Part shown: positions 1 through 64,000 of the stretch, in pieces
Layout: the number at the start of each line of letters is the position of its first letter
How positions within the stretch are numbered: the first letter of the stretch is position 1
Assembly (NCBI GenBank): GCA_020059605.1
Contig: JAGVBT010000164.1
Span: forward strand, 55,431-119,430
DNA from: Deltaproteobacteria bacterium
GTDB taxonomy: Bacteria > Desulfobacterota > BSN033 > UBA1163
Direction of reading: 5' to 3'
Length of the DNA: 64,000 bases
Position numbers and translations under genes: made by a program
The notes under the pieces: model-generated
The model's database searches: none
Seen by the model: the letters and a program-made list of their open reading frames with translations, nothing else
What the model was told of the DNA's origin: nothing

Positions 1-459
1 GTCGTCCTGGACATTGAGGACCTCATGGCTTATAGCGGCCTTCAACCACAACCATCGAGAGAAGAAAGGTTTCCTCCGAAAGGGATACGGAAAAACACAA
101 GAATTCTATTGGTCGAAGATGCTTTTTCAACCAGGGAGCTGGAGAGGAGTATATTGGAGAATCATGGATACCTAGTAGATACGGCAGTCGATGGTTTGGA
201 CGCATTGAACCGGATTACCGGGCAGTCTTACGACCTCATTGTCAGCGATATTGAGATGCCGAGAATGGATGGATTTGAGCTTTGCAAAACCTTGAAAAAA
301 AATGAAGCCTACAAGGATATTCCCATTTTGATGCTGACGGCCCTGCAGAAAGAAGAGGATAAACGCCGAGGGATAGAGGTGGGAGCAGCCGCTTACCTCA
401 TCAAAAACAGTTTTGACCAGAACAATCTGTTAGATACCATTGAACGATTGATTGGATGA
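1..459 (+). CDS. cheA: C-terminal end of a CheA-type histidine kinase fused to a receiver (REC) domain (5' truncated by window)
   Basis: Frame 1 is open from base 1 (VVLDIEDLMA..., CheW-like end of CheA) into a REC domain: ILLVEDAFSTRELERSILENHGY...DLIVSDIEMPRMDGFELC...PILMLTA...AAYLIK. Followed by cheB/cheW/cheR. Confidence 0.8.
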   Translation, partial: VVLDIEDLMAYSGLQPQPSREERFPPKGIRKNTRILLVEDAFSTRELERSILENHGYLVDTAVDGLDALNRITGQSYDLIVSDIEMPRMDGFELCKTLKKNEAYKDIPILMLTALQKEEDKRRGIEVGAAAYLIKNSFDQNNLLDTIERLIG

Positions 460-460
460 T

Positions 461-1513
461 ATGGAGACGCAACCTAAGGAAATCATCCGGGTGCTGGTGG
501 TTGAGGATTCTCTGTTGATGTGTAAAATTTTGACCACAATCCTGAATGCCGATCCACAGATTCTCGTGAGCGCAATTGCACGAAACGGGAAAGACGCGGT
601 TGACCTCGCACCTTACGTCAAACCGGATATCATCACCATGGATATGGAGATGCCCGTCATGGACGGGTTGGAGGCAACCAAACAGATCATGGCCTATCAT
701 CCCACTCCGATTCTGATCCTGTCTTCCTCCGCGTTCAAGATAGGGATACAGAAAGTATTTCGGGCCATCTCTCATGGGGCCCTGGACGTGATGGATAAGG
801 GTGAGCTGGATCCCCGGGGAGGCAGGAAATCAGGAGATGTCTTGATCGCCAAAATAAAAAACCTGACCAGTGCAAAAATGGTGGATCGGCGTCTTATGAG
901 GTTGTGGAACAAATGCCTCGTCCCGGACCTTAAAAAGCACAGTGGGATCCATTCCAATAAGATTGTTGCCATCGTTGCTTCAACAGGGGGTCCCCAGGCG
1001 TTGTTGAAGATCCTCGGACAACTCCCCGAGGATTTTCCCTGTGGCATTGTTATCGTCCAGCACATCACCAGTGGTTTTCTCTCAGGCATGGTCGATTGGC
1101 TTGATAAGGAATGCAGGATCAGGGTGAAGATCGGTGAGGATTCGGAGGAGATCCGGCCGGGAGTGGCCTATATTGCTCCGGACAACTTTCAGATGAGGGT
1201 AAAGGAGGGGGGGAGGATAAGCCTTGCCGATGAACCGGCCAATCAAGGCCACAAACCCTCAGGGGATGTGTTATTGGAGTCTGTGGGTAGAACTTATGGA
1301 AGAGGGAGCATAGGAGTCATCCTGACCGGCATGGGAAGGGATGGGGCAATCGGAATGAAGACGATCAAACAGTCCCAGGGAAAAACCATTGCCCAGAATG
1401 AAAAGAGTTGTGTTGTTTTCGGCATGCCTCATGCGGCCTTAGAAATGGATGTGGTCGATCATGTGTTGCCATTGGAAAGAATACCCGAAGAGATCATTTT
1501 AATGGTGAATTAG
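461..1513 (+). CDS. cheB: Chemotaxis response regulator protein-glutamate methylesterase CheB
   Basis: REC domain (VLVVEDSLLMCKILTTIL, ITMDMEMPVMDGLEAT) plus CheB catalytic domain (IVAIVASTGGPQALLKILGQLP, VQHITSGFLSGMVDWL, GVILTGMGRDGAIGMK). ORF track start at 452 is TTG; ATG at 461 preferred. Confidence 0.95.
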   Translation: METQPKEIIRVLVVEDSLLMCKILTTILNADPQILVSAIARNGKDAVDLAPYVKPDIITMDMEMPVMDGLEATKQIMAYHPTPILILSSSAFKIGIQKVFRAISHGALDVMDKGELDPRGGRKSGDVLIAKIKNLTSAKMVDRRLMRLWNKCLVPDLKKHSGIHSNKIVAIVASTGGPQALLKILGQLPEDFPCGIVIVQHITSGFLSGMVDWLDKECRIRVKIGEDSEEIRPGVAYIAPDNFQMRVKEGGRISLADEPANQGHKPSGDVLLESVGRTYGRGSIGVILTGMGRDGAIGMKTIKQSQGKTIAQNEKSCVVFGMPHAALEMDVVDHVLPLERIPEEIILMVN

Positions 1514-1516
1514 GTC

Positions 1517-2032
1517 ATGTCCCTTAAAAAACAGGGCCTTGAAGAGAAGATGGAATGGCCCCCTCCCGGGGAAAGAAGGGAAAGACAGATACTTGTCTTC
1601 AATGTGGCGATGCAAGAGTTGGGTGTGGATCTATCCTATGTCCGAGAAGTCTTAATGCCAAGAGAAATCTATCCCTTTCCCAAGGCGCCGGACTTTATTG
1701 AGGGAGTGATCCGCCTGAGGGGACATCTCATTGCCTTAATCGACCTGCGTAAAAGACTACATCCGAATCGCACAGAGGAGAACCAGGAAAAAAAGATCAT
1801 CATCTGCCAGGTCAACAGGCTGATTGTCGGAGTGATCGTCGAAAACCTGAGGGAGATCCTTTCCTTGCCTTTGGAAGAGATTCGGCCTATGCCCAGAGTG
1901 ATCTCCATGCAGATGGAGGCAGAGGTCATCTCAGGAATCGCCACGGTTGGGGAAAGGGTTATCCCCGTTTTAAACCTGGAACAGATCATCACGAAAAAAA
2001 TGGTTGGTCAACTTTTACCGGGGGAGGGATGA
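1517..2032 (+). CDS. cheW: CheW-like scaffold protein
   Basis: CheW fold: YVREVLMPREIYPFPKAPDFIEGVIRLRGHLIALIDLRKRL ... PVLNLEQII; located between cheB and cheR. Confidence 0.9.
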   Translation: MSLKKQGLEEKMEWPPPGERRERQILVFNVAMQELGVDLSYVREVLMPREIYPFPKAPDFIEGVIRLRGHLIALIDLRKRLHPNRTEENQEKKIIICQVNRLIVGVIVENLREILSLPLEEIRPMPRVISMQMEAEVISGIATVGERVIPVLNLEQIITKKMVGQLLPGEG

Positions 2033-3369
2033 GGCATATTCTACCCTTGTCATCCGGCGATTTTGCCTCCCTTCAAAGGCTTTTATCAGAAACCTATGGC
2101 CTTCGGTTTGAAGAAGACAGATGCCAAACCTTGCATCTCGCCCTCTGGAGGCGTTTGCAAAAAAGAGGTTACCAATCTTACCAGGAATATTACCACTTTC
2201 TAAAGTATCATCCGGAAGGGCCTCTTGAAATACGGGATCTGGTCGATTTGATTACGATTCAAGAGACCCATTTCTTTAGAAATAAAGCCCAATTTGATGT
2301 CCTGATACAATTTGTCCTGCCTGAGATCATCGCAAGGAAGAAAAGATCAGAGGACAGAAGTATCCGCTGTTGGTCGGCAGGATGTTCAACGGGGGATGAG
2401 GCCTATTCCATCGCTATTGCAATGTTGGAGGCTTTACCGTCGTGTCAGGAATGGAGCCTGTCCATTTTTGGGAGCGACATCAACAGAAACGGATTGGCCT
2501 GGGCAAGAAGGGGAATCTATAGTGAAAAGAATATTTCCAATTTGCCAAAGGAATATCTGAATCGGTATTTCAAGGTTCAGGGCTCAAGCTACCTTCTCCA
2601 TCCTGAGATAAAAGAAATGGTTCAGTTTGAATACCATAACCTGGCGAAAGGTCCATTTGCCGATGAGAGAATGATCAACATTGATATCCTCTTTTGCCGA
2701 AATGTCATCATCTACCTTGACGTTGAAACTACCCGACATATCATTGAACATTTTTATCATTGTGTTGCCCCGGAGGGCTATCTCTTCCTCGGCCATGCGG
2801 AGACCCTCTGGCAGATTTCCAACAGGTTTGAAGGCATTGAGTTTCCCTACACCTTCATCTACAAGAAGCTGATCAACCCGGTTCAGAAAGAGGGCGTAAA
2901 ACCGCTGATGGTCTTACCGGAGATTCGTTTAGCGAAACTCGCCCCTGCTGCAAAACCAACCCTCCCTCCCTCCTTGACCATGGCAACCCTCTTGGCCAAT
3001 GAAGCGAAATACAAAGAGGCGGCTGATATCCTTACAAAGATCATAGCGGAGGATAGCCTGAGCGTGGAGGCCTATTATTTCTTAGGAGTACTCTCTTATA
3101 AAACCGGTGATCTCAAAGAGGCCGAAGCCCAATTCAGGAAGGTCATCTATATTGATCCCAATTCAGCCCTCGCTTATTTCAACCTCGGGAATATCTATTT
3201 ATACCAGGGAAGGATCAGGGAAGCGACCAGAGAATTTAGAAACGTTATTCGAATTCTGGAAAAGGGACCGAAAGATGAACAGATCAGGTTTTGTGAAGAT
3301 TTCACGGCGGATTTTCTATTAAAGGCATGTGGAAAGATGCTTATGGAAATCTCAAAGGGGGGCAAATAA
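2029..3369 (+). CDS. cheR: CheR-type methyltransferase with C-terminal TPR repeats
   Basis: CheR signatures: TIQETHFFRNKAQFDVL, RCWSAGCSTGDEAYSIAIAM, DILFCRNVIIYLD, LFLGHAETLW; C-terminal TPRs (AYYFLGVLSYKTGDLKEAEAQFRKVIYIDPNSALAYFNLGNIY). Confidence 0.93.
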   Translation: MRHILPLSSGDFASLQRLLSETYGLRFEEDRCQTLHLALWRRLQKRGYQSYQEYYHFLKYHPEGPLEIRDLVDLITIQETHFFRNKAQFDVLIQFVLPEIIARKKRSEDRSIRCWSAGCSTGDEAYSIAIAMLEALPSCQEWSLSIFGSDINRNGLAWARRGIYSEKNISNLPKEYLNRYFKVQGSSYLLHPEIKEMVQFEYHNLAKGPFADERMINIDILFCRNVIIYLDVETTRHIIEHFYHCVAPEGYLFLGHAETLWQISNRFEGIEFPYTFIYKKLINPVQKEGVKPLMVLPEIRLAKLAPAAKPTLPPSLTMATLLANEAKYKEAADILTKIIAEDSLSVEAYYFLGVLSYKTGDLKEAEAQFRKVIYIDPNSALAYFNLGNIYLYQGRIREATREFRNVIRILEKGPKDEQIRFCEDFTADFLLKACGKMLMEISKGGK

Positions 3370-3370
3370 G

Positions 3371-4480
3371 ATGAAGGAAGAGAAAAAAATGGAGGTTTAC
3401 CTTTCTTCCGTGAGGCATGATATGCGAAGCGAGATCATGGTCATTCGGGAAGGGGCAAGCATCATCCTGGATAATCTTGTCGGCTCAAATTGCGAAAACT
3501 GTTTCGCCCTCTTGAAGCATGCCTTAAAATCCACGGACCAATTGAATCAATTGGTAGGAGAATCCCTCACCTCCTCCCGTTTCATGAACCTGGTTCAGCC
3601 TCTTCTCTCTGCAAAAGAGGAAGAACTGGCCCATGCGAACCGGGAGCGTCTGAAGAAGGAGGGGGAACTGGAAAGGTTGAAAGAACAACTTCGGGTGAAT
3701 GAAGAGGAACTGAGAAGTGTCAAAAAGGAACTTCTGAAAAAAGAGGAGGAATGGAAGAGCGTCAGGGAGAAACTCCCAGCCATTGGCGATGAACCCCAGA
3801 AGGCAAAGGAGGGGTCCCCGGAGCGTAGGATGGGGCTGATCACCTATGAGCTGATGGGGATGATCTCCCATATCATTCGAACTCCGCTGGCAGTCATCAA
3901 AGAGAGCCTCTCCCTGGTACTGGATGAAATACCGGGGGGGCTAAACACCCAGCAGAAAGAGTTGCTATCCAACGGGAAAAAAAGCGTCGATGGCTTAATC
4001 CACTCCATTGAGGAATTGTCACGGGAATCCTGGGATGAAATCATTCGCTCAGCACGGCAACATTTTTCCGCCGATTCCCTTTCTCCAAAGAATGAATTAT
4101 TCCAGAAAAAGAGGATTCTTATCATCGAAGACCAGGCCATGATCTCCAACATGCTTAAGATAAGATTAGAGGCAAACGGCTATGAGGTCATTACGGCTGC
4201 AGATGGCCAGGAAGGTCTGGAAAAGGCACGCCGGGAAAACCCGAACCTGATTCTCCTGGATATTATGCTTCCTAAGATGGATGGATACAAGGTTTGCCAG
4301 CTTCTTAAATCGGACCCAAAGTATCGATCCATTCCGATCATCATCTCCTCTGGGAGGACACCCCAGGAAATCCAGAAGGTGGGCAAGGAGGTTGGTGCGG
4401 ATGCATTCGTATCTAAACCGTTCGAAGCAGAAGTGTTGCTCAAAAAAATTCAGGAGCTTTTAGAAAGAAAGGAGAAGTAA
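3371..4480 (+). CDS. Signalling protein with two DHp-like segments, coiled coil and C-terminal REC domain; no HATPase domain visible
   Basis: DHp-like N-terminus (SSVRHDMRSEIMVIREGASIIL ... LLKHALKSTDQLNQLVGESL), second H-box (MGMISHIIRTPLAVIKESLSLVLD), REC (KRILIIEDQAMISNMLKIRLEANGYEV...LILLDIMLPKMDGYKVC...FVSKPF). No N/G1/G2 boxes. Confidence 0.8.
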   Translation: MKEEKKMEVYLSSVRHDMRSEIMVIREGASIILDNLVGSNCENCFALLKHALKSTDQLNQLVGESLTSSRFMNLVQPLLSAKEEELAHANRERLKKEGELERLKEQLRVNEEELRSVKKELLKKEEEWKSVREKLPAIGDEPQKAKEGSPERRMGLITYELMGMISHIIRTPLAVIKESLSLVLDEIPGGLNTQQKELLSNGKKSVDGLIHSIEELSRESWDEIIRSARQHFSADSLSPKNELFQKKRILIIEDQAMISNMLKIRLEANGYEVITAADGQEGLEKARRENPNLILLDIMLPKMDGYKVCQLLKSDPKYRSIPIIISSGRTPQEIQKVGKEVGADAFVSKPFEAEVLLKKIQELLERKEK

Positions 4481-4501
4481 GAAGACCGTTTGAGATCGAG
4501 G

Positions 4502-4550
4502 AGATAGGTCTCCCTATGACTCGATCGACCTATCTTCCCACCTTTTTTTT
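4502..4550 (+). terminator. Candidate terminator after the che operon
   Basis: Inverted repeat agataggtc...gacctatct (9-bp arms, loop 16) followed by tcccaccTTTTTTTT. Confidence 0.5.
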
Positions 4551-5885
4551 CGGGGGAGGAGATACCGGTTCCTTGCAATCGGACTTCACCCATTCTTCAT
4601 GAAATCTTCGTAGGATTTCCTCCTGCTGGCGGATGGCGAAATCCGCGTATTTGGGATCTTTCTTCCTGTAGGTTCTCTCAATAAAAGCGATGGCATTCTT
4701 CGTGGTTTTCATCTGAGAAAAGATCATCTCGCATTTCCTGAGTCCCCACCGGGCCTCAATGGAGTCTCCCGGATGGGGGGAGAGCCAGAGGTAGTTCTGG
4801 AAAAGATGGCGGAAGGTGACGGATTGCCCTTTCTGAATGGGAATTGAAATGGCTTCCATTTTCCCTTTTACCCTTTCCCTGTCGAGGTCATTCGATTCAA
4901 TGATCCGGGCGAGGTGGTCCATCAGGAGGATGATCCGGCCATCCCGTCCGGGCGTGCTGTGAAGTTCCCAGAGTGCGGACCCCTCCCGGCATCCTCCCTT
5001 GTGGCATCGCTGATACCCTGCCTGGACGATAGGGACCCGGTCCATGAGATAACGGACCGTGGTGTCGAGCACTCTCTCCAGTTTTTCCCACGGGTCATAA
5101 TCGGTTGGGTCAATCCGCTTTGCGACTGCTTCAACAAAGTCGGTATGACCTTCATAGAAATCGGAAGCATACTGCTCCAGCGAATAGAAGGGGTGTTCCG
5201 GCGGAGGCAGGTACTGCCATTTTCCATCTTTGAAGACCGGCCAGCGAAACCTTACCAGGCCGGAAAAGACTGTGGACTCCGGCCTCGGGGTCAGGAAATC
5301 CCTCCCGCTTAATTGGTGGACCTTTGCCGGAGAGGTTGCCTCCCATGTCTGAAGGGGATGGGCGCTGCTCCCGTCTGAAATGACGCGGCCGATTACTCCG
5401 CCATGGGACTCTGTGACAAAGAAGGGTGTTCCCGGGGTGACCGACTCGCGGTCAATTCGGATGGGATAAGTGTCGGAGGGAAGGGTTCGTGTCGTTGTCT
5501 CCGAAAGCATATAGAGAAGGGCTCTCCTGAAACGGAGGTCTTTGTGCCATTCGGAATGGGTGGGAAGATGTCCCCATTGCGTCGACCAGTGTCCGATGAG
5601 TTGATTGTCTTTTGTCGTGGCGGCTGCGGGAAGGCGGGCAATTCGCGCATAGATCCACCGGACGGCGTAAAGGACATCCGCGCAGTCAACGGGTATGTTA
5701 TGGCGGATGAAAAAATCTTCCGTGAGATTGACCTCGACCCACCGGGCGTAATTTTCTTCTTCTTCGATGCTCCATCGCCGTTCCCCAACGGTCCAGACCT
5801 GAAGCGGAGGCTCCAGGGCCGAACGGCCGAAAGCAGGGGCAACCGGAGAAAGCGACAGAAGAAGCATGAGCAGAATCAATTTCAT
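4530..5885 (-). CDS. Secreted protein of unknown function (signal peptide)
   Basis: 451-aa ORF with N-terminal signal peptide MKLILLMLLLSLSPVAPAFG; convergent with the che operon; no family recognised. Confidence 0.75.
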   Translation of the reverse strand: MKLILLMLLLSLSPVAPAFGRSALEPPLQVWTVGERRWSIEEEENYARWVEVNLTEDFFIRHNIPVDCADVLYAVRWIYARIARLPAAATTKDNQLIGHWSTQWGHLPTHSEWHKDLRFRRALLYMLSETTTRTLPSDTYPIRIDRESVTPGTPFFVTESHGGVIGRVISDGSSAHPLQTWEATSPAKVHQLSGRDFLTPRPESTVFSGLVRFRWPVFKDGKWQYLPPPEHPFYSLEQYASDFYEGHTDFVEAVAKRIDPTDYDPWEKLERVLDTTVRYLMDRVPIVQAGYQRCHKGGCREGSALWELHSTPGRDGRIILLMDHLARIIESNDLDRERVKGKMEAISIPIQKGQSVTFRHLFQNYLWLSPHPGDSIEARWGLRKCEMIFSQMKTTKNAIAFIERTYRKKDPKYADFAIRQQEEILRRFHEEWVKSDCKEPVSPPPKKKVGR

Positions 5886-6029
5886 TGATGCTATTTAAAA
5901 AGATTGCAATGAGATTGTCAACAGGTTCAAAATAAGGTATCCTTTTTCCAATAAAAACAATCCCTCATGTCGGAGCACCGCCCTCGAGGGATGAAATGTT
6001 CCAGAGTCACGGGTTAGGGTTACGGTGAC

Positions 6030-6064
6030 GAAGCCCCTGCCTACCGGCAGGCAGGGGCTTCGTT
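6030..6064. repeat. Strong hairpin (GAAGCCCCTGCCT accgg CAGGCAGGGGCTTC-type)
   Basis: 13-bp arms: gaagcccctgcct / aggcaggggcttc; CCTGCC/GGCAGG core recurs elsewhere in the window. Confidence 0.7.
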
Positions 6065-6250
6065 CATAAAAGGTTACGTTGATCGTCTTTTAATTGTTTT
6101 CCCTAACCGTTACCGATATCCGAAACGGGCCTCGTTACCCTAACCGAAAGACGAAGATCAAACTTCGGTACGAGTTTCGACAACGACAAACGTTGGTTGT
6201 TACCATTGTCCTTTGGACGAAACCCTTATTTTCAGAGCAAGGAGGTTCAT

Positions 6251-7750
6251 TTGAGCCGGCAGATCCGGATCTTAATCGCCGAGGAAGACGAGACCTTTGT
6301 CAAGATGATCGAACACTCCCTGAGGGAGTCGGGGGGGAGGTATCTCATCGAAAAAGTTTCATCCGGAGAAGCCTGCCTGAGCAAACTCCGGGACGAGCAG
6401 TTCAACATCCTGCTTCTGGACCATTCTCTTCCGGATGGAGAGGGACTAAACTGGCTTCGGAAGTTTAATCGGATGGGAATCGGTATTCCCACCATCTTCA
6501 TCACCGCCAAGGGAGATCCCAGGATGTCCCTTCAAGCGATGAAGGAGGGGGTCTTTGACTATATCAACCGGTCTGCGGAGTGCGCCAAGGCGTTTCCTTT
6601 TGTCGTGAATCGGGCCATCGAGGGATATAACCTGATGGTGGAGAAGGTGAAGCTTCAAAAAGAGTTGATTGAGACAAAGAATTTTCTCGAATCGATCGTG
6701 GAGAGGGCGGGAGATGCTATTTCCGTGGTTGACCTCCAAGGAAAGATCCTTTACTGGAATGAGGGAGCGGAGAAGATTTACGGATACCCAAAAGAGGAGG
6801 TGCTTGGCAAACGACTGTCCGATTTTCTCTTTCCCGTGGACGAAAGCCTGAAAGTGGAAGAAGAGAGATTGTTGGGTGAATTGATGGCGAGGGTGAAAGA
6901 AGGAGAAGCGGTTCCCAATGTAGAAGTCAAAAGGAAGACGAAAGAGGGAAAAGAGATCATCACGAGCATGACCATCTCTCCGTTAAGGGATGCGGAGGGA
7001 AAGGTCATCGCCGCATCGCGAATCTGCAAAGATATTACCCAATTGAAGAAAGCGGAGGAACGGCTCACTCTCGCAGAGAGGTTAACCTCTCTGGGAGAGA
7101 TCTCCGCGGGCGTGGCCCATGAACTCCGAAATCCTCTCGCGGGAATCAAATTAAACACGCAGATTCTTCTACGAAAAAAGGATTTCCCCGAGATGGGAAG
7201 GCGTCTCCTGGAGAGCACGCAAGAGGGAATCGAGAAGATCCAGAAGATCGTGGATGATATGCTCCACTTTGCCAAGCCAAGACCATCCCATTTTAAAGAG
7301 GTCGAAATCAACCGGGTGGTGGAAGACAGTCTCACCATTTTTCAGACGAAATTGAAGAGGGGCAATATCTCCCTGGAATTTTTTAAAGGCGAGAGATTGT
7401 CGGCGGTATGGATTGACCCTCATCAGATCCAGCAAGTCCTGATTAACCTTATGCTCAATGCCATTCAGGCAATGGAAAAAGGGGGAACCCTAACCCTGCG
7501 GACGTTTTTAGATCATGGGAATCATGTGGCGATTGAAGTGAGAGATACGGGAGTCGGGATTCCCCAATCTCATCTGAAGAAGATTTTTGACCCGTTCTTC
7601 ACAACAAAATCTGAAGGGACGGGTTTGGGACTCTCCATCACCCTGAAGATTTTGGAGAGTCATGGGGCGACCATCGATGTCGAGAGCCGGGAAGGGAAGG
7701 GATCCGTATTCACCATCCATGTGCCGGGGAGGAGTAAGGGTGAAGTTTAA
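6251..7750 (+). CDS. REC-PAS-HisKA-HATPase sensor histidine kinase
   Basis: REC (IRILIAEEDETFVKMIEHSL), PAS (IVERAGDAISVVDLQGKILYWNEGAEKIYGY), H-box GVAHELRNPLAGIKLN, N-box QVLINLMLNAIQAM, G-boxes DTGVGIP and GTGLGLSI. TTG at 6251 has AAGGAGG upstream; the ORF track starts at 6197. Confidence 0.92.
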   Translation: MSRQIRILIAEEDETFVKMIEHSLRESGGRYLIEKVSSGEACLSKLRDEQFNILLLDHSLPDGEGLNWLRKFNRMGIGIPTIFITAKGDPRMSLQAMKEGVFDYINRSAECAKAFPFVVNRAIEGYNLMVEKVKLQKELIETKNFLESIVERAGDAISVVDLQGKILYWNEGAEKIYGYPKEEVLGKRLSDFLFPVDESLKVEEERLLGELMARVKEGEAVPNVEVKRKTKEGKEIITSMTISPLRDAEGKVIAASRICKDITQLKKAEERLTLAERLTSLGEISAGVAHELRNPLAGIKLNTQILLRKKDFPEMGRRLLESTQEGIEKIQKIVDDMLHFAKPRPSHFKEVEINRVVEDSLTIFQTKLKRGNISLEFFKGERLSAVWIDPHQIQQVLINLMLNAIQAMEKGGTLTLRTFLDHGNHVAIEVRDTGVGIPQSHLKKIFDPFFTTKSEGTGLGLSITLKILESHGATIDVESREGKGSVFTIHVPGRSKGEV

Positions 7751-9119
7751 AATCTTGGTGATTGATGATGAACCCATTCTGAGAGAGTCCCTCGAAGTGG
7801 CGCTAACGAGTCTGGACCACGAGGTGATCACTGCCAGGACCGGAGAGGAGGGGCTGGAATTTTTGGAGAAAGAGCCTCCCGACCTTATCCTGCTGGACCA
7901 CTGGTTGCCCGGCATCAATGGGGATGAAGTTCTCCGGAAGATCCAGGAGAGGGATTCTGAGATCCCCGTGATCGTCATGACTGCCCAGGGTTCCATTGAA
8001 CTGGCGGTCAGCTTAATGAAGATGGGGGCCTTCGATTTTCTGGTCAAACCCTTTGAGCTGGACCAGATTGAGAGTCTGGTCCAGAAGGGTCTTGAGAGAA
8101 TCCGGTTAAAAAAAGAGGTCGAATGGCTCCGAATCCAGTATCAGGAAAAATTCCGTTCCGGTGGGTTCATCGGAGTCAGCCGTAAGATGAAGGAAATCCT
8201 GGAATTGGCAGAAAAGGCAGCCCAGAGCTCCGAGACGACCATTCTGATCGAGGGGGAAACCGGAACGGGGAAGGAACTTCTTGCCGAATACATTCATTTC
8301 TTAAGCCCCCGCTCCTCCTTTCCATTTATTCCCATCAATTGCGGCGCCATCCCCAAGGACCTTTTTGAGAGTGAACTCTTCGGTTATGAGAAGGGGGCCT
8401 TTACCGGAGCCCTGGAGAAAGGGAAGATGGGGAAAGTGGAGGCCGCAGAGAAGGGGACGCTCTTTCTTGACGAAGTGGGAGAACTCTCTCCGTCTGCACA
8501 GGTGAAGGTATTGAGGGTTCTTGAAGAGAAGGAATACTTTAAGGTCGGAAGTATTGAGAAGAGGAAGGCGGATGTCCGGATTATTGCTGCAACGAATAAG
8601 GATCTGGAATCTGAGATCAGAAAAGGAAATTTCAGGGACGATCTCTTCTTCAGGCTCAATGTCGTGAAGCTATCTGTTCCGCCCCTGCGGGAGCGCAAAG
8701 AGGACATCCTGCCCCTCTTTCGCTTCTTCATCGATCGTTTTAACGAGCAATTTAAAAAAAGGTTTATCGGGATTTCCAGAGAGGCCGAAGAGAACATCCT
8801 TGCCTATCCCTGGCCCGGAAATGTCCGTGAACTTCGAAATGCGATCGAACGGATTGTCCTGTTAGAAAAGGGGGATGCGATCCTTGGGAAACACCTTGCT
8901 TTCCTCATGGGCAAAGAAGGGGAGGTCGAAGAGAAGGCAGAATTCAAAATTCATCTTCCACCTCAAGGGATTATCCTGGAGGAGGTCGAGAAACAGTATA
9001 TCCTTGAGGCGTTGAAGATGAAAAAAGGGAATAAAGTGAAGGCCGCGAATCTGCTTGGCATTTCAAGGTCGGCCCTTCTCTACCGAATGGAAAAATACGG
9101 AATCAAAACGGTGGAATAG
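7740..9119 (+). CDS. Sigma-54-dependent response regulator, NtrC family
   Basis: REC + AAA+ (GETGTGKELLAEYIH, ESELFGYEKGAFTGA, GTLFLDEVGEL) + FIS-type HTH (KVKAANLLGISRSALLYRMEKYGI). GTG start at 7740 overlaps the kinase gene end. Confidence 0.95.
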   Translation: MKFKILVIDDEPILRESLEVALTSLDHEVITARTGEEGLEFLEKEPPDLILLDHWLPGINGDEVLRKIQERDSEIPVIVMTAQGSIELAVSLMKMGAFDFLVKPFELDQIESLVQKGLERIRLKKEVEWLRIQYQEKFRSGGFIGVSRKMKEILELAEKAAQSSETTILIEGETGTGKELLAEYIHFLSPRSSFPFIPINCGAIPKDLFESELFGYEKGAFTGALEKGKMGKVEAAEKGTLFLDEVGELSPSAQVKVLRVLEEKEYFKVGSIEKRKADVRIIAATNKDLESEIRKGNFRDDLFFRLNVVKLSVPPLRERKEDILPLFRFFIDRFNEQFKKRFIGISREAEENILAYPWPGNVRELRNAIERIVLLEKGDAILGKHLAFLMGKEGEVEEKAEFKIHLPPQGIILEEVEKQYILEALKMKKGNKVKAANLLGISRSALLYRMEKYGIKTVE

Positions 9120-9326
9120 TTTCACTCTCCTTTTCAAAGCGCCAACGTGTCAAGACATTATCTCCTTTCTGTGGGATGACCAGCCTTAAGCTTATCCTCC
9201 CTTCCCCTTGAGGGCATATGCTTTTGGGTATCCTTCGATAATGGCGCCAATATTCCTGTACAGCTCTTTCCCTGCCTATTCCATTTATGACTTACCTTTG
9301 GTCTTTACAGTGGCCTCCTCCTTTCT

Positions 9327-10646
9327 TTAAAAATGACCCCTATCAAACTCCGGCGGTTTATAGACTCCAAAGGCAGGGAAAGCCTCGTCATAGACTCCCA
9401 GCTTGATTCCGATATTTTTTACCATTCTGGACATCAGGATTTTAGCCGCCCTTTTTTTGGGGAGGCTTTTAAGGACAATTGACATAACCGTATCAAGGAT
9501 TGGAGGTGGACAACCTTTTATTTTAATCCCATCTTTTAAATCCTTATTGGCTGAAATAGCACAATTTCCAAGGAGGAAAACTTTTTTAGACTCTTTTTTC
9601 GCCTTTGTCTTTCCTCCCAAACAAATCTCCAATCCATCCAGCGCCACTCCCGGATTATCCTTACAAAAGACACCGCAGAAGGCCGATAGGATTACTGCAC
9701 AACCGGAGCAACAAGATAGATCTGTCTCTTCATGTTGAACAGTAATCCCTTGAATTCCCGCTTGATGAAAGATGTCATCCAAGGAAAGACGCCACTTTAA
9801 AGGTCTTGCGATCTCTTTTACATTCTCTCCCTTCACCTCTACTGCATCCAGTGAAAGGGGCCGCCCCGTTATGGAGCTGAATTCTTTTAGATAGTCAACT
9901 TCCTCCATCTTAATTCCCATGGCTTCAGCTCCAACAATATCGCAAGAAAAAACATCTCTTCCGGCAATCAAGAGATTTGTCCGGTAAGAAGTTCCCAGAA
10001 AATCAGGGCCCCTTTCCATTGCATAAATTCCGTCAATGATCGTCAGGGAAGTCTTTATCTTCGTATTCAACAGGGCAATCAGATGGGCTATATCATGCTT
10101 GTGGAACTTTTTCTTGGACTCAATTGCCAAACACCCCTTTAAGTTTTTCATGCCAAGGGAGACCTTTGTCTGTCGATGAGCTTTTAAAACAGGCAGATTG
10201 ATCAGGAAGTCCGATTCTAACGCCCACTTCGAAATCTTGACCTTGACCTCCTCCAATTCCACTTCTTCGAATGGCTCCGAATTAAAATCGACCAGTTTTG
10301 CACCATATCTTTTTGCCACCTTTCCAATACCAGACCATTCGTATCCTTTGTAAGTGCTTGAGCCTAATTCCTTATTGGGGATAGCGCCCTCACCAATCGT
10401 AATATCCCTGCACCCTTGGTCCCGCAGAAGCTCAAGAAGGTGACCGACAACAGCGGAAGTTGTGACAACCCCAAAAGGAGGTAACTTTTTTGTGCCGCCC
10501 CATAGGATATTCGGTTTTAAAAGAATCTTATGATCCGGTTTTAACTCTTCGAAACCGCCGCAAAGCTGAATAGCTTTTCTTAAGGCATTCGAGGTTCCGT
10601 CATATTTCACAACTGCAACTTTCCATTTTGGTTCATCTGTTTCCAT
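9327..10646 (-). CDS. DUF362-family protein with Cys-rich C-terminus
   Basis: VAVVKYDG...LKPNILW...VVTTSAVVGHLLELLRDQGCRDITIGEGA...LINLPVLKAHRQTKVSLGMKNLKGCL typical of DUF362; C-terminal CSGC...CGVFC...C...GC. Confidence 0.8.
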   Translation of the reverse strand: METDEPKWKVAVVKYDGTSNALRKAIQLCGGFEELKPDHKILLKPNILWGGTKKLPPFGVVTTSAVVGHLLELLRDQGCRDITIGEGAIPNKELGSSTYKGYEWSGIGKVAKRYGAKLVDFNSEPFEEVELEEVKVKISKWALESDFLINLPVLKAHRQTKVSLGMKNLKGCLAIESKKKFHKHDIAHLIALLNTKIKTSLTIIDGIYAMERGPDFLGTSYRTNLLIAGRDVFSCDIVGAEAMGIKMEEVDYLKEFSSITGRPLSLDAVEVKGENVKEIARPLKWRLSLDDIFHQAGIQGITVQHEETDLSCCSGCAVILSAFCGVFCKDNPGVALDGLEICLGGKTKAKKESKKVFLLGNCAISANKDLKDGIKIKGCPPPILDTVMSIVLKSLPKKRAAKILMSRMVKNIGIKLGVYDEAFPAFGVYKPPEFDRGHF

Positions 10647-10697
10647 TTGCTGCCCCTCTTTCTTTTTTGTGATTCTTTGAACACCCTAACACCTTAT

Positions 10698-11759
10698 CTA
10701 AGGTAATTTATATTTTCCGATCCGATCGTTATGTAAACTGCCCAGGTAGAGATAGCCGCCATATTCCCTGGCGGAAGTGATCTCTTTCAGGTGTTTTCCG
10801 GTGGGTTCATGTAAGCTTTGGGTAATTTTCCCCTGTTCATCCAGAACCAAGACCAGGCCATAAGGCTTTGGCTTAGGCCAGAATGCTTTGGGCAGTTTGG
10901 ACATTTGAGCTTTGAGAAAGGGAGAGGGATGGAGTTTGTCCGCGGTTTCATTTCGAACCGTGAAAAGAGCCAGCCAAAATGTTCCCTTGCGGTTGTTTGA
11001 AATGTTATCAGGAAATCCTGGCAGATTATCAATAAAGATTTCGTGCGTTCCCGCTTTAGAGCCCTTCAGCCAGTACCGGACGATCCTGTAACGGTAAGTC
11101 TCATTGATCAAAACGAAGTCTTCCTGCCGAGATAAGGCCACGCCGTTGGCAAAGTAAAGGTTCTTCAATAGAACCCTAATCTGGCCCGTGGCAGGGTCGT
11201 AGCTCAGGAATCTCCCGTAGGGTTTTGCTTCCAAGAGGTCATAGAGATACTTATCTTGCTCATATTTAGAGCTTGCATCCGTAAAATAGATGGTCCCATC
11301 GCTGGAAATATCGAGGGCATCGGTGAACTTAAAGGGAACTCCATCCGCCGAGGTGGCCAGAACCTTAATCTTCCCCTGGGGATCAATAAAGAGCAGGCCC
11401 TTATAGGCATCGCAGACGATGAGGTTTTCATTCTTATCAAATTGGAGACCCAGGGGGCGACCTTTGGTCTCGGCAAACGTTTCCAGCTTGCCATCCGGCA
11501 GAAGACGCATGATTTTTCCGTCCTGCGTTCCTCCATAGATGCGACCCTGGCTGTCCACTGCCACTTCTTCCGGACCATTCATCTTCCCCAGGGCCAAAAG
11601 TTCGGCCTTCTGCAAAAGGTTGTTCGGTGCCAGCACACCCGTTAACTCAGGCGCTTTAGGAGGGCTGTAAGCCGCCGGATCAATGGGGGCCGATTGGAGG
11701 AGAAAGATGATGATTAGAATCGCCAGAATTCCGACTACCCCGATGATGATCTTTTTCAT
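10698..11759 (-). CDS. SMP-30/gluconolactonase/strictosidine synthase-like beta-propeller, membrane anchored
   Basis: MKKIIIGVVGILAILIIIFLLQS anchor; GPEEVAVDSQGRIYGGTQDGKIMRL...RPLGLQFDKNENLIVCDAYKGLLFI...FTDALDISSDGTIYFTDASSKY...NGVALSRQEDFVLINETYRYRIVRYWL. Internal ATG preferred over the ORF track start at 12029. Confidence 0.85.
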   Translation of the reverse strand: MKKIIIGVVGILAILIIIFLLQSAPIDPAAYSPPKAPELTGVLAPNNLLQKAELLALGKMNGPEEVAVDSQGRIYGGTQDGKIMRLLPDGKLETFAETKGRPLGLQFDKNENLIVCDAYKGLLFIDPQGKIKVLATSADGVPFKFTDALDISSDGTIYFTDASSKYEQDKYLYDLLEAKPYGRFLSYDPATGQIRVLLKNLYFANGVALSRQEDFVLINETYRYRIVRYWLKGSKAGTHEIFIDNLPGFPDNISNNRKGTFWLALFTVRNETADKLHPSPFLKAQMSKLPKAFWPKPKPYGLVLVLDEQGKITQSLHEPTGKHLKEITSAREYGGYLYLGSLHNDRIGKYKLP

Positions 11760-11967
11760 ACCCCGATTCTCCTTCTTAAAAATGGGAAGTACCCCTATTT
11801 TTTGATGCCACCAACCCGTGCATGGGCTCTCTGGGTTGAGAGGATGAAGCCGACAACAACTAATAACATGCCGATTAGCGGAGCAACCCATGGTGGAGAT
11901 GCGGGTGTGCCCCTTATAGATAACAGCACTGCAGAATCTCGACCCTTCTAAGGTTCTCGATATGGAC

Positions 11968-12261
11968 TTATGCCTGAACACTGACCTTATAGCGTTCTCC
12001 GGCAGGTGGCCCAGCAAGAACCCCTCCAAGTTTACCCATTAACTCCTTGTAGAGGGGGCTGGTTTCAAATGCTGCCAGGTCGGCTTCTGTCTCCCAAAGG
12101 TTGATGGAGATGGCTTTTCCCGTATCGGTCTGTGTCAGGAGAAGCTGCCCTTTGAATCCCTTCTGGTCTTTCATAATCGGCACAATAGAATCTTTAACTA
12201 TGCGACTTGCTTCATCGATCTTGCCAAGCTGAAACTGGATATTCACCGCTCTTGCGTGCAT
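11968..12261 (-). CDS. Antibiotic biosynthesis monooxygenase (ABM)-like small protein
   Basis: 97-aa dimeric ferredoxin-like pattern: KDQKGFKGQLLLTQTDTGKAISINLWETEADLAAFETSPLYKELM. Confidence 0.65.
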   Translation of the reverse strand: MHARAVNIQFQLGKIDEASRIVKDSIVPIMKDQKGFKGQLLLTQTDTGKAISINLWETEADLAAFETSPLYKELMGKLGGVLAGPPAGERYKVSVQA

Positions 12262-12297
12262 GGTTACACCTCCTTCTGGATAGGGTTACCAATCGTA

Positions 12298-12927
12298 CTA
12301 CTTCAATGGAGCCAAGGTACCCGTACAGCTATTTCCCTGTCTTTTAAATTTCATGTCTAACTTAAACTGCTCAGCCACCCACATCGGATAGGTGCTCTGA
12401 CAGCCCACAAGGCAAATATCTTCTGTATCCGGGAAATCGAGTATTTTGCAACGGGGAAAATCAATCATGGCTTTGTTCTGAGTCAATTCAGTCACAGAGA
12501 AGGGTGTTAACCACTGTTGTTGGTAACTCATCTGCTTAGATGTCATGGCGAAGGCTGTGCCTGGAGAAAAAAACCTTATGAGTTTTAAAAGAAGCAAAGT
12601 CGGACTATCATTTTTCTTTATAAGTGCCTCGATTTGAGCACGCTCGAATTTCTTAATACCGTCTTCACCCATCTCCTTCCGAATAAAGGTGTAAATATTT
12701 TTCAATAGCCAGATCCAGTTACTGTAAGCTACCTCGTACTTTTCCTCAAAGGGAACTCCCTCAGGGATGGGTTTAAATCCCATCTGCCAGATTCCCTTAA
12801 GTTTACTTACCGCCTGATCCCCCAAGTGTTTCTGAACAAAAGGGAGGATAAAAGATTCATCAAACTTTACATTATCCATCACCTTGGCAAACTTCTCCCT
12901 ATATGGCATCTCTTTAATTTTTATCAT
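12298..12927 (-). CDS. Conserved hypothetical protein (possibly L-2-amino-thiazoline-4-carboxylate hydrolase-like)
   Basis: 209-aa ORF with RBS region upstream, same strand as neighbours; family call is a weak impression only. Confidence 0.6.
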   Translation of the reverse strand: MIKIKEMPYREKFAKVMDNVKFDESFILPFVQKHLGDQAVSKLKGIWQMGFKPIPEGVPFEEKYEVAYSNWIWLLKNIYTFIRKEMGEDGIKKFERAQIEALIKKNDSPTLLLLKLIRFFSPGTAFAMTSKQMSYQQQWLTPFSVTELTQNKAMIDFPRCKILDFPDTEDICLVGCQSTYPMWVAEQFKLDMKFKRQGNSCTGTLAPLK

Positions 12928-13415
12928 GGTATCCTCCTTTCTTAGAATGTATTTTCTGGTTAAAAGTGTTACGAAAGGGTTGGCTTTGTCAGGATTATAT
13001 TTTGTTTCTTTGGAAGACCTTTAAAACAATCGGAAAGGAGAAGAGATTGAGAATAACAGTAAGTTGTGATGGAGAATTCTATGTCAGAATGAAATTTTAA
13101 AGGTCTTTCCCCATCCACCCCCCCCTTTGGAAAGAGCCCCTTTGGGGGATTGCTGAATAAACAATACCACAACGAACCCCCTTGTCAATATATAATTGAG
13201 CTTGTGAAAATTATCTTTAACAAATTACCATTTGAAACCTCACATGACAACAGGGGGCGTTACACACCGTATTTGCATTGCCCCATTGTGATGCCTTGAT
13301 GTTGGAAAGCAGGAAGAAACACCCCTTCTTGTTTTTATTGACCTTGATGGCTTAATCTGTTAAATTCTGATTAATATTAGAGGTAATCATTTCCATCAGA
13401 AGGAGGTTTTTTTGG

Positions 13416-13685
13416 ATGATCCAAGAATATGAAGAGCTGGAAGTAGCCGAATATGAAACGAAATTTACTAAAGACAAAAGTCTTCTCATCTCTATTGGGG
13501 GCATCATTTCAGGCAGTTCCCTCTTAAACGCTAAGATTAGCACCTTAGGGGGGCCAACCGAAGAAAAGATTTTTTCCGTAGGAGATCACCTAAAATATGA
13601 TGCAGGTGATCCAGGCATCTTTGATGTCCGTTTGTTTGCCCTTCGGAATAATGTTGCCAAGTTCCTGGTAGCGCGAATCAAGTAA
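13416..13685 (+). CDS. Hypothetical protein, 89 aa
   Basis: Preceded by AGAAGGAGG RBS; followed by a hairpin terminator. Confidence 0.6.
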   Translation: MIQEYEELEVAEYETKFTKDKSLLISIGGIISGSSLLNAKISTLGGPTEEKIFSVGDHLKYDAGDPGIFDVRLFALRNNVAKFLVARIK

Positions 13686-13771
13686 TTCCTATGCTCATTT
13701 ATCGTGTCTGTTACCAGGTAATCCGGTTGGATTAGAATTGACAGGCTCAACGAGAAATGATCTTTGCTTTA

Positions 13772-13807
13772 CCCCGTTAGAAAATAGAAGACTTTCTAAC
13801 GGGGTTT
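13772..13807 (+). terminator. Candidate intrinsic terminator
   Basis: CCCCGTTAGAAA / TTTCTAACGGGG, 12-bp arms, followed by TTT. Confidence 0.55.
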
Positions 13808-13841
13808 ACATCTTTCACCTGCCTGCAGTGCTAAGTTCATC

Positions 13842-14105
13842 TTGGCGGTAATGATTAGACATGAAATGGGTGAACTGATGCATAAGATGAAAGAGATCAT
13901 AGAGGAAGTCGAATCCCTTCCCGTTGAGCAAAGGGCAATGTTTATTGACTCTTTACTCCAATCACTTAATCCGCCGTCCATGGAAATCGATAGAGAAGGG
14001 GCCGAGGTTGCCAAGCGTCGTCTTGCCGAATTACGATCTGGCAGCGTGAAACCGATTCCTGGAGATGAGGTATTTGCAAAAATCCGGGAGCACTTTGAGA
14101 AATGA
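13842..14105 (+). CDS. Addiction-module antitoxin-like protein
   Basis: MKEIIEEVESLPVEQRAMFIDSLLQSLNPPSMEIDREGAEVAKRRLAELRSGSVKPIPGDEVFAKIRE matches the putative addiction module component pattern; followed immediately by a ParE/RelE-like sequence. Confidence 0.75.
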   Translation: MAVMIRHEMGELMHKMKEIIEEVESLPVEQRAMFIDSLLQSLNPPSMEIDREGAEVAKRRLAELRSGSVKPIPGDEVFAKIREHFEK

Positions 14106-14367
14106 CGTTCTCATTTCATCCGGAGGCGGAAACAGAGTTCCTTGAGGCCATAAATTACTACGAAGACAGCGAACGCGGTCTCGGCTATGATTTTTCAATC
14201 GAGGTGTTTGCGACTATTCAAAACATTGTCATCCCCCAACTGCCTGGCCGGTCATAGAAGAAGGTGCCCGGCGGTGTCTTATACATCGCTTTCCGTACGG
14301 CGTTATCTACAGTATTGAGCAGGAAAAGATCTACATCCTTGCGGTAATGCATCTACGCTGCGTTTAA
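14102..14367 (+). pseudogene. RelE/ParE-family toxin, frameshifted
   Basis: MTFSFHPEAETEFLEAINYYEDSERGLGYDFSIEVFATIQNIV then frameshift near 14228-14237; reading resumes as HPPTAWPVIEEGARRCLIHRFPYGVIYSIEQEKIYILAVMHLRCV*. Confidence 0.75.
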
Positions 14368-14592
14368 CTTGTTATTGAACGTTTTCTGAAAATTAGTGTT
14401 CTTAAACACGCCAGGATTCAGTGAGGCGATTGAGACCTGCACATCAAAACCTGATCCAAAAATTTTCTTTCAGTTTTTCCTTTTGAAAGACCCCTTTCTT
14501 TCTCCAGACATAGGAACCAAATGTCCTTTGTCAACGGCTGACCCATTATGCTTCTTCCCCAAGTTGTTTTAGAACCTACGTCCCCTTTGTTT

Positions 14593-15064
14593 GACGGTGT
14601 GAAGCCCCAGCACAGGCGGATGAAACGGAAATTGGGAAAGTTTTCTCTTTGCCCAAACAACAAAATTGACTATTACCGCTCATTTACTAATCAGTCCATA
14701 ATTGTATGGACACTGAAGACTAAATCCCTCCTCCTCTCCCTTTACAAAAGGGAGGAATTACCCCTCTTTGGCAAAGAGGGGCGAGGGGAGATTTTTAGAA
14801 GATATGTCTTTTCAATTATGGACTCCTTAGTAACTGCCCCCATTTCTTCCTTTCCCCGATGAAGGAGGTAAATGTCTCATGTCAAGGATTGACCCCTCAT
14901 GCTCGTGTCTATCAACCCTTTTTCCTTATGTGAAACTCCCCACCCACAGGGCGAGGCTTCTCGGTAAGGAAATTTCGTATATATTGTGTCCCTTGACCCC
15001 GCCTATCCCGATCGAGCGGGACCGGGCACATGCCGGTCAAAAAAATAGAACCGTCCCCTTTTCC
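14593..15064. repeat. Dispersed repeat copy A (interrupted by an insertion of about 107 bp)
   Basis: Near-identical to 21570-21969: gacggtgtgaagccccagcacaggcggat... through ...tagaaccgtccccttttcct. Confidence 0.9.
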
Positions 15065-15081
15065 TTTATCTCGGGTGTGCG

Positions 15082-15855
15082 TTAGAACTGTACACGCTGG
15101 GTGATGCAGCCGTCGCAAATCAGGTTTGTTCCGGTGATGAAACTGGCGCGCGGGCTGGCCAGGAACACCACCGCATTTGCCACCTCTTCCGGTGTGCCCA
15201 TACGGCCCATGGGATTGCGATCTAATGCTTGGCGGTACCGGTCGGGCATGTTCTGCTCTATCACGTTCCACACCCCGCCCTTGAAATAGACGGTACCTGG
15301 CGAGACCACGTTAGCGCGTATGTTCTTGGCCGCGAGGTCCCGCGCCAGAGACTTGATGTAGGGCAGGATGGCGGCTTTCACGCTCCCGTAAGCGCCGCGC
15401 GGACCCAGACCTCCCACCTCGACCGCGGCCGCTGATCCGACGACGACAATGGTGCCGGCCCCCGACTTCTCAAGGAACGGCACCGCCGCCTCGCAGCCGC
15501 GCAGGGTTCCGAGCACGTCGATCTCGAAGCTTTTCTTCCACGAGGCCTCGTCGTTGCCGACACCAAACGCGCTCACGTTGGAGATAAAAATGTCGAGGCC
15601 ACCGAGCGCCTCGGCAGTTGACTTGACGAAACCGGTGAGCTGGGCGCCATCAGCCACGTCCACTGCTGACCCAAAGGCTTTAACGCCCTTCGCCTTGAAG
15701 GCGGTTACAGCTTCCTCGATCTGGGCGGTAGTACGGGCGCAGATGCCGATGTCACAGCCTTCCTCGACCAGGAGGTTGGCGATGGCGCGTCCGATGCCGC
15801 GTGTGCCGCCCGTGACGATAGCCTTCTTACCCTTCAGTCCGAGATCCATACTCAT
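15082..15855 (-). CDS. SDR-family oxidoreductase
   Basis: GGTRGIGRAIANLL (TGxxxGIG), ISNVSAFG, YGSVKAA (YxxxK), C-terminal ASFITGTNLICDGC. Confidence 0.93.
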   Translation of the reverse strand: MSMDLGLKGKKAIVTGGTRGIGRAIANLLVEEGCDIGICARTTAQIEEAVTAFKAKGVKAFGSAVDVADGAQLTGFVKSTAEALGGLDIFISNVSAFGVGNDEASWKKSFEIDVLGTLRGCEAAVPFLEKSGAGTIVVVGSAAAVEVGGLGPRGAYGSVKAAILPYIKSLARDLAAKNIRANVVSPGTVYFKGGVWNVIEQNMPDRYRQALDRNPMGRMGTPEEVANAVVFLASPRASFITGTNLICDGCITQRVQF

Positions 15856-15985
15856 TTCCTCCTTTCTGATAGCCTAAGAAACTTAAAAAACGCTTCACTT
15901 GTCAATATGAAGCTTCCCGGCCACCCCGTTAGGACGGGGCAGGGACGCCGGGGCTTCCCGGCAATGTAATACCATTCATTATATT

Positions 15986-16037
15986 GTGCCCCTTGCCCCC
16001 GCGCACAGCGCGGTGCTTGAGGGGCACGTTCCGGTCA
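15986..16037. repeat. Palindromic element ending in ...GGGGCACGTTCCGGTCAAAAA
   Basis: gtgcccct...aggggcac arms with inner ccgcgc/gcgcgg; closely related to the insertion in repeat copy A (14979-15045). Confidence 0.65.
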
Positions 16038-16255
16038 AAAACGGATTGTGAATACCGAATGATCGATGCCTGGCACCAAGTTGTTTGTCCTCATATACAA
16101 GTGCTTTATTTTGGTTCATCCGGGTATTGAGTGGATAACCTCCCCTTATGTTAAGGGGAGGTGTGGAAGGGTTATGCTTTCAAATATTCTGAACGAACTG
16201 CCTCATATCCCACCGCCGTTGCTTTAATGCTGGATCATTCCGAAGGAATTTCATA

Positions 16256-16300
16256 CCCCCCCTTCATCCCCCCTTATCTTAAGGGGGGATGAAGGGGGGG
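16256..16300. repeat. Perfect 21-bp-arm hairpin, 3-nt loop
   Basis: cccccccttcatcccccctta tct taaggggggatgaaggggggg. Confidence 0.9.
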
Positions 16301-16344
16301 TACGAGAGAGGGGGAAAGCACCTACACAAAAGCCGGAAGAAAAT

Positions 16345-18222
16345 TTATTTTGAACCCAGCCTGCCGGCATTTTGTAATTTGTCAGCCACACTTTTCATGC
16401 CCAATTGTTCGAGTTTGCCTCTGGTCGGTCTGCCGTTAGCAGGATTCCAACCCCGGGCGACGTAGAACCTGTCTTTTAATGCCTCCCATTTAGTCCTATC
16501 CAGGGGCTCCGCCAGAGACTTGGTCCCACCAGCCAGCCTCTCAAACCAGACAGGACTCAGGTCATCTTGGGCACGTGTCCGGTTCTCCCTCATTACCGCT
16601 ACAGCACGCCGCAAGGTATATATTCGATCGCCGGCTTCCCACAACCTATCCACGGAATAGTCAACGCCAGTGACAGCGGAAAGCATGCTGGATTCAAAAA
16701 TGCGGATATCCATCGCCGGCGGATGAAAGAAGTTGGACGGCATGCTTGCATATTCGCAGATCGGCATAGAATTTTTAATGCTCTGGTGATTCTGCACCCA
16801 GGCGGTCTGGTATTCTGTTCGTTCATAGACCATCTTCTTGCCGCCGGCCATATCGCCGCCAGGCAAGCCGAAGTAAGAGGCAATTTTTGCAGAGGGCCCA
16901 AAGCTTGAAACATAGTCATGGCACGAGGAATAGGGGTCACGGCTATCCATCGCCCAGTGCAATGCCGACCCAACATTTTGGATGTGGTGGTTCATATACC
17001 CCCACGCCGGAAAAATTCCATTAAAAAACTTCTGTGCGGCGGGGCCCAGGCTCTCTGCTGCTCTAGCTGTGCCTTTGGAAAGAATGTTCTTGCCACTGGC
17101 CATGCCGTGAAGCAGTTCAGTCAGAAAATCATGATGGGCTTGTTGCCCGCCTAATTGGGGTTTGCCAGCATGATCAATCATAGGGATGGAAGTCAACCCA
17201 AGCTTTTTCTTGTCCACGATGCCGTACTGTACGGCACGCAGCCAATTCATAATCCCAAGCAGTTCATAGTTATTAATTCCCAGTTTCTGAGATAAGATAT
17301 TGCCTTCCCAGTACCCTTCCGAACTGCCGCCGCTGTGATATCCGTACCAGGCTTCAACGCACATCTGAGCCCCTTTTCCGATGCCCGGAATATCATAAAA
17401 ACCCATGCACTGATAGGGGCAACCATGGCATCCCGCTATTCGTTTGAGACGATTTGCACGCATATCTGCAGCGATGGCGCCTCCGCATAAAGGATATCTG
17501 CCCCAGGACTGCGCCCCACCCACCAGCCATTCCTTGGCATCCATCCGTTCTTGTTGGAGCTTCGTCAATGCATCCGGCCTGGCTACCTTCAACGTACCGG
17601 TACCTTTGACAACGATAGCCTTGAGGTTCTTGGAGCCCAGGACCGCACCATATCCGCCCTGTCCGGCCGCACTGGCGGTCTCGTTAAGGATGATCGCAAC
17701 ACGGCACAAATTCTCTCCTGCCGGTCCAATCGTGAGAACAGCAGCATTAGAATGCTTCTTCATTAAAGATTTCTGTGTTTCGAAAGTATCCAGGCCCCAC
17801 AGAGGTTTGGCGTCCTCAAGCTTCACAACATCATTTAAAATGGAGAGATAGACCGGTTTGTCTGATTTACCGACAATCACCAGTACATCATACCCGGCAT
17901 ACTTGATTTCGGATGCTATTTTCCCCCCGACCCCGGAATAGGCGAATGTTTCCTGCGGATAGGACTGTGGCGCTATCCCGCAAACTTCCGCCCGGTTGAA
18001 AGGTCCCGCCATTCCTGTCACCGGCCCCACAGAAATAAGAAGAGGGTTATCGGGGTCAAAAGCGTCAACCCTGGGGCAGCCCATCTCCCAGAATATCTTG
18101 GTATTCAAACCAACACCGCCCAGGTACTTCTCCGGTTCATAATCAGAGGTGGGGACGGTGTCGATTTTCTTTGTGGTCAGGTCAACCCGGAGTATCTTGC
18201 CGGTCCAGCCGTATGTGCCCAT
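16345..18222 (-). CDS. Aldehyde:ferredoxin oxidoreductase family protein (tungsten-type)
   Basis: GWTGKILRVDLTTKKI, YLGGVGLNTKIFWE, GPVTGMAGPFN, GAVLGSKNLKAIVVKGTG, CHGCPYQC cluster motif. Start chosen at MGTYGW. Confidence 0.93.
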   Translation of the reverse strand: MGTYGWTGKILRVDLTTKKIDTVPTSDYEPEKYLGGVGLNTKIFWEMGCPRVDAFDPDNPLLISVGPVTGMAGPFNRAEVCGIAPQSYPQETFAYSGVGGKIASEIKYAGYDVLVIVGKSDKPVYLSILNDVVKLEDAKPLWGLDTFETQKSLMKKHSNAAVLTIGPAGENLCRVAIILNETASAAGQGGYGAVLGSKNLKAIVVKGTGTLKVARPDALTKLQQERMDAKEWLVGGAQSWGRYPLCGGAIAADMRANRLKRIAGCHGCPYQCMGFYDIPGIGKGAQMCVEAWYGYHSGGSSEGYWEGNILSQKLGINNYELLGIMNWLRAVQYGIVDKKKLGLTSIPMIDHAGKPQLGGQQAHHDFLTELLHGMASGKNILSKGTARAAESLGPAAQKFFNGIFPAWGYMNHHIQNVGSALHWAMDSRDPYSSCHDYVSSFGPSAKIASYFGLPGGDMAGGKKMVYERTEYQTAWVQNHQSIKNSMPICEYASMPSNFFHPPAMDIRIFESSMLSAVTGVDYSVDRLWEAGDRIYTLRRAVAVMRENRTRAQDDLSPVWFERLAGGTKSLAEPLDRTKWEALKDRFYVARGWNPANGRPTRGKLEQLGMKSVADKLQNAGRLGSK

Positions 18223-18224
18223 GT

Positions 18225-18824
18225 CTACCCCCTCTCCTTTCCGGATACCTTCCGCAGGGCGTGCATCGTGCAGTATTCCACACAGATAGGTCCGTCTTTC
18301 CGTCCGCGGCACAGGTCGCATTTAAAGGAGACTTTCTTCACCGGATGCACATTGGCGCGGGGTGGAGTGAACGGACAGGCATCGGAGCATCTACCGCAGC
18401 CCACGCATTCGGCGGTATTCACATATTTCACTCCGGTCTTTTTGTCAACACACAAGGCCACATCTTTCTTTGGACAGGCAAAATAACAGTTGGCCGATTC
18501 ACACTGCTGACAGACGTGGAAGGTATAGGCGGCATTGAATGGGTCGCGCACCAGTTCATTGCGCGCCAGTGAATGTCCATACTCTTTTTCGTGATAGAAA
18601 GCACACATCAGTCCGCAGACGCCGCAACCGGCGCATCTATTTGGGTCGTGCACAATCCGTGTGGACCCAGGAACACTTTCCAGTGTCGGTTGAGTTGCTG
18701 TTTTGATGGCAGTAGGTGTACAGGCGGCCAGGCTGGATGCCGCGCCAAAAGCGAGAACTGCGCCCGCGCCGGTAACGAATTCACGCCTGGTGATCTTCTT
18801 CACTTCGGATTTCTTTTTAGCCAT
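18225..18824 (-). CDS. Tat-signal/lipobox 4Fe-4S ferredoxin-type electron transfer subunit
   Basis: TRREFVTGAGAVLAFGAASSLAAC (twin-arginine plus lipobox LAAC), then CAGCGVCGLMC, CQQCESANCYFACP, CVGCGRCSDACPF, CDLCRGRKDGPICVEYC. Confidence 0.9.
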   Translation of the reverse strand: MAKKKSEVKKITRREFVTGAGAVLAFGAASSLAACTPTAIKTATQPTLESVPGSTRIVHDPNRCAGCGVCGLMCAFYHEKEYGHSLARNELVRDPFNAAYTFHVCQQCESANCYFACPKKDVALCVDKKTGVKYVNTAECVGCGRCSDACPFTPPRANVHPVKKVSFKCDLCRGRKDGPICVEYCTMHALRKVSGKERG

Positions 18825-18835
18825 CGCCACTCCTC

Positions 18836-19975
18836 CTAATCCATATGCTGCTGCTTGCAAGATGATATGCCATATTGGGCTATCTTGCGTATTTGGTTTT
18901 CTGTCTGGCTTTCTTCCTGGAGATTGCCGGTAGTGACCAACACCATGTCCTGCTTTTCCATGACATAGATTCTCTGGCCCCTTATCCCTGCAGCGTAATA
19001 ATAGCCATCCAATGGAACCGTCCACCAGCTTTGATAGCCGTAGCCTGCATTAGGATTGAATGTTGTCTGCGTCTTAACGGATTCAGCAACAAAGTCAGCG
19101 GGGACAATCTGTTTTCCTTCCCAGAAACCCCTGTTCAATATCAGGTACCCGTATTTAGCCATATCCCGAGGCGTCATGGACAAACCGCCGCCTGCATCAT
19201 AGTTACCCTGCCGGTCCGTTCTCCAGGTAAATTTTGTAATGCCCAGTGGACCGAAGAAGTTATTCTTGGCGAATTCCAAGGTGCTCATACCCGTCTTATT
19301 CGTGACAATAGCGGAGAAAATTTGAGAACATCCTCCATTGTATGCCCAGATGGTGCCGGGTTGGGCGGCCATCGGTCTATCCAGAACAAATTGAATGACG
19401 TCATTGCTGCGGTGCGCTTGAACCATGGAGTTGCGAGGATCGGTATAGGGATAGGCCCGTTCCACCCAATCAAAGCCTGCCTTCATCGTCATAAGATTGA
19501 GCAGGGTAATGCTTTTCTTCCTCTCGTCCAGATTCTGGATGGTACGATTCGGAAAGTAATCCACCATCTTATCATGAAGGCTCTTAATTTTACCCTGTTG
19601 CACCGCTATGCCTACCAGTGAACTCATTACACTCTTTGTGCAGGAGTAGATGTTGTGGATTCCACCCTTGTTCCACGGTGCACGGAAGTATTTTTCATAG
19701 ACGATATAGCCGTGCCTTATGACGATTACAGAATTCACTTCAAGTCCGGAATCCTGCACGCAGCGGGTTATCCGATCGAGGGTGTTAATGTCCATGCCCT
19801 GTTTTTCAGGGGTGCTCACCTGCCATTCCTGGGTTGGCCAGTAGGAGCGCTTGTCCGGGGACGCAGCGGTTGTTTGCGGTGCTACCTGAGAGGGTGAGAC
19901 TTCCGTCTTTGGCGTGCACCCAACCATGACAGAAACGAGCATCAATACCGTGAGAAAGAACAACAGCTTTTTCAT
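18836..19975 (-). CDS. Beta-lactamase-fold serine hydrolase, lipoprotein
   Basis: MKKLLFFLTVLMLVSVMVGC lipobox; SCTKSVMSSLVG (SxxK), YAYNGG-type YxN (WAYNGGCS). Confidence 0.88.
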   Translation of the reverse strand: MKKLLFFLTVLMLVSVMVGCTPKTEVSPSQVAPQTTAASPDKRSYWPTQEWQVSTPEKQGMDINTLDRITRCVQDSGLEVNSVIVIRHGYIVYEKYFRAPWNKGGIHNIYSCTKSVMSSLVGIAVQQGKIKSLHDKMVDYFPNRTIQNLDERKKSITLLNLMTMKAGFDWVERAYPYTDPRNSMVQAHRSNDVIQFVLDRPMAAQPGTIWAYNGGCSQIFSAIVTNKTGMSTLEFAKNNFFGPLGITKFTWRTDRQGNYDAGGGLSMTPRDMAKYGYLILNRGFWEGKQIVPADFVAESVKTQTTFNPNAGYGYQSWWTVPLDGYYYAAGIRGQRIYVMEKQDMVLVTTGNLQEESQTENQIRKIAQYGISSCKQQHMD

Positions 19976-20146
19976 GAAGTCACACTCCTTACGATTTTTA
20001 AAGTGGAGCCTCCGCCGACTGAAACCCATGCCTGCACGCCGAAGTGCGTTACGGTACGCAGGCGTGGCCCCTCCACATGCTTCGTATGGCGGAATCCTCC
20101 GAACCATACCCCACTGCGCTCGTGCGAGCTTCGTAGGGTACCATCA

Positions 20147-20187
20147 ACGCATTCATCCACGGTCCTAAAGACCGTGGATGAATGCGT
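20147..20187. repeat. Perfect 18-bp-arm hairpin
   Basis: acgcattcatccacggtc ctaaa gaccgtggatgaatgcgt. Confidence 0.9.
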
Positions 20188-20362
20188 AGGAGGGTAACAG
20201 AGACATAATCCTCTTCACCCGCATATCATGTGGCCTGATCTCAACTTTTAAAAAAATTTTGTTGATTGTTGTGACCCTTAATTCTTCTTTTGACCCTTAA
20301 TTCTTCTTCCTGATACCATATCGACAGATGCAAGCGGCTCCTTAAATATATGAAAATTAGGA

Positions 20363-20397
20363 TTGACATTCCGAATATTCATGATACAATTTCCTCA
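20363..20397 (+). promoter_or_regulatory. Sigma-70-type promoter with predicted TSS at the start codon of the DUF4143 ATPase gene
   Basis: TTGACA (20363-20368), 16-bp spacer, TACAAT (20385-20390), ATG at 20397 (6 nt after -10). Confidence 0.7.
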
Positions 20398-21545
20398 TGA
20401 TACAAAGACCCTCTTGCATCGACTTGCTCTCGGCTGCAACAAGGCGCTCTCCGGTCACGACTCTCCTTGGCCCCCGTCAGTGTGGCAAGACGACTCTCGC
20501 ACGCATGTTTGCGGAAGGGAAAAAAGCTACCTATTTCGATCTCGAGTCGCAGCCGGACCTCCGGCGCCTCCAGAATCCGGAGCTAATGCTCGGCTCCCTG
20601 AATGGAATCGTTATCCTCGACGAGATCCAAATCATGCCTGAGCTGTTTAACGTTTTGCGCGTTTTGGCCGATCGTCCTAAGAACCGGACGCGCTTTCTCG
20701 TCCTGGGCAGCGCGTCGCCCGGAATTATCAAAAATGTCTCCGAGACCCTTGCAGGCCGGGTGGAGTTTATTGAACTCTCGGGATTCGATCTCCAAGAGAC
20801 CGGAGCCGATTCTTGGGAAAAACTCTGGGTACGCGGAGGATTTCCCAGATCCTTCCTCGCCCGGTCCGAAGGAGACAGTTTGGTTTGGCGCGAGGGTTTT
20901 ATCCGAACTTTCCTGGAACGTGACATCCCCCAACTGGGAGTGACGGTCCTCTCAACCGCCATGCGCCGTTTCTGGACCATGCTGGCTCATTATCATGGTC
21001 AAACCTGGAATGCCTCGGAGTTAGCCCGCTCCATGGGGTTGTCTGACAAGACCGTACGCTCCTATCTTGATATTCTCACCGGCACCTTTATGATCCGGCA
21101 GATCCAGCCGTGGCATGAAAATATCGCGAAGCGCCAGGTCAAAGCACCGAAAATTTACTTTCGTGACTCGGGTCTCCTTCATAGTTTACTCAGCCTAACC
21201 GACTTCCATAGCCTCTCGGGCCACCCACGCATGGGTGCATCCTGGGAGGGCTTCGTTCTGGAGCAGGTCCTGCGGATCCTAAAACCCCCTGAGGCATTCT
21301 TCTGGGCGACCTATCAAGGCGTGGAAATCGATCTTCTCTTTCTCCGGCGAGGACGCCGTTTCGGCATGGAATTCAAATTCAACGAGGCGCCGAAAACGAC
21401 GAGATCGATGCATGCCGCCCTGGAAACTCTATCCTTGGACCATCTCTGGGTTATCTACCCGGGTAAACACAAATATCCTGTGCATGAAAAGATAAGCGTC
21501 TGGCCACTTCGTGATATCTCAGGCTTGCCCGACCAAATCGATTGA
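20397..21545 (+). CDS. AAA ATPase with C-terminal DUF4143-type domain
   Basis: TLLGPRQCGKTTLARMF Walker A, IVILDEIQIMPELF Walker B, FLVLGSASPGI, ELSGFDL, KAPKIYFRDSGLLHSLL, WEGFVLEQVL. Confidence 0.9.
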   Translation: MIQRPSCIDLLSAATRRSPVTTLLGPRQCGKTTLARMFAEGKKATYFDLESQPDLRRLQNPELMLGSLNGIVILDEIQIMPELFNVLRVLADRPKNRTRFLVLGSASPGIIKNVSETLAGRVEFIELSGFDLQETGADSWEKLWVRGGFPRSFLARSEGDSLVWREGFIRTFLERDIPQLGVTVLSTAMRRFWTMLAHYHGQTWNASELARSMGLSDKTVRSYLDILTGTFMIRQIQPWHENIAKRQVKAPKIYFRDSGLLHSLLSLTDFHSLSGHPRMGASWEGFVLEQVLRILKPPEAFFWATYQGVEIDLLFLRRGRRFGMEFKFNEAPKTTRSMHAALETLSLDHLWVIYPGKHKYPVHEKISVWPLRDISGLPDQID

Positions 21546-21569
21546 TATGGCGGCATGCTCCATCAACAA

Positions 21570-21969
21570 GACGGTGTGAAGCCCCAGCACAGGCGGATAA
21601 AACGGGAATTAGGAAAGTTTTCTCTTTGCCCCAACAACAAAATTGACTATTACCGCTCATTTACTAATCAGTCCATAATTGTATGGACACTGAAGACTAA
21701 ATCCCTCCTACCCTCCCTTTACAAAAGGGAGGAATTACCCCTCTTTGGCAAAGAGGGGCGACCTGCCTGCGCGAAGCCGCTTCGGCGAAGGCAGGGGGGA
21801 GATTTTTAGAAGATATGTCTTTTCAATTATGGACTCCTTAGTAACTGCCCCCATTTCTCCCTTTCCCCGCTGAAGAAACCAAACGTCTCGTGTCAAGGGC
21901 TGGACCTTCATGCTTGTGTCTATCAATTCTTTTCCCTTATATCAAAAAATAGAACCGTCCCCTTTTCCT
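21570..21969. repeat. Dispersed repeat copy B (with about 34-bp nested hairpin insertion)
   Basis: Matches 14593-15064; contains acctgcctgcgcgaagccgcttcggcgaaggcagg at ~21760-21796 absent from copy A. Confidence 0.9.
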
Positions 21970-22186
21970 ACACACGTCCCCTTCCTAACCAGCTTCTTAG
22001 GTATTTCTAATGGGTGACCCCCAATGCTCTGACCCCCAATGCTCCTTCGGCTTTATGAGCCAGAGCAGGGGGCGCCTTTGGGCTCACCCTTGCTTAGTTT
22101 GTACTGAAGTGGCAAGTCTGATTGACACAGAGTTCGGAATAAGAGAATGTTCCCATCACGATACACTCATTTGACTGTCCTCATCT

Positions 22187-22250
22187 CTTCTTTCTCCCGA
22201 TGAAGGAAATCAAATGTCCTTTGTCAAGGGCTGACCCCTTATCTTTTACT
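22187..22250. repeat. Partial copy of the dispersed repeat 3' portion
   Basis: ctttctcccgatgaaggaaatcaaatgtcctttgtcaagggctgaccccttat resembles ctttccccgatgaaggaggtaaatgtctcatgtcaaggattgacccctcat in copy A. Confidence 0.6.
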
Positions 22251-22382
22251 TCTATTGTTGAGACTCCCCATAACGTGGGGTAATTTAATCACCTTGGTGT
22301 AATGGGATCTGATCTAAACTTTTGGCAAAATATTTTTGAATCTTGAGGCCTGCCCCCGTTTTTCCTCTAAAAGATCGAGGTC

Positions 22383-25300
22383 TTATTTTCCTTTGTCATG
22401 GGGCACAGTCACACTCACACTTCCTGTCGAGCTTTTGTTAAAGGCATCAGTGCATGTAATTCCAATTGTATACACACGTCCCTTTCCTGTCCCGGACCGT
22501 TCTGCCCTGAGGTTCACACTGAGATCCCCGGTGATCTGCCAATCTGGATACATGTCGCCATCGCCGAGGCCCTCTTGCGGTTCATTACTGCTTACTGAGG
22601 TAATTTTACACGTTGGCAGGGGATTGCAGTTATAGAATGCCGATGCCCCCACATTAACTGAGATCATTTTATGGTTCGGTGGCCAGAGGACAGCCGGATT
22701 AGCGAACGGGTCTCCCAGTACACATGCACAGGCATCTCCGATCCCATCGCCATCAGAATCTTTTTGCTCGGGATTAAAAACAGAGGGGCAGTTATCTGAG
22801 GCATCTCCGATCCCGTCGCCATCAGAATCCTTTTGGTCCGGGTTATAAATATATGGAGAGTTGTCCTGAGCGTTGAGAATGCCATCGTTATCAATATCAG
22901 GATCGCAGGCATCCCCGATGCCATCTTTATCTAAATCTTCCTGGTCTGGGTTATAAACACTCGGACAATTGTCCATCGAGTTAAAAATGCCGTCTCTATC
23001 GGTATCCAATGGCCCTGGGGTCGGTTTTTCCACTACATTATTGCTAATAGGCGTTATGGGAATCTCGCGCCTTCGCACCTGAGAAGGTTGCACTGAATAA
23101 TCAGTCGTTCCATCCCCATTCCAATCAATCAACATTTCGTAGTTGGGATTATTACTACTTGCGTGTACCATTGCTATGCCATTTTTAGAGATAGAAATCC
23201 CTTCATAGATAACAGTCATAGCTTCTGAAGCGGTTCGTTCATATTTGCTGAATGCAAAGTCGAAAACACCTTCGCCCGTTGCTGTTGCTTCGAGCTTAAA
23301 CAAGAGATCATCCGAAGTGACTATAATCGACTTGTTCTTGTGGTCCGGAGTATAGAGATACAGGCCTGGTATCTGTGCTTCAATCTTCCCTGCGCTGTTT
23401 GGCCCTACATGGTTTCCCGCAGAATCGTAAATATGCAAGCGTACCGGGCTATTCGTGCATGTTGAATAATTGTCTGGTAGCGGGTTCCTCGCAAAGCCCA
23501 TAGGGTCCTTCCATTTAGTAGTAGTCCCAGGACTATTGGGCCCCGAAGAACCTGTGTTTATTGCAGCTGGTCCCCAGTCAATCTCTCCCCAATGTCCCTT
23601 CCAATTGATCCACGTAGAAGTTTCGGAATCGACCTGAACCAAGTTATACGTTTCAACAGGAACACCTGGGTCTCCAGGTATAGAAGGTGGTGTGAGTTCT
23701 TTTTCAACCCATGCATGATCTGTAAAACAGTCGTCAAACCAGTTATCAATCTCTTGGTAAAAGGGATGTGCTCCTGCAGACCAATAGCTAGCATGTGAAC
23801 CACTGGCCACATAAACCACAGGATGAATGTCCTCCAACCTTTCAACTGTCTTATCATCCCATTGGAAATTCGTCCCACCATGGTGCCAGGCGTAGGTGAT
23901 GTATTTAGGATTCCTTGAAGGATAGTCTAGGATCACCTGAATCATTTCCCAGTCACCCTCATGCTTATTCTCCCAGTCATTATATGGGTAGAAGAACCAG
24001 TACTGAAGTGCCTTATAAGACTTTCCAGTCTCACGATCAGTGAATTCTCTTTCTGTGCCATAAACCGTGTTGCTATAATCCTTAAATCTTTCGGGTTCAG
24101 GAACTATGCTTCTTTGATTTATATATCCACCATCCGCACCTTCCATATCCAGGTTCGCTCCCTCTTCATTATGTTTCATTAAACTAGATAAGGCTACTGG
24201 CTTACGGTCGTAATCATAGGAACACTTTAACAACAAGCCATCCCACCAGCAATGTGGGTTCAGACTGTGAAGGTCGGATTCATCCAGTATGCTTCTTATC
24301 TCTTTGGGCTGAAAGTCACTGTTATTGGGTGGGCAATATTCATAGGGAACACAGTAAGGGGAATTGGGTGGGTAACCGGGTGGGCAGTAATAACGGATAT
24401 AACACCCATATGCACCAGAAATACGTATTATAGGGGCATACATGTCAAGGCAAGAAATACCTTTTCCGTTACTGCAATTTCCCTGACAAATATCACCTAC
24501 CCAATCACTGTCGATATCCTCTTGCTCAGGATTATGGTCGATTGGACAGTTGTCACAGGCGTCTCCGATTCCATCACCGTCATAATCCTCTTGATTAGAA
24601 TTATAATCGTATCGGCAGTTGTCGCAGACATCACCTTTTCCATCGCCGTCGCTGTCCAACTGGTCTGGATTTGAAACAGAAGGACAGTTGTCACACGCAT
24701 CGCCTACTCCATCCCCGTCGCTATCCAGTTGGTCAGGATTATAAACAGATGGGCAGTGGTCGCAGACATCGCCTACCCAATCGCCGTCGCTATCCAGCTG
24801 GTCGGGATTTGAAACATATGGACAGTTGTCGCAGACATCGCCTATCCCATCGCCATCACTATCTTGCTGGTCTGGATTTGAAATAAATGGGCAGTTGTCG
24901 CAGACATCGCCTACCCCGTCCCAGTCACTATCCAGTTGGTCGGGATTTGAAACATATGGGCAGTTGTCGCAGGCATCCTTCACCCCATCTCCGTCAGAAT
25001 CCTTTTGTAATAAAACCTCGATGTTCGGGCTAAAAAGAATCCGGTAGTAATCTTCAAGGCGGAAGGAGGCGCTCCCCCATTTTTGATCGAATGCTGCCTG
25101 GTCGAAGCGGATAATCGGATAGAAATACACGGAAGCCACGCAAACATCATCACTTAAATCAAGTGTACCGACGCTCGAGCAGTTGGCATTGGCAGAGAGA
25201 AACACCTGATACTGGTTGTTAATCGCCAGGTCAAGCGTAATGGATTGATCTAATGAAGCGGAATACGGCCCTACCCCATGCCAACCTATCTGGAATGGAT

Positions 25301-27461
25301 CCGAAGGGAAACCCGGCCACGGTAAATGGTACACATATACCCCTGCGCCAAAGCCTCCATAACCCTTCTCCACAGAGCCTACAGCATGAGCTGCGATTTT
25401 AACGGGAATAGTTGTTGGAATCAGCGGCGGATTACCCGCCTGCACCACATTGAAATAGTACCTTAAATCCCCTTGGGCATGAGCCCTTGCAAAGTTCTTA
25501 TAATACCCATCCAATGATGACGATGCATGTGCCTCGATTTTTCCGGGCACAGGGATCCCATCTTCAGAGCATCCCACAAATTTTAGAGTGATGTTGCCGG
25601 CAGCGGAGTAGATGGTGTTACCCAAATATCCCCAGTCAACCACCACTGGTCCACATTGAATCCCAAAATTATTCACGTCTTCCCAAGAGATGAAATTATA
25701 GTTGGTTTCGTCGATGTGACACACAACTTGAGTGTATATATTCGCGATGGCCAAATCCTCCTGATTTGGATTGGTGCCTAATTGGTACTCTTGTAAATTC
25801 GTGATGTTATCGGCGTCATTATCCAGTGCCGCATCTAAAGGATTGAGTGGATTAAGCCCATTGGCCACTTCCCAACCGTCTGGCATTCCATCATTATCTG
25901 TATCCCGGTTTCTTGGGTTCGTGCCCAATCTAAATTCTTGCAAGTTCGTGAGGCCATCCCAATCAGCCTCGCCTGAAGGCCCTTGGGTTAGATCCCCAAA
26001 ATATGTCATCTCCCAACTATCTGGGAGGCCATCCAGGTCGGAATCCATCTCTGTGACGACTACGTTGTCAAACGCAACGGTTATTCGACCCCACTCATCT
26101 GAGTTATGTATCTCGCTGACACGGGTCCCAATGCCTTTGCGGCCTTTAGGGAGGCCGGCAACGTTCGGGAGGGAGGCCGAGTCAAATGAGATTTCAGAGT
26201 CGTCGCAACCAAGAGTAGCAGTTGATCCGTCCCAGGAAATAGAAAATCTATGTGTTTCATTGATGTTGACATTTTTGAAGATCCCCGAGTGAAGAACTTC
26301 AGATTCATTTGGCAGGTTGCAGTCGGGGGCAGTGCATCTTGATACAGCGTAGAATGCCTGTGGGCCGCTCCCTTGATCTAAGATTCCCACTATTGCATTG
26401 ACATCTCCTGACAAATCATACGGTTGACTACTTCCAGTGCCATCATTAAACAAGCCTGCATAAAGTCTGCCCTGTGAACGGGCACCCACTGTCTGAATAT
26501 CTATGGCTTTAAGATCTGCTTCAAATCCCCAAATTTCTTGGGAATCAACGAAATGCATATTGTTGTCGCCATTAACTCCAAATCGGCTCAATCTTGATAC
26601 GAGCACTCCGCCAGAAACTGCCCGGACAAACCCCCAGGTGGCCCACCTGGTTGGATCGATCCCGCCAGTTTCAAAGTCGTCGTACTTGTTTATCAGGTCT
26701 CCATTTACATACACATTGTCGAACTCAGCAGAGACAAATCCTCCTTCATTTGGACCCGAAATGTCGCTGATGCGAGTTCCAATTGTTTTGAAGGAAGTAT
26801 TAGGTACTTCTGACCTTGTCGGACCAGAATATAATCTGTTAGTTGAACCAAACCAAAAACTAAATAACGTCGTCCCATCATAGCTGATGGATAAGTTGTG
26901 TGTTTCTCCAGGGTTAACGGTCCCAAGGAATTCCTCGTAGTTCAAGACCGTAGGGGAGGTGCATTGTGCATCGCCACATCGAGAGACCATGTAGTATCCC
27001 CTCAAGGCACCTGCTCTTTCTCTGATTCCTATCTCGGCATGGATATCTCCCAAAGTGTCTCTGTAAAAGTAACCCCCAAGGCGGGCACGGGGGAATGCTT
27101 CAGTATTACTTACTGTGATGATGGTAACATCCGCGTTAATGGAATTTATTGCATTCGGATCAATAAAAATTAGGTCATTGCTTCCGTTTATCCCATACCG
27201 AGTGAGAGTAGACACAAGCACTCCGTCTCGAACGTACCTCACAAATTCGAGATTCTCCCACTTGGTTCCGTCAATTCGGCTTCCGGAGAAATCGTCAACC
27301 AAGTATTGTGCTTGAACACTATTTATTATTCCCAAGATGGCAATAAAGAAAAAAATGGCCAACAATAAATTGAACGACTTGAACCTGTTTTTCACAAAAA
27401 ATGAACCAAATATTTTACGAACTAACTGTCTTTTATTCATGAGCACAATCTCCTTTCTCAT
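22383..27461 (-). CDS. Large secreted multidomain protein: LamG-like segments, thrombospondin type 3 (calcium-binding) repeats, Vps62-like domain
   Basis: Signal-anchor N-terminus ([23 protein letters not shown]), two homologous [23 protein letters not shown] segments, eight [23 protein letters not shown]-type units, [26 protein letters not shown]...[10 protein letters not shown]...[12 protein letters not shown] (Vps62-like), further TSP3 units, C-terminal [13 protein letters not shown]...[18 protein letters not shown]. Confidence 0.88.
24480..25010 (-). repeat. Tandem 69-bp-period coding repeat (TSP3 units)
   Basis: Successive DSDGDGxGDxCDNCPxxxNPDQ units; DNA gggcagttgtcgcagacatcgcct... 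recurs with 69-bp period. Confidence 0.9.
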
Positions 27462-27636
27462 TTATATTTCCTGGACGTTTCTAAAATAATAAAACCACCT
27501 AATCTGTGGCATTTCTAAGTCCTAGCAGGGTTCTGCTTTCGGCGAATTCAGGATGGACCAGAATTCATCGAGATTGCTAAAAGCTCTTTTTCCCTCAACC
27601 CCGACTTCCTCAACCACTCCGGCAAGGATTCTATTC

Positions 27637-27949
27637 TCATAATTTCACTTCACTGACCTGAATCGTGGGTTGAATGGTGGTGTAATTGAGCATATCTGCC
27701 ATGATTGCCTAGGGCATACAGGCCGAAGGCCGTTTGAAATGCCTCCATTGATTCGAAATAGAGGTGACACATGGCGATGTAGGTTGCCGGCGTCCCTATC
27801 GGTATGCCGCTCAGTCCCTGTTCTGCATCCACACACTTGCAGGCAGTCCCTAACTTTTTTCTGACCATGGGAATGTGTTTATTAAAATAGTAGTCCATGT
27901 CGAATGTTTTACCTTCTTCATTCGAATAAAACAGACTGACCTTGATCAC
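27637..27949 (-). pseudogene. EthD-family small protein with C-terminal frameshift
   Basis: MIKVSLFYSNEEGKTFDMDYYFNKHIPMVRKKLG...YIAMCHLYFESMEAFQTAFG then the frame ends LYALGNHGRYAQLHHHSTHDSGQ*, whereas the next frame reads IMADMLNYTTIQPTIQVSEVKL*, the expected EthD C-terminus. Confidence 0.7.
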
Positions 27950-28154
27950 TGATCTGTCCTCTCTTCCTGTTGTGAGGATGAGCGGGTCTGTCTTCAGGAA
28001 TCAAAGAGGAGGGTTGGAATTTATTTTCGTCTTTTTTGATGTATCCAAACCCTCCACACTTGGAACAGACGACTCCATATTTACGGCCATAGCTGTTGCA
28101 GTGAGGACAACCCTTCATACCAATTCTTTCCGCATCAAATGCTTTGTTTTTCAT
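27918..28154 (-). CDS. Small zinc-ribbon-like protein
   Basis: CPHCNSYGRKYGVVCSKCGGFG: two CxxC pairs in a 78-aa ORF. Confidence 0.5.
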   Translation of the reverse strand: MKNKAFDAERIGMKGCPHCNSYGRKYGVVCSKCGGFGYIKKDENKFQPSSLIPEDRPAHPHNRKRGQISDQGQSVLFE

Positions 28155-28317
28155 TTTACTGGTTTACTATTTACACTCTTATATTTAAAAAATTGTGAAA
28201 TTGACATTACCTTTAGCCTATGATATGGTTCCTGATGGTTCGAACCGTCAGATATTTTTGCTTATTTTCTGTTGTTGTAAAACCTATTGATTTATCAATG
28301 GGTTCTGAAGGGGAAAA

Positions 28318-30297
28318 ATGGCGATAAAAGCAAAATCTCCCCCCGTCACCATAGATCTGAATGAGTTCAAGCTTCATATAACCCTCCAGCATAGAAATGA
28401 ACTGACCCTTCATTTCAACTCACCCTCCCGGAAGTTTTACCTCACCGTCATCGCCTTTGTTGTTAACGAGATGAAAAGATTGGGGAAAATCACTTCCATC
28501 CCCCTCGAAGGAAACTATGACCTCCTTGCATTACTAAACAATACGGTTGGAGAGGCTGCCGGATCATCGGATAAAGAGCATTTGTTGCCAAGGATCTACA
28601 GAAAATGGAAGGATGTCCTGCCTAACCTTGAAGAGGCTCATCTTTTTAAGGTCCTTGGAAGAAGAAAAGAATATGACGAAGGAGTTGCCAAGACCTATCA
28701 TTTTACAGAGGCTGAAAAAGATCATTGGGCGAATCTTTTTGAATATAAAGGGAGCGAAGAGAATGTCAGGCTGAAGTTTGCCGTTGATAGAATAGGAGCA
28801 GGCTTAGATGATGTTGTCATCATCTATGAGGATGCTATCAATGGCGATGCATGGGACAGGTTCTTATCAAATCTTAAAGGAAAGGCCGAAAGTGTGCCTG
28901 AAATTGGAGCGGTCCAACCCTCTCCAGAAGTACCCGAACCTACGGTATCTCTGCCAAGGGAACACGGGACGACTCTGCAGAGCCGGTATCGTTGGATAGC
29001 CCTTGTTGCAATGATAATCATCATTGCAGGGGCTGCCACATTGGCCATCTGGATATTTTATCCAAAATCTTCCCCTGTCAAAAGGGCTTCAATGGAGAAG
29101 ATGGCCTTTCCTCTTCCTGACAAACCCTCCATTGCTGTACTTCCATTCGTGAACATGAGCAAAGACCCCGAGCAGGAGTTTTTCAGTGAGGGTTTGACTG
29201 AGGAGATCATCACGACGCTTTCCAAGAGTCCACACCTCTTTGTGATTGCCCGCAGCTCGACGTCCAAATATAAGAACAAACCTGTTGAGATCAGACAAGT
29301 GAGCGAGGAATTAGGGGTGAGGTATGTGCTGGAAGGGAGCGTCCGTCGATCCGGGGAAAAGGTCCGTATCACGGCGCAGCTCATTGACGCACTTGGCGGC
29401 CATCATCTCTGGGCTGAACACTTTGATAAGGAAACCGGGGATATTTTAACTGCCCAGGACGAGATCGCCTTAAAGATCATGAAGGTGCTGCACGTGAAAT
29501 TGCAGGCAGAGCATATGGGGAGCGAAACGGGAAAAGGCACAAAGAATCTGGAGATATTTCTGAAGTCCATGGAAGCTCGCGAGCAGGTCCTTCGCTACAC
29601 AAAAGAGGGGAATGCCCGGGCCCGTCAACTCTTTGAGGAGGTCATCGCTCAGGACCCGGATTACGCGAGGGGGTACTCGGGTCTTGCGATTACCTATGCA
29701 GCGGATGTGTGGCTCGGCACGAGCAAGTCGCCCGGGGAATCGTTGACAAAAGCCATCGAGTTCGGACAGAAAGCCGTTTCGCTGGATGGATCGGATGCCA
29801 CTGCTCAAGCCACTCTGGCCTATCTTTTTGCCATGACCCGGCAGTACGACAAGGCAGTCTCTCAGGCTGAGCATGCATTAGCTCTCGATCCGAATTCGTA
29901 TTCTGTCATCAACAATTGCGGACTTGCCCTGGCCTATTCGGGAAAGCATGAGGAAGCGCTTCCATTGCTTCAGAGAGCGGTTCGTCTGAACCCCTCCGTA
30001 GCTCAATCTTTCGTGATGTCGAGCATGGCTTACCGTGTCGTCGGTCGATACGATGAAGCATACAAAGAGGCGAAAAAAGCGGTGGAGCGGAACCCGAAGA
30101 GTCAGCTTGCCCAGATCGCACTCGCTGTCACAAGCATCCTAACAGGGCGGGAGGAAGGGGCAAACGCAGCGGCTGCCCAGGTTCTTAAGATCAATCCGTC
30201 ATTTTCTCTGGAGCAGTATGAAAGGACACTCCCCTTCAAGGATAAGTCTCAAGTCGACCTCGTGACCGACGCCTTGCGTAAGGCCGGCCTAAAATAA
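28318..30297 (+). CDS. TolB/FlgO-like N-terminal domain plus TPR protein with an uncharacterised cytoplasmic N-terminal region and one TM helix
   Basis: TM WIALVAMIIIIAGAATLAIWIFY; KPSIAVLPFVNMSKDPEQEFFSEGLTEEIITTLSKSPHLFVIARSSTSKYK...ELGVRYVLEGSVRRSGEKVRITAQLIDALGGHHLWAEHFD; C-terminal TPRs. Confidence 0.88.
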   Translation: MAIKAKSPPVTIDLNEFKLHITLQHRNELTLHFNSPSRKFYLTVIAFVVNEMKRLGKITSIPLEGNYDLLALLNNTVGEAAGSSDKEHLLPRIYRKWKDVLPNLEEAHLFKVLGRRKEYDEGVAKTYHFTEAEKDHWANLFEYKGSEENVRLKFAVDRIGAGLDDVVIIYEDAINGDAWDRFLSNLKGKAESVPEIGAVQPSPEVPEPTVSLPREHGTTLQSRYRWIALVAMIIIIAGAATLAIWIFYPKSSPVKRASMEKMAFPLPDKPSIAVLPFVNMSKDPEQEFFSEGLTEEIITTLSKSPHLFVIARSSTSKYKNKPVEIRQVSEELGVRYVLEGSVRRSGEKVRITAQLIDALGGHHLWAEHFDKETGDILTAQDEIALKIMKVLHVKLQAEHMGSETGKGTKNLEIFLKSMEAREQVLRYTKEGNARARQLFEEVIAQDPDYARGYSGLAITYAADVWLGTSKSPGESLTKAIEFGQKAVSLDGSDATAQATLAYLFAMTRQYDKAVSQAEHALALDPNSYSVINNCGLALAYSGKHEEALPLLQRAVRLNPSVAQSFVMSSMAYRVVGRYDEAYKEAKKAVERNPKSQLAQIALAVTSILTGREEGANAAAAQVLKINPSFSLEQYERTLPFKDKSQVDLVTDALRKAGLK

Positions 30298-30665
30298 GAT
30301 AACCCAAATTCCTGCTTCAAACTCCAGTTACGAAATCCATCCATCTCTTACTTATTAGACTACCTTTCATATTGATATCAACTCAATACAGAAAAGGGGC
30401 AAGGCGCTGTTTGTTTTAAGACAGGCTATTTGAAAACAAACAGAGAAATAATTTCTTTTTTAATCCAATGTGTTAACTCCTCCATCCTTCCTCTCATGTC
30501 TGCTTTCAGATAATTTTCCCATGATTTGGTTTATTTTATTTTTTCAGCCTTTATCGGTGCGATGAGGATGAAAAGTTTTCCAATGAAATTTAATTTATTG
30601 ATTTTATTAAATAACGTGAATCATCCGAACGGGATCCTTTAAGATTTTTCTTTTGCTCTGTTGAT

Positions 30666-30681
30666 TGGCATTCTCCTTGCT
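30666..30681 (+). promoter_or_regulatory. Candidate sigma-54 (-24/-12) promoter
   Basis: TGGCATTCTCCTTGCT: GG at 30667-30668, N10, GC at 30679-30680; upstream of a response-regulator ORF (ATG 30697). Confidence 0.45.
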
Positions 30682-30696
30682 ATTCCTCAACTAAGT

Positions 30697-31092
30697 ATGA
30701 AAGTTTTAATTATTGAAAACGACAGAACCTTCCAGAAATCCCTTTCGTATTTCATCGAACATCAAAGAAATGACGAGGTGTTTCTTGCGGGTTCAAAGAG
30801 GGAGGGGGTCTCCCTTTTTAAGTCCATCCCTTTTGATATCGTCCTTTGCGGAGACCGTCTGCCGGATGGGGGTGGCTTAGATATCTTGACAGAATGGATG
30901 AGTAAGAATCCAAAACTGGTCTCGATATTGATGACCGTTCAGAGCGATGAATGGATGAGAGAGGAAGCGAAGAAGGCGGGGATTCAAGGGTTCCTGGTGA
31001 AACCCTTCGATTTGAAGCAACTTGAGGAAGTCATGTCCATTTCGGATTTCGGATTGCAGAGTGCGGAATTAATTCACGATGAAAGGAGGTGA
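30697..31092 (+). CDS. Single-domain response regulator (REC)
   Basis: MKVLIIENDRTFQKSLSYFIEHQ...FDIVLCGDRLPDGGGLDILTEW...LVSILMT...GFLVKPFDLKQLEE. Confidence 0.8.
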   Translation: MKVLIIENDRTFQKSLSYFIEHQRNDEVFLAGSKREGVSLFKSIPFDIVLCGDRLPDGGGLDILTEWMSKNPKLVSILMTVQSDEWMREEAKKAGIQGFLVKPFDLKQLEEVMSISDFGLQSAELIHDERR

Positions 31093-31095
31093 AAA

Positions 31096-31563
31096 ATGAT
31101 GATGCATAAGAGGATGTTTGTTTTAATGCTGGCGTTTGTGTTCAGTCTTTCGATGGTCAGCCTGACACTGGCACAGGATAAGCCCAAGGCTCCTGCCTGG
31201 CAGTCTACACCGGTGAAAGACTGGGTAGCCAAGGCAAAAGCGGAGATCAAGAAGGTGACCCCGGCCGATGTGAAGGCCGCCATCGATAAGAAGGAGAAAG
31301 CTGTCATTCTCGATGTCAGAGACCCTGATGAGTTTAAGGCAGGCCATCTTCCCGGAGCCGTTCACGTCTCCAGAGGCAAGCTGGAGTTTACGGTCTGGGA
31401 TAAAGTTACGGACAGGGATGGCAAAATCTACGTCTATTGCCTGACGGCAGCTCGTTCAGCTTTAGCTACGAAGACCCTGAACGATCTGGGTTACAAAAAT
31501 GCCGTTCTGATGGATGCCCACTTTGAGGAGTGGGTGAAAGCCGGTTATCCCGTAGAGAGATAA
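31096..31563 (+). CDS. Periplasmic rhodanese-like protein
   Basis: Signal peptide; VTPADVKAAIDKKEKAVILDVRDPDEFKAGHLPGAVHVSRGKLEF...KIYVYCLTAARSALATKTLNDLGYKNAVLMD; active-site loop CLTAARS. Confidence 0.9.
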   Translation: MMMHKRMFVLMLAFVFSLSMVSLTLAQDKPKAPAWQSTPVKDWVAKAKAEIKKVTPADVKAAIDKKEKAVILDVRDPDEFKAGHLPGAVHVSRGKLEFTVWDKVTDRDGKIYVYCLTAARSALATKTLNDLGYKNAVLMDAHFEEWVKAGYPVER

Positions 31564-31570
31564 ACGTTTT

Positions 31571-31607
31571 ATTCCCTGTCCCCGGGGTCCGGGGGCAGGG
31601 AATTTTT
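31571..31607 (+). terminator. Intrinsic terminator after the rhodanese gene
   Basis: attccctgtcccc...gggggcagggaatTTTTat. Confidence 0.6.
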
Positions 31608-31617
31608 ATAATTTCTA

Positions 31618-31692
31618 AAATCCTCCCCAACCTCCCTTTTTCAAAGGGAGGTATTCTCTCTCTTTGACAAAGAGGGAAGAGGGGAGATTTTC
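31618..31692. repeat. Double-hairpin repeat element
   Basis: aaaatcctccccaacctccctttttcaaagggaggtattctctctctttgacaaagagggaagaggggagatttt; same architecture as 14725-14800 and 21698-21810. Confidence 0.75.
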
Positions 31693-31737
31693 CGATATTT
31701 ATGACAGTTCAATTCTGATATTCTTGAGTTTAAGGAC

Positions 31738-33924
31738 ATGGAAAATATAAAGATCACGAGGCGGGGTTTCTTAAAGACGGCTGTGGCAGGAGCAGGTGCA
31801 TTCTCTTTAACTTCCGGGCTCCTCGATTTTCAAAAATGGGTCCATGCGAGCGCTGGTGCCGCTGTCACGAGTGTTCCCACGATTTGTAATGGATGCGGGA
31901 ATCGTTGCGGGATTTTTGCCCATGTCAAGAATGGGAGATTATGGAAGATCGAAGGAAACCCCGATGCGAATGGAAATCTCGGCGTCATCTGCCCGAAAGG
32001 ACACGGGTACCTTCATGATTTATACAACCCCAATCGATTGAAAGGCCCTTTAAAAAGGGTCGGGGATAAATTTGAGCCCATTTCGTGGGAAGAAGCCTAC
32101 AAAGAAATTGCTCAGAAGATGAATCTGATTTTGTTAGCGAACGGCCCCCAGAGCATCTTCTGGGTCAATTATCCACAGACCAACCATGCCTATGCACTGA
32201 GGTTGATGCATGCCCTTGGAAGCCCGCATTACTTCACCCACGGCTCAACCTGTTTTACGGCAAGAAATGCGGGATGGGCGACAACGGTCGGGGAGCTTCC
32301 CTCCAATGATCTGAGCCATTCCCGGTATATTCTTATCGTTGGCCGTAACCCGGCTGGAGGCATCGATCTCGGGCAGGTGAAGAGGATTGCCGAAGCAAAA
32401 GAGAAGGGGGCAAAATTGGTGGTGGTCGATCCAAGGCACAGTGAAACCGCGATTCTGGCGGATGAGTGGCTTCCAATCAAACCCGGCACGGATCTGGCCT
32501 TTCTTTTGGGAATGATCAATGTGTTTGTCAAGGAGGGGTTGTATGACGGGCGCTTTGTCAGAGAGAAAACAGTAGGATTCGAGCAACTGGAAGAGGAAAT
32601 CGTCAACTATCCTCCGGAATGGGCGGAGAAGGTTTGTGAGATTCCGGCCAGGACGATCGTCCAGATCGCTCGTGAAATGGCAAAGGCCAAGCCTAAAGCC
32701 CTTATCCACCGGGGCTATCATGGGGCTTTCGGATCTCAATATCTTAACAGTTTTCAAACCGCCAGGGCGCTGGCCATTGCCAACAGTCTTCTGGGAAATA
32801 TTAACAGGGAAGGGGGAATCTACTTTCCCCAATCAGCTCAGCTCGGAGAACTTCAGCCCGACCATCCCGCGCCGGACCTCCCCGAAATGGGAAAAGCGGA
32901 TGGGACAGGGGTGCCCGGAAGATATCCCCTGGGAAGTTATGGAGATGGAATTGCCCATGCCATCCCGGAACTGGCGCTTCGGGGTGAACTGAAAGCCGGA
33001 TTCGTCTATCACAACAATCCCCTTCGAACCAACCCCAATCCCAAACGTGTCATTGCCGGTTACAAAAAACTTGATCTGCTGGTCGTCATCGATACGGTTC
33101 TCTCTGAGACTGCATCCATTGCCCATTACGTCCTGCCGGAGTCATTCTATCTGGAGCGGACGGAGGCGATTGATACGAAACATAGCGGCAAGCGGGCCCA
33201 GGTGAGCCTCCAGCAGCAGGCGGTCAAACCTTTGTTCGACACCCGGCCGGGAACACAGATCATCATTGAACTGGCAAAGCATCTTGGGGTTGGAAAATAT
33301 TTTAACTTTGATATCGAGGAAGCCAACCGGTTGCGGCTTCGGTCCCTGGGGGTCACCCTTGAGAATTTGAAGAAAAAAGGAGTTCTCTTTGTAGGGGAGA
33401 AGTGGAAAGAGGGTTGTGGAAAGCTAAATACTCCGTCAGGAAAAGTGGAAATTCACTCCAGTACTCTAGAAAAACTTGACTTTCCCTCCATCCCACGATG
33501 GGAAGAACCCCTTGTCTCTCCCGATCCGAAAGACCCCCAATCTTTCCGGTTACTTCATGGAAAGCAGGCGATCCATACCCATGCGATGACGGCCAACCAA
33601 CCCTATCTCATGGCAATCAGCCAGAGGTATGATATGATTCGGCTCTGGATGAACAGAGAACGGGGGGTTCGCCTGGGCCTGAAGGACGGGGATTGGGTCC
33701 AAATCAAATCGATGGTCGGGGAAGGGAAGATACGGGTCCGGTTAACCGGCGGGATCCATCCTTCCTGTGTTTGGCTTCCAAGCGGATACGGGATCTTTTC
33801 TAAACATTTGAAGACCGCTTTTGATATGGGGCTCTCCTACAATGATTTTCTTCCGACCTACTTCGATCCGACGGTTGGACACGCGATGTCTTCGGAGATC
33901 GTGGTGCAGGTGACGAAAGCATAA
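31738..33924 (+). CDS. Molybdopterin oxidoreductase catalytic subunit (Psr/Phs/Arr-like CISM family), Tat-exported
   Basis: TRRGFLKTAVAGAGAFSL Tat signal; CNGCGNRCGIF...GVICPKGH 4Fe-4S motif; HGSTCFTARNAGW candidate Mo ligand region; Mo-bis-MGD binding segments. Confidence 0.9.
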   Translation: MENIKITRRGFLKTAVAGAGAFSLTSGLLDFQKWVHASAGAAVTSVPTICNGCGNRCGIFAHVKNGRLWKIEGNPDANGNLGVICPKGHGYLHDLYNPNRLKGPLKRVGDKFEPISWEEAYKEIAQKMNLILLANGPQSIFWVNYPQTNHAYALRLMHALGSPHYFTHGSTCFTARNAGWATTVGELPSNDLSHSRYILIVGRNPAGGIDLGQVKRIAEAKEKGAKLVVVDPRHSETAILADEWLPIKPGTDLAFLLGMINVFVKEGLYDGRFVREKTVGFEQLEEEIVNYPPEWAEKVCEIPARTIVQIAREMAKAKPKALIHRGYHGAFGSQYLNSFQTARALAIANSLLGNINREGGIYFPQSAQLGELQPDHPAPDLPEMGKADGTGVPGRYPLGSYGDGIAHAIPELALRGELKAGFVYHNNPLRTNPNPKRVIAGYKKLDLLVVIDTVLSETASIAHYVLPESFYLERTEAIDTKHSGKRAQVSLQQQAVKPLFDTRPGTQIIIELAKHLGVGKYFNFDIEEANRLRLRSLGVTLENLKKKGVLFVGEKWKEGCGKLNTPSGKVEIHSSTLEKLDFPSIPRWEEPLVSPDPKDPQSFRLLHGKQAIHTHAMTANQPYLMAISQRYDMIRLWMNRERGVRLGLKDGDWVQIKSMVGEGKIRVRLTGGIHPSCVWLPSGYGIFSKHLKTAFDMGLSYNDFLPTYFDPTVGHAMSSEIVVQVTKA

Positions 33925-33977
33925 CCCAGTTCGAAGTTCGGAGAAGATGCAGGCAACGGGCAATAATTACTGATGGA

Positions 33978-34526
33978 GTGATGAGTATGGCGCGATACGG
34001 AATGGTGATCGACGAAACCAAATGCGTGGGATGTCATGCGTGCCGGGTGGCATGTCAGAACCTGAATGGCCTTGCCGAAAAGGAGGCCTATAACCATCTC
34101 GAAGAACGGGAGTACGGGGCATTTCCGAACTTTTCCCGGGAATTTTTGCCGGTTCAATGCCAGCATTGCGACAACCCTCCCTGCGTAAAGGTCTGCCCCA
34201 CAAGGGCTTCTGTGAAGCTGAAGAATGGCGTGGTCCTGGTCGAAAAGAGTAAATGCATCGGTTGCAAATATTGCATTGCCGCCTGTCCATACAATGTGCG
34301 GATTATTAAAAAAGCGGGTTATATCGAAAAATGCCGATTCTGCATCGATTTTATCGAAAAAGGGGAAAAACCGGCCTGTATGACGACCTGCATGACAGGT
34401 GTCAGGATGTTTGGCGACCTGGATGATCCCAATAGCGAAATCTCACAATACATCATCAAGCACAGGTTAAAACAATTTAAGGCTGAGTTAAATACCAAAC
34501 CAAGAATCTATTACAAAAAGGCCTAA
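33978..34526 (+). CDS. 4Fe-4S ferredoxin beta subunit (DmsB/PsrB/PhsB-like)
   Basis: CVGCHACRVACQ, CQHCDNPPCVKVCP, CIGCKYCIAACPY, CRFCIDF...CMTTC. Confidence 0.92.
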   Translation: MMSMARYGMVIDETKCVGCHACRVACQNLNGLAEKEAYNHLEEREYGAFPNFSREFLPVQCQHCDNPPCVKVCPTRASVKLKNGVVLVEKSKCIGCKYCIAACPYNVRIIKKAGYIEKCRFCIDFIEKGEKPACMTTCMTGVRMFGDLDDPNSEISQYIIKHRLKQFKAELNTKPRIYYKKA

Positions 34527-34527
34527 C

Positions 34528-35160
34528 ATGACTCCTCCGGAAAAGGAATCCCTCTGTCAGGTTTTCGCCTCTCTCTTCTCACCCCCTGATCGTGAGATGG
34601 AGCGGTGGGTCCAAGGGGGGGCTCTCTACTCTTTTTTTAAAAAGTATACGGACGATTGGGGAGAGGGTGAACCTTTCTTGAATGGATTTCTTGCCGCCGG
34701 CGGGGAAGTGGGTTTTGGGAAAGAGCTGGAAGAGGCTTATGAGCATCTCTTTTCAGACCTGCGGGAGGACCATATCTGCCTGGTCGAATCCTTTTATAAA
34801 CCCTGGACCCAGGACATTCACTGTTCCCTTCTTTTTGCTTCGAACAAAGGTCTTTTGATGGGCGACTCCGCCCTCCATCTATCCGCCGTCTATGAACAAT
34901 GCGGAATGGAGATTTCCGAAGAATTTAAATGGAAACCTGACCATCTCGTTCTGGAGCTGGAATTTTTGTCCCTTCTTTATCGTTTCAAAACCGACATGGA
35001 GATCAAAGCCTTTATCAATCATCATCTTGATTGGGTTCCCTCACTGAAAAAGGAATTTGAGCGTTTTCATCCCCATCGTTTTTACGTCAGCGCCTTAGAC
35101 ATTCTTGATCTCTTTCTCAGGCGGGAAAGGGAAAGACTGGAGGTGGAGGAGCATGGATAG
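34528..35160 (+). CDS. TorD/DmsD-type molybdoenzyme chaperone
   Basis: Position in the operon and TorD-like pattern: LCQVFASLFSPPDREM...YEHLFSD...PYVESFYKPW-like ICLVESFYKPWT...DHLVLELEFLSLLYRF. Confidence 0.75.
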   Translation: MTPPEKESLCQVFASLFSPPDREMERWVQGGALYSFFKKYTDDWGEGEPFLNGFLAAGGEVGFGKELEEAYEHLFSDLREDHICLVESFYKPWTQDIHCSLLFASNKGLLMGDSALHLSAVYEQCGMEISEEFKWKPDHLVLELEFLSLLYRFKTDMEIKAFINHHLDWVPSLKKEFERFHPHRFYVSALDILDLFLRRERERLEVEEHG

Positions 35161-35410
35161 AAGAACAATGATTGAGCGGTTGTTTTTTGTTTTTACTCTG
35201 GGTGGCCTGCTTCTTTTCACCGGTTGTGAAAAAAAAGAGAAGCCTTCAGGCTTTGGAAACCAGGGAAAACTCTGGCAAGTGGTTGTGGAAGAGAGGAAGT
35301 CGGAAGAACCCGTTGAATTGGAGTATACGAAAGAAACCCCTGCTTTATATCGCGATGCCTCCATGGGGAAAGCCGATCCCTCTTTCGTCCCCAGGGTAGG
35401 AGGAGGCTGA
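35153..35410 (+). CDS. Small lipoprotein of unknown function in the molybdoenzyme operon
   Basis: RLFFVFTLGGLLLFTGC lipobox; start overlaps the chaperone stop. Confidence 0.7.
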   Translation: MDRRTMIERLFFVFTLGGLLLFTGCEKKEKPSGFGNQGKLWQVVVEERKSEEPVELEYTKETPALYRDASMGKADPSFVPRVGGG

Positions 35411-35472
35411 AGCTAACGGGGATTCGTCGGTGGCGAATTGGAAAAATTATTTCTCCTCAAAAAAAATACAGA

Positions 35473-35543
35473 TGTCATTGCGAGGAGGTCGATAGGACCG
35501 ACGAACCAATCCTGTGAGATTGCTTCGCTTTGCTCGCAATGAC
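35473..35543. repeat. Short palindromic/MITE-like repeat with terminal inverted repeats
   Basis: tgtcattgcgagg...gagattgcttcgctttgctcgcaatgacg; TIR TCATTGCGAG/CTCGCAATGA. Confidence 0.8.
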
Positions 35544-35576
35544 GGGTTGACTACCCAAGATTAAAAGGAGCAAAAG

Positions 35577-36566
35577 ATGGAAGGGCAGGTACATATTCAC
35601 TGGAATTGGATCGTGGCGGTTGACCTCTTCGCAGCAGGACTGAGCGCCGGGGCCTTCATCATATCGGCTACGGCCTACTTTCTCGGGAAAGAAAGATATG
35701 AGAATATCACCCGGATCGGGGCTTATATCGCTCCTTTTCCGGTGATGATCGGGATCCTTGCCCTCATCTATGATCTTGAAAGGCCACAGCTCTTTTGGAA
35801 ACTCTTTCTAACGTTTCAACCCAATTCGGTGATGTCCCTGGGGTCGTGGCTTCTCTTGTTTTTCTCTATCTTCAGTTTGACACACCTCTACCTCTGGCTT
35901 CCGGAGAGGTTGGACTTTTTTAAAATTTTTCCCCCGATCCGGTCCAGCCGATTTCTCAGCCGGTTTCGAGGCGATAATTTAACAAAGATCAGGGGATTGG
36001 TGGCAGGATTTGGAATCCCTATCTCGATTGGAGTGGCCATCTATACCGGAGTGCTTTTGGGAGCGCTTACGGCAAGACCGTTCTGGAATAATCCGATGCT
36101 TCCGATGTTATTTCTCGTTTCTGCCATGATGACGGGTTCAGCCTCCATCTGCTTTGTCGGCTGCTTCATCAAGGGGTTCCGGGGAATGAGCCGGGAAAAT
36201 ATCAATACGAACAAATTCATGATTCATTCGATCGATTTTACCCTGATGGTCTTTTCGATCATTGCCGTTTTTCTTTTTATCCTGGGTCTCTATGTGTCGC
36301 CAAGAAGTTCGGTGGCGGCGGTCCATCTCATCATGGGAGGTGAATTTACCTTCCTGTTCTGGACGTTTGTCGTAGGCGTGGGGATTTTGGTTCCCCTGGC
36401 TCTCGAAGTGTATGAACTGATTCCCCATTATATCGAGCAGGTGGAATTGAGGGAGCATAGCCCCTGGATCTCCGGAATTATCACCACCTCGGTACTCATA
36501 GGGGGATTCGCGATGCGGTATATCGTCATCTACGCCGGCCAGATGGCTCAGATTATTACCACATAA
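35577..36566 (+). CDS. NrfD/PsrC-type membrane subunit
   Basis: Multi-TM: WNWIVAVDLFAAGLSAGAFIISATAYFLG...LALIYDLERPQLFWKLFLTFQPNSVMSLGSWLL...GVLLGALTARPFWNNPMLPMLFLVSAMMTGSA. Confidence 0.9.
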   Translation: MEGQVHIHWNWIVAVDLFAAGLSAGAFIISATAYFLGKERYENITRIGAYIAPFPVMIGILALIYDLERPQLFWKLFLTFQPNSVMSLGSWLLLFFSIFSLTHLYLWLPERLDFFKIFPPIRSSRFLSRFRGDNLTKIRGLVAGFGIPISIGVAIYTGVLLGALTARPFWNNPMLPMLFLVSAMMTGSASICFVGCFIKGFRGMSRENINTNKFMIHSIDFTLMVFSIIAVFLFILGLYVSPRSSVAAVHLIMGGEFTFLFWTFVVGVGILVPLALEVYELIPHYIEQVELREHSPWISGIITTSVLIGGFAMRYIVIYAGQMAQIITT

Positions 36567-36725
36567 AGATTCCCCTCCATTATTCTTCGCAGACAGGGTT
36601 TTCCCTTCCATTTGGTTTTACCTCTTTGCATTTCTTTTTTCTGCATTGGAAAAATTGCAAAAAAACTCAAATTATGTTTTAGTAGGCCTGTCCGGTTAAT
36701 AAAAACCAAAAAGGGGGGATTGAAA

Positions 36726-38027
36726 ATGGGTATGAACAGGGTGATGTGCAGGATGAGGATGATTCTTTTTGCTGTGGTTCTTCTGTCGGCATTGATAGCA
36801 AGGGCCGCATGGGCCGACCCGCAGAAGGTTCTTTCAGCGATCGATGCCCACAACAACAATTGCAGGGCCGTCTCACAGAAGATCTTCGATTTCAAGGAAC
36901 TCGGCCAGCAGGAGTTTAAGAGTTCCGCACTTCTCAAGGAGGAGTTGCAGAAGCTGGGATTTAAGGTGGAAGGAGATCTCAAGGTCCCGGCTGATTTGGT
37001 AAAAGATGGAATTTCAAAAACAGGGTTCCGAGCCGAATTGGCGGGGAAAGGACCCGGGCCAACCATTACGATTATGCTGGAATATGATGCTCTTAAAAAT
37101 GGTCATGCCTGCGGCCATAATCTCATTGCCACTTCAGGTCTTCTTGCGGCAGCCGGTCTTGCACAGGTGATGAAGGAGACACCGGGGCGAATCCTCGTGA
37201 TCGGGACCCCTGATGAGGAAAGGGGATCTCTCGGCGGAGGTAAAATTGCTCTTCTGGAAGGAGGGCACTTCGACGGGTCGGATATTGTCTTGATCACGCA
37301 TCCCGGGGACCGTTGGAGCGTGGACCAGAGACTCCTCGCGATGAAAAGGGCCACCTTTATTTTTAAAGGGAAGGCTTCTCATGCCGCTTTTGCACCTCAT
37401 AAGGGGATCAGCGCCCTGGATGCCGTGATTCTCACGTTTAATGGAACCGATATGCTTCGAGAACATGTCCGTCAGGATGTCCGGATCCATGGCATCATCA
37501 AAAAGGGAGGAGATTTGGTCAACGTTGTTCCTGAATTGGCAGAGACAGAGTTTTCCGTCCGGGCACTCGACACAGCAACGATGGAGGAAACCTATAAAAA
37601 GGTTATCAACTGTGCAAAAGCCGGAGAGCTGGCCACAGGAGCAAAGCTTGAATTCAAAGAACCCCGGACCTCTCTTAAGGCCCCGATCGGTATTCCCGCT
37701 TATACAAAGATGGTGCTGGAACAGATCAGGGCAATTGGCGTGGGGGATCATGAGATCAAGGATTTTACCGAATTTGCTTCATCGGACCTTGGGAACGTAG
37801 GGCATGCCTATCCGACGGCAAATTTGTGGTTTAAAATTGCACCGGAAGGAACGCCCCTTCATTCGGATGCCTTTCGGGAGGCCGCCAGTTCTGAAGAAGG
37901 CTGGAAAGCAACAGTCGTCGCGGCAAAGGTCATTGCGTTAACTGCCTATGATCTTTTAACCCATCCGGATAAGGTCAAAGCGATCCAGGAAAAGTTCCAG
38001 GAATTGAAAGCGAAAGAAGGGAAATAG
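36726..38027 (+). CDS. M20-family amidohydrolase with signal peptide
   Basis: MLEYDALKNGHACGHNLIA, GTPDEERGSLGGGKIALLEGG, KASHAAFAPHKGISALDAVI, FASSDLGNVGHAYPTANLWF. Confidence 0.9.
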   Translation: MGMNRVMCRMRMILFAVVLLSALIARAAWADPQKVLSAIDAHNNNCRAVSQKIFDFKELGQQEFKSSALLKEELQKLGFKVEGDLKVPADLVKDGISKTGFRAELAGKGPGPTITIMLEYDALKNGHACGHNLIATSGLLAAAGLAQVMKETPGRILVIGTPDEERGSLGGGKIALLEGGHFDGSDIVLITHPGDRWSVDQRLLAMKRATFIFKGKASHAAFAPHKGISALDAVILTFNGTDMLREHVRQDVRIHGIIKKGGDLVNVVPELAETEFSVRALDTATMEETYKKVINCAKAGELATGAKLEFKEPRTSLKAPIGIPAYTKMVLEQIRAIGVGDHEIKDFTEFASSDLGNVGHAYPTANLWFKIAPEGTPLHSDAFREAASSEEGWKATVVAAKVIALTAYDLLTHPDKVKAIQEKFQELKAKEGK

Positions 38028-38064
38028 AGAAACCGGGTTTCAGGTTGAGACTTCGGGGCCTGGC

Positions 38065-39549
38065 TTATAATGAGCGTAAGCCCTTGAGCCGGCGTTTCAG
38101 GCGGCTCAAGAGGGGTAATTTTTCGAAGACATAGAGGCCCTCCCGATGGGTTAGGGAGACCTTATTGCCGATCTTCAACTTTTTGGGGGAGTGGTAATCC
38201 GGGTTGCAGGCCAACAGCCTTTCCCCTGACTCTGTTTTGACAAAACCGAAGGTCAGGGGCGAACGGAACCCTTCCGGGGTGGCATAGAGCGTTGTAAAGG
38301 TTTCCAGGACTCCGATGCCCCCTGCCGGCGGGGAGGGAGAATCCTTCTGTGAAACAATCAACTCCGGTTGGTAATCCGGCCTCCAGCCCGGCTTCGCCAC
38401 CCTGTTCCGGTCGCTCTTTTCCAGAATCGTGACCAGATTATTGTTCCCCAGGCCTCCGATGCTCTGGGCCAAGCCGACCTCCGTTTGCTCCAATTGCCTC
38501 CGTTCTCCCGCTTCCCCTCTCATTTGAGAAGCGATCTCCACGATCTGGGCAAGACCTGATGCCCCCACCGGATGACCTCTTGATTTAAGTCCTCCTGATG
38601 GATTGACCGGAAACCTTCCGCGGAGTTGGGTTGCCCCTTCTTCCAGGGCTTTCCATCCCTCTCCCGGCGGGAAGAAACCCAGGTCCTCTGTCCCGATGAT
38701 TTCAAATGGAGTGAAAGCGTCATGCACTTCTGCGAACCGGATATCGGAGGGATTGAGTTGCGCCATCGTGTAAGCCTTCAGGGCGGCTTCCTTGGTTGAG
38801 TTGAAAGAAGTCAGGGAAGCCCGGTGCCGGACCGCCAGGGTATCCGTTGCATGGCCGATGCCAGAGACTTTAACGGCAGTGGGTTGTGAGGTGAGGATGA
38901 GGGCGGCCGCTCCATCCGTGATCGGGGCGCAATCATAAAGGCGCAGGGGGTAAGAAACCATCTGGCTCTTCAGGTAGTCTTCCCGGGTGATCGTCTTTCT
39001 GAACTGGGCACGGGGATTGAGGGCCCCATTAAAATGGTTCTTGATGGCCACGAGAGAAAGAATGGTTTCCAACTTTGAATTGGGGAGTTGATAATCCCTC
39101 CCATATTTTTGCGCGATCATGGCTGCAAGGGCGGGCATGGTCGCCCCATATCTTCGCTCGGACCGGTCGATCACCTCTGAAAGAATACGGGTCGTTTTGG
39201 CGGTTGAAAGGTGAGTCATTTTTTCACCAGCCAGAATGAGGACATTCTTCAAATGGCCGGAGGCAACCGCATAGAAAGCCGTCTCAAAAGCGCCTGCGCC
39301 GGTGGAAGAGGCTGTTTCCACCCGCGTGGAGGGAATGCCTGCCATGCCAATCGAATCCGCAAGGAGAGCTGCGAAATTGGAGTCCCCCACAAATTCCTCG
39401 ACGTTCATCACTCCAATATAGATGGCATCCACCCGGTCCAGTTGAGCCTGTTTCAATGCAAGCGCTGCCGCTTCTCCCATCATCTTTTCGAGCGAATCTT
39501 TTGTTTTTCCGAATTTCGTCATTCCTACGCCCGAGACATATACATCCAT
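38065..39549 (-). CDS. Thiolase-family protein fused to a C-terminal DUF35/OB-fold-like region
   Basis: GMTKFGKTKDSLEKM, VETASSTGAGAFETAFYAVASG, GGLKSRGHPVGASGLAQIVE, QSIGGLGNNNLVTIL; C-terminal ETFTTLYATPEGFRSPLTFGFVKTESGERLLACNPDYHSPKKLKIGNKVSL. Confidence 0.85.
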   Translation of the reverse strand: MDVYVSGVGMTKFGKTKDSLEKMMGEAAALALKQAQLDRVDAIYIGVMNVEEFVGDSNFAALLADSIGMAGIPSTRVETASSTGAGAFETAFYAVASGHLKNVLILAGEKMTHLSTAKTTRILSEVIDRSERRYGATMPALAAMIAQKYGRDYQLPNSKLETILSLVAIKNHFNGALNPRAQFRKTITREDYLKSQMVSYPLRLYDCAPITDGAAALILTSQPTAVKVSGIGHATDTLAVRHRASLTSFNSTKEAALKAYTMAQLNPSDIRFAEVHDAFTPFEIIGTEDLGFFPPGEGWKALEEGATQLRGRFPVNPSGGLKSRGHPVGASGLAQIVEIASQMRGEAGERRQLEQTEVGLAQSIGGLGNNNLVTILEKSDRNRVAKPGWRPDYQPELIVSQKDSPSPPAGGIGVLETFTTLYATPEGFRSPLTFGFVKTESGERLLACNPDYHSPKKLKIGNKVSLTHREGLYVFEKLPLLSRLKRRLKGLRSL

Positions 39550-39934
39550 TCTTTCTCTCCGCAGACGAGCATTACGTAATCATCATAAAATAAAAAAATT
39601 GAATTTAACAGGCCGGGCTCGAGTATCCAGCATCCACATGCGAGTCTCCCTGTCTGCCGAAGCCTTGGCACAGGCAGGAATTTGAGTTTCGACTATGACA
39701 AACATTAATATGGAAAAGGGACAGACTTCTGACATTGTATAACTCATTGATATTATGATAATTTTATTTGTGAAATTTTTTATTTTGACCTATTTCACGG
39801 GAGGTATTATATTTATTCTGGATCTGATCTTAAGTTAATGTCGGGGTTTTGAACTTCTTTTTACCTGCCCTTATCAGACCCTATTGAGTTTATTAAATTT
39901 CATGAAGGTGGTTTAGTCAGAGGGTTTCAAGAAG

Positions 39935-40942
39935 ATGGATGAGATCAGTTACCAAAAATTTTTAACCACGAGGATCAGCGATCTCGACCTCAATGTGGAT
40001 GAGAGTCTGGGCCACTGCCTTAAGAGACTGAAGAGGGAACTGAGGCTTCGCCGGATCCATCTCTGGCCTGATTTCTATTTCGGAAATGAGTGGGGCTGTG
40101 TTAACAAGACAATTTCGATCAGCGTTCCTTTTTATTATGCCAGGCCTGAATTGAAAGAGCTTGAAGGAGATGTTCCAGCGGGTGAGGGTCTCATCAAGAC
40201 CCTTCGCCATGAGACAGGCCATGCCGTCAATTATGCGTATCGCCTCTGGCAACGGAAGGATACGAGAGATATTTTCGGGGATTTTAACAAGAAATACAGA
40301 GACGGATATCTTTACAGGGTGAACCCCTGGTCCAAGAGTTATGTCCGCCACCTTCATTACCTGGGCGATCCCCATTATGCCCAGAAACACCCGGACGAGG
40401 ACTGGGCAGAGACATTTGCCATCTGGCTCGACCCGAGGTCCCACTGGGAGAGAAAATACAGGAACTGGCCCAATGCCCTTGAGAAATTGACCTATATGAA
40501 TCGTTTGATGAAGGAGGTCGTAGGAAATGAGCCGGTCTACCCGAAAAGGAAGAGGGAAGGGGAATATACGGCCATCGAAGAGACCGTTTCAGAGTGGTGG
40601 GGGCTGGATGGGGAGATGCTGGACCAGGAACTCCAGGAATATCTCAACGACATGAATGAACTTTTCGGCAGGCCGGCCAACGGCCGTAGGAAACTGCTTC
40701 CCGCATGGAGATTGATTAGGAAATATGCAAGGCCTTTGACGGAACAGGTCAGCCAGTGGATCTGGGGATCGAACCGGCACACAGTTCGGAAAAGCCTTCG
40801 CCGATGGGAGGCGATCTGCAGAAATGAATTCCTGGGATACCTTCCCGAGGAAGAAGAGAAGAAGTTGATCGAATTGACGACCCTCCTCACCTACCACGCG
40901 GTATCCGGAGCCCGCCGTCATCGCCGGAGATCAAGCGGGTAA
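39935..40942 (+). CDS. Putative zinc-binding metallopeptidase-like protein
   Basis: LRHETGHAVNYAYRLW (HExxH) and downstream HPDEDWAETFAIWLDP. Confidence 0.75.
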   Translation: MDEISYQKFLTTRISDLDLNVDESLGHCLKRLKRELRLRRIHLWPDFYFGNEWGCVNKTISISVPFYYARPELKELEGDVPAGEGLIKTLRHETGHAVNYAYRLWQRKDTRDIFGDFNKKYRDGYLYRVNPWSKSYVRHLHYLGDPHYAQKHPDEDWAETFAIWLDPRSHWERKYRNWPNALEKLTYMNRLMKEVVGNEPVYPKRKREGEYTAIEETVSEWWGLDGEMLDQELQEYLNDMNELFGRPANGRRKLLPAWRLIRKYARPLTEQVSQWIWGSNRHTVRKSLRRWEAICRNEFLGYLPEEEEKKLIELTTLLTYHAVSGARRHRRRSSG

Positions 40943-41022
40943 CCCGACCAGGGAGCCGGCAACCCTTTTGCTTTTGTGTCTCGTCGATTGACGAAACCCC
41001 CGGGTTAGATTAAAAAACATTC

Positions 41023-43185
41023 ATGATTTCCTCAGAAACAAATTGCCTCCCGGCGGTGGTCCTATTGTTCATGCTTCTCGCCTTTCCTTTTTCCTCCGCA
41101 TGTGCCTGGGAATTTTATGCCTTCCGCATGCCGGGTTCGGATTGCACCCTCTGCCATATCCACCCTGAAAGTGGCTCATTGAATCAGGAGGGTTCTCTAT
41201 TCCTTCAAAGGGGATACCGGTATCCATTCACCCTGAAGGGCGCCTTCTTCTATTGTTTGGCCATTGTCATTTTTTTTGTGATCTTCTTTGGCCTCCGTCG
41301 CCGGTACCGCTTGTGGCGTAGCGGAAGAAATGGAATGGTGTGGAGTCACTGGAAGGAGAGGTGGAAGGGCCTCTTCTCAAACGTGTTGGGACACCGGACG
41401 GTTTTAAGGGAGATCTTTCCCGGACTGAGTCACCTTCTTCTCTTCTGGTCTTTCCTCATCCTGGGCCTGGCGGTATTGATCATTCTCCTCCAGGAATATC
41501 TCATTTTCCCCCTCACCCGGGCCAGATGGATCGGCCCGGACGCCTATCCTTATTTCCGTTTCGTCCTGGACGGTGCGGGGGTGCTCGGCGTGGCGGGCAC
41601 TGTCCTCCTGACCGGCCGTAGATACCTGGGGCGACCGGAAGCGCTGGATGAGCAGAAAACCGACCTTCTCTCTCTCCTTCTTCTATTTTTCATTTTTTTG
41701 ACGGGTTTTTTGACAACCGGCATCAGGAATCAGGCCTATCTCTCACCGTGGTCGTCATGGTCTCCGGCGGCCACCGGTATTGCCTCCGTTTTTCTAAGCT
41801 TTTTTCCTCATGGGAACGGCCCCACTGGATGGTTGTCCATGATCTGGTGGATTCATATTGCTTTATCGACGGTCTTTTTTTCTTACCTTCCGTTCTCCAA
41901 TCTCCTCCACCTCTTTTCGTCGCCTCTCAACATTCTTTTGAGGAACCTGGAGACCAAAGGCGCTCTGAGTAAAATGGACCTTGAGGGTTCGGAGCCCTTC
42001 GGAGTGACAAGCATGGAAGAGTTCACATGGAAGGACCTGCTGGAGCTGGATGCCTGCACACGATGCGGCCGCTGCCAGGAGAACTGCCCGGCGCATCTCA
42101 CCCGGAAACATCTGAACCCGAAAGGAGTGGTTCAAAATCTGAAGCGGGGCATGGAAAGCCTCAAGGCGGGGAAAAAGGGCCCGCAGGTCATCGGAGAGAT
42201 TGTAACGGAAGAGGAGATTTGGGAGTGCACCACCTGTCGCAACTGCCTGGAACACTGTCCTGTTTTCATTGAGCCAATGACAAAGTTGTTGGAGTTTCGG
42301 AGAAGCCTCGTGCTTAATCGAGGGAAGGTTCCGAAGGAGACCCAGTTCGCTTTTCGGAATATTGAAAGGAAAGGAAATCCCTGGGGATTTGATCCGGCCA
42401 GGAGGATGTGGTGGGCAAAGGATTTGGGGGTCAAAGAGCTGGCCCCCGGAGAGCAGGTCGATTTCCTTTTCTGGGTCGGGTGTTATGGTTCGTACGATGA
42501 CCGCAATATTGTCGTGGCCACCGGTCTGATCCGGATTCTGAACCGGGCCGGATTCCGTTTTGGTGTTTTGGGAAGTTCCGAGTGGTGTTGCGGCATCGAC
42601 CTCCGGAGAATGGGGAACGAATACCTTTTCCAGCTGAATGTGGAGAAAAATATCGACCGGCTCAAACAGTTAAAGTTCGAGAAGATCATCACCGCCTGCC
42701 CGCATTGTTTTAACACCCTGAAAAATGAATACTCGCAGTTCGGGGGGAGGTATGAAGTCGTCCATTATACCGCGCTCCTTGACGAATTGTTCCTTCAAAA
42801 AAGGCTCACCGTTAAAAAAGAGGAGAGGCCAAGAAGGATCACCTATCATGACTCTTGCTATCTCGGCCGTTATAACGGCGGCTACGATCCACCTCGCCGG
42901 ATTCTTGGCAAGATGGAGGGATTTTTTCTATCGGAAATGGAGAGGCGCCGGGAGAAGGGATTCTGCTGCGGAGGGGGAGGATGCCACATGTGGATGGAAG
43001 AGAGGGCCGGGAAGCGGATCAATGAGACAAGAGTCCTGCAGGCCCTAAAGACAGGGGCCGAAGTCCTTGCCACGGCATGTCCCCTTTGTTTGACCTCCCT
43101 TGACTCGGCCATCAAGGTGCTCAATGCGGATGACCGGATTGAAGTGAAGGATATCCTCGAATTGGTCGCGGAGAGAATGGAATGA
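41023..43185 (+). CDS. Membrane Fe-S oxidoreductase: CxxCH motif, NarI-like TM region, 4Fe-4S and CCG (HdrD/GlpC-like) domains
   Basis: SDCTLCHIHPESG, multiple TM helices, CTRCGRCQENCP, CTTCRNCLEHCP, CGIDLRRMG, HDSCYLGRYN, GFCCGGGGCHMW, ATACPLCLTSL. Confidence 0.88.
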   Translation: MISSETNCLPAVVLLFMLLAFPFSSACAWEFYAFRMPGSDCTLCHIHPESGSLNQEGSLFLQRGYRYPFTLKGAFFYCLAIVIFFVIFFGLRRRYRLWRSGRNGMVWSHWKERWKGLFSNVLGHRTVLREIFPGLSHLLLFWSFLILGLAVLIILLQEYLIFPLTRARWIGPDAYPYFRFVLDGAGVLGVAGTVLLTGRRYLGRPEALDEQKTDLLSLLLLFFIFLTGFLTTGIRNQAYLSPWSSWSPAATGIASVFLSFFPHGNGPTGWLSMIWWIHIALSTVFFSYLPFSNLLHLFSSPLNILLRNLETKGALSKMDLEGSEPFGVTSMEEFTWKDLLELDACTRCGRCQENCPAHLTRKHLNPKGVVQNLKRGMESLKAGKKGPQVIGEIVTEEEIWECTTCRNCLEHCPVFIEPMTKLLEFRRSLVLNRGKVPKETQFAFRNIERKGNPWGFDPARRMWWAKDLGVKELAPGEQVDFLFWVGCYGSYDDRNIVVATGLIRILNRAGFRFGVLGSSEWCCGIDLRRMGNEYLFQLNVEKNIDRLKQLKFEKIITACPHCFNTLKNEYSQFGGRYEVVHYTALLDELFLQKRLTVKKEERPRRITYHDSCYLGRYNGGYDPPRRILGKMEGFFLSEMERRREKGFCCGGGGCHMWMEERAGKRINETRVLQALKTGAEVLATACPLCLTSLDSAIKVLNADDRIEVKDILELVAERME

Positions 43186-43253
43186 CCATGAAATGTGGAG
43201 TTCTAAAGCTTTGCGTTTTTACTCCGGACACCGGACTCAATTACGCCGAACGA

Positions 43254-43907
43254 TTATAATATGACGGTCTTCCTGATGACCCGGACGATCTCTTCGGGTT
43301 CGTCAATGACCTGAAAGATACTTAAATCTTCGGTCGAGATCCTTCCTTCCTTCAGCACCACCTCTTTGATCCAGTTCAAAAGGCCCTTCCAGTAATTCGA
43401 TCCGACCAGGATCACTGGGAAAGGTTTGATCTTGTGGGTTTGGATGAGCGTGACCGACTCAAAGAGCTCGTCCATCGTTCCAAAACCGCCCGGGAGAATG
43501 ACATAGGCGACCGCATACTTGACAAACATGACTTTCCGGACGAAGAAGTAGCGGAATTTTAAATTGATGTTGGAGTAGGGATTCGGTTTTTGTTCCAGCG
43601 GAAGTTCGATGTTGAGACCGATCGATTTCCCTCCGGCCGAAGAAGCCCCTTTGTTCGCCGCCTCCATGACCCCAGGTCCTCCGCCCGTGATCACACTAAA
43701 TCCATTCTCCGCAAGGACCTGGCCAATTCGTTCCGCTTTCTGATAGACCTTGTCCTCAGGTTTGGCCCTGGTGGAGCCGAAGATGCTTACCGCAGGACGA
43801 TATCCGGCCAGGGCATCAAATCCTTCCACAAACTCCGCCATGATGTGGAACATCCTCCAGGATTCCTGGGGTGTTATGCTATCGACAACATACTGATGAT
43901 TTGTCAT
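43254..43907 (-). CDS. LOG-family (Rossmann lysine-decarboxylase-like) protein
   Basis: SIFGSTRAKPEDKVYQKA, VITGGGPGVMEAANKGA, YVILPGGFGTMDELFE (PGGxGT). Confidence 0.92.
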   Translation of the reverse strand: MTNHQYVVDSITPQESWRMFHIMAEFVEGFDALAGYRPAVSIFGSTRAKPEDKVYQKAERIGQVLAENGFSVITGGGPGVMEAANKGASSAGGKSIGLNIELPLEQKPNPYSNINLKFRYFFVRKVMFVKYAVAYVILPGGFGTMDELFESVTLIQTHKIKPFPVILVGSNYWKGLLNWIKEVVLKEGRISTEDLSIFQVIDEPEEIVRVIRKTVIL

Positions 43908-44137
43908 AGTTCCTCCCTGCCACCATTATGAGGTCTATTTGGATATTCGTCAATGGCCCCGGGTTTTTCATATCTCGGTTTTCCATTGAAAATTGAGGGG
44001 TTTTATATTAGGAAGAAGGGAGTTTTTATTCAAAGTTCGCCTGCCTGCCGTTAAGCAGGGAGTTCGGTGTTCGGAGTCCGGAGAAAAAACTTTAAACGAA
44101 TTCGGTAAGCAAATTAAGATGAGTTAAAGGAGAGACG

Positions 44138-45751
44138 ATGAGAATCGAATTTCTGGGAGGGGTTCGAACCGTAACCGGTTCATCCACCCTTTTAGAAAAA
44201 GGTTCGTTAAAATGGCTTGTCGATTGCGGGATGTTCCAGGGCGGCAAAGAGATCGAGAAGAGAAATCATCATACCGGTCCTTATCACCCCCCAAGCCTCT
44301 CCTTCATCCTCCTGACGCATGCCCATATTGATCACAGCGGCCTCATCCCCAAGCTGGTCCGGGAAGGATTTCGGGGAAAGGTCATCTGCACCCGGGCAAC
44401 TTTTGACCTGTGCGAGTTGATGCTGAAGGACAGCGGCCATATCCAGGAGATGGAGGCGGAATGGAGGAACCGTAAGAAAAGACGGTCCGGCGGAAAGGCT
44501 CCCCCCCCTCTTTATACAGTTGAAGATGCGGAGAGAAGTCTTCAACTCTTTTCTCCTGTCCATTACGACGAGGTCCTCTCCTTGACCGATGGACTCAAGG
44601 TAAGGTTTCAGGACGCAGGCCATATCCTGGGATCGGCCATCATCGAACTCTGGGTGGAAGAGGGAGGAAAGGAGAAGAAACTGGTCTTCTCAGGAGACCT
44701 CGGAAACTCGGATCAGCCCATCGTCAGGGATCCTGCCGTTATCAGAGACGCGGATCTGCTTTGGGTGGAATCGACCTATGGAAATCGGCTCCATAAGTCG
44801 AGGGAAGAGACCGTTCAAGAACTGTTAAAGGTTGTCCGGAAAGCGATTGACAACCGGGCCAAGGTGATCATTCCGGCATTTGCCGTGGAACGAACCCAGA
44901 ATATCATCTACACGCTCGGCCAATTTATCAGAGAGGGGCTGATCCCATCGCTCCCCGTCTATATCGACAGTCCTCTGGCCATCTCAGCCACCGAGATCTT
45001 CAAGAAGAATTCAGACTGCTTTGACCGGGAAACCGGGGAAATCCTTTTGCGAGGGGAAACCCCTTTGGACCTGCCCGAAGTCATCTACACCCGGACAACG
45101 GAGGAGTCAAAAGCGATCAACGAGGTTGATGGCCCGGGGATCATCGTCTCCGCAAGCGGGATGTGTGATGCGGGAAGGATCAAACACCATTTAAAGCATC
45201 ACCTCTGGAGAAAGGAGTCCCACATCGTCTTCATGGGCTACCAGGGAGAAGGAACAATCGGGAGACGGATCGTCGATGGGGCAAAGAGTGTCCGACTCTT
45301 CGGAGAGGAGATTGCGGTCAGGGCCCACATCCATACCCTGGGGGGATTCTCCGCCCATGCGGATCAACAGGGGATCCTCGAATGGCTTTCCCGCTTTGAG
45401 AACCCACCGGAGGAAATTTTCGTCAACCATGGAGAGGAGAAGGTTTCCATGGAACTGAGCCGCCTCATCCATGAACGGTTCCATGTCAAAACCAGCGTGC
45501 CTCAGTGGAGAGAGAAAAGAATTCTCTTTGCTCCCGAAGACAGGCGGATCTTCGAAGAGGTGGGCGAAGAAGAGGCCCCTTCCGAACCGGCATTTCATCT
45601 TCTTATGAGGCATCTGGACAGGAACTACAAGAGGCTTCGAAAAAAATTGAAGAGGTGGAAAAAGATGGGACCGGAGTTGGAAGGGGTCCAGCATTTGAGA
45701 CAACTGGAAGAAGTGAATCGAAAGATCGAAGAATTGGAATCGGAGCTATAG
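44138..45751 (+). CDS. MBL-fold beta-CASP RNA-processing exonuclease-like protein
   Basis: MRIEFLGGVRTVTGSSTLLE, LTHAHIDHSGLIPKLV, FSGDLGN, IPAFAVERTQNIIYTL, IIVSASGMCDAGRIKHHL, HIHTLGGFSAHADQQGIL. Confidence 0.93.
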   Translation: MRIEFLGGVRTVTGSSTLLEKGSLKWLVDCGMFQGGKEIEKRNHHTGPYHPPSLSFILLTHAHIDHSGLIPKLVREGFRGKVICTRATFDLCELMLKDSGHIQEMEAEWRNRKKRRSGGKAPPPLYTVEDAERSLQLFSPVHYDEVLSLTDGLKVRFQDAGHILGSAIIELWVEEGGKEKKLVFSGDLGNSDQPIVRDPAVIRDADLLWVESTYGNRLHKSREETVQELLKVVRKAIDNRAKVIIPAFAVERTQNIIYTLGQFIREGLIPSLPVYIDSPLAISATEIFKKNSDCFDRETGEILLRGETPLDLPEVIYTRTTEESKAINEVDGPGIIVSASGMCDAGRIKHHLKHHLWRKESHIVFMGYQGEGTIGRRIVDGAKSVRLFGEEIAVRAHIHTLGGFSAHADQQGILEWLSRFENPPEEIFVNHGEEKVSMELSRLIHERFHVKTSVPQWREKRILFAPEDRRIFEEVGEEEAPSEPAFHLLMRHLDRNYKRLRKKLKRWKKMGPELEGVQHLRQLEEVNRKIEELESEL

Positions 45752-45820
45752 AAGTAATTCGGATTGCGGATTTCGAATTGCGGAATTAAAAATTAATTTA
45801 GAAAAAAAAGGCTACCCATT

Positions 45821-47038
45821 GTGGTTGAATTGATCAAGATCGGTATTGTCTTTTTGGCCGTCATTGCTTTGTTGTATCGAAAGGTTAGCCTCTGGCTGAG
45901 CCTTTTGCTCGCGACCTTCCTGCTTGGAATTCTTTTTCGTCTCCCCTTGCGGAAGATCCTGGTGGATGTCCTCTCGTCCTTCGTCGATGCGAATACACTT
46001 TTAATCCTTGGAGCTTTTGTCTCCATTCTCTTCTTCAGCAACCTCCTGAAGGAGACAGGCCGGATGAACCAGATCCTGGGAGGGTTTCGATCCACGTTGA
46101 AGGATATCCGGCTGGTGATTGCATTGCTCCCGGCGATCATCGGGCTGATGCCCATTATGGGAGGCGCATTGGTCTCCGCCCCTATGGTGGTGGAAGGCTC
46201 GGATGAATTGAAGCTCACGCGGGAACGCAGAACCTTCATCAACTTCTGGTTCCGCCATGTATGGGAATATGTGCTGCCTACCTATCCGGCCCTTATCCTG
46301 GCCGCTTCCCTGATCGGCATTCCCGTAAGAGAATTCTGCTGGATTAACCTTCCCCTCACTCCTGCCGCCATTCTCAGCGGAGTCGTGGTCGGCTACTGGG
46401 GGGTGTCAAAATCGACAAAGGCATATAAACACTTGTCGGGAAGAACAGCGATCTCGATTTTATTGAAAAACCTCGCCCCCCTCCTTTTTGCCCTCATCCT
46501 GGTGGTCGGGTTTAAGGTGGAGCTCGTTTATGCTTTTGGCATCACGACCGCGGGCATGATCCTTCTCTTCCGGGTCAAGTGGGAAAAAATTTTGAAGGGA
46601 TTTAAGGAGAGTCTTGGAGTTGAACTCCTCTTGACCGTGGCCATCGTCATGGGGTTTAAGAAGGTACTGGAATCAACACATTCCATTCCCGCCGTTTCCG
46701 AAGCCTTATCCTCCTTCGGAATTCCGCTCTGGTTGATTGCGATGTTTGTCCCTTTCCTGGTCGGATTGATGACCGGAGTGACCATCGCACCGATAGGAAT
46801 CGGTTTTCCGATCCTGATTCCTCTCCTCCGGGCTCACCCCGACTACCTTTACTATATGATGCTGGCCTTTGCCGGAGGGATATGCGGAGTATTGCTTTCT
46901 CCGCTCCACCTCTGCCTCGTTCTGACCAGGGAGTATTTTAAGGCCGATTGGAAGGGGGTCTATCGTCTCCTCTGGTTTCCGGTGGCTTCGATTTTATTGG
47001 CCGGCCTCTTGTGGACGCTCCTGTTCCACTATCTTTGA
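45821..47038 (+). CDS. DUF401-like multi-TM permease
   Basis: GTG start; IKIGIVFLAVIALLYRKVSLWLSLLLATFLLGILF ... LLPAIIGLMPIMGGALVSAPMVVEGSDELKLTRERRTFINFWFRHVWEYVLPTYPALILAASL. Confidence 0.8.
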   Translation: MVELIKIGIVFLAVIALLYRKVSLWLSLLLATFLLGILFRLPLRKILVDVLSSFVDANTLLILGAFVSILFFSNLLKETGRMNQILGGFRSTLKDIRLVIALLPAIIGLMPIMGGALVSAPMVVEGSDELKLTRERRTFINFWFRHVWEYVLPTYPALILAASLIGIPVREFCWINLPLTPAAILSGVVVGYWGVSKSTKAYKHLSGRTAISILLKNLAPLLFALILVVGFKVELVYAFGITTAGMILLFRVKWEKILKGFKESLGVELLLTVAIVMGFKKVLESTHSIPAVSEALSSFGIPLWLIAMFVPFLVGLMTGVTIAPIGIGFPILIPLLRAHPDYLYYMMLAFAGGICGVLLSPLHLCLVLTREYFKADWKGVYRLLWFPVASILLAGLLWTLLFHYL

Positions 47039-47127
47039 CCGATGGGTAAGCAGGGATGAAAAAGGGAACAGGATTTATTATCACCGGGGTGACGGGACCC
47101 GGGTCCGGCCGAGATGATGCGCAGGGA

Positions 47128-47643
47128 TTAGATATACGTTTTCAAAGAGTCATAAAATGTCACGTCGAACTGGTTTAGGCGAGGATCAAGGCCTGCCCTT
47201 ATATTCGTATCCTCAATGATGGCAATGACCACGACGACTTTCACCGAGGTCAGGGCTCCGGAGGTGAGATGTCCTCCGAGAGTGACCACCCTTTCATCGA
47301 TCACGGTGGAAGCTGAAAAATGGGCATGAATCTCCGCCTCCCCGTCTTCTTTCGTTGCAATCCACCCGGTCAGGGAGACGATCTCCATCGGTTGCTCCAA
47401 TTCAAGATAGAGGCGATGGTGCTTTTCCACTTTTAAATCGAGGGGCATTATTTTTAAATTCCTGAACGTGGCTTTTTGCAAAGCCCCGATCCCCGAAAGG
47501 ATCACACCGGTCCGGATTTTTTCTCTTTGAACCAGCTCTTCGATCCCTTTCAAAAGATCGATATCCATTGCCAGTTTACCCATGACGATCCGTCCCATCC
47601 GGCCCCTTCCGACCCCTTCCAGGAAACTGGGACTATTTTCCAT
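47128..47643 (-). CDS. PPC/DUF296-domain protein
   Basis: REKIRTGVILSGIGALQKATFRNL...MEIVSLTGWIATKEDGEAEIHAHFSAS...VTLGGHLTSGALTSVKVVVVI. Confidence 0.85.
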   Translation of the reverse strand: MENSPSFLEGVGRGRMGRIVMGKLAMDIDLLKGIEELVQREKIRTGVILSGIGALQKATFRNLKIMPLDLKVEKHHRLYLELEQPMEIVSLTGWIATKEDGEAEIHAHFSASTVIDERVVTLGGHLTSGALTSVKVVVVIAIIEDTNIRAGLDPRLNQFDVTFYDSLKTYI

Positions 47644-47720
47644 TTTCTTCTCCTTTCAAATACCGTCGATGCAATGATCGACCAGGGTTTTATTGACACA
47701 TTAATACAGAATAGACCATA

Positions 47721-48401
47721 ATGCCATCTAATATATTTTATCCTAAGGAGAGTAGAGACATGGACGAGTTGGAACGATGGTATCGGGAAAAACAGGCCGA
47801 GAGGACGATTCAGGCTTTAAAAAAGAACAACTTTGAAGCCCTTTTTGTTCTGGATGCAAAGGCGGCATATGAAGAGGTGATGAAACGGATACCGGACGGC
47901 GCGACTGTAGGAATAGGGGGGTCCGTGACACTGACTCAAATGGGACTGCCGGAGGCTCTCGAAAAACGCAAGATTCATCTGATCTGGCCTATGAGGCAGG
48001 CCAGGAACGATGAAGAACGACTTGACCTGATCCGGAAATCTTTTTCTTCGGACGTCTTTCTTTCAAGCACGAATGCCATTACCGAGGACGGAAAACTTTT
48101 CAACATCGATGCCACAGGCAACCGGGTGGGCGCCATGTTCATCGGGCCGAAAAAGACGATCATCATTTCGGGAGTCAATAAGCTTGTCAAAGATATCGAT
48201 GAGGCGGAGAAAAGGGTGCGGGAGTGGGCGGCTCCGCAGAATGCGAAGAGGCTTAAACGAAAGACACCCTGTGTTGAAACAGGGGTGTGTGCCGATTGCA
48301 ATTCCCCGGACCGGATCTGCAATATCTACGTGACCCTGGCGAAGAAACCGACCCGCACGGAGGTGGTTGTCATTCTCGTCGGGGAAAACCTGGGGATCTG
48401 A
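47721..48401 (+). CDS. LUD-domain (LutC-like) protein
   Basis: IPDGATVGIGGSVTLTQMGLPEALEKRKIHLI...LSSTNAITEDGKLFNIDATGNRVGAMFIGPKKTIIISGVNKLVKDIDEAEKRVRE. Confidence 0.9.
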   Translation: MPSNIFYPKESRDMDELERWYREKQAERTIQALKKNNFEALFVLDAKAAYEEVMKRIPDGATVGIGGSVTLTQMGLPEALEKRKIHLIWPMRQARNDEERLDLIRKSFSSDVFLSSTNAITEDGKLFNIDATGNRVGAMFIGPKKTIIISGVNKLVKDIDEAEKRVREWAAPQNAKRLKRKTPCVETGVCADCNSPDRICNIYVTLAKKPTRTEVVVILVGENLGI

Positions 48402-48404
48402 TAA

Positions 48405-50474
48405 CTATGCGGTCAAAAGGATTCGTGCATCCGCGGCGATGGCCCCTTTCTCCAGCGCCATCACCGGATTGATATCAATCCCCTCGATTTGTGGGAATTC
48501 GATCATCATCTGGGAGAGCCTCAGGAGCATCTCAATAATCGCGTCGATATCCGACGGACGTTCTCCGCGCACTCCCTTGAGGATTCCGGATCCTCTCAAT
48601 TCAAAAATCATTTCTTCTGCCTCGGAACGATTGATCGGAGCGACCCGGATGGAAGTCTCCTTCAAAACCTCCACATAGATACCGCCCACGCCAAAAAGGA
48701 GAACCGGGCCAAACGAGGGGTCCCGTTTCGCTCCCAGGATGATTTCTTTGCCGGCGGAAATCATCTTTTGAACGAGGACACCGCTGATATTTCCCAGGCC
48801 CGTGGCTCTCATTTTCCCGTAAGTCTCTTCGGCCTTCTTGAGAGAGTCGATGCCGAGGACCACCCCGCCCACATCCGATTTGTGCGATATCTCCGGAGAG
48901 ATGACTTTCATGGCGGCAGGGAAGCCGGTCTTTTCGAGGGCCTGCGGCAAATTTTCCTTTCCGTGGACCACCCCATATTCGGCAACGGCAATGCCGCAGG
49001 CCTGAAGCGCTTCCATCGCCTCCGGGAGAAGGAGATCCCTTTTCTCTTTCGAGGCTCCCTGAAGAATCGAAGTGACGCGGTTCCGGTCGAAGGGATAGGA
49101 AAGGGGAGGACTCTTTTCCGTGGTTAACCTTCGGTAATAATCCCTGGAGATCGCCAGGGCCGTTAAGGCATCTTCAGGTTCCGTGAAGATCGGATAGTCG
49201 AGGGCTCTCTTGATGTAAGCCAGCTCCTCTTCATCAGTGTTGTATTGAAGGGCGACCGGTTTCTGATAACGTAAGGAGAGTTCCCTGACCGCCTGGACGA
49301 ATTTTCTGGAAGGCTCTTTCTCCTCAGCCGTTGCTCCGTGCTGAAAGAGGATCCCCTGGACCACCGGGAATCTGAGAGCCTGTTCGAGGATAGTGGTGTA
49401 GAGATCGAAATTAAAGAGATCTCCGAGATCGAGAGGGTTGGTGGGCTGGATTACCTTTGCCCGGAAAAGGCTGTGAAACTGTTCCTGGAGTTTTGGGTCC
49501 GGGGGAAGAAGACGGAATCCATGCCGTTCTGCAGAATCAGCGGCGACCACACCAATGCCTCCGGAGCGGGAGATGATCACCAGGTTTTTGCCTTTGCAGG
49601 GCGGCAGGGAGAGGATCTTGACCGCGTTGACAAAAGACCGGAAGTCCTTGGTGCGGATGATATCCGCCTGTTTCAGGGCGGCCTCCACGACCCGGTCGTC
49701 ATTGGCCAGGGCGGCGGTGTGAAGCTTTGCAATCTCGCGGCTTCCTTCGCCGGTATTGGACTTGTGAATGATGATCGGCTTGGAGGTGGAGCAGGCAATC
49801 TCCATCAACTCCCTTCCCCGCTCGAGGCTCTCCAGGTAAAGTCCGATGATTTCGGTCTGGGGGTCTTCGATCAGATATCTCAGATAATCGATCTCATCGA
49901 GATCCAGCTTATTCCCCATGCTCACCATTTTTGAAAGCCCCACATTGGCGCTGATCATGTGGTTCGCATAAGAAAGAAGGACTCCTCCACTCTGGGCCAG
50001 GATGGAGAGCTTGCCTTTGGTCACGGGCCCTTTCTTCAGTTTGACAAATGGAACGACAAAGCCATTATCGACATTGGTAATGCCGATTCCGTTTGGCCCG
50101 ACAATCCGGATCCCCCATCTCCTGGCGGTCCGGAGGACGGTTTGTTCAAGTTGGCCTCCTTCTTCCGAATATTCCCTGAAGCCCCCGGTTTCAATGATGG
50201 CCCAGGAGATTTTTTTCCGCCCGCAGGCATCGACCAGGTCAGGCACGGTTTGAGCAGGCGTGAGGATGACGGCCACATCAACGCCGTCAGGGAGTTGGTC
50301 CAGGGAGGTCAGGACCTTTCGTCCGAAGAGGACGCACTCCTTTCTTCCGACCAGGTGGATTTCACCGTTAAATTGAAATTCGAAAAGGTTTTCGACGATA
50401 TTTCTTGCCAGGTTGTCAGGGCGTTCCGAGACGCCGACCACAACCACCGATTTGGGATAGAAGAGCTGGTCCAC
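48405..50474 (-). CDS. ADP-forming acetate-CoA ligase family protein (alpha-beta fusion)
   Basis: FYPKSVVVVGVSERPDNLARNIVENLFEF, VGPNGIGITNVDNGF, ILAQSGGVLLSYANHM, C-terminal ATP-grasp: AMKVISPEISHKSDVGGVVLGI, GRDPSFGPVLLFGVGGIYVEVLKE-like. Confidence 0.92.
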   Translation of the reverse strand: MDQLFYPKSVVVVGVSERPDNLARNIVENLFEFQFNGEIHLVGRKECVLFGRKVLTSLDQLPDGVDVAVILTPAQTVPDLVDACGRKKISWAIIETGGFREYSEEGGQLEQTVLRTARRWGIRIVGPNGIGITNVDNGFVVPFVKLKKGPVTKGKLSILAQSGGVLLSYANHMISANVGLSKMVSMGNKLDLDEIDYLRYLIEDPQTEIIGLYLESLERGRELMEIACSTSKPIIIHKSNTGEGSREIAKLHTAALANDDRVVEAALKQADIIRTKDFRSFVNAVKILSLPPCKGKNLVIISRSGGIGVVAADSAERHGFRLLPPDPKLQEQFHSLFRAKVIQPTNPLDLGDLFNFDLYTTILEQALRFPVVQGILFQHGATAEEKEPSRKFVQAVRELSLRYQKPVALQYNTDEEELAYIKRALDYPIFTEPEDALTALAISRDYYRRLTTEKSPPLSYPFDRNRVTSILQGASKEKRDLLLPEAMEALQACGIAVAEYGVVHGKENLPQALEKTGFPAAMKVISPEISHKSDVGGVVLGIDSLKKAEETYGKMRATGLGNISGVLVQKMISAGKEIILGAKRDPSFGPVLLFGVGGIYVEVLKETSIRVAPINRSEAEEMIFELRGSGILKGVRGERPSDIDAIIEMLLRLSQMMIEFPQIEGIDINPVMALEKGAIAADARILLTA

Positions 50475-50657
50475 TTTTTCCCCTCCTTTAAATGTAAATC
50501 ATATCCTCAAAGGGAGCAGTTTTCAATAAGCCGGAGATGAAATATTTTATAATTTTATAAACAAAAGAGGCGAAAACTGGTATAATGATTTAACGGGTCG
50601 GACCAGGGCAGCTACGGGTAGCAAATAAGTTCGCCGGATATAAATTCATACCTACCC

Positions 50658-50692
50658 TTGACAAATGTAACCTATAGGGTTACATATAACCC
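50658..50692 (+). promoter_or_regulatory. higBA promoter/operator
   Basis: TTGACA 50658-50663, 17-bp spacer, TACATA 50681-50686; TGTAACC tatag GGTTACA palindrome 50666-50684 lies between/over them. Confidence 0.65.
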
Positions 50693-50987
50693 GTGATTAA
50701 GTCATTCAAACATAAGGGACTTGAGGACTTTTTCTATACAGGAAAGAAGAAAGGCATAAAGCCGGAACACGCTGACCGGCTGGAGAGAATTCTTGATAGG
50801 TTAAATGCTGCGAGTGAAATAAGGGACATGAATTATCCTGGTTCCGACCTGCACAAGTTGGCAGGTGACAAGAAGGGCCAATATGCTGTAAAAGTTTCTG
50901 GAAATTGGAAGAGTCTTTTTCGAGTTTGTCAACGGCAACGCCTATATTGTCGATTACGGCGATTATCACCGAGAGGTGAGGACATGA
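50693..50987 (+). pseudogene. HigB/RelE-type toxin, frameshifted into HigA frame
   Basis: MIKSFKHKGLEDFFYTGKKKGIKPEHADRLERILDRLNAASEIRDMNYPGSDLHKLAGDKKGQYAVKVSGNWKS; next frame continues VFFEFVNGNAYIVDYGDYHREVRT* with ATGA overlap to HigA. Confidence 0.8.
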
Positions 50988-51298
50988 GAAAAATGGAAAG
51001 AGAACCAACGCATCCAGGGAGGATTATAAGAGAAGACTATTTGAAGCCTTTAGCGATGACGATTAGCGAGTTTGCATCGGTTCTCGGTGTTTCAAGAAAG
51101 ACTTTATCAAAAATCCTCAATGGAAGGGGAGCTGTTACTCCGGACATGGCGCTTCGTTTGGCTCGTGCTTTTAATACAACCGCTGATTTCTGGCTCAATT
51201 TGCAGAAGAATCACGATTTGTGGCAGGCGGAGCATACATCGAATGATTGGCAGAGGGTAAAACCCATCTCCCCCCAGTTAATTCATTCTCATTTGTAG
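50984..51298 (+). CDS. higA: HigA-type HTH antitoxin
   Basis: EREPTHPGRIIREDYLKPLAMTISEFASVLGVSRKTLSKILNGRGAVTPDMALRLARAFNTTADFWLNLQKNHDLW. Confidence 0.9.
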   Translation: MRKMEREPTHPGRIIREDYLKPLAMTISEFASVLGVSRKTLSKILNGRGAVTPDMALRLARAFNTTADFWLNLQKNHDLWQAEHTSNDWQRVKPISPQLIHSHL

Positions 51299-51303
51299 AA
51301 AGC

Positions 51304-51393
51304 AGTGAACAACTGCATGAACCTGAGGCGGATTAGCCGCGTCAGGTTTTTGGAATCGATGGGTGCCCGCGCAAGTTATACAAATCGTTCTGC
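51304..51393 (+). other. Degenerate attC-like recombination site (attC-0)
   Basis: GTGAAC-type left core, AACCTGAGGCGG/CCGCGTCAGGTT internal stem, right core AAATCGTTCTGC similar to AAATCGTTCGGC of the next site. Confidence 0.45.
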
Positions 51394-51413
51394 ATCAATA
51401 AACGGGAGCAAAA

Positions 51414-51767
51414 ATGGAAAGAACTAGAACTATCTCTTGGGGCGACCCGCAAATTAGCAAGAGAGATGCTGTTACTTCGATTTCTGGGTTAGACTATCTA
51501 AAGGCAATAAAGGAAGATAGAATTAGCCCACCGCCAGTTGCTAATCTTGTTGGCTATAAGATTTACGAAGTCGATAATGGTTACGCCGCTTTTGATCTTA
51601 ATCCCGCAGAATATCATTATAATCCTTTTGCAACAGTTCATGGCGGTAATCTTTCAACATTGCTTGATACTACAATGACGGCTTCAGTCCTATCAACGCT
51701 TCCAAAGCACTATAGCTGCACAACAATTGAGATTAAAGTAAATTTTATCAAATCATGGGAAGGCTGA
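51414..51767 (+). pseudogene. PaaI-family thioesterase, C-terminally truncated
   Basis: LVGYKIYEVDNGYAAFDLNPAEYHYNPFATVHGGNLSTLLDTTMTASVLSTLPKHYSCTTIEIKVNFIKSWEG*; hotdog HGG motif then abrupt end. Confidence 0.7.
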
Positions 51768-51817
51768 AAATAACCAGTGAAAACCTTACGGTTAGCTTTA
51801 AAAGAGGAGATTTGATC

Positions 51818-51910
51818 ATGAAAAAGATAACTGCGACCGATGTCCTGGAATTATCGATACCAGAAAGGATTCAATTGGTAGAAGATATTTGGGACACCAT
51901 ATGCCAGTAG
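51818..51910 (+). pseudogene. Addiction-module antitoxin stub
   Basis: MKKITATDVLELSIPERIQLVEDIWDTICQ*, matches N-terminus of putative addiction module components; truncated at the intron-remnant junction. Confidence 0.65.
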
Positions 51911-52681
51911 CCCTTTCTGCTTAGTCCCGCCAGTATCGCCTGATACCGGACCGAACCAAGTTTGATAAGCTCGCCGATGCGTCTTCTGGTCCTGCGCCAC
52001 TGTTTCCAGTAACCCATGCGGATATGCCTGCGTAGCCAATGATCCGGTTCAACCGCGTCATTGTACTTCATCCCGACACCGAAATAATTCATCCATCCCG
52101 GGATGTATCGGAGGAGGGATGAGTATCGGTATTGCATGGATACGCCCCAACTGCGCCCGGTCAGGCGGCGCAGCCGTGTTTTGAATCCATGGATAGCTTT
52201 CTCAGTGGCAGTCAGTTTCATCCTCGTGAACGTGAACCCAAGGAAAGAACTGTCCTGAGCACGGACCACGTTGCTTTTGCCCCTGTTCACCCTGACCTTG
52301 AGTTTTGTCTCAAGGAAACGGCTGATCCTTGCCATCACGCGATGAGCGGCACGTTCCGACTTGATCAGGATGATCAGATTATCCGAGTAGCGTGCGAACC
52401 GATGACCCCGCTTTTCAAGCTTCTTATCGGGGTCATCCAGAAGAATATTGCTCAACATTGGCGAAAGAGGGCCGCCTTGCGGCACTCCCTCGGCTCGCAC
52501 GTTTGCACTCCGGCTTCCTTCAGACGGTCGGTTGTCCTCCCGCCCTTGCCTTCGGCTCGTACTTTTGGTAGTATTCCTGAACATGAATACCCTCGGTTCT
52601 CGTACAGGGGACTTCCTGCCCCGCCGTAGCCTCTGGCGAAGCAGGTCACCCCATAAGTTCACGCCCATGCCGGGCGTACAC
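51899..52681 (-). mobile_element. Internally deleted group II intron remnant with partial reverse transcriptase/maturase
   Basis: RT ORF piece RAEGVPQGGPLSPMLSNILLDDPDKKLEKRGHRFARYSDNLIILIKSERAAHRVMARISRFLETKLKVRVNRGKSNV...FLGFTFT...SRKGYWHM; 5' end GTGTACGCCCGGCATGGGCGTGAACTTATGG at 52681 reading leftwards. Confidence 0.85.
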
Positions 52682-52764
52682 AACTAAATCAACCCGACCG
52701 GGAATAGGCTCGTTTAGTTTCAATGCGGTGTGGTTGCCCCGGCGGGTTATTTAAATCGTTCGGC
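52682..52764 (+). other. attC-like site interrupted by the intron (attC-1)
   Basis: L'' AACCCG(A)CCGGG (52691-52702), L' CCCCGGCGGGTT (52737-52748), R' GTTCGGC (52758-52764); R'' reduced to AAC at the intron edge. Confidence 0.7.
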
Positions 52765-52784
52765 CTCAAAAATAACTGCGATAA

Positions 52785-53287
<503 letters not shown>

Positions 53288-53301
<14 letters not shown>

Positions 53302-53347
53302 ACCGGATCGCCGATAAACCCAGCTCCCAGTTACCTCTTCGTTCGGC
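53288..53347 (+). other. attC-like site (attC-2)
   Basis: Exactly complementary cores GCCGAAC (53288-53294) and GTTCGGC (53341-53347); imperfect inner arms GCTGAACCGG / CCAGTTACC with one extra base. Confidence 0.65.
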
Positions 53348-53361
53348 GCGACATAAAAAAG

Positions 53362-53907
53362 ATGAAGGATAGCGATATGACCCCGAAAAAATTTTTTGAC
53401 TGGCAGACAGCGGGCGGTGCGGATGATGTCATGCGTTTGGTTGATTGTCTCGAGCGGGCGGATCTTGCATGGTGCGCAATTGGCGGCATAGCTGTTAATC
53501 ATTGGGCCGAGGAACCGATAGTGACTCAAGTTGTCGATTTCGTCGTTGTGGCAGAATCCGTAGAGCTCGCCACGAAACTTCTTGAGGAGGCCGGATTTGA
53601 ATCGGAACGTTTTCAGTGGTCAACTAATTTTCGCGGTCGTTCGAAGGTGAGTATTCAATTGAGTACGGAAGATTTCTATAAAGAGTTTCCGAGTCGATCT
53701 GTTCCGGCAGATATACACGGGATTCTTATGCGAGTTGCTTCTCTAGAAGATACGTTGCGCGGAAAAATCAAAGCGTGGCGAGATACGGAAAGAAGACAGA
53801 GCAAAAAGCTCAAGGACCTCGGCGACATCGCCCGGTTGGTAGAAAGCCATCCTCATCTTTGGGAACTTCTTGACGCGGATTTGAAACAAATCATTCATAA
53901 ACAATAA
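53362..53907 (+). CDS. Nucleotidyltransferase-like protein
   Basis: LVDCLERADLAWCAIGGIAVNHWAEEPIVTQVVDFVVV... (GG-x-A-VNHW-x9-DFVV NTase pattern) RVASLEDTLRGKIKAWRD. Confidence 0.7.
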   Translation: MKDSDMTPKKFFDWQTAGGADDVMRLVDCLERADLAWCAIGGIAVNHWAEEPIVTQVVDFVVVAESVELATKLLEEAGFESERFQWSTNFRGRSKVSIQLSTEDFYKEFPSRSVPADIHGILMRVASLEDTLRGKIKAWRDTERRQSKKLKDLGDIARLVESHPHLWELLDADLKQIIHKQ

Positions 53908-53917
53908 TTGTGCAGGG

Positions 53918-53989
53918 GCCGAACAACGGCATGCACCAGACCCCAAAAGCCTTGTGGCTTTCGGTTCTGGTGATGCCGGAGCGTTGGAG
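53918..53989 (+). other. attC-like site (attC-3), best preserved
   Basis: R'' GCCGAAC, L'' CGGCAT(G)CACCAGA, variable stem AAAGCC ttgt GGCTTT, L' TCTGGTGATGCCG, R' core GTTGGAG. Confidence 0.75.
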
Positions 53990-53997
53990 GTTTAATA

Positions 53998-54141
53998 ATG
54001 ACCTACAAAAAGAACTGCAAAGGCTGCAACATAACGCGGGAACAGCCTACAGGCGGTATCATTGAAATAGGCGAGCATTGGCTCGTGAACCAGTATTGGG
54101 GAGATGAGTGTTGGGCCATGGGGCGTAGTTTAGTTATTTAA
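53998..54141 (+). pseudogene. Truncated small cassette ORF (HIT-like N-terminus)
   Basis: MTYKKNCKGCNITREQPTGGIIEIGEHWLVNQYWGDECWAMGRSLVI*, resembles HIT-like N-termini; stops early. Confidence 0.4.
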
Positions 54142-54343
54142 ATAACTGTTTAAATAACTTGACCATTCTGCCGAATGGTGATAATAGTAGGTCATGCCAA
54201 AAACAAATCTTGGCGCTAGGCAACGGTAACTCGGTATGATCATTTTTTATTTCCGAGCCAGCAGGAGAAGCGCTTTTTAAAAAATTGACTTTTTCTACAG
54301 AGTCGTTAAATTTCAACTTTCCACATCTAATCTTACCCCTCTT

Positions 54344-54383
54344 GACTTTTTGTATGCTCACGTATATTATTGTAATACAATAA
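54344..54383 (+). promoter_or_regulatory. relBE-type promoter/operator region
   Basis: TTGACT at 54344-54349; perfect palindrome TTATTGTA a TACAATAA at 54367-54383. Confidence 0.55.
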
Positions 54384-54399
54384 CACCAGGAGGCGCTTC

Positions 54400-54618
54400 A
54401 TGACTACAGCGATTTCAATCAGACTCCCCAAACCCCTTGCGGATCAACTGGAAAGCATAGCCAAAGAAACTGAAAGACCACGGTCATTCATCATTCAAAA
54501 AGCTCTGGAGTCCTACATAGAAGACTACGCGGATCTCCAGGTGGCATTGGACCGACTCCATGATAAAACAGACCCGGTTATTTCAGGCAAAGATTTGAGG
54601 AAGTCCCTTGGCCTATAA
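54400..54618 (+). CDS. RHH/CopG-family antitoxin
   Basis: TTAISIRLPKPLADQLESIAKETERPRSFIIQKALESYIEDYADLQVALDRL; AGGAGG RBS. Confidence 0.9.
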   Translation: MTTAISIRLPKPLADQLESIAKETERPRSFIIQKALESYIEDYADLQVALDRLHDKTDPVISGKDLRKSLGL

Positions 54619-54865
54619 TATTGTTTACAAGAAGTCAATCCAGCGAGATCTGAAGAGGCTTTCCAAGGCCGAATCTCAACGCGTTCTAAATAAAATTGAG
54701 GAAGAACTTTCAGAAAATGCAGACAACTATCCTGTTCTCAAGGGACAGTTCACAGGTCTGCGGAAATATCGTATCGGAGACTACAGGGTAATCTATGCTA
54801 TTTTAGGAGATGATGTCCTTGTGCTCAGAATCGGTCACAGGAAAGAAGTCTATAAGAAAAAGTAG
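54608..54865 (+). CDS. RelE-family toxin
   Basis: YNIVYKKSIQRDLKRLSKAESQRVLNKIEEELSENADNYPVLKGQFTGLRKYRIGDYRVIYAILGDDVLVLRIGHRKEVYKK; overlaps the antitoxin gene. Confidence 0.93.
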   Translation: MAYNIVYKKSIQRDLKRLSKAESQRVLNKIEEELSENADNYPVLKGQFTGLRKYRIGDYRVIYAILGDDVLVLRIGHRKEVYKKK

Positions 54866-54883
54866 CCTGTCCCTTTTTTCGGT

Positions 54884-56032
54884 TCAGAATTTTCTTTCCC
54901 TTAAAATCTGCTCATGTAATTCTTTAAAGCCTTTTGGGGGGATGGCATCAGACTTTCTCACCAATTGAACCGCTTTGGCAGGGCAGGGGACAGCGCAGAC
55001 TCCGCAGCCGATGCACCATTCTTTATCGACCACCGGGAAATCTCCCTCCATCCGGATCACATGGACGGGGCAAATATCGACGCATGCCCCGCATCCTGTG
55101 CAGCGCTCCCGGTCCGTTTCCCTGAGAAAGTAGGTGGCCATCAGGACATCCCTCGGGATTCTCTTTCTCCGAATCGTCCCGACCGACCAACAACAACAGC
55201 CACAGCAATTGCACGTGTGTTTAATTCCTTCCCTGGCATTATCGACCATGTGAACCAGGCCCGCCTCTTCCGACTTTTTAATAATGTGAAGGGCCTCCGG
55301 TTTTGTAATCTCTCTTCCAATCCCTTTATCGATCAAATAGTCGGCCAGCTCGTCATATTTAATACAGTTCTCAAGGGAGTGGTTGCACCGTTTCTTGCCG
55401 ATCAACTGGGCGGTTGCCCGGCAGGGGCAGTGGACCAGGGCAATTCTTTGGACTTTTTTTATCAATTCCTCCATCATCTCAAATGGAAAAACCGCATGGC
55501 TTTCCGGCTCAAATGACGGGGCGGCAGGAATGTATCGGAATGCCTTTGTCTTCGTCTTTCCATAAACTTCACGGAGCTCCTCGTTGCGGGCATACTTGCC
55601 GATCAGTTCCGCCATCCTTTTTGCATTCGGAGCGTCGATCCCCTGCCAGAAGAAGGTCTGCGGGAAACCATATCCGAACTGTTGAAGAGCATATCCTGTT
55701 TCCCCATTCTTCAACTTTCCCGAATAGAGAAGACCGCGCTGGGCCAGATTGGATAAGATCCGCTCCAGTTCATCTTCCGGGATGTTCAGGCGGGGCGAGA
55801 TTTTCGACAGGGGGGCAGGCTCCAGGGGAATCACCTGTGCAGGAATGGCCAATGCGACCTCCGCTTCACGCGAGGTGAAATTCTCCCTGAGAATTTCAAG
55901 AAGTTCTTCTTTTTCAGGATAACCCATCCCCAAAGAGGAAAGGTGTTTGGCCAACCTTTGGTAGATATTTTCGCCCACCACAGCCTCCATTTCGCCTGAC
56001 CTTGTGAAATGATGAAAAACCAGTAACTTCAA
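54884..56032 (-). CDS. 4Fe-4S dicluster-type ferredoxin protein with winged-helix-like N-terminus
   Basis: CTGCGACVDICP, CIGCGVCAVPCPAKAV; CPCRATAQLIGKKRCNH; CNCCGCCCW. Confidence 0.88.
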   Translation of the reverse strand: MKLLVFHHFTRSGEMEAVVGENIYQRLAKHLSSLGMGYPEKEELLEILRENFTSREAEVALAIPAQVIPLEPAPLSKISPRLNIPEDELERILSNLAQRGLLYSGKLKNGETGYALQQFGYGFPQTFFWQGIDAPNAKRMAELIGKYARNEELREVYGKTKTKAFRYIPAAPSFEPESHAVFPFEMMEELIKKVQRIALVHCPCRATAQLIGKKRCNHSLENCIKYDELADYLIDKGIGREITKPEALHIIKKSEEAGLVHMVDNAREGIKHTCNCCGCCCWSVGTIRRKRIPRDVLMATYFLRETDRERCTGCGACVDICPVHVIRMEGDFPVVDKEWCIGCGVCAVPCPAKAVQLVRKSDAIPPKGFKELHEQILRERKF

Positions 56033-56191
56033 TTTAAACGAAAAATAACATGTTTTCGATCATGATTCCATTCATCCATTCTTTCGTCCCCCCATTTTCA
56101 CGAAAAGATTCCTGCCCTTATCCGATTTTTGTAGACAGAAGGGGTATTTTTAGTGTAAAATGAATCTTCCAAAAAGAGAGGGAGATCGGTT

Positions 56192-57616
56192 GTGAGGAGA
56201 AACGGGGATAGGAAGACGAAGATTGTCTCTACGATCGGGCCGGCGAGCGAGTCCCCCGGGATCCTGGAAAACCTCATCCGGGCCGGGATGAACATCGCCA
56301 GGCTCAATTTCTCGCATGGGACGCATGAGGAGCATTTAAGAAAGATAAAGTCCATTCGCGAGATCGCCGACCGCCTGGGAGAACCGGTTGCCATCCTCCA
56401 GGATCTCTCCGGTCCCAAAATTCGGATCGGAAAAGTGAAAGAGGGAGGCGCAGAGTTAAAGGTCGGGGAGGAAATCCTGCTGACGAGCCGCGAGATGTTA
56501 GGTGACGGAAAGGTTTTCTCTGTCTCCTATCCCTCTCTTCCAGGAGAAGTGAAGTCAGGAGATAAGATTCTTCTTTCGGACGGGACGATTGAACTGGAGG
56601 TCTTGAAGCAGACAGATGAGGACATCCAGTGCCGCGTCATTGTGGGAGGCATTTTGACTTCTCACAAAGGAATCAATGTTCCAACCGGAACCCTTCGCAT
56701 TTCAGCTTTCACCTCCAAAGACCGGGAGGATCTCCTCTTCGGCATCCGGAGCGGGGTGGATCTGATCGCCCTTTCCTATGTCAAGGAGGGGCCGGATATC
56801 GAAAAGGTAAAAGAGGTGTTGAAGAAAGAGTCAGCCGATCTTCCGGTCATCGCCAAGATCGAGAGGAAGGAGGCTCTTGAAAATATCGATGCTATTTTAA
56901 AACATTCGGATGGAATCATGGTTGCCCGGGGGGATCTGGGCATGGAGACCCCCCTCGAAAGGATCCCGACGGTCCAGAAAATGCTGATCCGGAAAGCCAA
57001 TGCCCTCGGAAAGCCTGTCATCACGGCCACGCAGATGCTTCGCTCCATGGTCGAATCGACTCGACCCACCCGTGCGGAGGTGACCGACGTGGTCAATGCC
57101 ATCTACGATGGAACGGATGCGGTCATGCTCTCCGAAGAGACCGCCATCGGCAGTTTTCCTGTCGAGGCGGTTCAGATGATGTCGAAAATTGCCAGGGCGG
57201 CCGAAGAGCAGTTCCCCTTTGAGCAATTTTTAGAGAAAGGAGGGGATGGGTCGCCGGGCGTTCCGCAGGCGATCAGCCATGCCGCGTCGTTTCTTTCGGA
57301 AAAGGTGCGAGCCGTGGCGATTGTTGTTCCAACCGAATCAGGGAGCACGGCCAGATGGGTATCGAGGCTTCGCCCCAGACAGCCCATTTTGGCGCTGAGC
57401 CGCCATCTCCGTACTGTGAGATTTCTCAACCTCTGCTGGGGGGTTCGCTCTTTTCTTGTTCCGGAGTGGAAGGATACGGATGATATGCTGGAGAGGTCAA
57501 AAGGAATTCCAAAAGATCTGGAGATGGCCTCGGCCGGAGACCGGATTGTCATCATTGCCGGAGTTCCCATCGGAATTCCGGGGACCACCAACCTGATCAA
57601 GGTAGAAATGGTTTAA
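56192..57616 (+). CDS. pyk: Pyruvate kinase
   Basis: RKTKIVSTIGPASESP, GMNIARLNFSHGTHEEH, DLSGPKIRIG, GIMVARGDLGMETPLE, GKPVITATQMLRSMVESTRPTRAEVTDVVNAIYDGTDAVMLSEETAIG. Confidence 0.97.
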   Translation: MRRNGDRKTKIVSTIGPASESPGILENLIRAGMNIARLNFSHGTHEEHLRKIKSIREIADRLGEPVAILQDLSGPKIRIGKVKEGGAELKVGEEILLTSREMLGDGKVFSVSYPSLPGEVKSGDKILLSDGTIELEVLKQTDEDIQCRVIVGGILTSHKGINVPTGTLRISAFTSKDREDLLFGIRSGVDLIALSYVKEGPDIEKVKEVLKKESADLPVIAKIERKEALENIDAILKHSDGIMVARGDLGMETPLERIPTVQKMLIRKANALGKPVITATQMLRSMVESTRPTRAEVTDVVNAIYDGTDAVMLSEETAIGSFPVEAVQMMSKIARAAEEQFPFEQFLEKGGDGSPGVPQAISHAASFLSEKVRAVAIVVPTESGSTARWVSRLRPRQPILALSRHLRTVRFLNLCWGVRSFLVPEWKDTDDMLERSKGIPKDLEMASAGDRIVIIAGVPIGIPGTTNLIKVEMV

Positions 57617-57628
57617 AAGGAGGATGTT

Positions 57629-58672
57629 ATGGCATGGGAAGACAATGATTTTCAGAAGGGGGGGTATCGGGGTTATAGCGGGCCTTCGATGGATGAGGTT
57701 GTAACCAAAATCCAGGAGAAGATGACCCGATGGGGGGGAAAGAGGATCCAGTTGATCCTTGTGGCTGTCGCCGTCGGGATCTGGCTGGCAACGGGAATTT
57801 ATATGGTCAGTCCGGGGGAGATGGGGGTGATCCGGCAATTCGGGAAGGAGGTGTATCAAACTGCCCCGGGACTGAGGTACCGTCTTCCCTGGCCGATTCA
57901 GACCCACGATGTGGTTCATCTGGCGAGGGTCAGAAGGGCTGAGGTCGGGCTGAGGACAGATCTTTATACCGGGAGGGTGAAGCTCGAGCCGAGAGAGTCT
58001 CTGATGCTCACCGGAGACGAAAACATCGTCGACGCCCAGCTCTTTGTTCAGTATGTCGTGAAGGATCCTTCCCAGTTTCTCTTCCGGGTGAGAAATGCCG
58101 AGCTGGTTCTCAAAACTGCGGCCGAGGTGGCCCTGCGCAGCGTGGTCGGAAGAAATACGATTGATCACACGATGACCGAGGGGCGCGTGGTTGTGCAGGA
58201 TGAAATCAAGAGACATCTCCAGACCCTTTTAGATGAGTATCAAACAGGGTTGATGGTGACGGAAGCGAGGCTCCTGGTGGTTGACCCGCCCGAAGAGGTC
58301 AAGGATGCCTTCCATGATGTCGTGAGGGCATGGGAGGACCGTGAGCGTCTGATGCGGGAGGCAGAGGGGTACCGGGAGGATCTCATTCCCAAAGCAAGAG
58401 GGGAAGCGGCTCATATGGTACGAAGCGCTGAAGCGTACCGGGAGCAACGGATTATCCGGGCCCAGGGGGATGCCAAAAAATTTTTAGAGGTCCTTAAAGC
58501 GTACCAGAAGGCGAAAGATGTGACGAGGGAACGTCTCTACCTGGAGACATTGGACAAGATTTTGACAGGGAAAGAGAAATACATCCTCCCCCCGGCGGGA
58601 AAAGATTCTGTCTTGAAGTGGCTTCCGTTGAAGGATGCCATCACCATTCAGGAAGGTAAAAAGGAAAAATAA
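57629..58672 (+). CDS. hflK: FtsH protease activity modulator HflK
   Basis: SPF/band-7: GIYMVSPGEMGVIRQFGKEVYQTAPGLRYRLPWPIQTHDVV...; followed by hflC. Confidence 0.93.
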   Translation: MAWEDNDFQKGGYRGYSGPSMDEVVTKIQEKMTRWGGKRIQLILVAVAVGIWLATGIYMVSPGEMGVIRQFGKEVYQTAPGLRYRLPWPIQTHDVVHLARVRRAEVGLRTDLYTGRVKLEPRESLMLTGDENIVDAQLFVQYVVKDPSQFLFRVRNAELVLKTAAEVALRSVVGRNTIDHTMTEGRVVVQDEIKRHLQTLLDEYQTGLMVTEARLLVVDPPEEVKDAFHDVVRAWEDRERLMREAEGYREDLIPKARGEAAHMVRSAEAYREQRIIRAQGDAKKFLEVLKAYQKAKDVTRERLYLETLDKILTGKEKYILPPAGKDSVLKWLPLKDAITIQEGKKEK

Positions 58673-58687
58673 AAAGGAGTAGATGCC

Positions 58688-59557
58688 ATGGATGGAAAAA
58701 AGAGAGTGGTTCTTATTATTTTGATTTTCATTGGGTTTCTCCTGCTTTCGAGCGCAACTTTTACGATCGATGAAAAGGAGCAGGCGATCATTACGCAATT
58801 CGGGAAATATATCCGGACCATCAACAAGCCGGGATTGCATTTCAAGATCCCGATGATCCAAACCTTACATCTCCTTGAGAAGAGGGTGTTGACCACGGAG
58901 GCCGTTGCCGTGGAGTATATCACCCTCGACAAGAAGAGGGTGGTGGTGGATCATGTCTCACGATGGAAGATCGAAGACCCCCTGGAATTCTACCAGAGTG
59001 TTAGAACCGAGGCCGGGGCGCTGGCACGGATCGAGGATATCCTGGTTGCCCGGTTGAGGCAGGAGATTGCCAAGCACGACTTTATCGGGTTCATCCGGGA
59101 GGAGAGAGAGAAGATCGTTGAGACGGTGGGCAAGGAAGCGCATGAACTGGCAAAGCGGTTCGGCATCCGGATCATCGATGTCCGAATCAAGCGGGCCGAC
59201 CTTCCCAAGGAGGTTCAGGCCAGCGTCTATGCCCGCATGCAGGCGGAGCGTCACCGGATTGCGATGCGATACCGGTCCGAGGGCGAACAGCGGTCTCGGG
59301 AGATCAAGGCCGAAACCGACAAAGAGAAGGAGATCATTCTGGCCAAGGCCTACGAGCAGCAGATGAAGCTTTTCGGAGAAGGAGACGGCCGTGCGACCGA
59401 AATCTACGCCTCTTCCTATGAGCAGGACAAGGAATTCTATTCATTTCTGAGGCGGCTTCAGACCTATGAGCAGCTCTTCGAGGGGAAGACAACGATTCTT
59501 TTAGATTCCGATTCCGATTTGCTCAAATATTTTAAAAGTCCCAGGGCTTCCCAATAA
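58688..59557 (+). CDS. hflC: Protease modulator HflC
   Basis: FTIDEKEQAIITQFGKYIRTINKPGLHFKIPMIQTLHLLEKRVLTTE...VDHVSRWKIEDPLEFYQSVRTE. Confidence 0.94.
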   Translation: MDGKKRVVLIILIFIGFLLLSSATFTIDEKEQAIITQFGKYIRTINKPGLHFKIPMIQTLHLLEKRVLTTEAVAVEYITLDKKRVVVDHVSRWKIEDPLEFYQSVRTEAGALARIEDILVARLRQEIAKHDFIGFIREEREKIVETVGKEAHELAKRFGIRIIDVRIKRADLPKEVQASVYARMQAERHRIAMRYRSEGEQRSREIKAETDKEKEIILAKAYEQQMKLFGEGDGRATEIYASSYEQDKEFYSFLRRLQTYEQLFEGKTTILLDSDSDLLKYFKSPRASQ

Positions 59558-59595
59558 GACCCTGAACCGTCCCCATTTTTTTAGAGGAGGGGAGT

Positions 59596-62277
59596 ATGAC
59601 GAATTGGTATCAATTCGATGAGAGAGAGGTGTTTCAAAAGCTCGAGACCTCGGAGCAAGGACTTCCGGACAGCAAGGTGGAGAAACGCCTCGAAGAGTAT
59701 GGCCCCAACAAGCTGCCCGAAGGAGAAGGCATCAGCAAATTCAAGATCATTCTCCACCAATTTACCAGCCCCCTCATCTATATCCTTCTCGTAGCAGGCA
59801 TCGTGACCACTCTCCTCGGGGAATATATCGATACGGGCGTCATCGTGGCCGTCCTGATCCTGAATGCCGTCATCGGTTATTTCCAGGAGTACAAGGCCGA
59901 AACGAGCGTTCGTGCGCTTAAAAACATGATGGTCCCCAGGGCAAGGGTCGTACGGGGGGGCAAGGAAAAGGAAATTTCCAGCGAGGAAATCGTTCCGGGA
60001 GACATCGTCCTTCTGGCCTCCGGCGGCAAAGTGCCTGCCGACCTGAGGCTATTTAAGGCAACAGAATTGAGGATCGAGGAAGCGGCCCTAACCGGAGAGT
60101 CTGTCCCGGTCGATAAAAAGGTGAAGCCGATCGAGGAGGAGAACCTGACTCCTGGCGATCAGACGAATATGTGCTTCATGGGGACGATCGTCGTCAACGG
60201 CAGAGGAAGAGGGATCGTTGTCGAGACAGGGATCAAAACCATTCTCGGCCAGATCGCCCGGGAGGTCGGGGAACTTTCCGTGACCCAAACACCGCTTCAG
60301 CAGAAGATCGTCAAGTTCGCCCATTTTATCGGCTTTCTCGTCCTGGGAAGCGCCGCGGCCATTTCCATCCTGGGGTTTTTCCTCGGGATGACGATTGCGG
60401 AGATTTTCAAGATCGCGGTGGCTGCTTCGGTGGCAGCGGTCCCGGAGGGACTGCCCATCGTCGTCACCATCACCATGGCGATCGGGATCAGCCGGATGGC
60501 CAAACGAAATGCCATCATCCGGAAACTTCCGGCGGTCGAGACCCTCGGGAGCACCACGGTCATCTGTTCGGACAAGACAGGGACGCTCACGAAGAACGAG
60601 ATGACCGTGAAGGCGATCTATGACGGCCGCCACTCTTATGAGGTGACGGGTAGCGGCTATGATCCGAAAGGGGAGATCCTTCATGACTGGGAAACGTGCG
60701 ACCCCTCTGTCCTGGAGGGCCTCTGCGGCGTCGCCCGGATCGGAATGCTCTGCAATGAATCGGACCTTTACGAGGAGAATGGCCAGTTCAAAGTTGACGG
60801 AGACCCGACGGAAGGCGCACTCATCGTCTCTGCCATGAAAGTCGGTCTTGTCACGGAAGAGGAAAAGAAACGATTCCCCCAGATTTCAATCCTTCCTTTC
60901 GAGTCGGACCGCGGATTTATGGCAAGCCTTCATCAGCTTGACGGCAGAAAGATGATATTCGTCAAAGGCGCGCCTGAAAGGGTTGTCGAGATGTGTTCCC
61001 AGACTCCACCCGGGAATCCTTTCGATCAACGGAAGGCTCTGGAGACAGCCGAACATTTCGCAAGGGACGGGATGAGGGTGCTTGCAATGGCCTATAAGGA
61101 ATCTTCGGATGATCTCTCGGAATTAACCCATGAACACCTGGAGGGGAATCTTATCTTCGCAGGGATGCAGGGGATGATTGACCCCCCGCGGCCTGAGGCC
61201 ATTGAGGCCGTGAAAGGCTGCCGGGAGGCAGGGATCCGGGTGGCCATGATCACGGGAGATCATGCCATTACTGCCTCCGCCATAGGAGAGATGTTCGGGA
61301 TCTCGCGCGAGCGGTCCGAAATCCTCACCGGCAGGGAACTGGAGACGATGAGCGATGAGGACCTGTTCGGAAGGGTGAAAGATGTCTCGGTTTATGCGAG
61401 AGTTTCTCCCAAGCACAAGCTCAGGATTGTTCAACAGATCATGAAACATGGGGAGGTTGTTGCCGTCACAGGAGATGGGGTGAATGATGCTCCGGCCCTC
61501 AAGGCGGCCCATATCGGCGCCGCGATGGGAAAGACAGGCACGGATGTGGCCAGAGAAGCCGCCGATATGGTGATCACCGATGATAATTTTGCAAGCATCT
61601 TCCATGCGGTTGAAGAAGGACGGGTGGTTTTTGACAACATCCGGAAGGTGACGCTCTTTCTCATCCCGACCGGTTTTGCGGCGATCGTCTCCATTCTGAT
61701 TGCGATGGTCCTGGACATCCCGATCCCCTATGTGGCCGCCCAGCTTCTCTGGATCAATCTTGTCACCAATGGACTCCAGGACGTGGCCCTTGCCTTTGAA
61801 CCGGGAGAGAAAGACGTCATCAAACGGAAGCCGAGAAGCCTGAAAGAGGGAATCATGTCAAAGCTGATGTATGAGAGGAGCATCCTGGTAGGGTTCATCA
61901 TTTCCGCAGGCGTGATCTTCAATTTCGTTTCAGCTCTTGATGACGGAGCCTCCCTCGAACGGGCAAGAACCATTGCCGTCACGACGATGGTTCTGTTCCA
62001 GTTCTTCCAGGCCTGGAACTCCCGTTCCGAACTCCAATCCGTTTTCACGATCAGCCCTTTCAGCAACCCGTTCCTCTTCTACAGCATGGTGGCCGCATTT
62101 CTTGCCCAGATCGCCGTCGTCTACGTCCCGGCTCTTCAGTGGATCTTCCGGACCGAATCGCTGGCTTTAGGGGAGTGGACAAGGATCCTTCTTGTCAGCC
62201 TCACTGTGGTGGTCGCGGTGGAAGTCGATAAGGCCATCCGGAGGCGTAAGAAAGAAGTCCAGGCAAAGGAGGAATGA
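59596..62277 (+). CDS. P-type cation-transporting ATPase (P2A-like)
   Basis: GESVPVDKK, ICSDKTGTLTKNEMTV, MITGDHAITA, VAVTGDGVNDAPALKAAHIGAAMG. Confidence 0.96.
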   Translation: MTNWYQFDEREVFQKLETSEQGLPDSKVEKRLEEYGPNKLPEGEGISKFKIILHQFTSPLIYILLVAGIVTTLLGEYIDTGVIVAVLILNAVIGYFQEYKAETSVRALKNMMVPRARVVRGGKEKEISSEEIVPGDIVLLASGGKVPADLRLFKATELRIEEAALTGESVPVDKKVKPIEEENLTPGDQTNMCFMGTIVVNGRGRGIVVETGIKTILGQIAREVGELSVTQTPLQQKIVKFAHFIGFLVLGSAAAISILGFFLGMTIAEIFKIAVAASVAAVPEGLPIVVTITMAIGISRMAKRNAIIRKLPAVETLGSTTVICSDKTGTLTKNEMTVKAIYDGRHSYEVTGSGYDPKGEILHDWETCDPSVLEGLCGVARIGMLCNESDLYEENGQFKVDGDPTEGALIVSAMKVGLVTEEEKKRFPQISILPFESDRGFMASLHQLDGRKMIFVKGAPERVVEMCSQTPPGNPFDQRKALETAEHFARDGMRVLAMAYKESSDDLSELTHEHLEGNLIFAGMQGMIDPPRPEAIEAVKGCREAGIRVAMITGDHAITASAIGEMFGISRERSEILTGRELETMSDEDLFGRVKDVSVYARVSPKHKLRIVQQIMKHGEVVAVTGDGVNDAPALKAAHIGAAMGKTGTDVAREAADMVITDDNFASIFHAVEEGRVVFDNIRKVTLFLIPTGFAAIVSILIAMVLDIPIPYVAAQLLWINLVTNGLQDVALAFEPGEKDVIKRKPRSLKEGIMSKLMYERSILVGFIISAGVIFNFVSALDDGASLERARTIAVTTMVLFQFFQAWNSRSELQSVFTISPFSNPFLFYSMVAAFLAQIAVVYVPALQWIFRTESLALGEWTRILLVSLTVVVAVEVDKAIRRRKKEVQAKEE

Positions 62278-62301
62278 CAAAGTCATTCAGGAGGAGGACG
62301 T

Positions 62302-63189
62302 ATGGATATGAATCCGTATCTTCAAAAAGTCGTCGATTGGCTCTTGAAGAGCGGCCTGCACATCGTTTTTATTCTGGTCCTGGCCCTGATCGCTCTTAAG
62401 GCGGCCAAAGCGCTTTCCAAACGTCTGGTTGACATTGCTGTCCGCCAGAATGAGGATGTGGAGTTTCAAAAGCGAACCCAGACGCTCGCCTCCATCGCCC
62501 GGTATGTTGCCGTCTTCGCGATTCTCCTGATTGCGACCATGATGGTGTTAAAGGAGTTTGGTGTTGAGATCGGGCCCCTGCTTGCAGCCGCGGGGATCGT
62601 CGGCCTGGCGGTTGGCTTTGGCGCCCAAAGCCTGGTCAAGGACGTGATCAGCGGGTTTTTTATCCTCCTCGAAGATCAAATCCGGGTGGGTGACGTGGTT
62701 CAAATTGCAGGCAAGGGCGGCCTGGTGGAGAAAATCAACCTGAAGACGACCATCCTCAGAGACCTGGCAGGAAATGTGCACTATGTGCCGAATGGACATA
62801 TTGATGTGGTTACCAATATGACAAAAGAGTTCTCCCGTTACGTGTTCGATATCGGGGTTGCCTACCGGGAGGATGTGGATGAAGTCATCGAAGTCATCAA
62901 AGAGGTGGATGAGGAACTCCGAAGCGATCCGGGTTATAAGGAGGATATTCTGGGGCCGATCGAAATCATGGGACTGGATCAATTTGCGAATTCCGCAGTC
63001 GTCATCCGGGCACGAACCACCACGAAACCGATCCAGCAGTGGCGGGTCGGCCGGGAATTCAATCGAAGGTTAAAAAAGAAGTTCGACGAGAGAAATATTG
63101 AGATTCCCTTCCCCCATGTCACCCTTTATATGGGGCAGGATAAACAGGGTCAATCCGCGCCTCTTCGAATCGTCAAGGAAGGCGAATGA
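62302..63189 (+). CDS. MscS-family mechanosensitive channel
   Basis: LLAAAGIVGLAVGFGAQSLVKDVISGFFILLEDQIRVGDVVQI...VPNGHIDVVTNMTKE. Confidence 0.95.
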   Translation: MDMNPYLQKVVDWLLKSGLHIVFILVLALIALKAAKALSKRLVDIAVRQNEDVEFQKRTQTLASIARYVAVFAILLIATMMVLKEFGVEIGPLLAAAGIVGLAVGFGAQSLVKDVISGFFILLEDQIRVGDVVQIAGKGGLVEKINLKTTILRDLAGNVHYVPNGHIDVVTNMTKEFSRYVFDIGVAYREDVDEVIEVIKEVDEELRSDPGYKEDILGPIEIMGLDQFANSAVVIRARTTTKPIQQWRVGREFNRRLKKKFDERNIEIPFPHVTLYMGQDKQGQSAPLRIVKEGE

Positions 63190-64000
63190 AGATCCTTGTC
63201 ATCAATTGCGGGAGCTCAACGCTGAAGTTTCAGGTCATCGATCTGGATGAGGCCACTCCCTTAGGCAGCGAGCGGCGATTGGTCCATGGCCTGGTTGACC
63301 GGATCGGTCGACCCGGCGAGATCAAGTTTGTTGCGGAGCATGGCGAATGCTTTCGGGAAACAGATGAAATCGCCGATCACGGCATGGCCACCGATCGAGT
63401 TTTCAAATGGCTTGACTCCCTTGGCTTTTTAAGACGGGGTGGGATTGGGGCCGTCGGTCATCGTGTGGTTCACGGAGGCCATCTTTTCATAAAACCGACC
63501 CCGGTCGATGACAGACTCATCGATGCGATCGAGGCCATGAGGTATTTGGCCCCTTTGCATAACGAGCCTTCTCTGAAAGCAATTCGCGCCGCACGCGCGA
63601 TCCTGGATGACGCCCTTCCGATGGTGGCGGTCTTTGACACCGCTTTTCACGCGGACATGCCCGAACATTCCTCGTATTATGCCATTCCCCGGAAATTGGC
63701 TGAGAAGCATCATATCCGGCGCTATGGTTTTCACGGTTTGGCCCACCGGTACATGGCCGAACGTTATGCCTTATTGAATGATAAGGCGCCGGAGCAGGTG
63801 AAGCTGGTTACCCTGCAATTGGGCAACGGGTGTTCGGCTGCGGCCGTCGAGAAGGGCCGATCCATAGATACGTCGATGGGCTTTACGCCCCTCGAAGGGC
63901 TCATGATGGGGACGAGATCGGGGGATGTTGATCCTCACCTGCCCGGATTTCTGGCCCAACGTGAAAAGGCGGATATTGACCAGGTTGAAAGCTGGCTAAA
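63186..64000 (+). CDS. ackA: Acetate kinase (3' truncated by window)
   Basis: MKILVINCGSSTLKFQVIDLDEA...; GHRVVHGG; VAVFDTAFHADMPEHSSYYAIPRKL; RRYGFHGLAHRYMAE. ATG overlaps the mscS stop. Confidence 0.95.
   Translation, partial: MKILVINCGSSTLKFQVIDLDEATPLGSERRLVHGLVDRIGRPGEIKFVAEHGECFRETDEIADHGMATDRVFKWLDSLGFLRRGGIGAVGHRVVHGGHLFIKPTPVDDRLIDAIEAMRYLAPLHNEPSLKAIRAARAILDDALPMVAVFDTAFHADMPEHSSYYAIPRKLAEKHHIRRYGFHGLAHRYMAERYALLNDKAPEQVKLVTLQLGNGCSAAAVEKGRSIDTSMGFTPLEGLMMGTRSGDVDPHLPGFLAQREKADIDQVESWL

Follow-up and report, generated by a model that had tools for sequence, protein, structure and literature searches.

A dead group IIC-attC intron fragment, inserted antisense in an attC site of a toxin–antitoxin cassette array

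The minus strand from 52679 to 51899 of the window (the whole 64-kb stretch of DNA analyzed here) carries a decayed group II intron of the IIC-attC kind. We hold with high confidence that it is a dead fragment of such a retrointron, inserted antisense in the R'' core of a cassette attC site, at GT|T. The sequence, splice boundary, intron class, site and orientation are established. Counting against this reading is that neither IBS3 nor restoration of R'' is visible in the window copy, whose 3' end and 3' exon are gone. The low Rfam score, EBS1-IBS1 pairing at the shuffled level across the family, the chance-level scan score of attC-0 and the ordinary fold energy of attC-1, all given below, count against it as well. 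The choice of site is ordinary for the family, being that of a known kind of intron at its usual landing place; the copy itself is new, and dead. The features are collected in Table 1.

Table 1. Coordinates of the intron fragment, the attC sites and the neighboring cassette genes in the window
Feature	Coordinates	Strand	Basis
HigB-HigA fused ORF, cassette gene	50693..51298	+	
attC-0, unoccupied; empty target CAGTTGTTCAC on minus	51304..51393	+	Homology to occupied G003 attC
Hotdog thioesterase, 3' end truncated	51414..51767	+	TIGR00369 positions 2-74 of 117
Unstab_antitox (RelB-like) gene, 5' fragment fused to intron	51818..51902	+	PF09720 E=2.1e-5
3' breakpoint, ~4-nt microhomology (CATA/ATAT) with antitoxin gene	51899..51902		G013 homology stops there
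RT/maturase fragment, QGGPLSP through domain X to KGYWHM	51899..52489	-	RVT_1 + GIIM; PDB GsI-IIC RT E=6e-47; tree
Internal deletion junction GAGCCGA|GGGAGTGCCGC	52489..52490	-	~905 nt absent relative to L061
Intron 5' part: start GTACGCCCGGCATGGGCG + domain I, ends at internal deletion	52490..52679	-	Alignment + motif census
EBS1 loop ACAA	52532..52535	-	Loop position from Rfam D1D4-3 alignment
Palindromic REP-like insert, domain I hairpin loop	52615..52645	-	Comparison with relatives
5' exon end GTTGT; IBS1 = TTGT at 52683-52680	52680..52684	-	Joined-exon test + class 1 integron copies
attC-1, split by intron	52680..52764	-	7/7 L pairs with one extrahelical base
BrnT toxin + downstream ORF (putative BrnA position), next cassette	52821..53301	+	
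AbiEii-like nucleotidyltransferase, cassette gene	53362..53907	+	
attC-2, unoccupied; R'' GCCGAAC, R' GTTGGAG	53918..53989	+	De novo scan + fold

The first ~190 nt of the fragment (52679-52490) are a true intron 5' end followed by domain I of the IIC type, as alignment with known members (G003, L061, L054, L050 and the class 1 integron intron L101) indicates. Rfam at its gathering score (32) returns no group II match in the 64-kb window; a relaxed search with the group II model gives 19.8 bits. At 52490/52489 domain I passes, across a deletion, straight into the QGGPLSP part of the reverse transcriptase (RT), whose active site (52389-52378) is YSDN instead of the YADD of intact relatives. Domains V and VI (DV, DVI), the intron 3' end and the 3' exon are lost from this copy; a search with a DV motif gave no match, and the 3' end was instead defined from full-length copies. 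With EBS3-IBS3, DV, DVI and an intact RT, all features needed for activity, deleted or mutated, we infer that the fragment is incapable of autonomous splicing or movement. The open reading frame at 51871-52683 is not a gene: in its frame, neither domain I nor the antisense strand of the antitoxin contains a stop, and that alone keeps it open. A search of the intron for an outward promoter facing brnT gave nothing above chance. The REP-like palindrome in the domain I loop, CCTGCTTCGCC..GGCTACGGCGGGGCAGG, is missing from G003 and the full-length relatives; a similar insert occupies the same loop in L007, L008 and L010, from records titled Deltaproteobacteria or Desulfobacteraceae.

In the PDB, the RT is matched best by class C group II RTs (GsI-IIC, 6e-47; LtrA reaches only 4e-7). 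In a tree of 26 rows and 197 shared columns, the window RT and that of G013 fall in a 16-row clade (96/94) together with all the class 1 integron attC introns; outside this clade lie L105-L108 (class C, no integron context), a Bacteroidetes RT and five more distant RTs. The initial annotation had proposed phylogeny as a check on membership of the attC-targeting class C lineage, and the RT does fall inside that clade. The window branch joins the phylum's own copies, not the plasmid branch, with moderate support (91/88, 86/90).

Read on the minus strand, attC-1 comprises R' GCCGAAC (52764-52758), a spacer, L' AATAACC, L'' GGTT[G]ATT, TAGTT and R'' GT|, the last box being split by the intron and reduced to GT. 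The earlier claim that the rest of the site survives beside the intron thus holds for R', L' and L'' with its one extrahelical base, and R' is GTTCGGC as claimed, by comparison with the aadA attC; an alternative R', GTTATTT, was dropped on the same comparison. The overall fold energy of attC-1 is not unusual (z=-0.4). Published work gives TTGT/T, within R'' on the attC bottom strand, as the consensus target of IIC-attC introns (PMC7923331); the TTGT half is read directly in the window, and the /T is inferred from two-ended relatives. EBS1 ACAA pairs with IBS1 TTGT at 4/4 Watson-Crick positions (5/5 counting the next C). No EBS1-IBS1 covariation was found: the four pairs form in 26/38 copies, against a shuffled mean of 26.1. 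Because pairing across the family is at the shuffled level, the match agrees with the model without proving it.

That a group II intron 5' end lies on the minus strand, as first proposed, is borne out: the quoted 5'-end sequence is present there, and its 31-nt motif (at most three mismatches) has 65 matches in 40/395 genomes of the phylum, the reversed pattern having none. The initial annotation gave the element as 51899-52702, with its 5' end exactly after the GTT of R''. The truncation at ~51899 and the location at the R'' end of an attC both stand; the other end is instead 52679, with the G there as intron nucleotide 1, and the junction is 2 nt further downstream, at GT|T. The GTT taken for the R'' core (plus-strand positions 52684-52682) actually closes the 5-nt spacer TAGTT between L'' and R'', and the exon's last GT (52681-52680, minus) is the surviving start of R''. 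An intron beginning GTGTACG after a complete GTT core is what the window copy, taken alone, spells out (...AGTT|GTGTACG), and a GUGYG-type start is the textbook 5' end; we nevertheless regard this boundary as very improbable, and the relatives refute it. The two-ended and class 1 integron copies start at GTACG, and the complete relatives L061, L062, L050 and L054 end ...TACCCGAT, the next base being T. The attC R'' box has the form GTTRRRY. When the exons are joined at ...GT|GTACG and CCCGAT|T, the resulting 7-mer starts GTT in 14 of 15 two-ended copies (GTTAGAC, GTTATGC and GTTAGGC, for example). In this count the search pattern itself partly fixes the GT at -2/-1 but has no bearing on the 3' exon. 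The class 1 integron introns on plasmids, with an identical start, yield an aadA-type attC at the same boundary (GAATTGT+TAGAC). A cut two bases earlier gives neither the GTT restoration nor the aadA-type attC, and no conserved intron sequence was seen upstream of GTACG among the relatives. It is these GTT starts and class 1 integron copies, therefore, that place the junction 2 nt downstream. The same comparison bears on whether the 5' boundary could be a mere deletion breakpoint within domain I that abuts GTT by chance. The window copy is indeed deleted at two other places, but many copies with unrelated flanks diverge at one and the same nucleotide, from the first bases outward with the motif itself conserved, and complete introns share that start; we give this reading hardly any credence.

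It is also conceivable that a class C intron sits here behind an intrinsic terminator and that the likeness to attC is fortuitous. IIC-attC introns are reported to have kept terminator targeting (PMC7923331), and the strict attC test is passed by only 19/58 genomic copies (2.3 expected), against 7/8 plasmid reference copies (0.2 expected). Given both, the intron alone is no proof of an attC. At the window site, however, R', 7/7 L pairing, one extrahelical base and correct spacings occur together, an anatomy that ~4% of shuffled sites pass under a distance limit wide enough for short attC sites. A homologous attC is occupied in G003, cassette-like genes lie on both sides in one direction, and empty attC sites stand in the same array. 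One of these, attC-0, shares 85% identity over 71 bp (E=3e-16) with the attC that carries the intron in G003; its score in the de novo attC scan is at chance. The other, attC-2, scores 22 in that scan against a shuffle maximum of 20 and folds with z=-5.7; its empty minus-strand target is CCGTTGTTCGGC, also given as CCGTTGTTCGG. Both carry the empty target GTTGTT. It is the direct attC anatomy and these two empty sites that establish the attC in the window, and we judge the terminator explanation highly unlikely.

The GT|T insertion in attC-1 also bears on the surrounding genes. The array holds HigBA, the truncated thioesterase, the antitoxin fragment, BrnT with its ORF, and the AbiEii-like transferase, with RHH-ParE further on; PF04365 covers 52821-53093, and the ORF at 53080-53301 has no family match. 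On both flanks the cassette genes lie on the plus strand and the intron on the minus, in agreement with the earlier expectation of insertion in the attC bottom strand, opposite to the cassettes. The initial annotation's use of the intron as independent support for a cassette array is likewise sustained, by the anatomy of attC-1 and by the empty attC-0 and attC-2 alongside. This sequence anatomy confirms the toxin–antitoxin cluster at ~50.7-54.0 kb as an integron-type cassette array, with recombination at its sites predicted. A possible degenerate attC past the BrnT cassette (~53302-53345, GCTGAAC ... GTTCGGC) was not picked out by the scan. No integron integrase (TIGR02249) match was found on the window's 119-kb contig, C5, so the array is a CALIN in this assembly; a CALIN is defined by at least two attC sites without an adjacent integrase, and attC-0, attC-1 and attC-2 are such sites. 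One TIGR02249 match over the family cut-off is present in the assembly, on C158: L128 (G000:C158, 5779-7023, minus) is a 414-aa recombinase of the integron-integrase family (412.8 bits) with a ~100-aa N-terminal extension. The scan found no attC above chance on that contig.

The assembly (93.7% complete, 167 contigs) yielded no other near-complete copy of the intron. The search for a full-length copy that had been proposed as a check therefore reveals none with another 5' boundary. A 3' intron fragment with an RT piece, DV and the DVI end lies on C13 (L087, 6197-6412) between glyS and katG, outside any array and without an attC, and C107 carries an RT N-terminal piece.

The reverse-splicing event and the order of the deletions most probably ran as follows. 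A full-length ancestor of ~1.85-2 kb would have reverse spliced into the bottom strand of a cassette attC, folded and in single-stranded form, with EBS1 ACAA pairing with IBS1 TTGT and the attC hairpin in place of IBS2. The intron would have entered the R'' core at GT|T, with its orientation opposite to that of the cassettes, in an attC-1 that would previously have read ...TTTAGTTGTT..., then RRRY. A cassette gene would thereby have been split from its attC; in a class 1 integron, S.ma.I2 has been reported to separate gene and attC in the same way (PMC8876359). Later deletions would have destroyed the RT, taking ~0.9 kb out of the intron and stripping away its entire 3' end, the 3' exon and most of the cassette gene. 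One of them, with microhomology at its junction, would have left the RT fragment joined to a partial antitoxin gene. The thioesterase is cut after IKSWEG, with the antitoxin gene leader directly next. A second deletion junction, between thioesterase and antitoxin leader, is probable at ~51765.

Relatives of the fragment occur in other genomes of the phylum. In G003, of the same genus, an intron 5' part lies in another attC at the identical position; G013, of the same family, has the complementary 3' fragment (88% identity over 421 nt), with its true 3' end kept. The genome G032 holds two 814-nt introns without ORFs, L067 (starting at ~966) and L070 (starting at ~873, minus), which are 98.2% identical over 819 nt and occupy separate attC-like sites, with joined R'' GTTAGGC and GTTATGC. 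This pair suggests recent movement in trans of an RT-less IIC-attC intron. Very short copies, L009 (221 nt), L066 (242 nt) and L007 (459 nt), have both ends intact and a joined R'' that starts GTT; they may be either internal-deletion derivatives or miniature introns. It is possible, if rather unlikely, that the phylum has its own IIC-attC branch beside the class 1 integron branch, in ~10% of sampled genomes and including short RT-less copies still moving in trans, and that decay and recombination of these introns, as in the window, help shuffle chromosomal cassette arrays.

IIC-attC introns are best known from class 1 integrons; the copies described here widen their range to ~10% of the genomes sampled from the host's phylum. 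The window copy provides independent support for an integron-type cassette array at ~50.7-54.0 kb. For annotation, the conserved GT ahead of GTACG is to be assigned to the attC and not counted as intron sequence. The class 1 integron IIC-attC introns, of which S.ma.I2 is the type in the literature, are represented here by the plasmid copies L099, L100, L101, L103, L104 and L113. These start GTACGCCC and end ACCCGAT|TAGAC; in common with the window family, they have the start GTACGCCC(A/G)GCATGGGC and the end ACCCGAT|T. They also share the TTGT/T site in the attC bottom strand, the orientation opposite to the cassettes and a single class C RT clade, within which the window RT is ~45-55% identical to theirs over the shared region. 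Unlike them, the window copy has an internal deletion, no 3' end and a REP-like insert, and its array has no integrase on the 119-kb contig. Terminator-type class C introns (the GsI-IIC RT and similar) have the class C RT and the IIC RNA type in common with it but a different target, and the tested non-attC class C plasmid RTs, L105-L108, lie outside the attC clade. UHB.F1, from a soda-lake cassette array, is likewise a truncated IIC-attC fragment, antisense in an array with toxin–antitoxin genes; it keeps its 3' end and is thought to be 5'-truncated (PMC7923331). The converse holds for the window copy, which retains the 5' end and has lost the 3' end.

Follow-up and report, generated by a model that had tools for sequence, protein, structure and literature searches.

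It has been proposed that CALINs (clusters of attC sites lacking integron-integrase), in which at least two such sites lie together with no intI nearby, are degraded integrons (PMC9024848). In Xanthomonas, integrons of different species share one conserved chromosomal slot, the ilvD locus, where some still have intI and others have lost it, and CALINs occur elsewhere (PMC12444791). Bottom strands of characterised attC sites carry a pair of extrahelical bases on one side, typically arranged as T-N6-G, as in the sites best used by IntI1, and the identity of these bases has a larger effect on recombination than on binding (PMC3053210). Such sites are also targets of group IIC-attC introns, which are reported to enter the attC bottom strand at its R'' and to run antiparallel to the cassettes (PMC7923331).

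Here we describe a locus of this known kind in a 64-kb stretch of DNA (64,000 nucleotides, hereafter the window) on contig C5 of a 4.38-Mb genome in 167 contigs. We are highly confident that positions 53918-53989 are the attC of a nucleotidyltransferase cassette within a four-attC CALIN derived from a complete integron at the same locus, and the site is a clean example of its class. Like the CALINs recognised by IntegronFinder (PMC9024848), the cluster has four tandem attC sites, all within 2.7 kb, no intI nearby and fewer cassettes than complete integrons, as scored with a covariance model from the resident genome; unlike them, it has a syntenic complete integron surviving in a sister species, so that an origin by integrase loss is visible. 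The arrangement recalls the Xanthomonas ilvD locus (PMC12444791), except that the slot here lies between an acyl-CoA synthetase-like gene and a 4Fe-4S protein gene.

The site comprises 72 bases on the + strand, and re-reading of the sequence agreed base for base with the layout given in a preliminary description of this DNA: GCCGAAC-AA-CGGCAT-(G)-CACCAGA-[25 nt]-TCTGGTG-ATGCCG-GAGC-GTTGGAG. These segments correspond to R'' (53918-53924), AA (53925-53926), L'' (53927-53940, with a top-strand extrahelical G at 53933), the VTS (53941-53965), L' (53966-53978), a spacer (53979-53982) and R' (53983-53989), and both invariant boxes are present, AAC in R'' and GTT in R'. The site shares with the attC sites (59-base elements) of sedentary chromosomal integrons the R''-L''-VTS-L'-R' order, the AAC/GTT boxes, the L'' bulge, the T-N6 spacing, the position after the cassette gene and the bottom-strand fold. 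It differs from them in that its R' ends as GTTGGAG owing to the next cassette, its second extrahelical base is predicted to be paired and its extrahelical C stands in place of the commoner G.

Folding of the bottom strand and a covariance search, both named as checks in the preliminary description, were run on this site. Folding of the bottom strand gives a 13-bp stem with one bulged C on its 3' side, at -22.1 kcal/mol (z -4.69), a value that none of 200 shuffles equalled, and the top-strand fold is weaker (-19.8 kcal/mol, z -2.98). Sequence and folds confirm that the inner arms are fully complementary save for one base, and the second small stem that had been proposed within the variable region is real, extending on the bottom strand to CCGAAAGCC/GGCTTTTGG. 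In a home-made scan for AAC, complementary arms and GTT, the site scored 13.7, the highest value in the window, and no score of 12 or above was obtained from 20 dinucleotide shuffles of the whole window. A search of Rfam at gathering thresholds gave no match within the window.

The covariance model was built from 28 aligned attC sites on other contigs of the same genome—from cassette arrays on C26, C49, C62, C94, C140 and C157, together with C158—and so contained zero window sequence. Applied to both strands of the window, it returned four sites, all on the + strand and in one cluster, with nothing further up to E = 10; across the whole genome there were 59 matches at E ≤ 0.1. The site at 53918-53989 scored 31.0 bits (E 1.9e-5), in the lower part of the range of resident attC sites (about 20 to 71 bits). 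It had been called the best-preserved of the hairpins, which holds for its inner arms but not overall, since the neighbouring site at 53288-53347 scores higher by covariance (33.3 bits, E 5.1e-6). The attC reading itself, already put forward from the letters alone, is upheld by the model match, the bottom-strand fold, the location at a cassette gene's 3' end, the presence of three more sites on the same strand and the match between R'' and the cassette start set out below. On these models and predicted folds, 53918-53989 is a genuine attC, most likely a structurally competent one.

The extrahelical base needs restating. It was described as a G, which is right for the top strand, but the recombining bottom strand carries a C. 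Nor is a single extrahelical base the hallmark of an attC, as had been supposed, given the same-side pair seen in characterised bottom strands (PMC3053210). The bottom strand of 53918-53989 does have the T-N6-C spacing, with the T predicted to be paired (P = 0.99) and to cost about 2.7 kcal/mol to flip. One predicted bulge on that side was also obtained with the same folding method for 25 of 55 resident sites, and the canonical T-N6-G is retained in the fold of a neighbouring, intron-interrupted attC (52674-52764). The predicted pairing of the second extrahelical T may lower the activity of the site; its single bulge is thus possibly a weakness and not a hallmark.

An integron integrase cuts after the G of GTTRRRY, so that all of R' but its leading G, six bases in all, comes from the cassette that follows, and R'' has to be compared with the start of its own cassette. 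The R'' at 53918 (GCCGAAC) is the exact reverse complement, at all seven positions, of the GTTCGGC at 53341 that begins its own cassette, and the R'' at 53288 (also GCCGAAC) is likewise the exact reverse complement of the GTTCGGC at 52758 that begins the preceding one; two complete cassettes thus stand in tandem, BrnT/A and then nucleotidyltransferase. Among scanner-called neighbour pairs in the resident arrays, R'' perfectly matches its own cassette start in 20 of 34 cases and the R' next to it in 4; missed or spurious neighbours account for many of the exceptions. When the circle site of the nucleotidyltransferase cassette is reconstituted, the R box is fully paired in the predicted fold (-28.0 kcal/mol). 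The preliminary description had also remarked that the final base of R' departs from GTTRRRY; GTTGGAG was correctly read, but no special cause is needed, because R' takes its TTGGAG from the start of the next cassette. Within one genome, then, R'' travels with its own cassette and the ending of R' is borrowed from the next one, and borrowed endings of this sort explain why real sites can seem to depart from GTTRRRY and so might be doubted by a reader or missed by a search on a strict pattern.

The nucleotidyltransferase cassette is 642 bp long (53342..53983, +), starting inside the GTTCGGC at 53341-53347 and ending with the G of R', and holds an ORF of 177 aa (53374..53907, +) encoding an AbiEii/MNT-like nucleotidyltransferase (Pfam AbiEii 28.3 bits against a cut-off of 22.5, in a scan of the translation from the ATG at 53362). 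Upstream of it lies the BrnT/A cassette (52759..53341, +), with a BrnT toxin gene (52821-53093, +; Pfam 98.8 bits), an ORF in the BrnA position that has no family match (53080-53301, +) and the attC at 53288..53347 (+), whose L arms are degenerate. The interrupted attC at 52674..52764 (+) scored 23.7 bits. At the left of the cluster, the first cassette encodes a HigB-like toxin and a HigA antitoxin (50693..51298, +; Pfam 56.8 bits; TIGR02607 115 bits) and is followed by a weak attC (51304..51393, +; 14.0 bits, E 0.28), which is supported by homologous sites in two relatives, one 81.6% identical over 87 bp in the sister species G298 (L090 6265-6351), itself a model match, and one 78% identical in G140. 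Next comes a hotdog-fold (4HBT) thioesterase ORF (51414..51767, +), probably truncated, judging by its match to profile positions 2-43 of 79, the first half only. Beyond 53918-53989, the following cassette carries a 47-aa ORF (53998..54141, +) with no Pfam or NCBIfam match and one weak relative; the covariance model found no attC downstream of this ORF, and its cassette is for that reason probably truncated too.

The full order is thus acyl-CoA synthetase-like gene (48405-50474, -), partial attI-like stretch, HigBA, thioesterase, group II intron at an attC R'', BrnT/A, nucleotidyltransferase with its attC, 47-aa ORF, RHH/RelE pair and 4Fe-4S protein gene (54884-56032, -), both flanking genes being named from how we read their sequence. 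The RHH/RelE toxin-antitoxin pair (54400-54865) closes off the cassette region on its far side and has no recognisable attC.

The intron is a truncated group II element (51871..52683, -) that retains the C-terminal half of the reverse transcriptase, now joined to the intron's own 5' end, and the maturase domain (RVT_1, GIIM; TIGR04416 139.6 bits, covering profile positions 174-353 only). Its encoded protein is identified by these profile matches and by 55% identity to plasmid group II reverse transcriptases; among the matches listed, plasmid matches to DNA of the cluster fall in the group II intron region. The 5' end of the intron abuts the AAC of R'' in the neighbouring attC, at 52678, and it runs antiparallel to the cassettes. 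Interruption at R'', on the bottom strand and in this orientation, is shared with group IIC-attC introns (PMC7923331); the window's intron differs in being truncated, and it is likened to them by its insertion site. At its other end, the remnant breaks into a short addiction-module-like ORF (51820-51909).

In five relatives, too, the stretch enclosed by these two flanking genes is variable. With the model, attC sites are recovered from this slot in G298, G299, G300 and, from another genus, G081, as clusters or single sites that keep one orientation relative to the flanks; G140 gave a weak match only. In G298 the slot holds an intact intI (420.7 bits) that points away from its own cassettes, and an attI-like stretch separates it from the first of them. 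The left half of such an attI-like region is present in the window (50550..50640, +), as shown by aligning it with G140, G299 and the attI that adjoins the G298 intI; in that alignment the right-hand core, TTCGTCTATTNAATGTT, is absent from the window, kept in G140 and G299 and altered at two bases in G298. This core lies just ahead of the first cassette in three relatives (L088 2440, L091 3783 (-) and L090 9837 (-)), where an upstream inverted partner accompanies it (TAGACAAA/TAGACGAA). A whole-genome search with TIGR02249 found no intI on C5, so that both intI and the attI core, present in the G298 slot, are missing here. The idea that an intI might be hidden in 50475-50690 was rejected: this gap is no longer than about 215 bp, and on its left side it aligns to intergenic/attI sequence of relatives.

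The same search recovered a full-length IntI on contig C158 (412.8 bits, cut-off 265), about 46% identical to the intI of the syntenic slot in G298. Partial matches were also seen at C94:26754-27110, C140:9231-10169 and C49:16707-16946, and these integron-integrase fragments suggest, from sequence comparison, more than one past integron in the genome.

Because the same slot carries a complete integron in the sister species, we read the window's cluster as a CALIN left by integrase loss; the simplest history, as far as sequence comparison goes, would be a complete integron at the slot that lost intI in the window's lineage. Some of its cassettes evidently came or went after the window and G140 parted, since the RHH/RelE stretch is 92% identical at the DNA level between the two and nothing in the G140 slot corresponds to the HigBA, BrnT/A or nucleotidyltransferase cassette. 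A slot that is complete in one species and integrase-less elsewhere, with attC sites that are still well formed, offers a before-and-after view of how a CALIN arises.

An alternative that we consider rather unlikely is that 53918-53989 is a decayed attC, the fossil of a lost integron that no integrase recognises any longer. The want of a local intI, the partial attI, the truncated cassettes that flank the two complete ones on both sides and the predicted pairing of the second extrahelical base would all suit such decay. Set against this are arms that pair perfectly save for the bulge, an R'' that still exactly complements its own cassette start, a score inside the range of resident sites and a full-length IntI in the genome. 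A history without any integron at this slot, in which an IntI encoded elsewhere inserted the cassettes singly at secondary genomic sites, is very improbable: such insertion is a known possibility (mentioned in PMC12444791) and the genome does have its own intI on another contig, but several relatives have attC sites in the same slot and in one orientation, G298 has an intact intI there, and in G140, G299 and the window alike the acyl-CoA synthetase-like gene has attI-like sequence beside it.

It is scarcely credible that the site is an ordinary inverted repeat, such as the intrinsic terminator of the nucleotidyltransferase gene. A stable hairpin about ten bases past the stop codon is what a terminator would provide, but no T-run follows it on either strand, and a terminator would not be expected to have an asymmetric bulge or AAC/GTT boxes, to match the covariance model or to agree with the cassette-end rule; the match, the rule and the missing T-run rule this reading out. 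A chance hairpin is ruled out by the z-score of the fold, the scan of shuffled windows and the covariance match.

If the site is, as we favour, an attC in a CALIN derived from an integron, its bottom strand would in vivo fold to the bulged hairpin when single-stranded, and an integron integrase would be expected to bind the R and L boxes, with the extrahelical base(s) setting the choice of strand. A cut between the G and TT of R' would then excise the cassette as a circle or allow it to be joined to attI or another attC. With intI and half of attI presumably lost at this slot, any mobilisation today would depend either on the intact C158 IntI acting in trans or on transfer. That the CALIN is a working outpost, its attC sites recombined in trans by the divergent C158 IntI, strikes us as unlikely; were it so, one genome would be running a multi-locus pool of cassettes with a replaced integrase.

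The nucleotidyltransferase gene has homologs of 83-89% identity in other families of the phylum, and none of the plasmids searched for it carries one. Three copies, 88-89% identical to the window's gene, occur in G296 (L018, L044); the two of these that were read have an attC of other sequence (32.8 bits) and the same GTTCGGC start about 35 bases before the gene. The homologs in G083 (85%) and G208 (83%) are without a recognised attC, and no close copy of the exact attC at 53918-53989 was found beside any of the 83-89% identical genes. Different attC sites, or none recognised, beside genes this similar indicate that the histories of gene and attC are partly separate. More distant homologs, about 38-40% identical (L023, L024, L028), are preceded by a similar conserved stretch that ends just before the start codon, possibly a partner gene absent from the cassette version.
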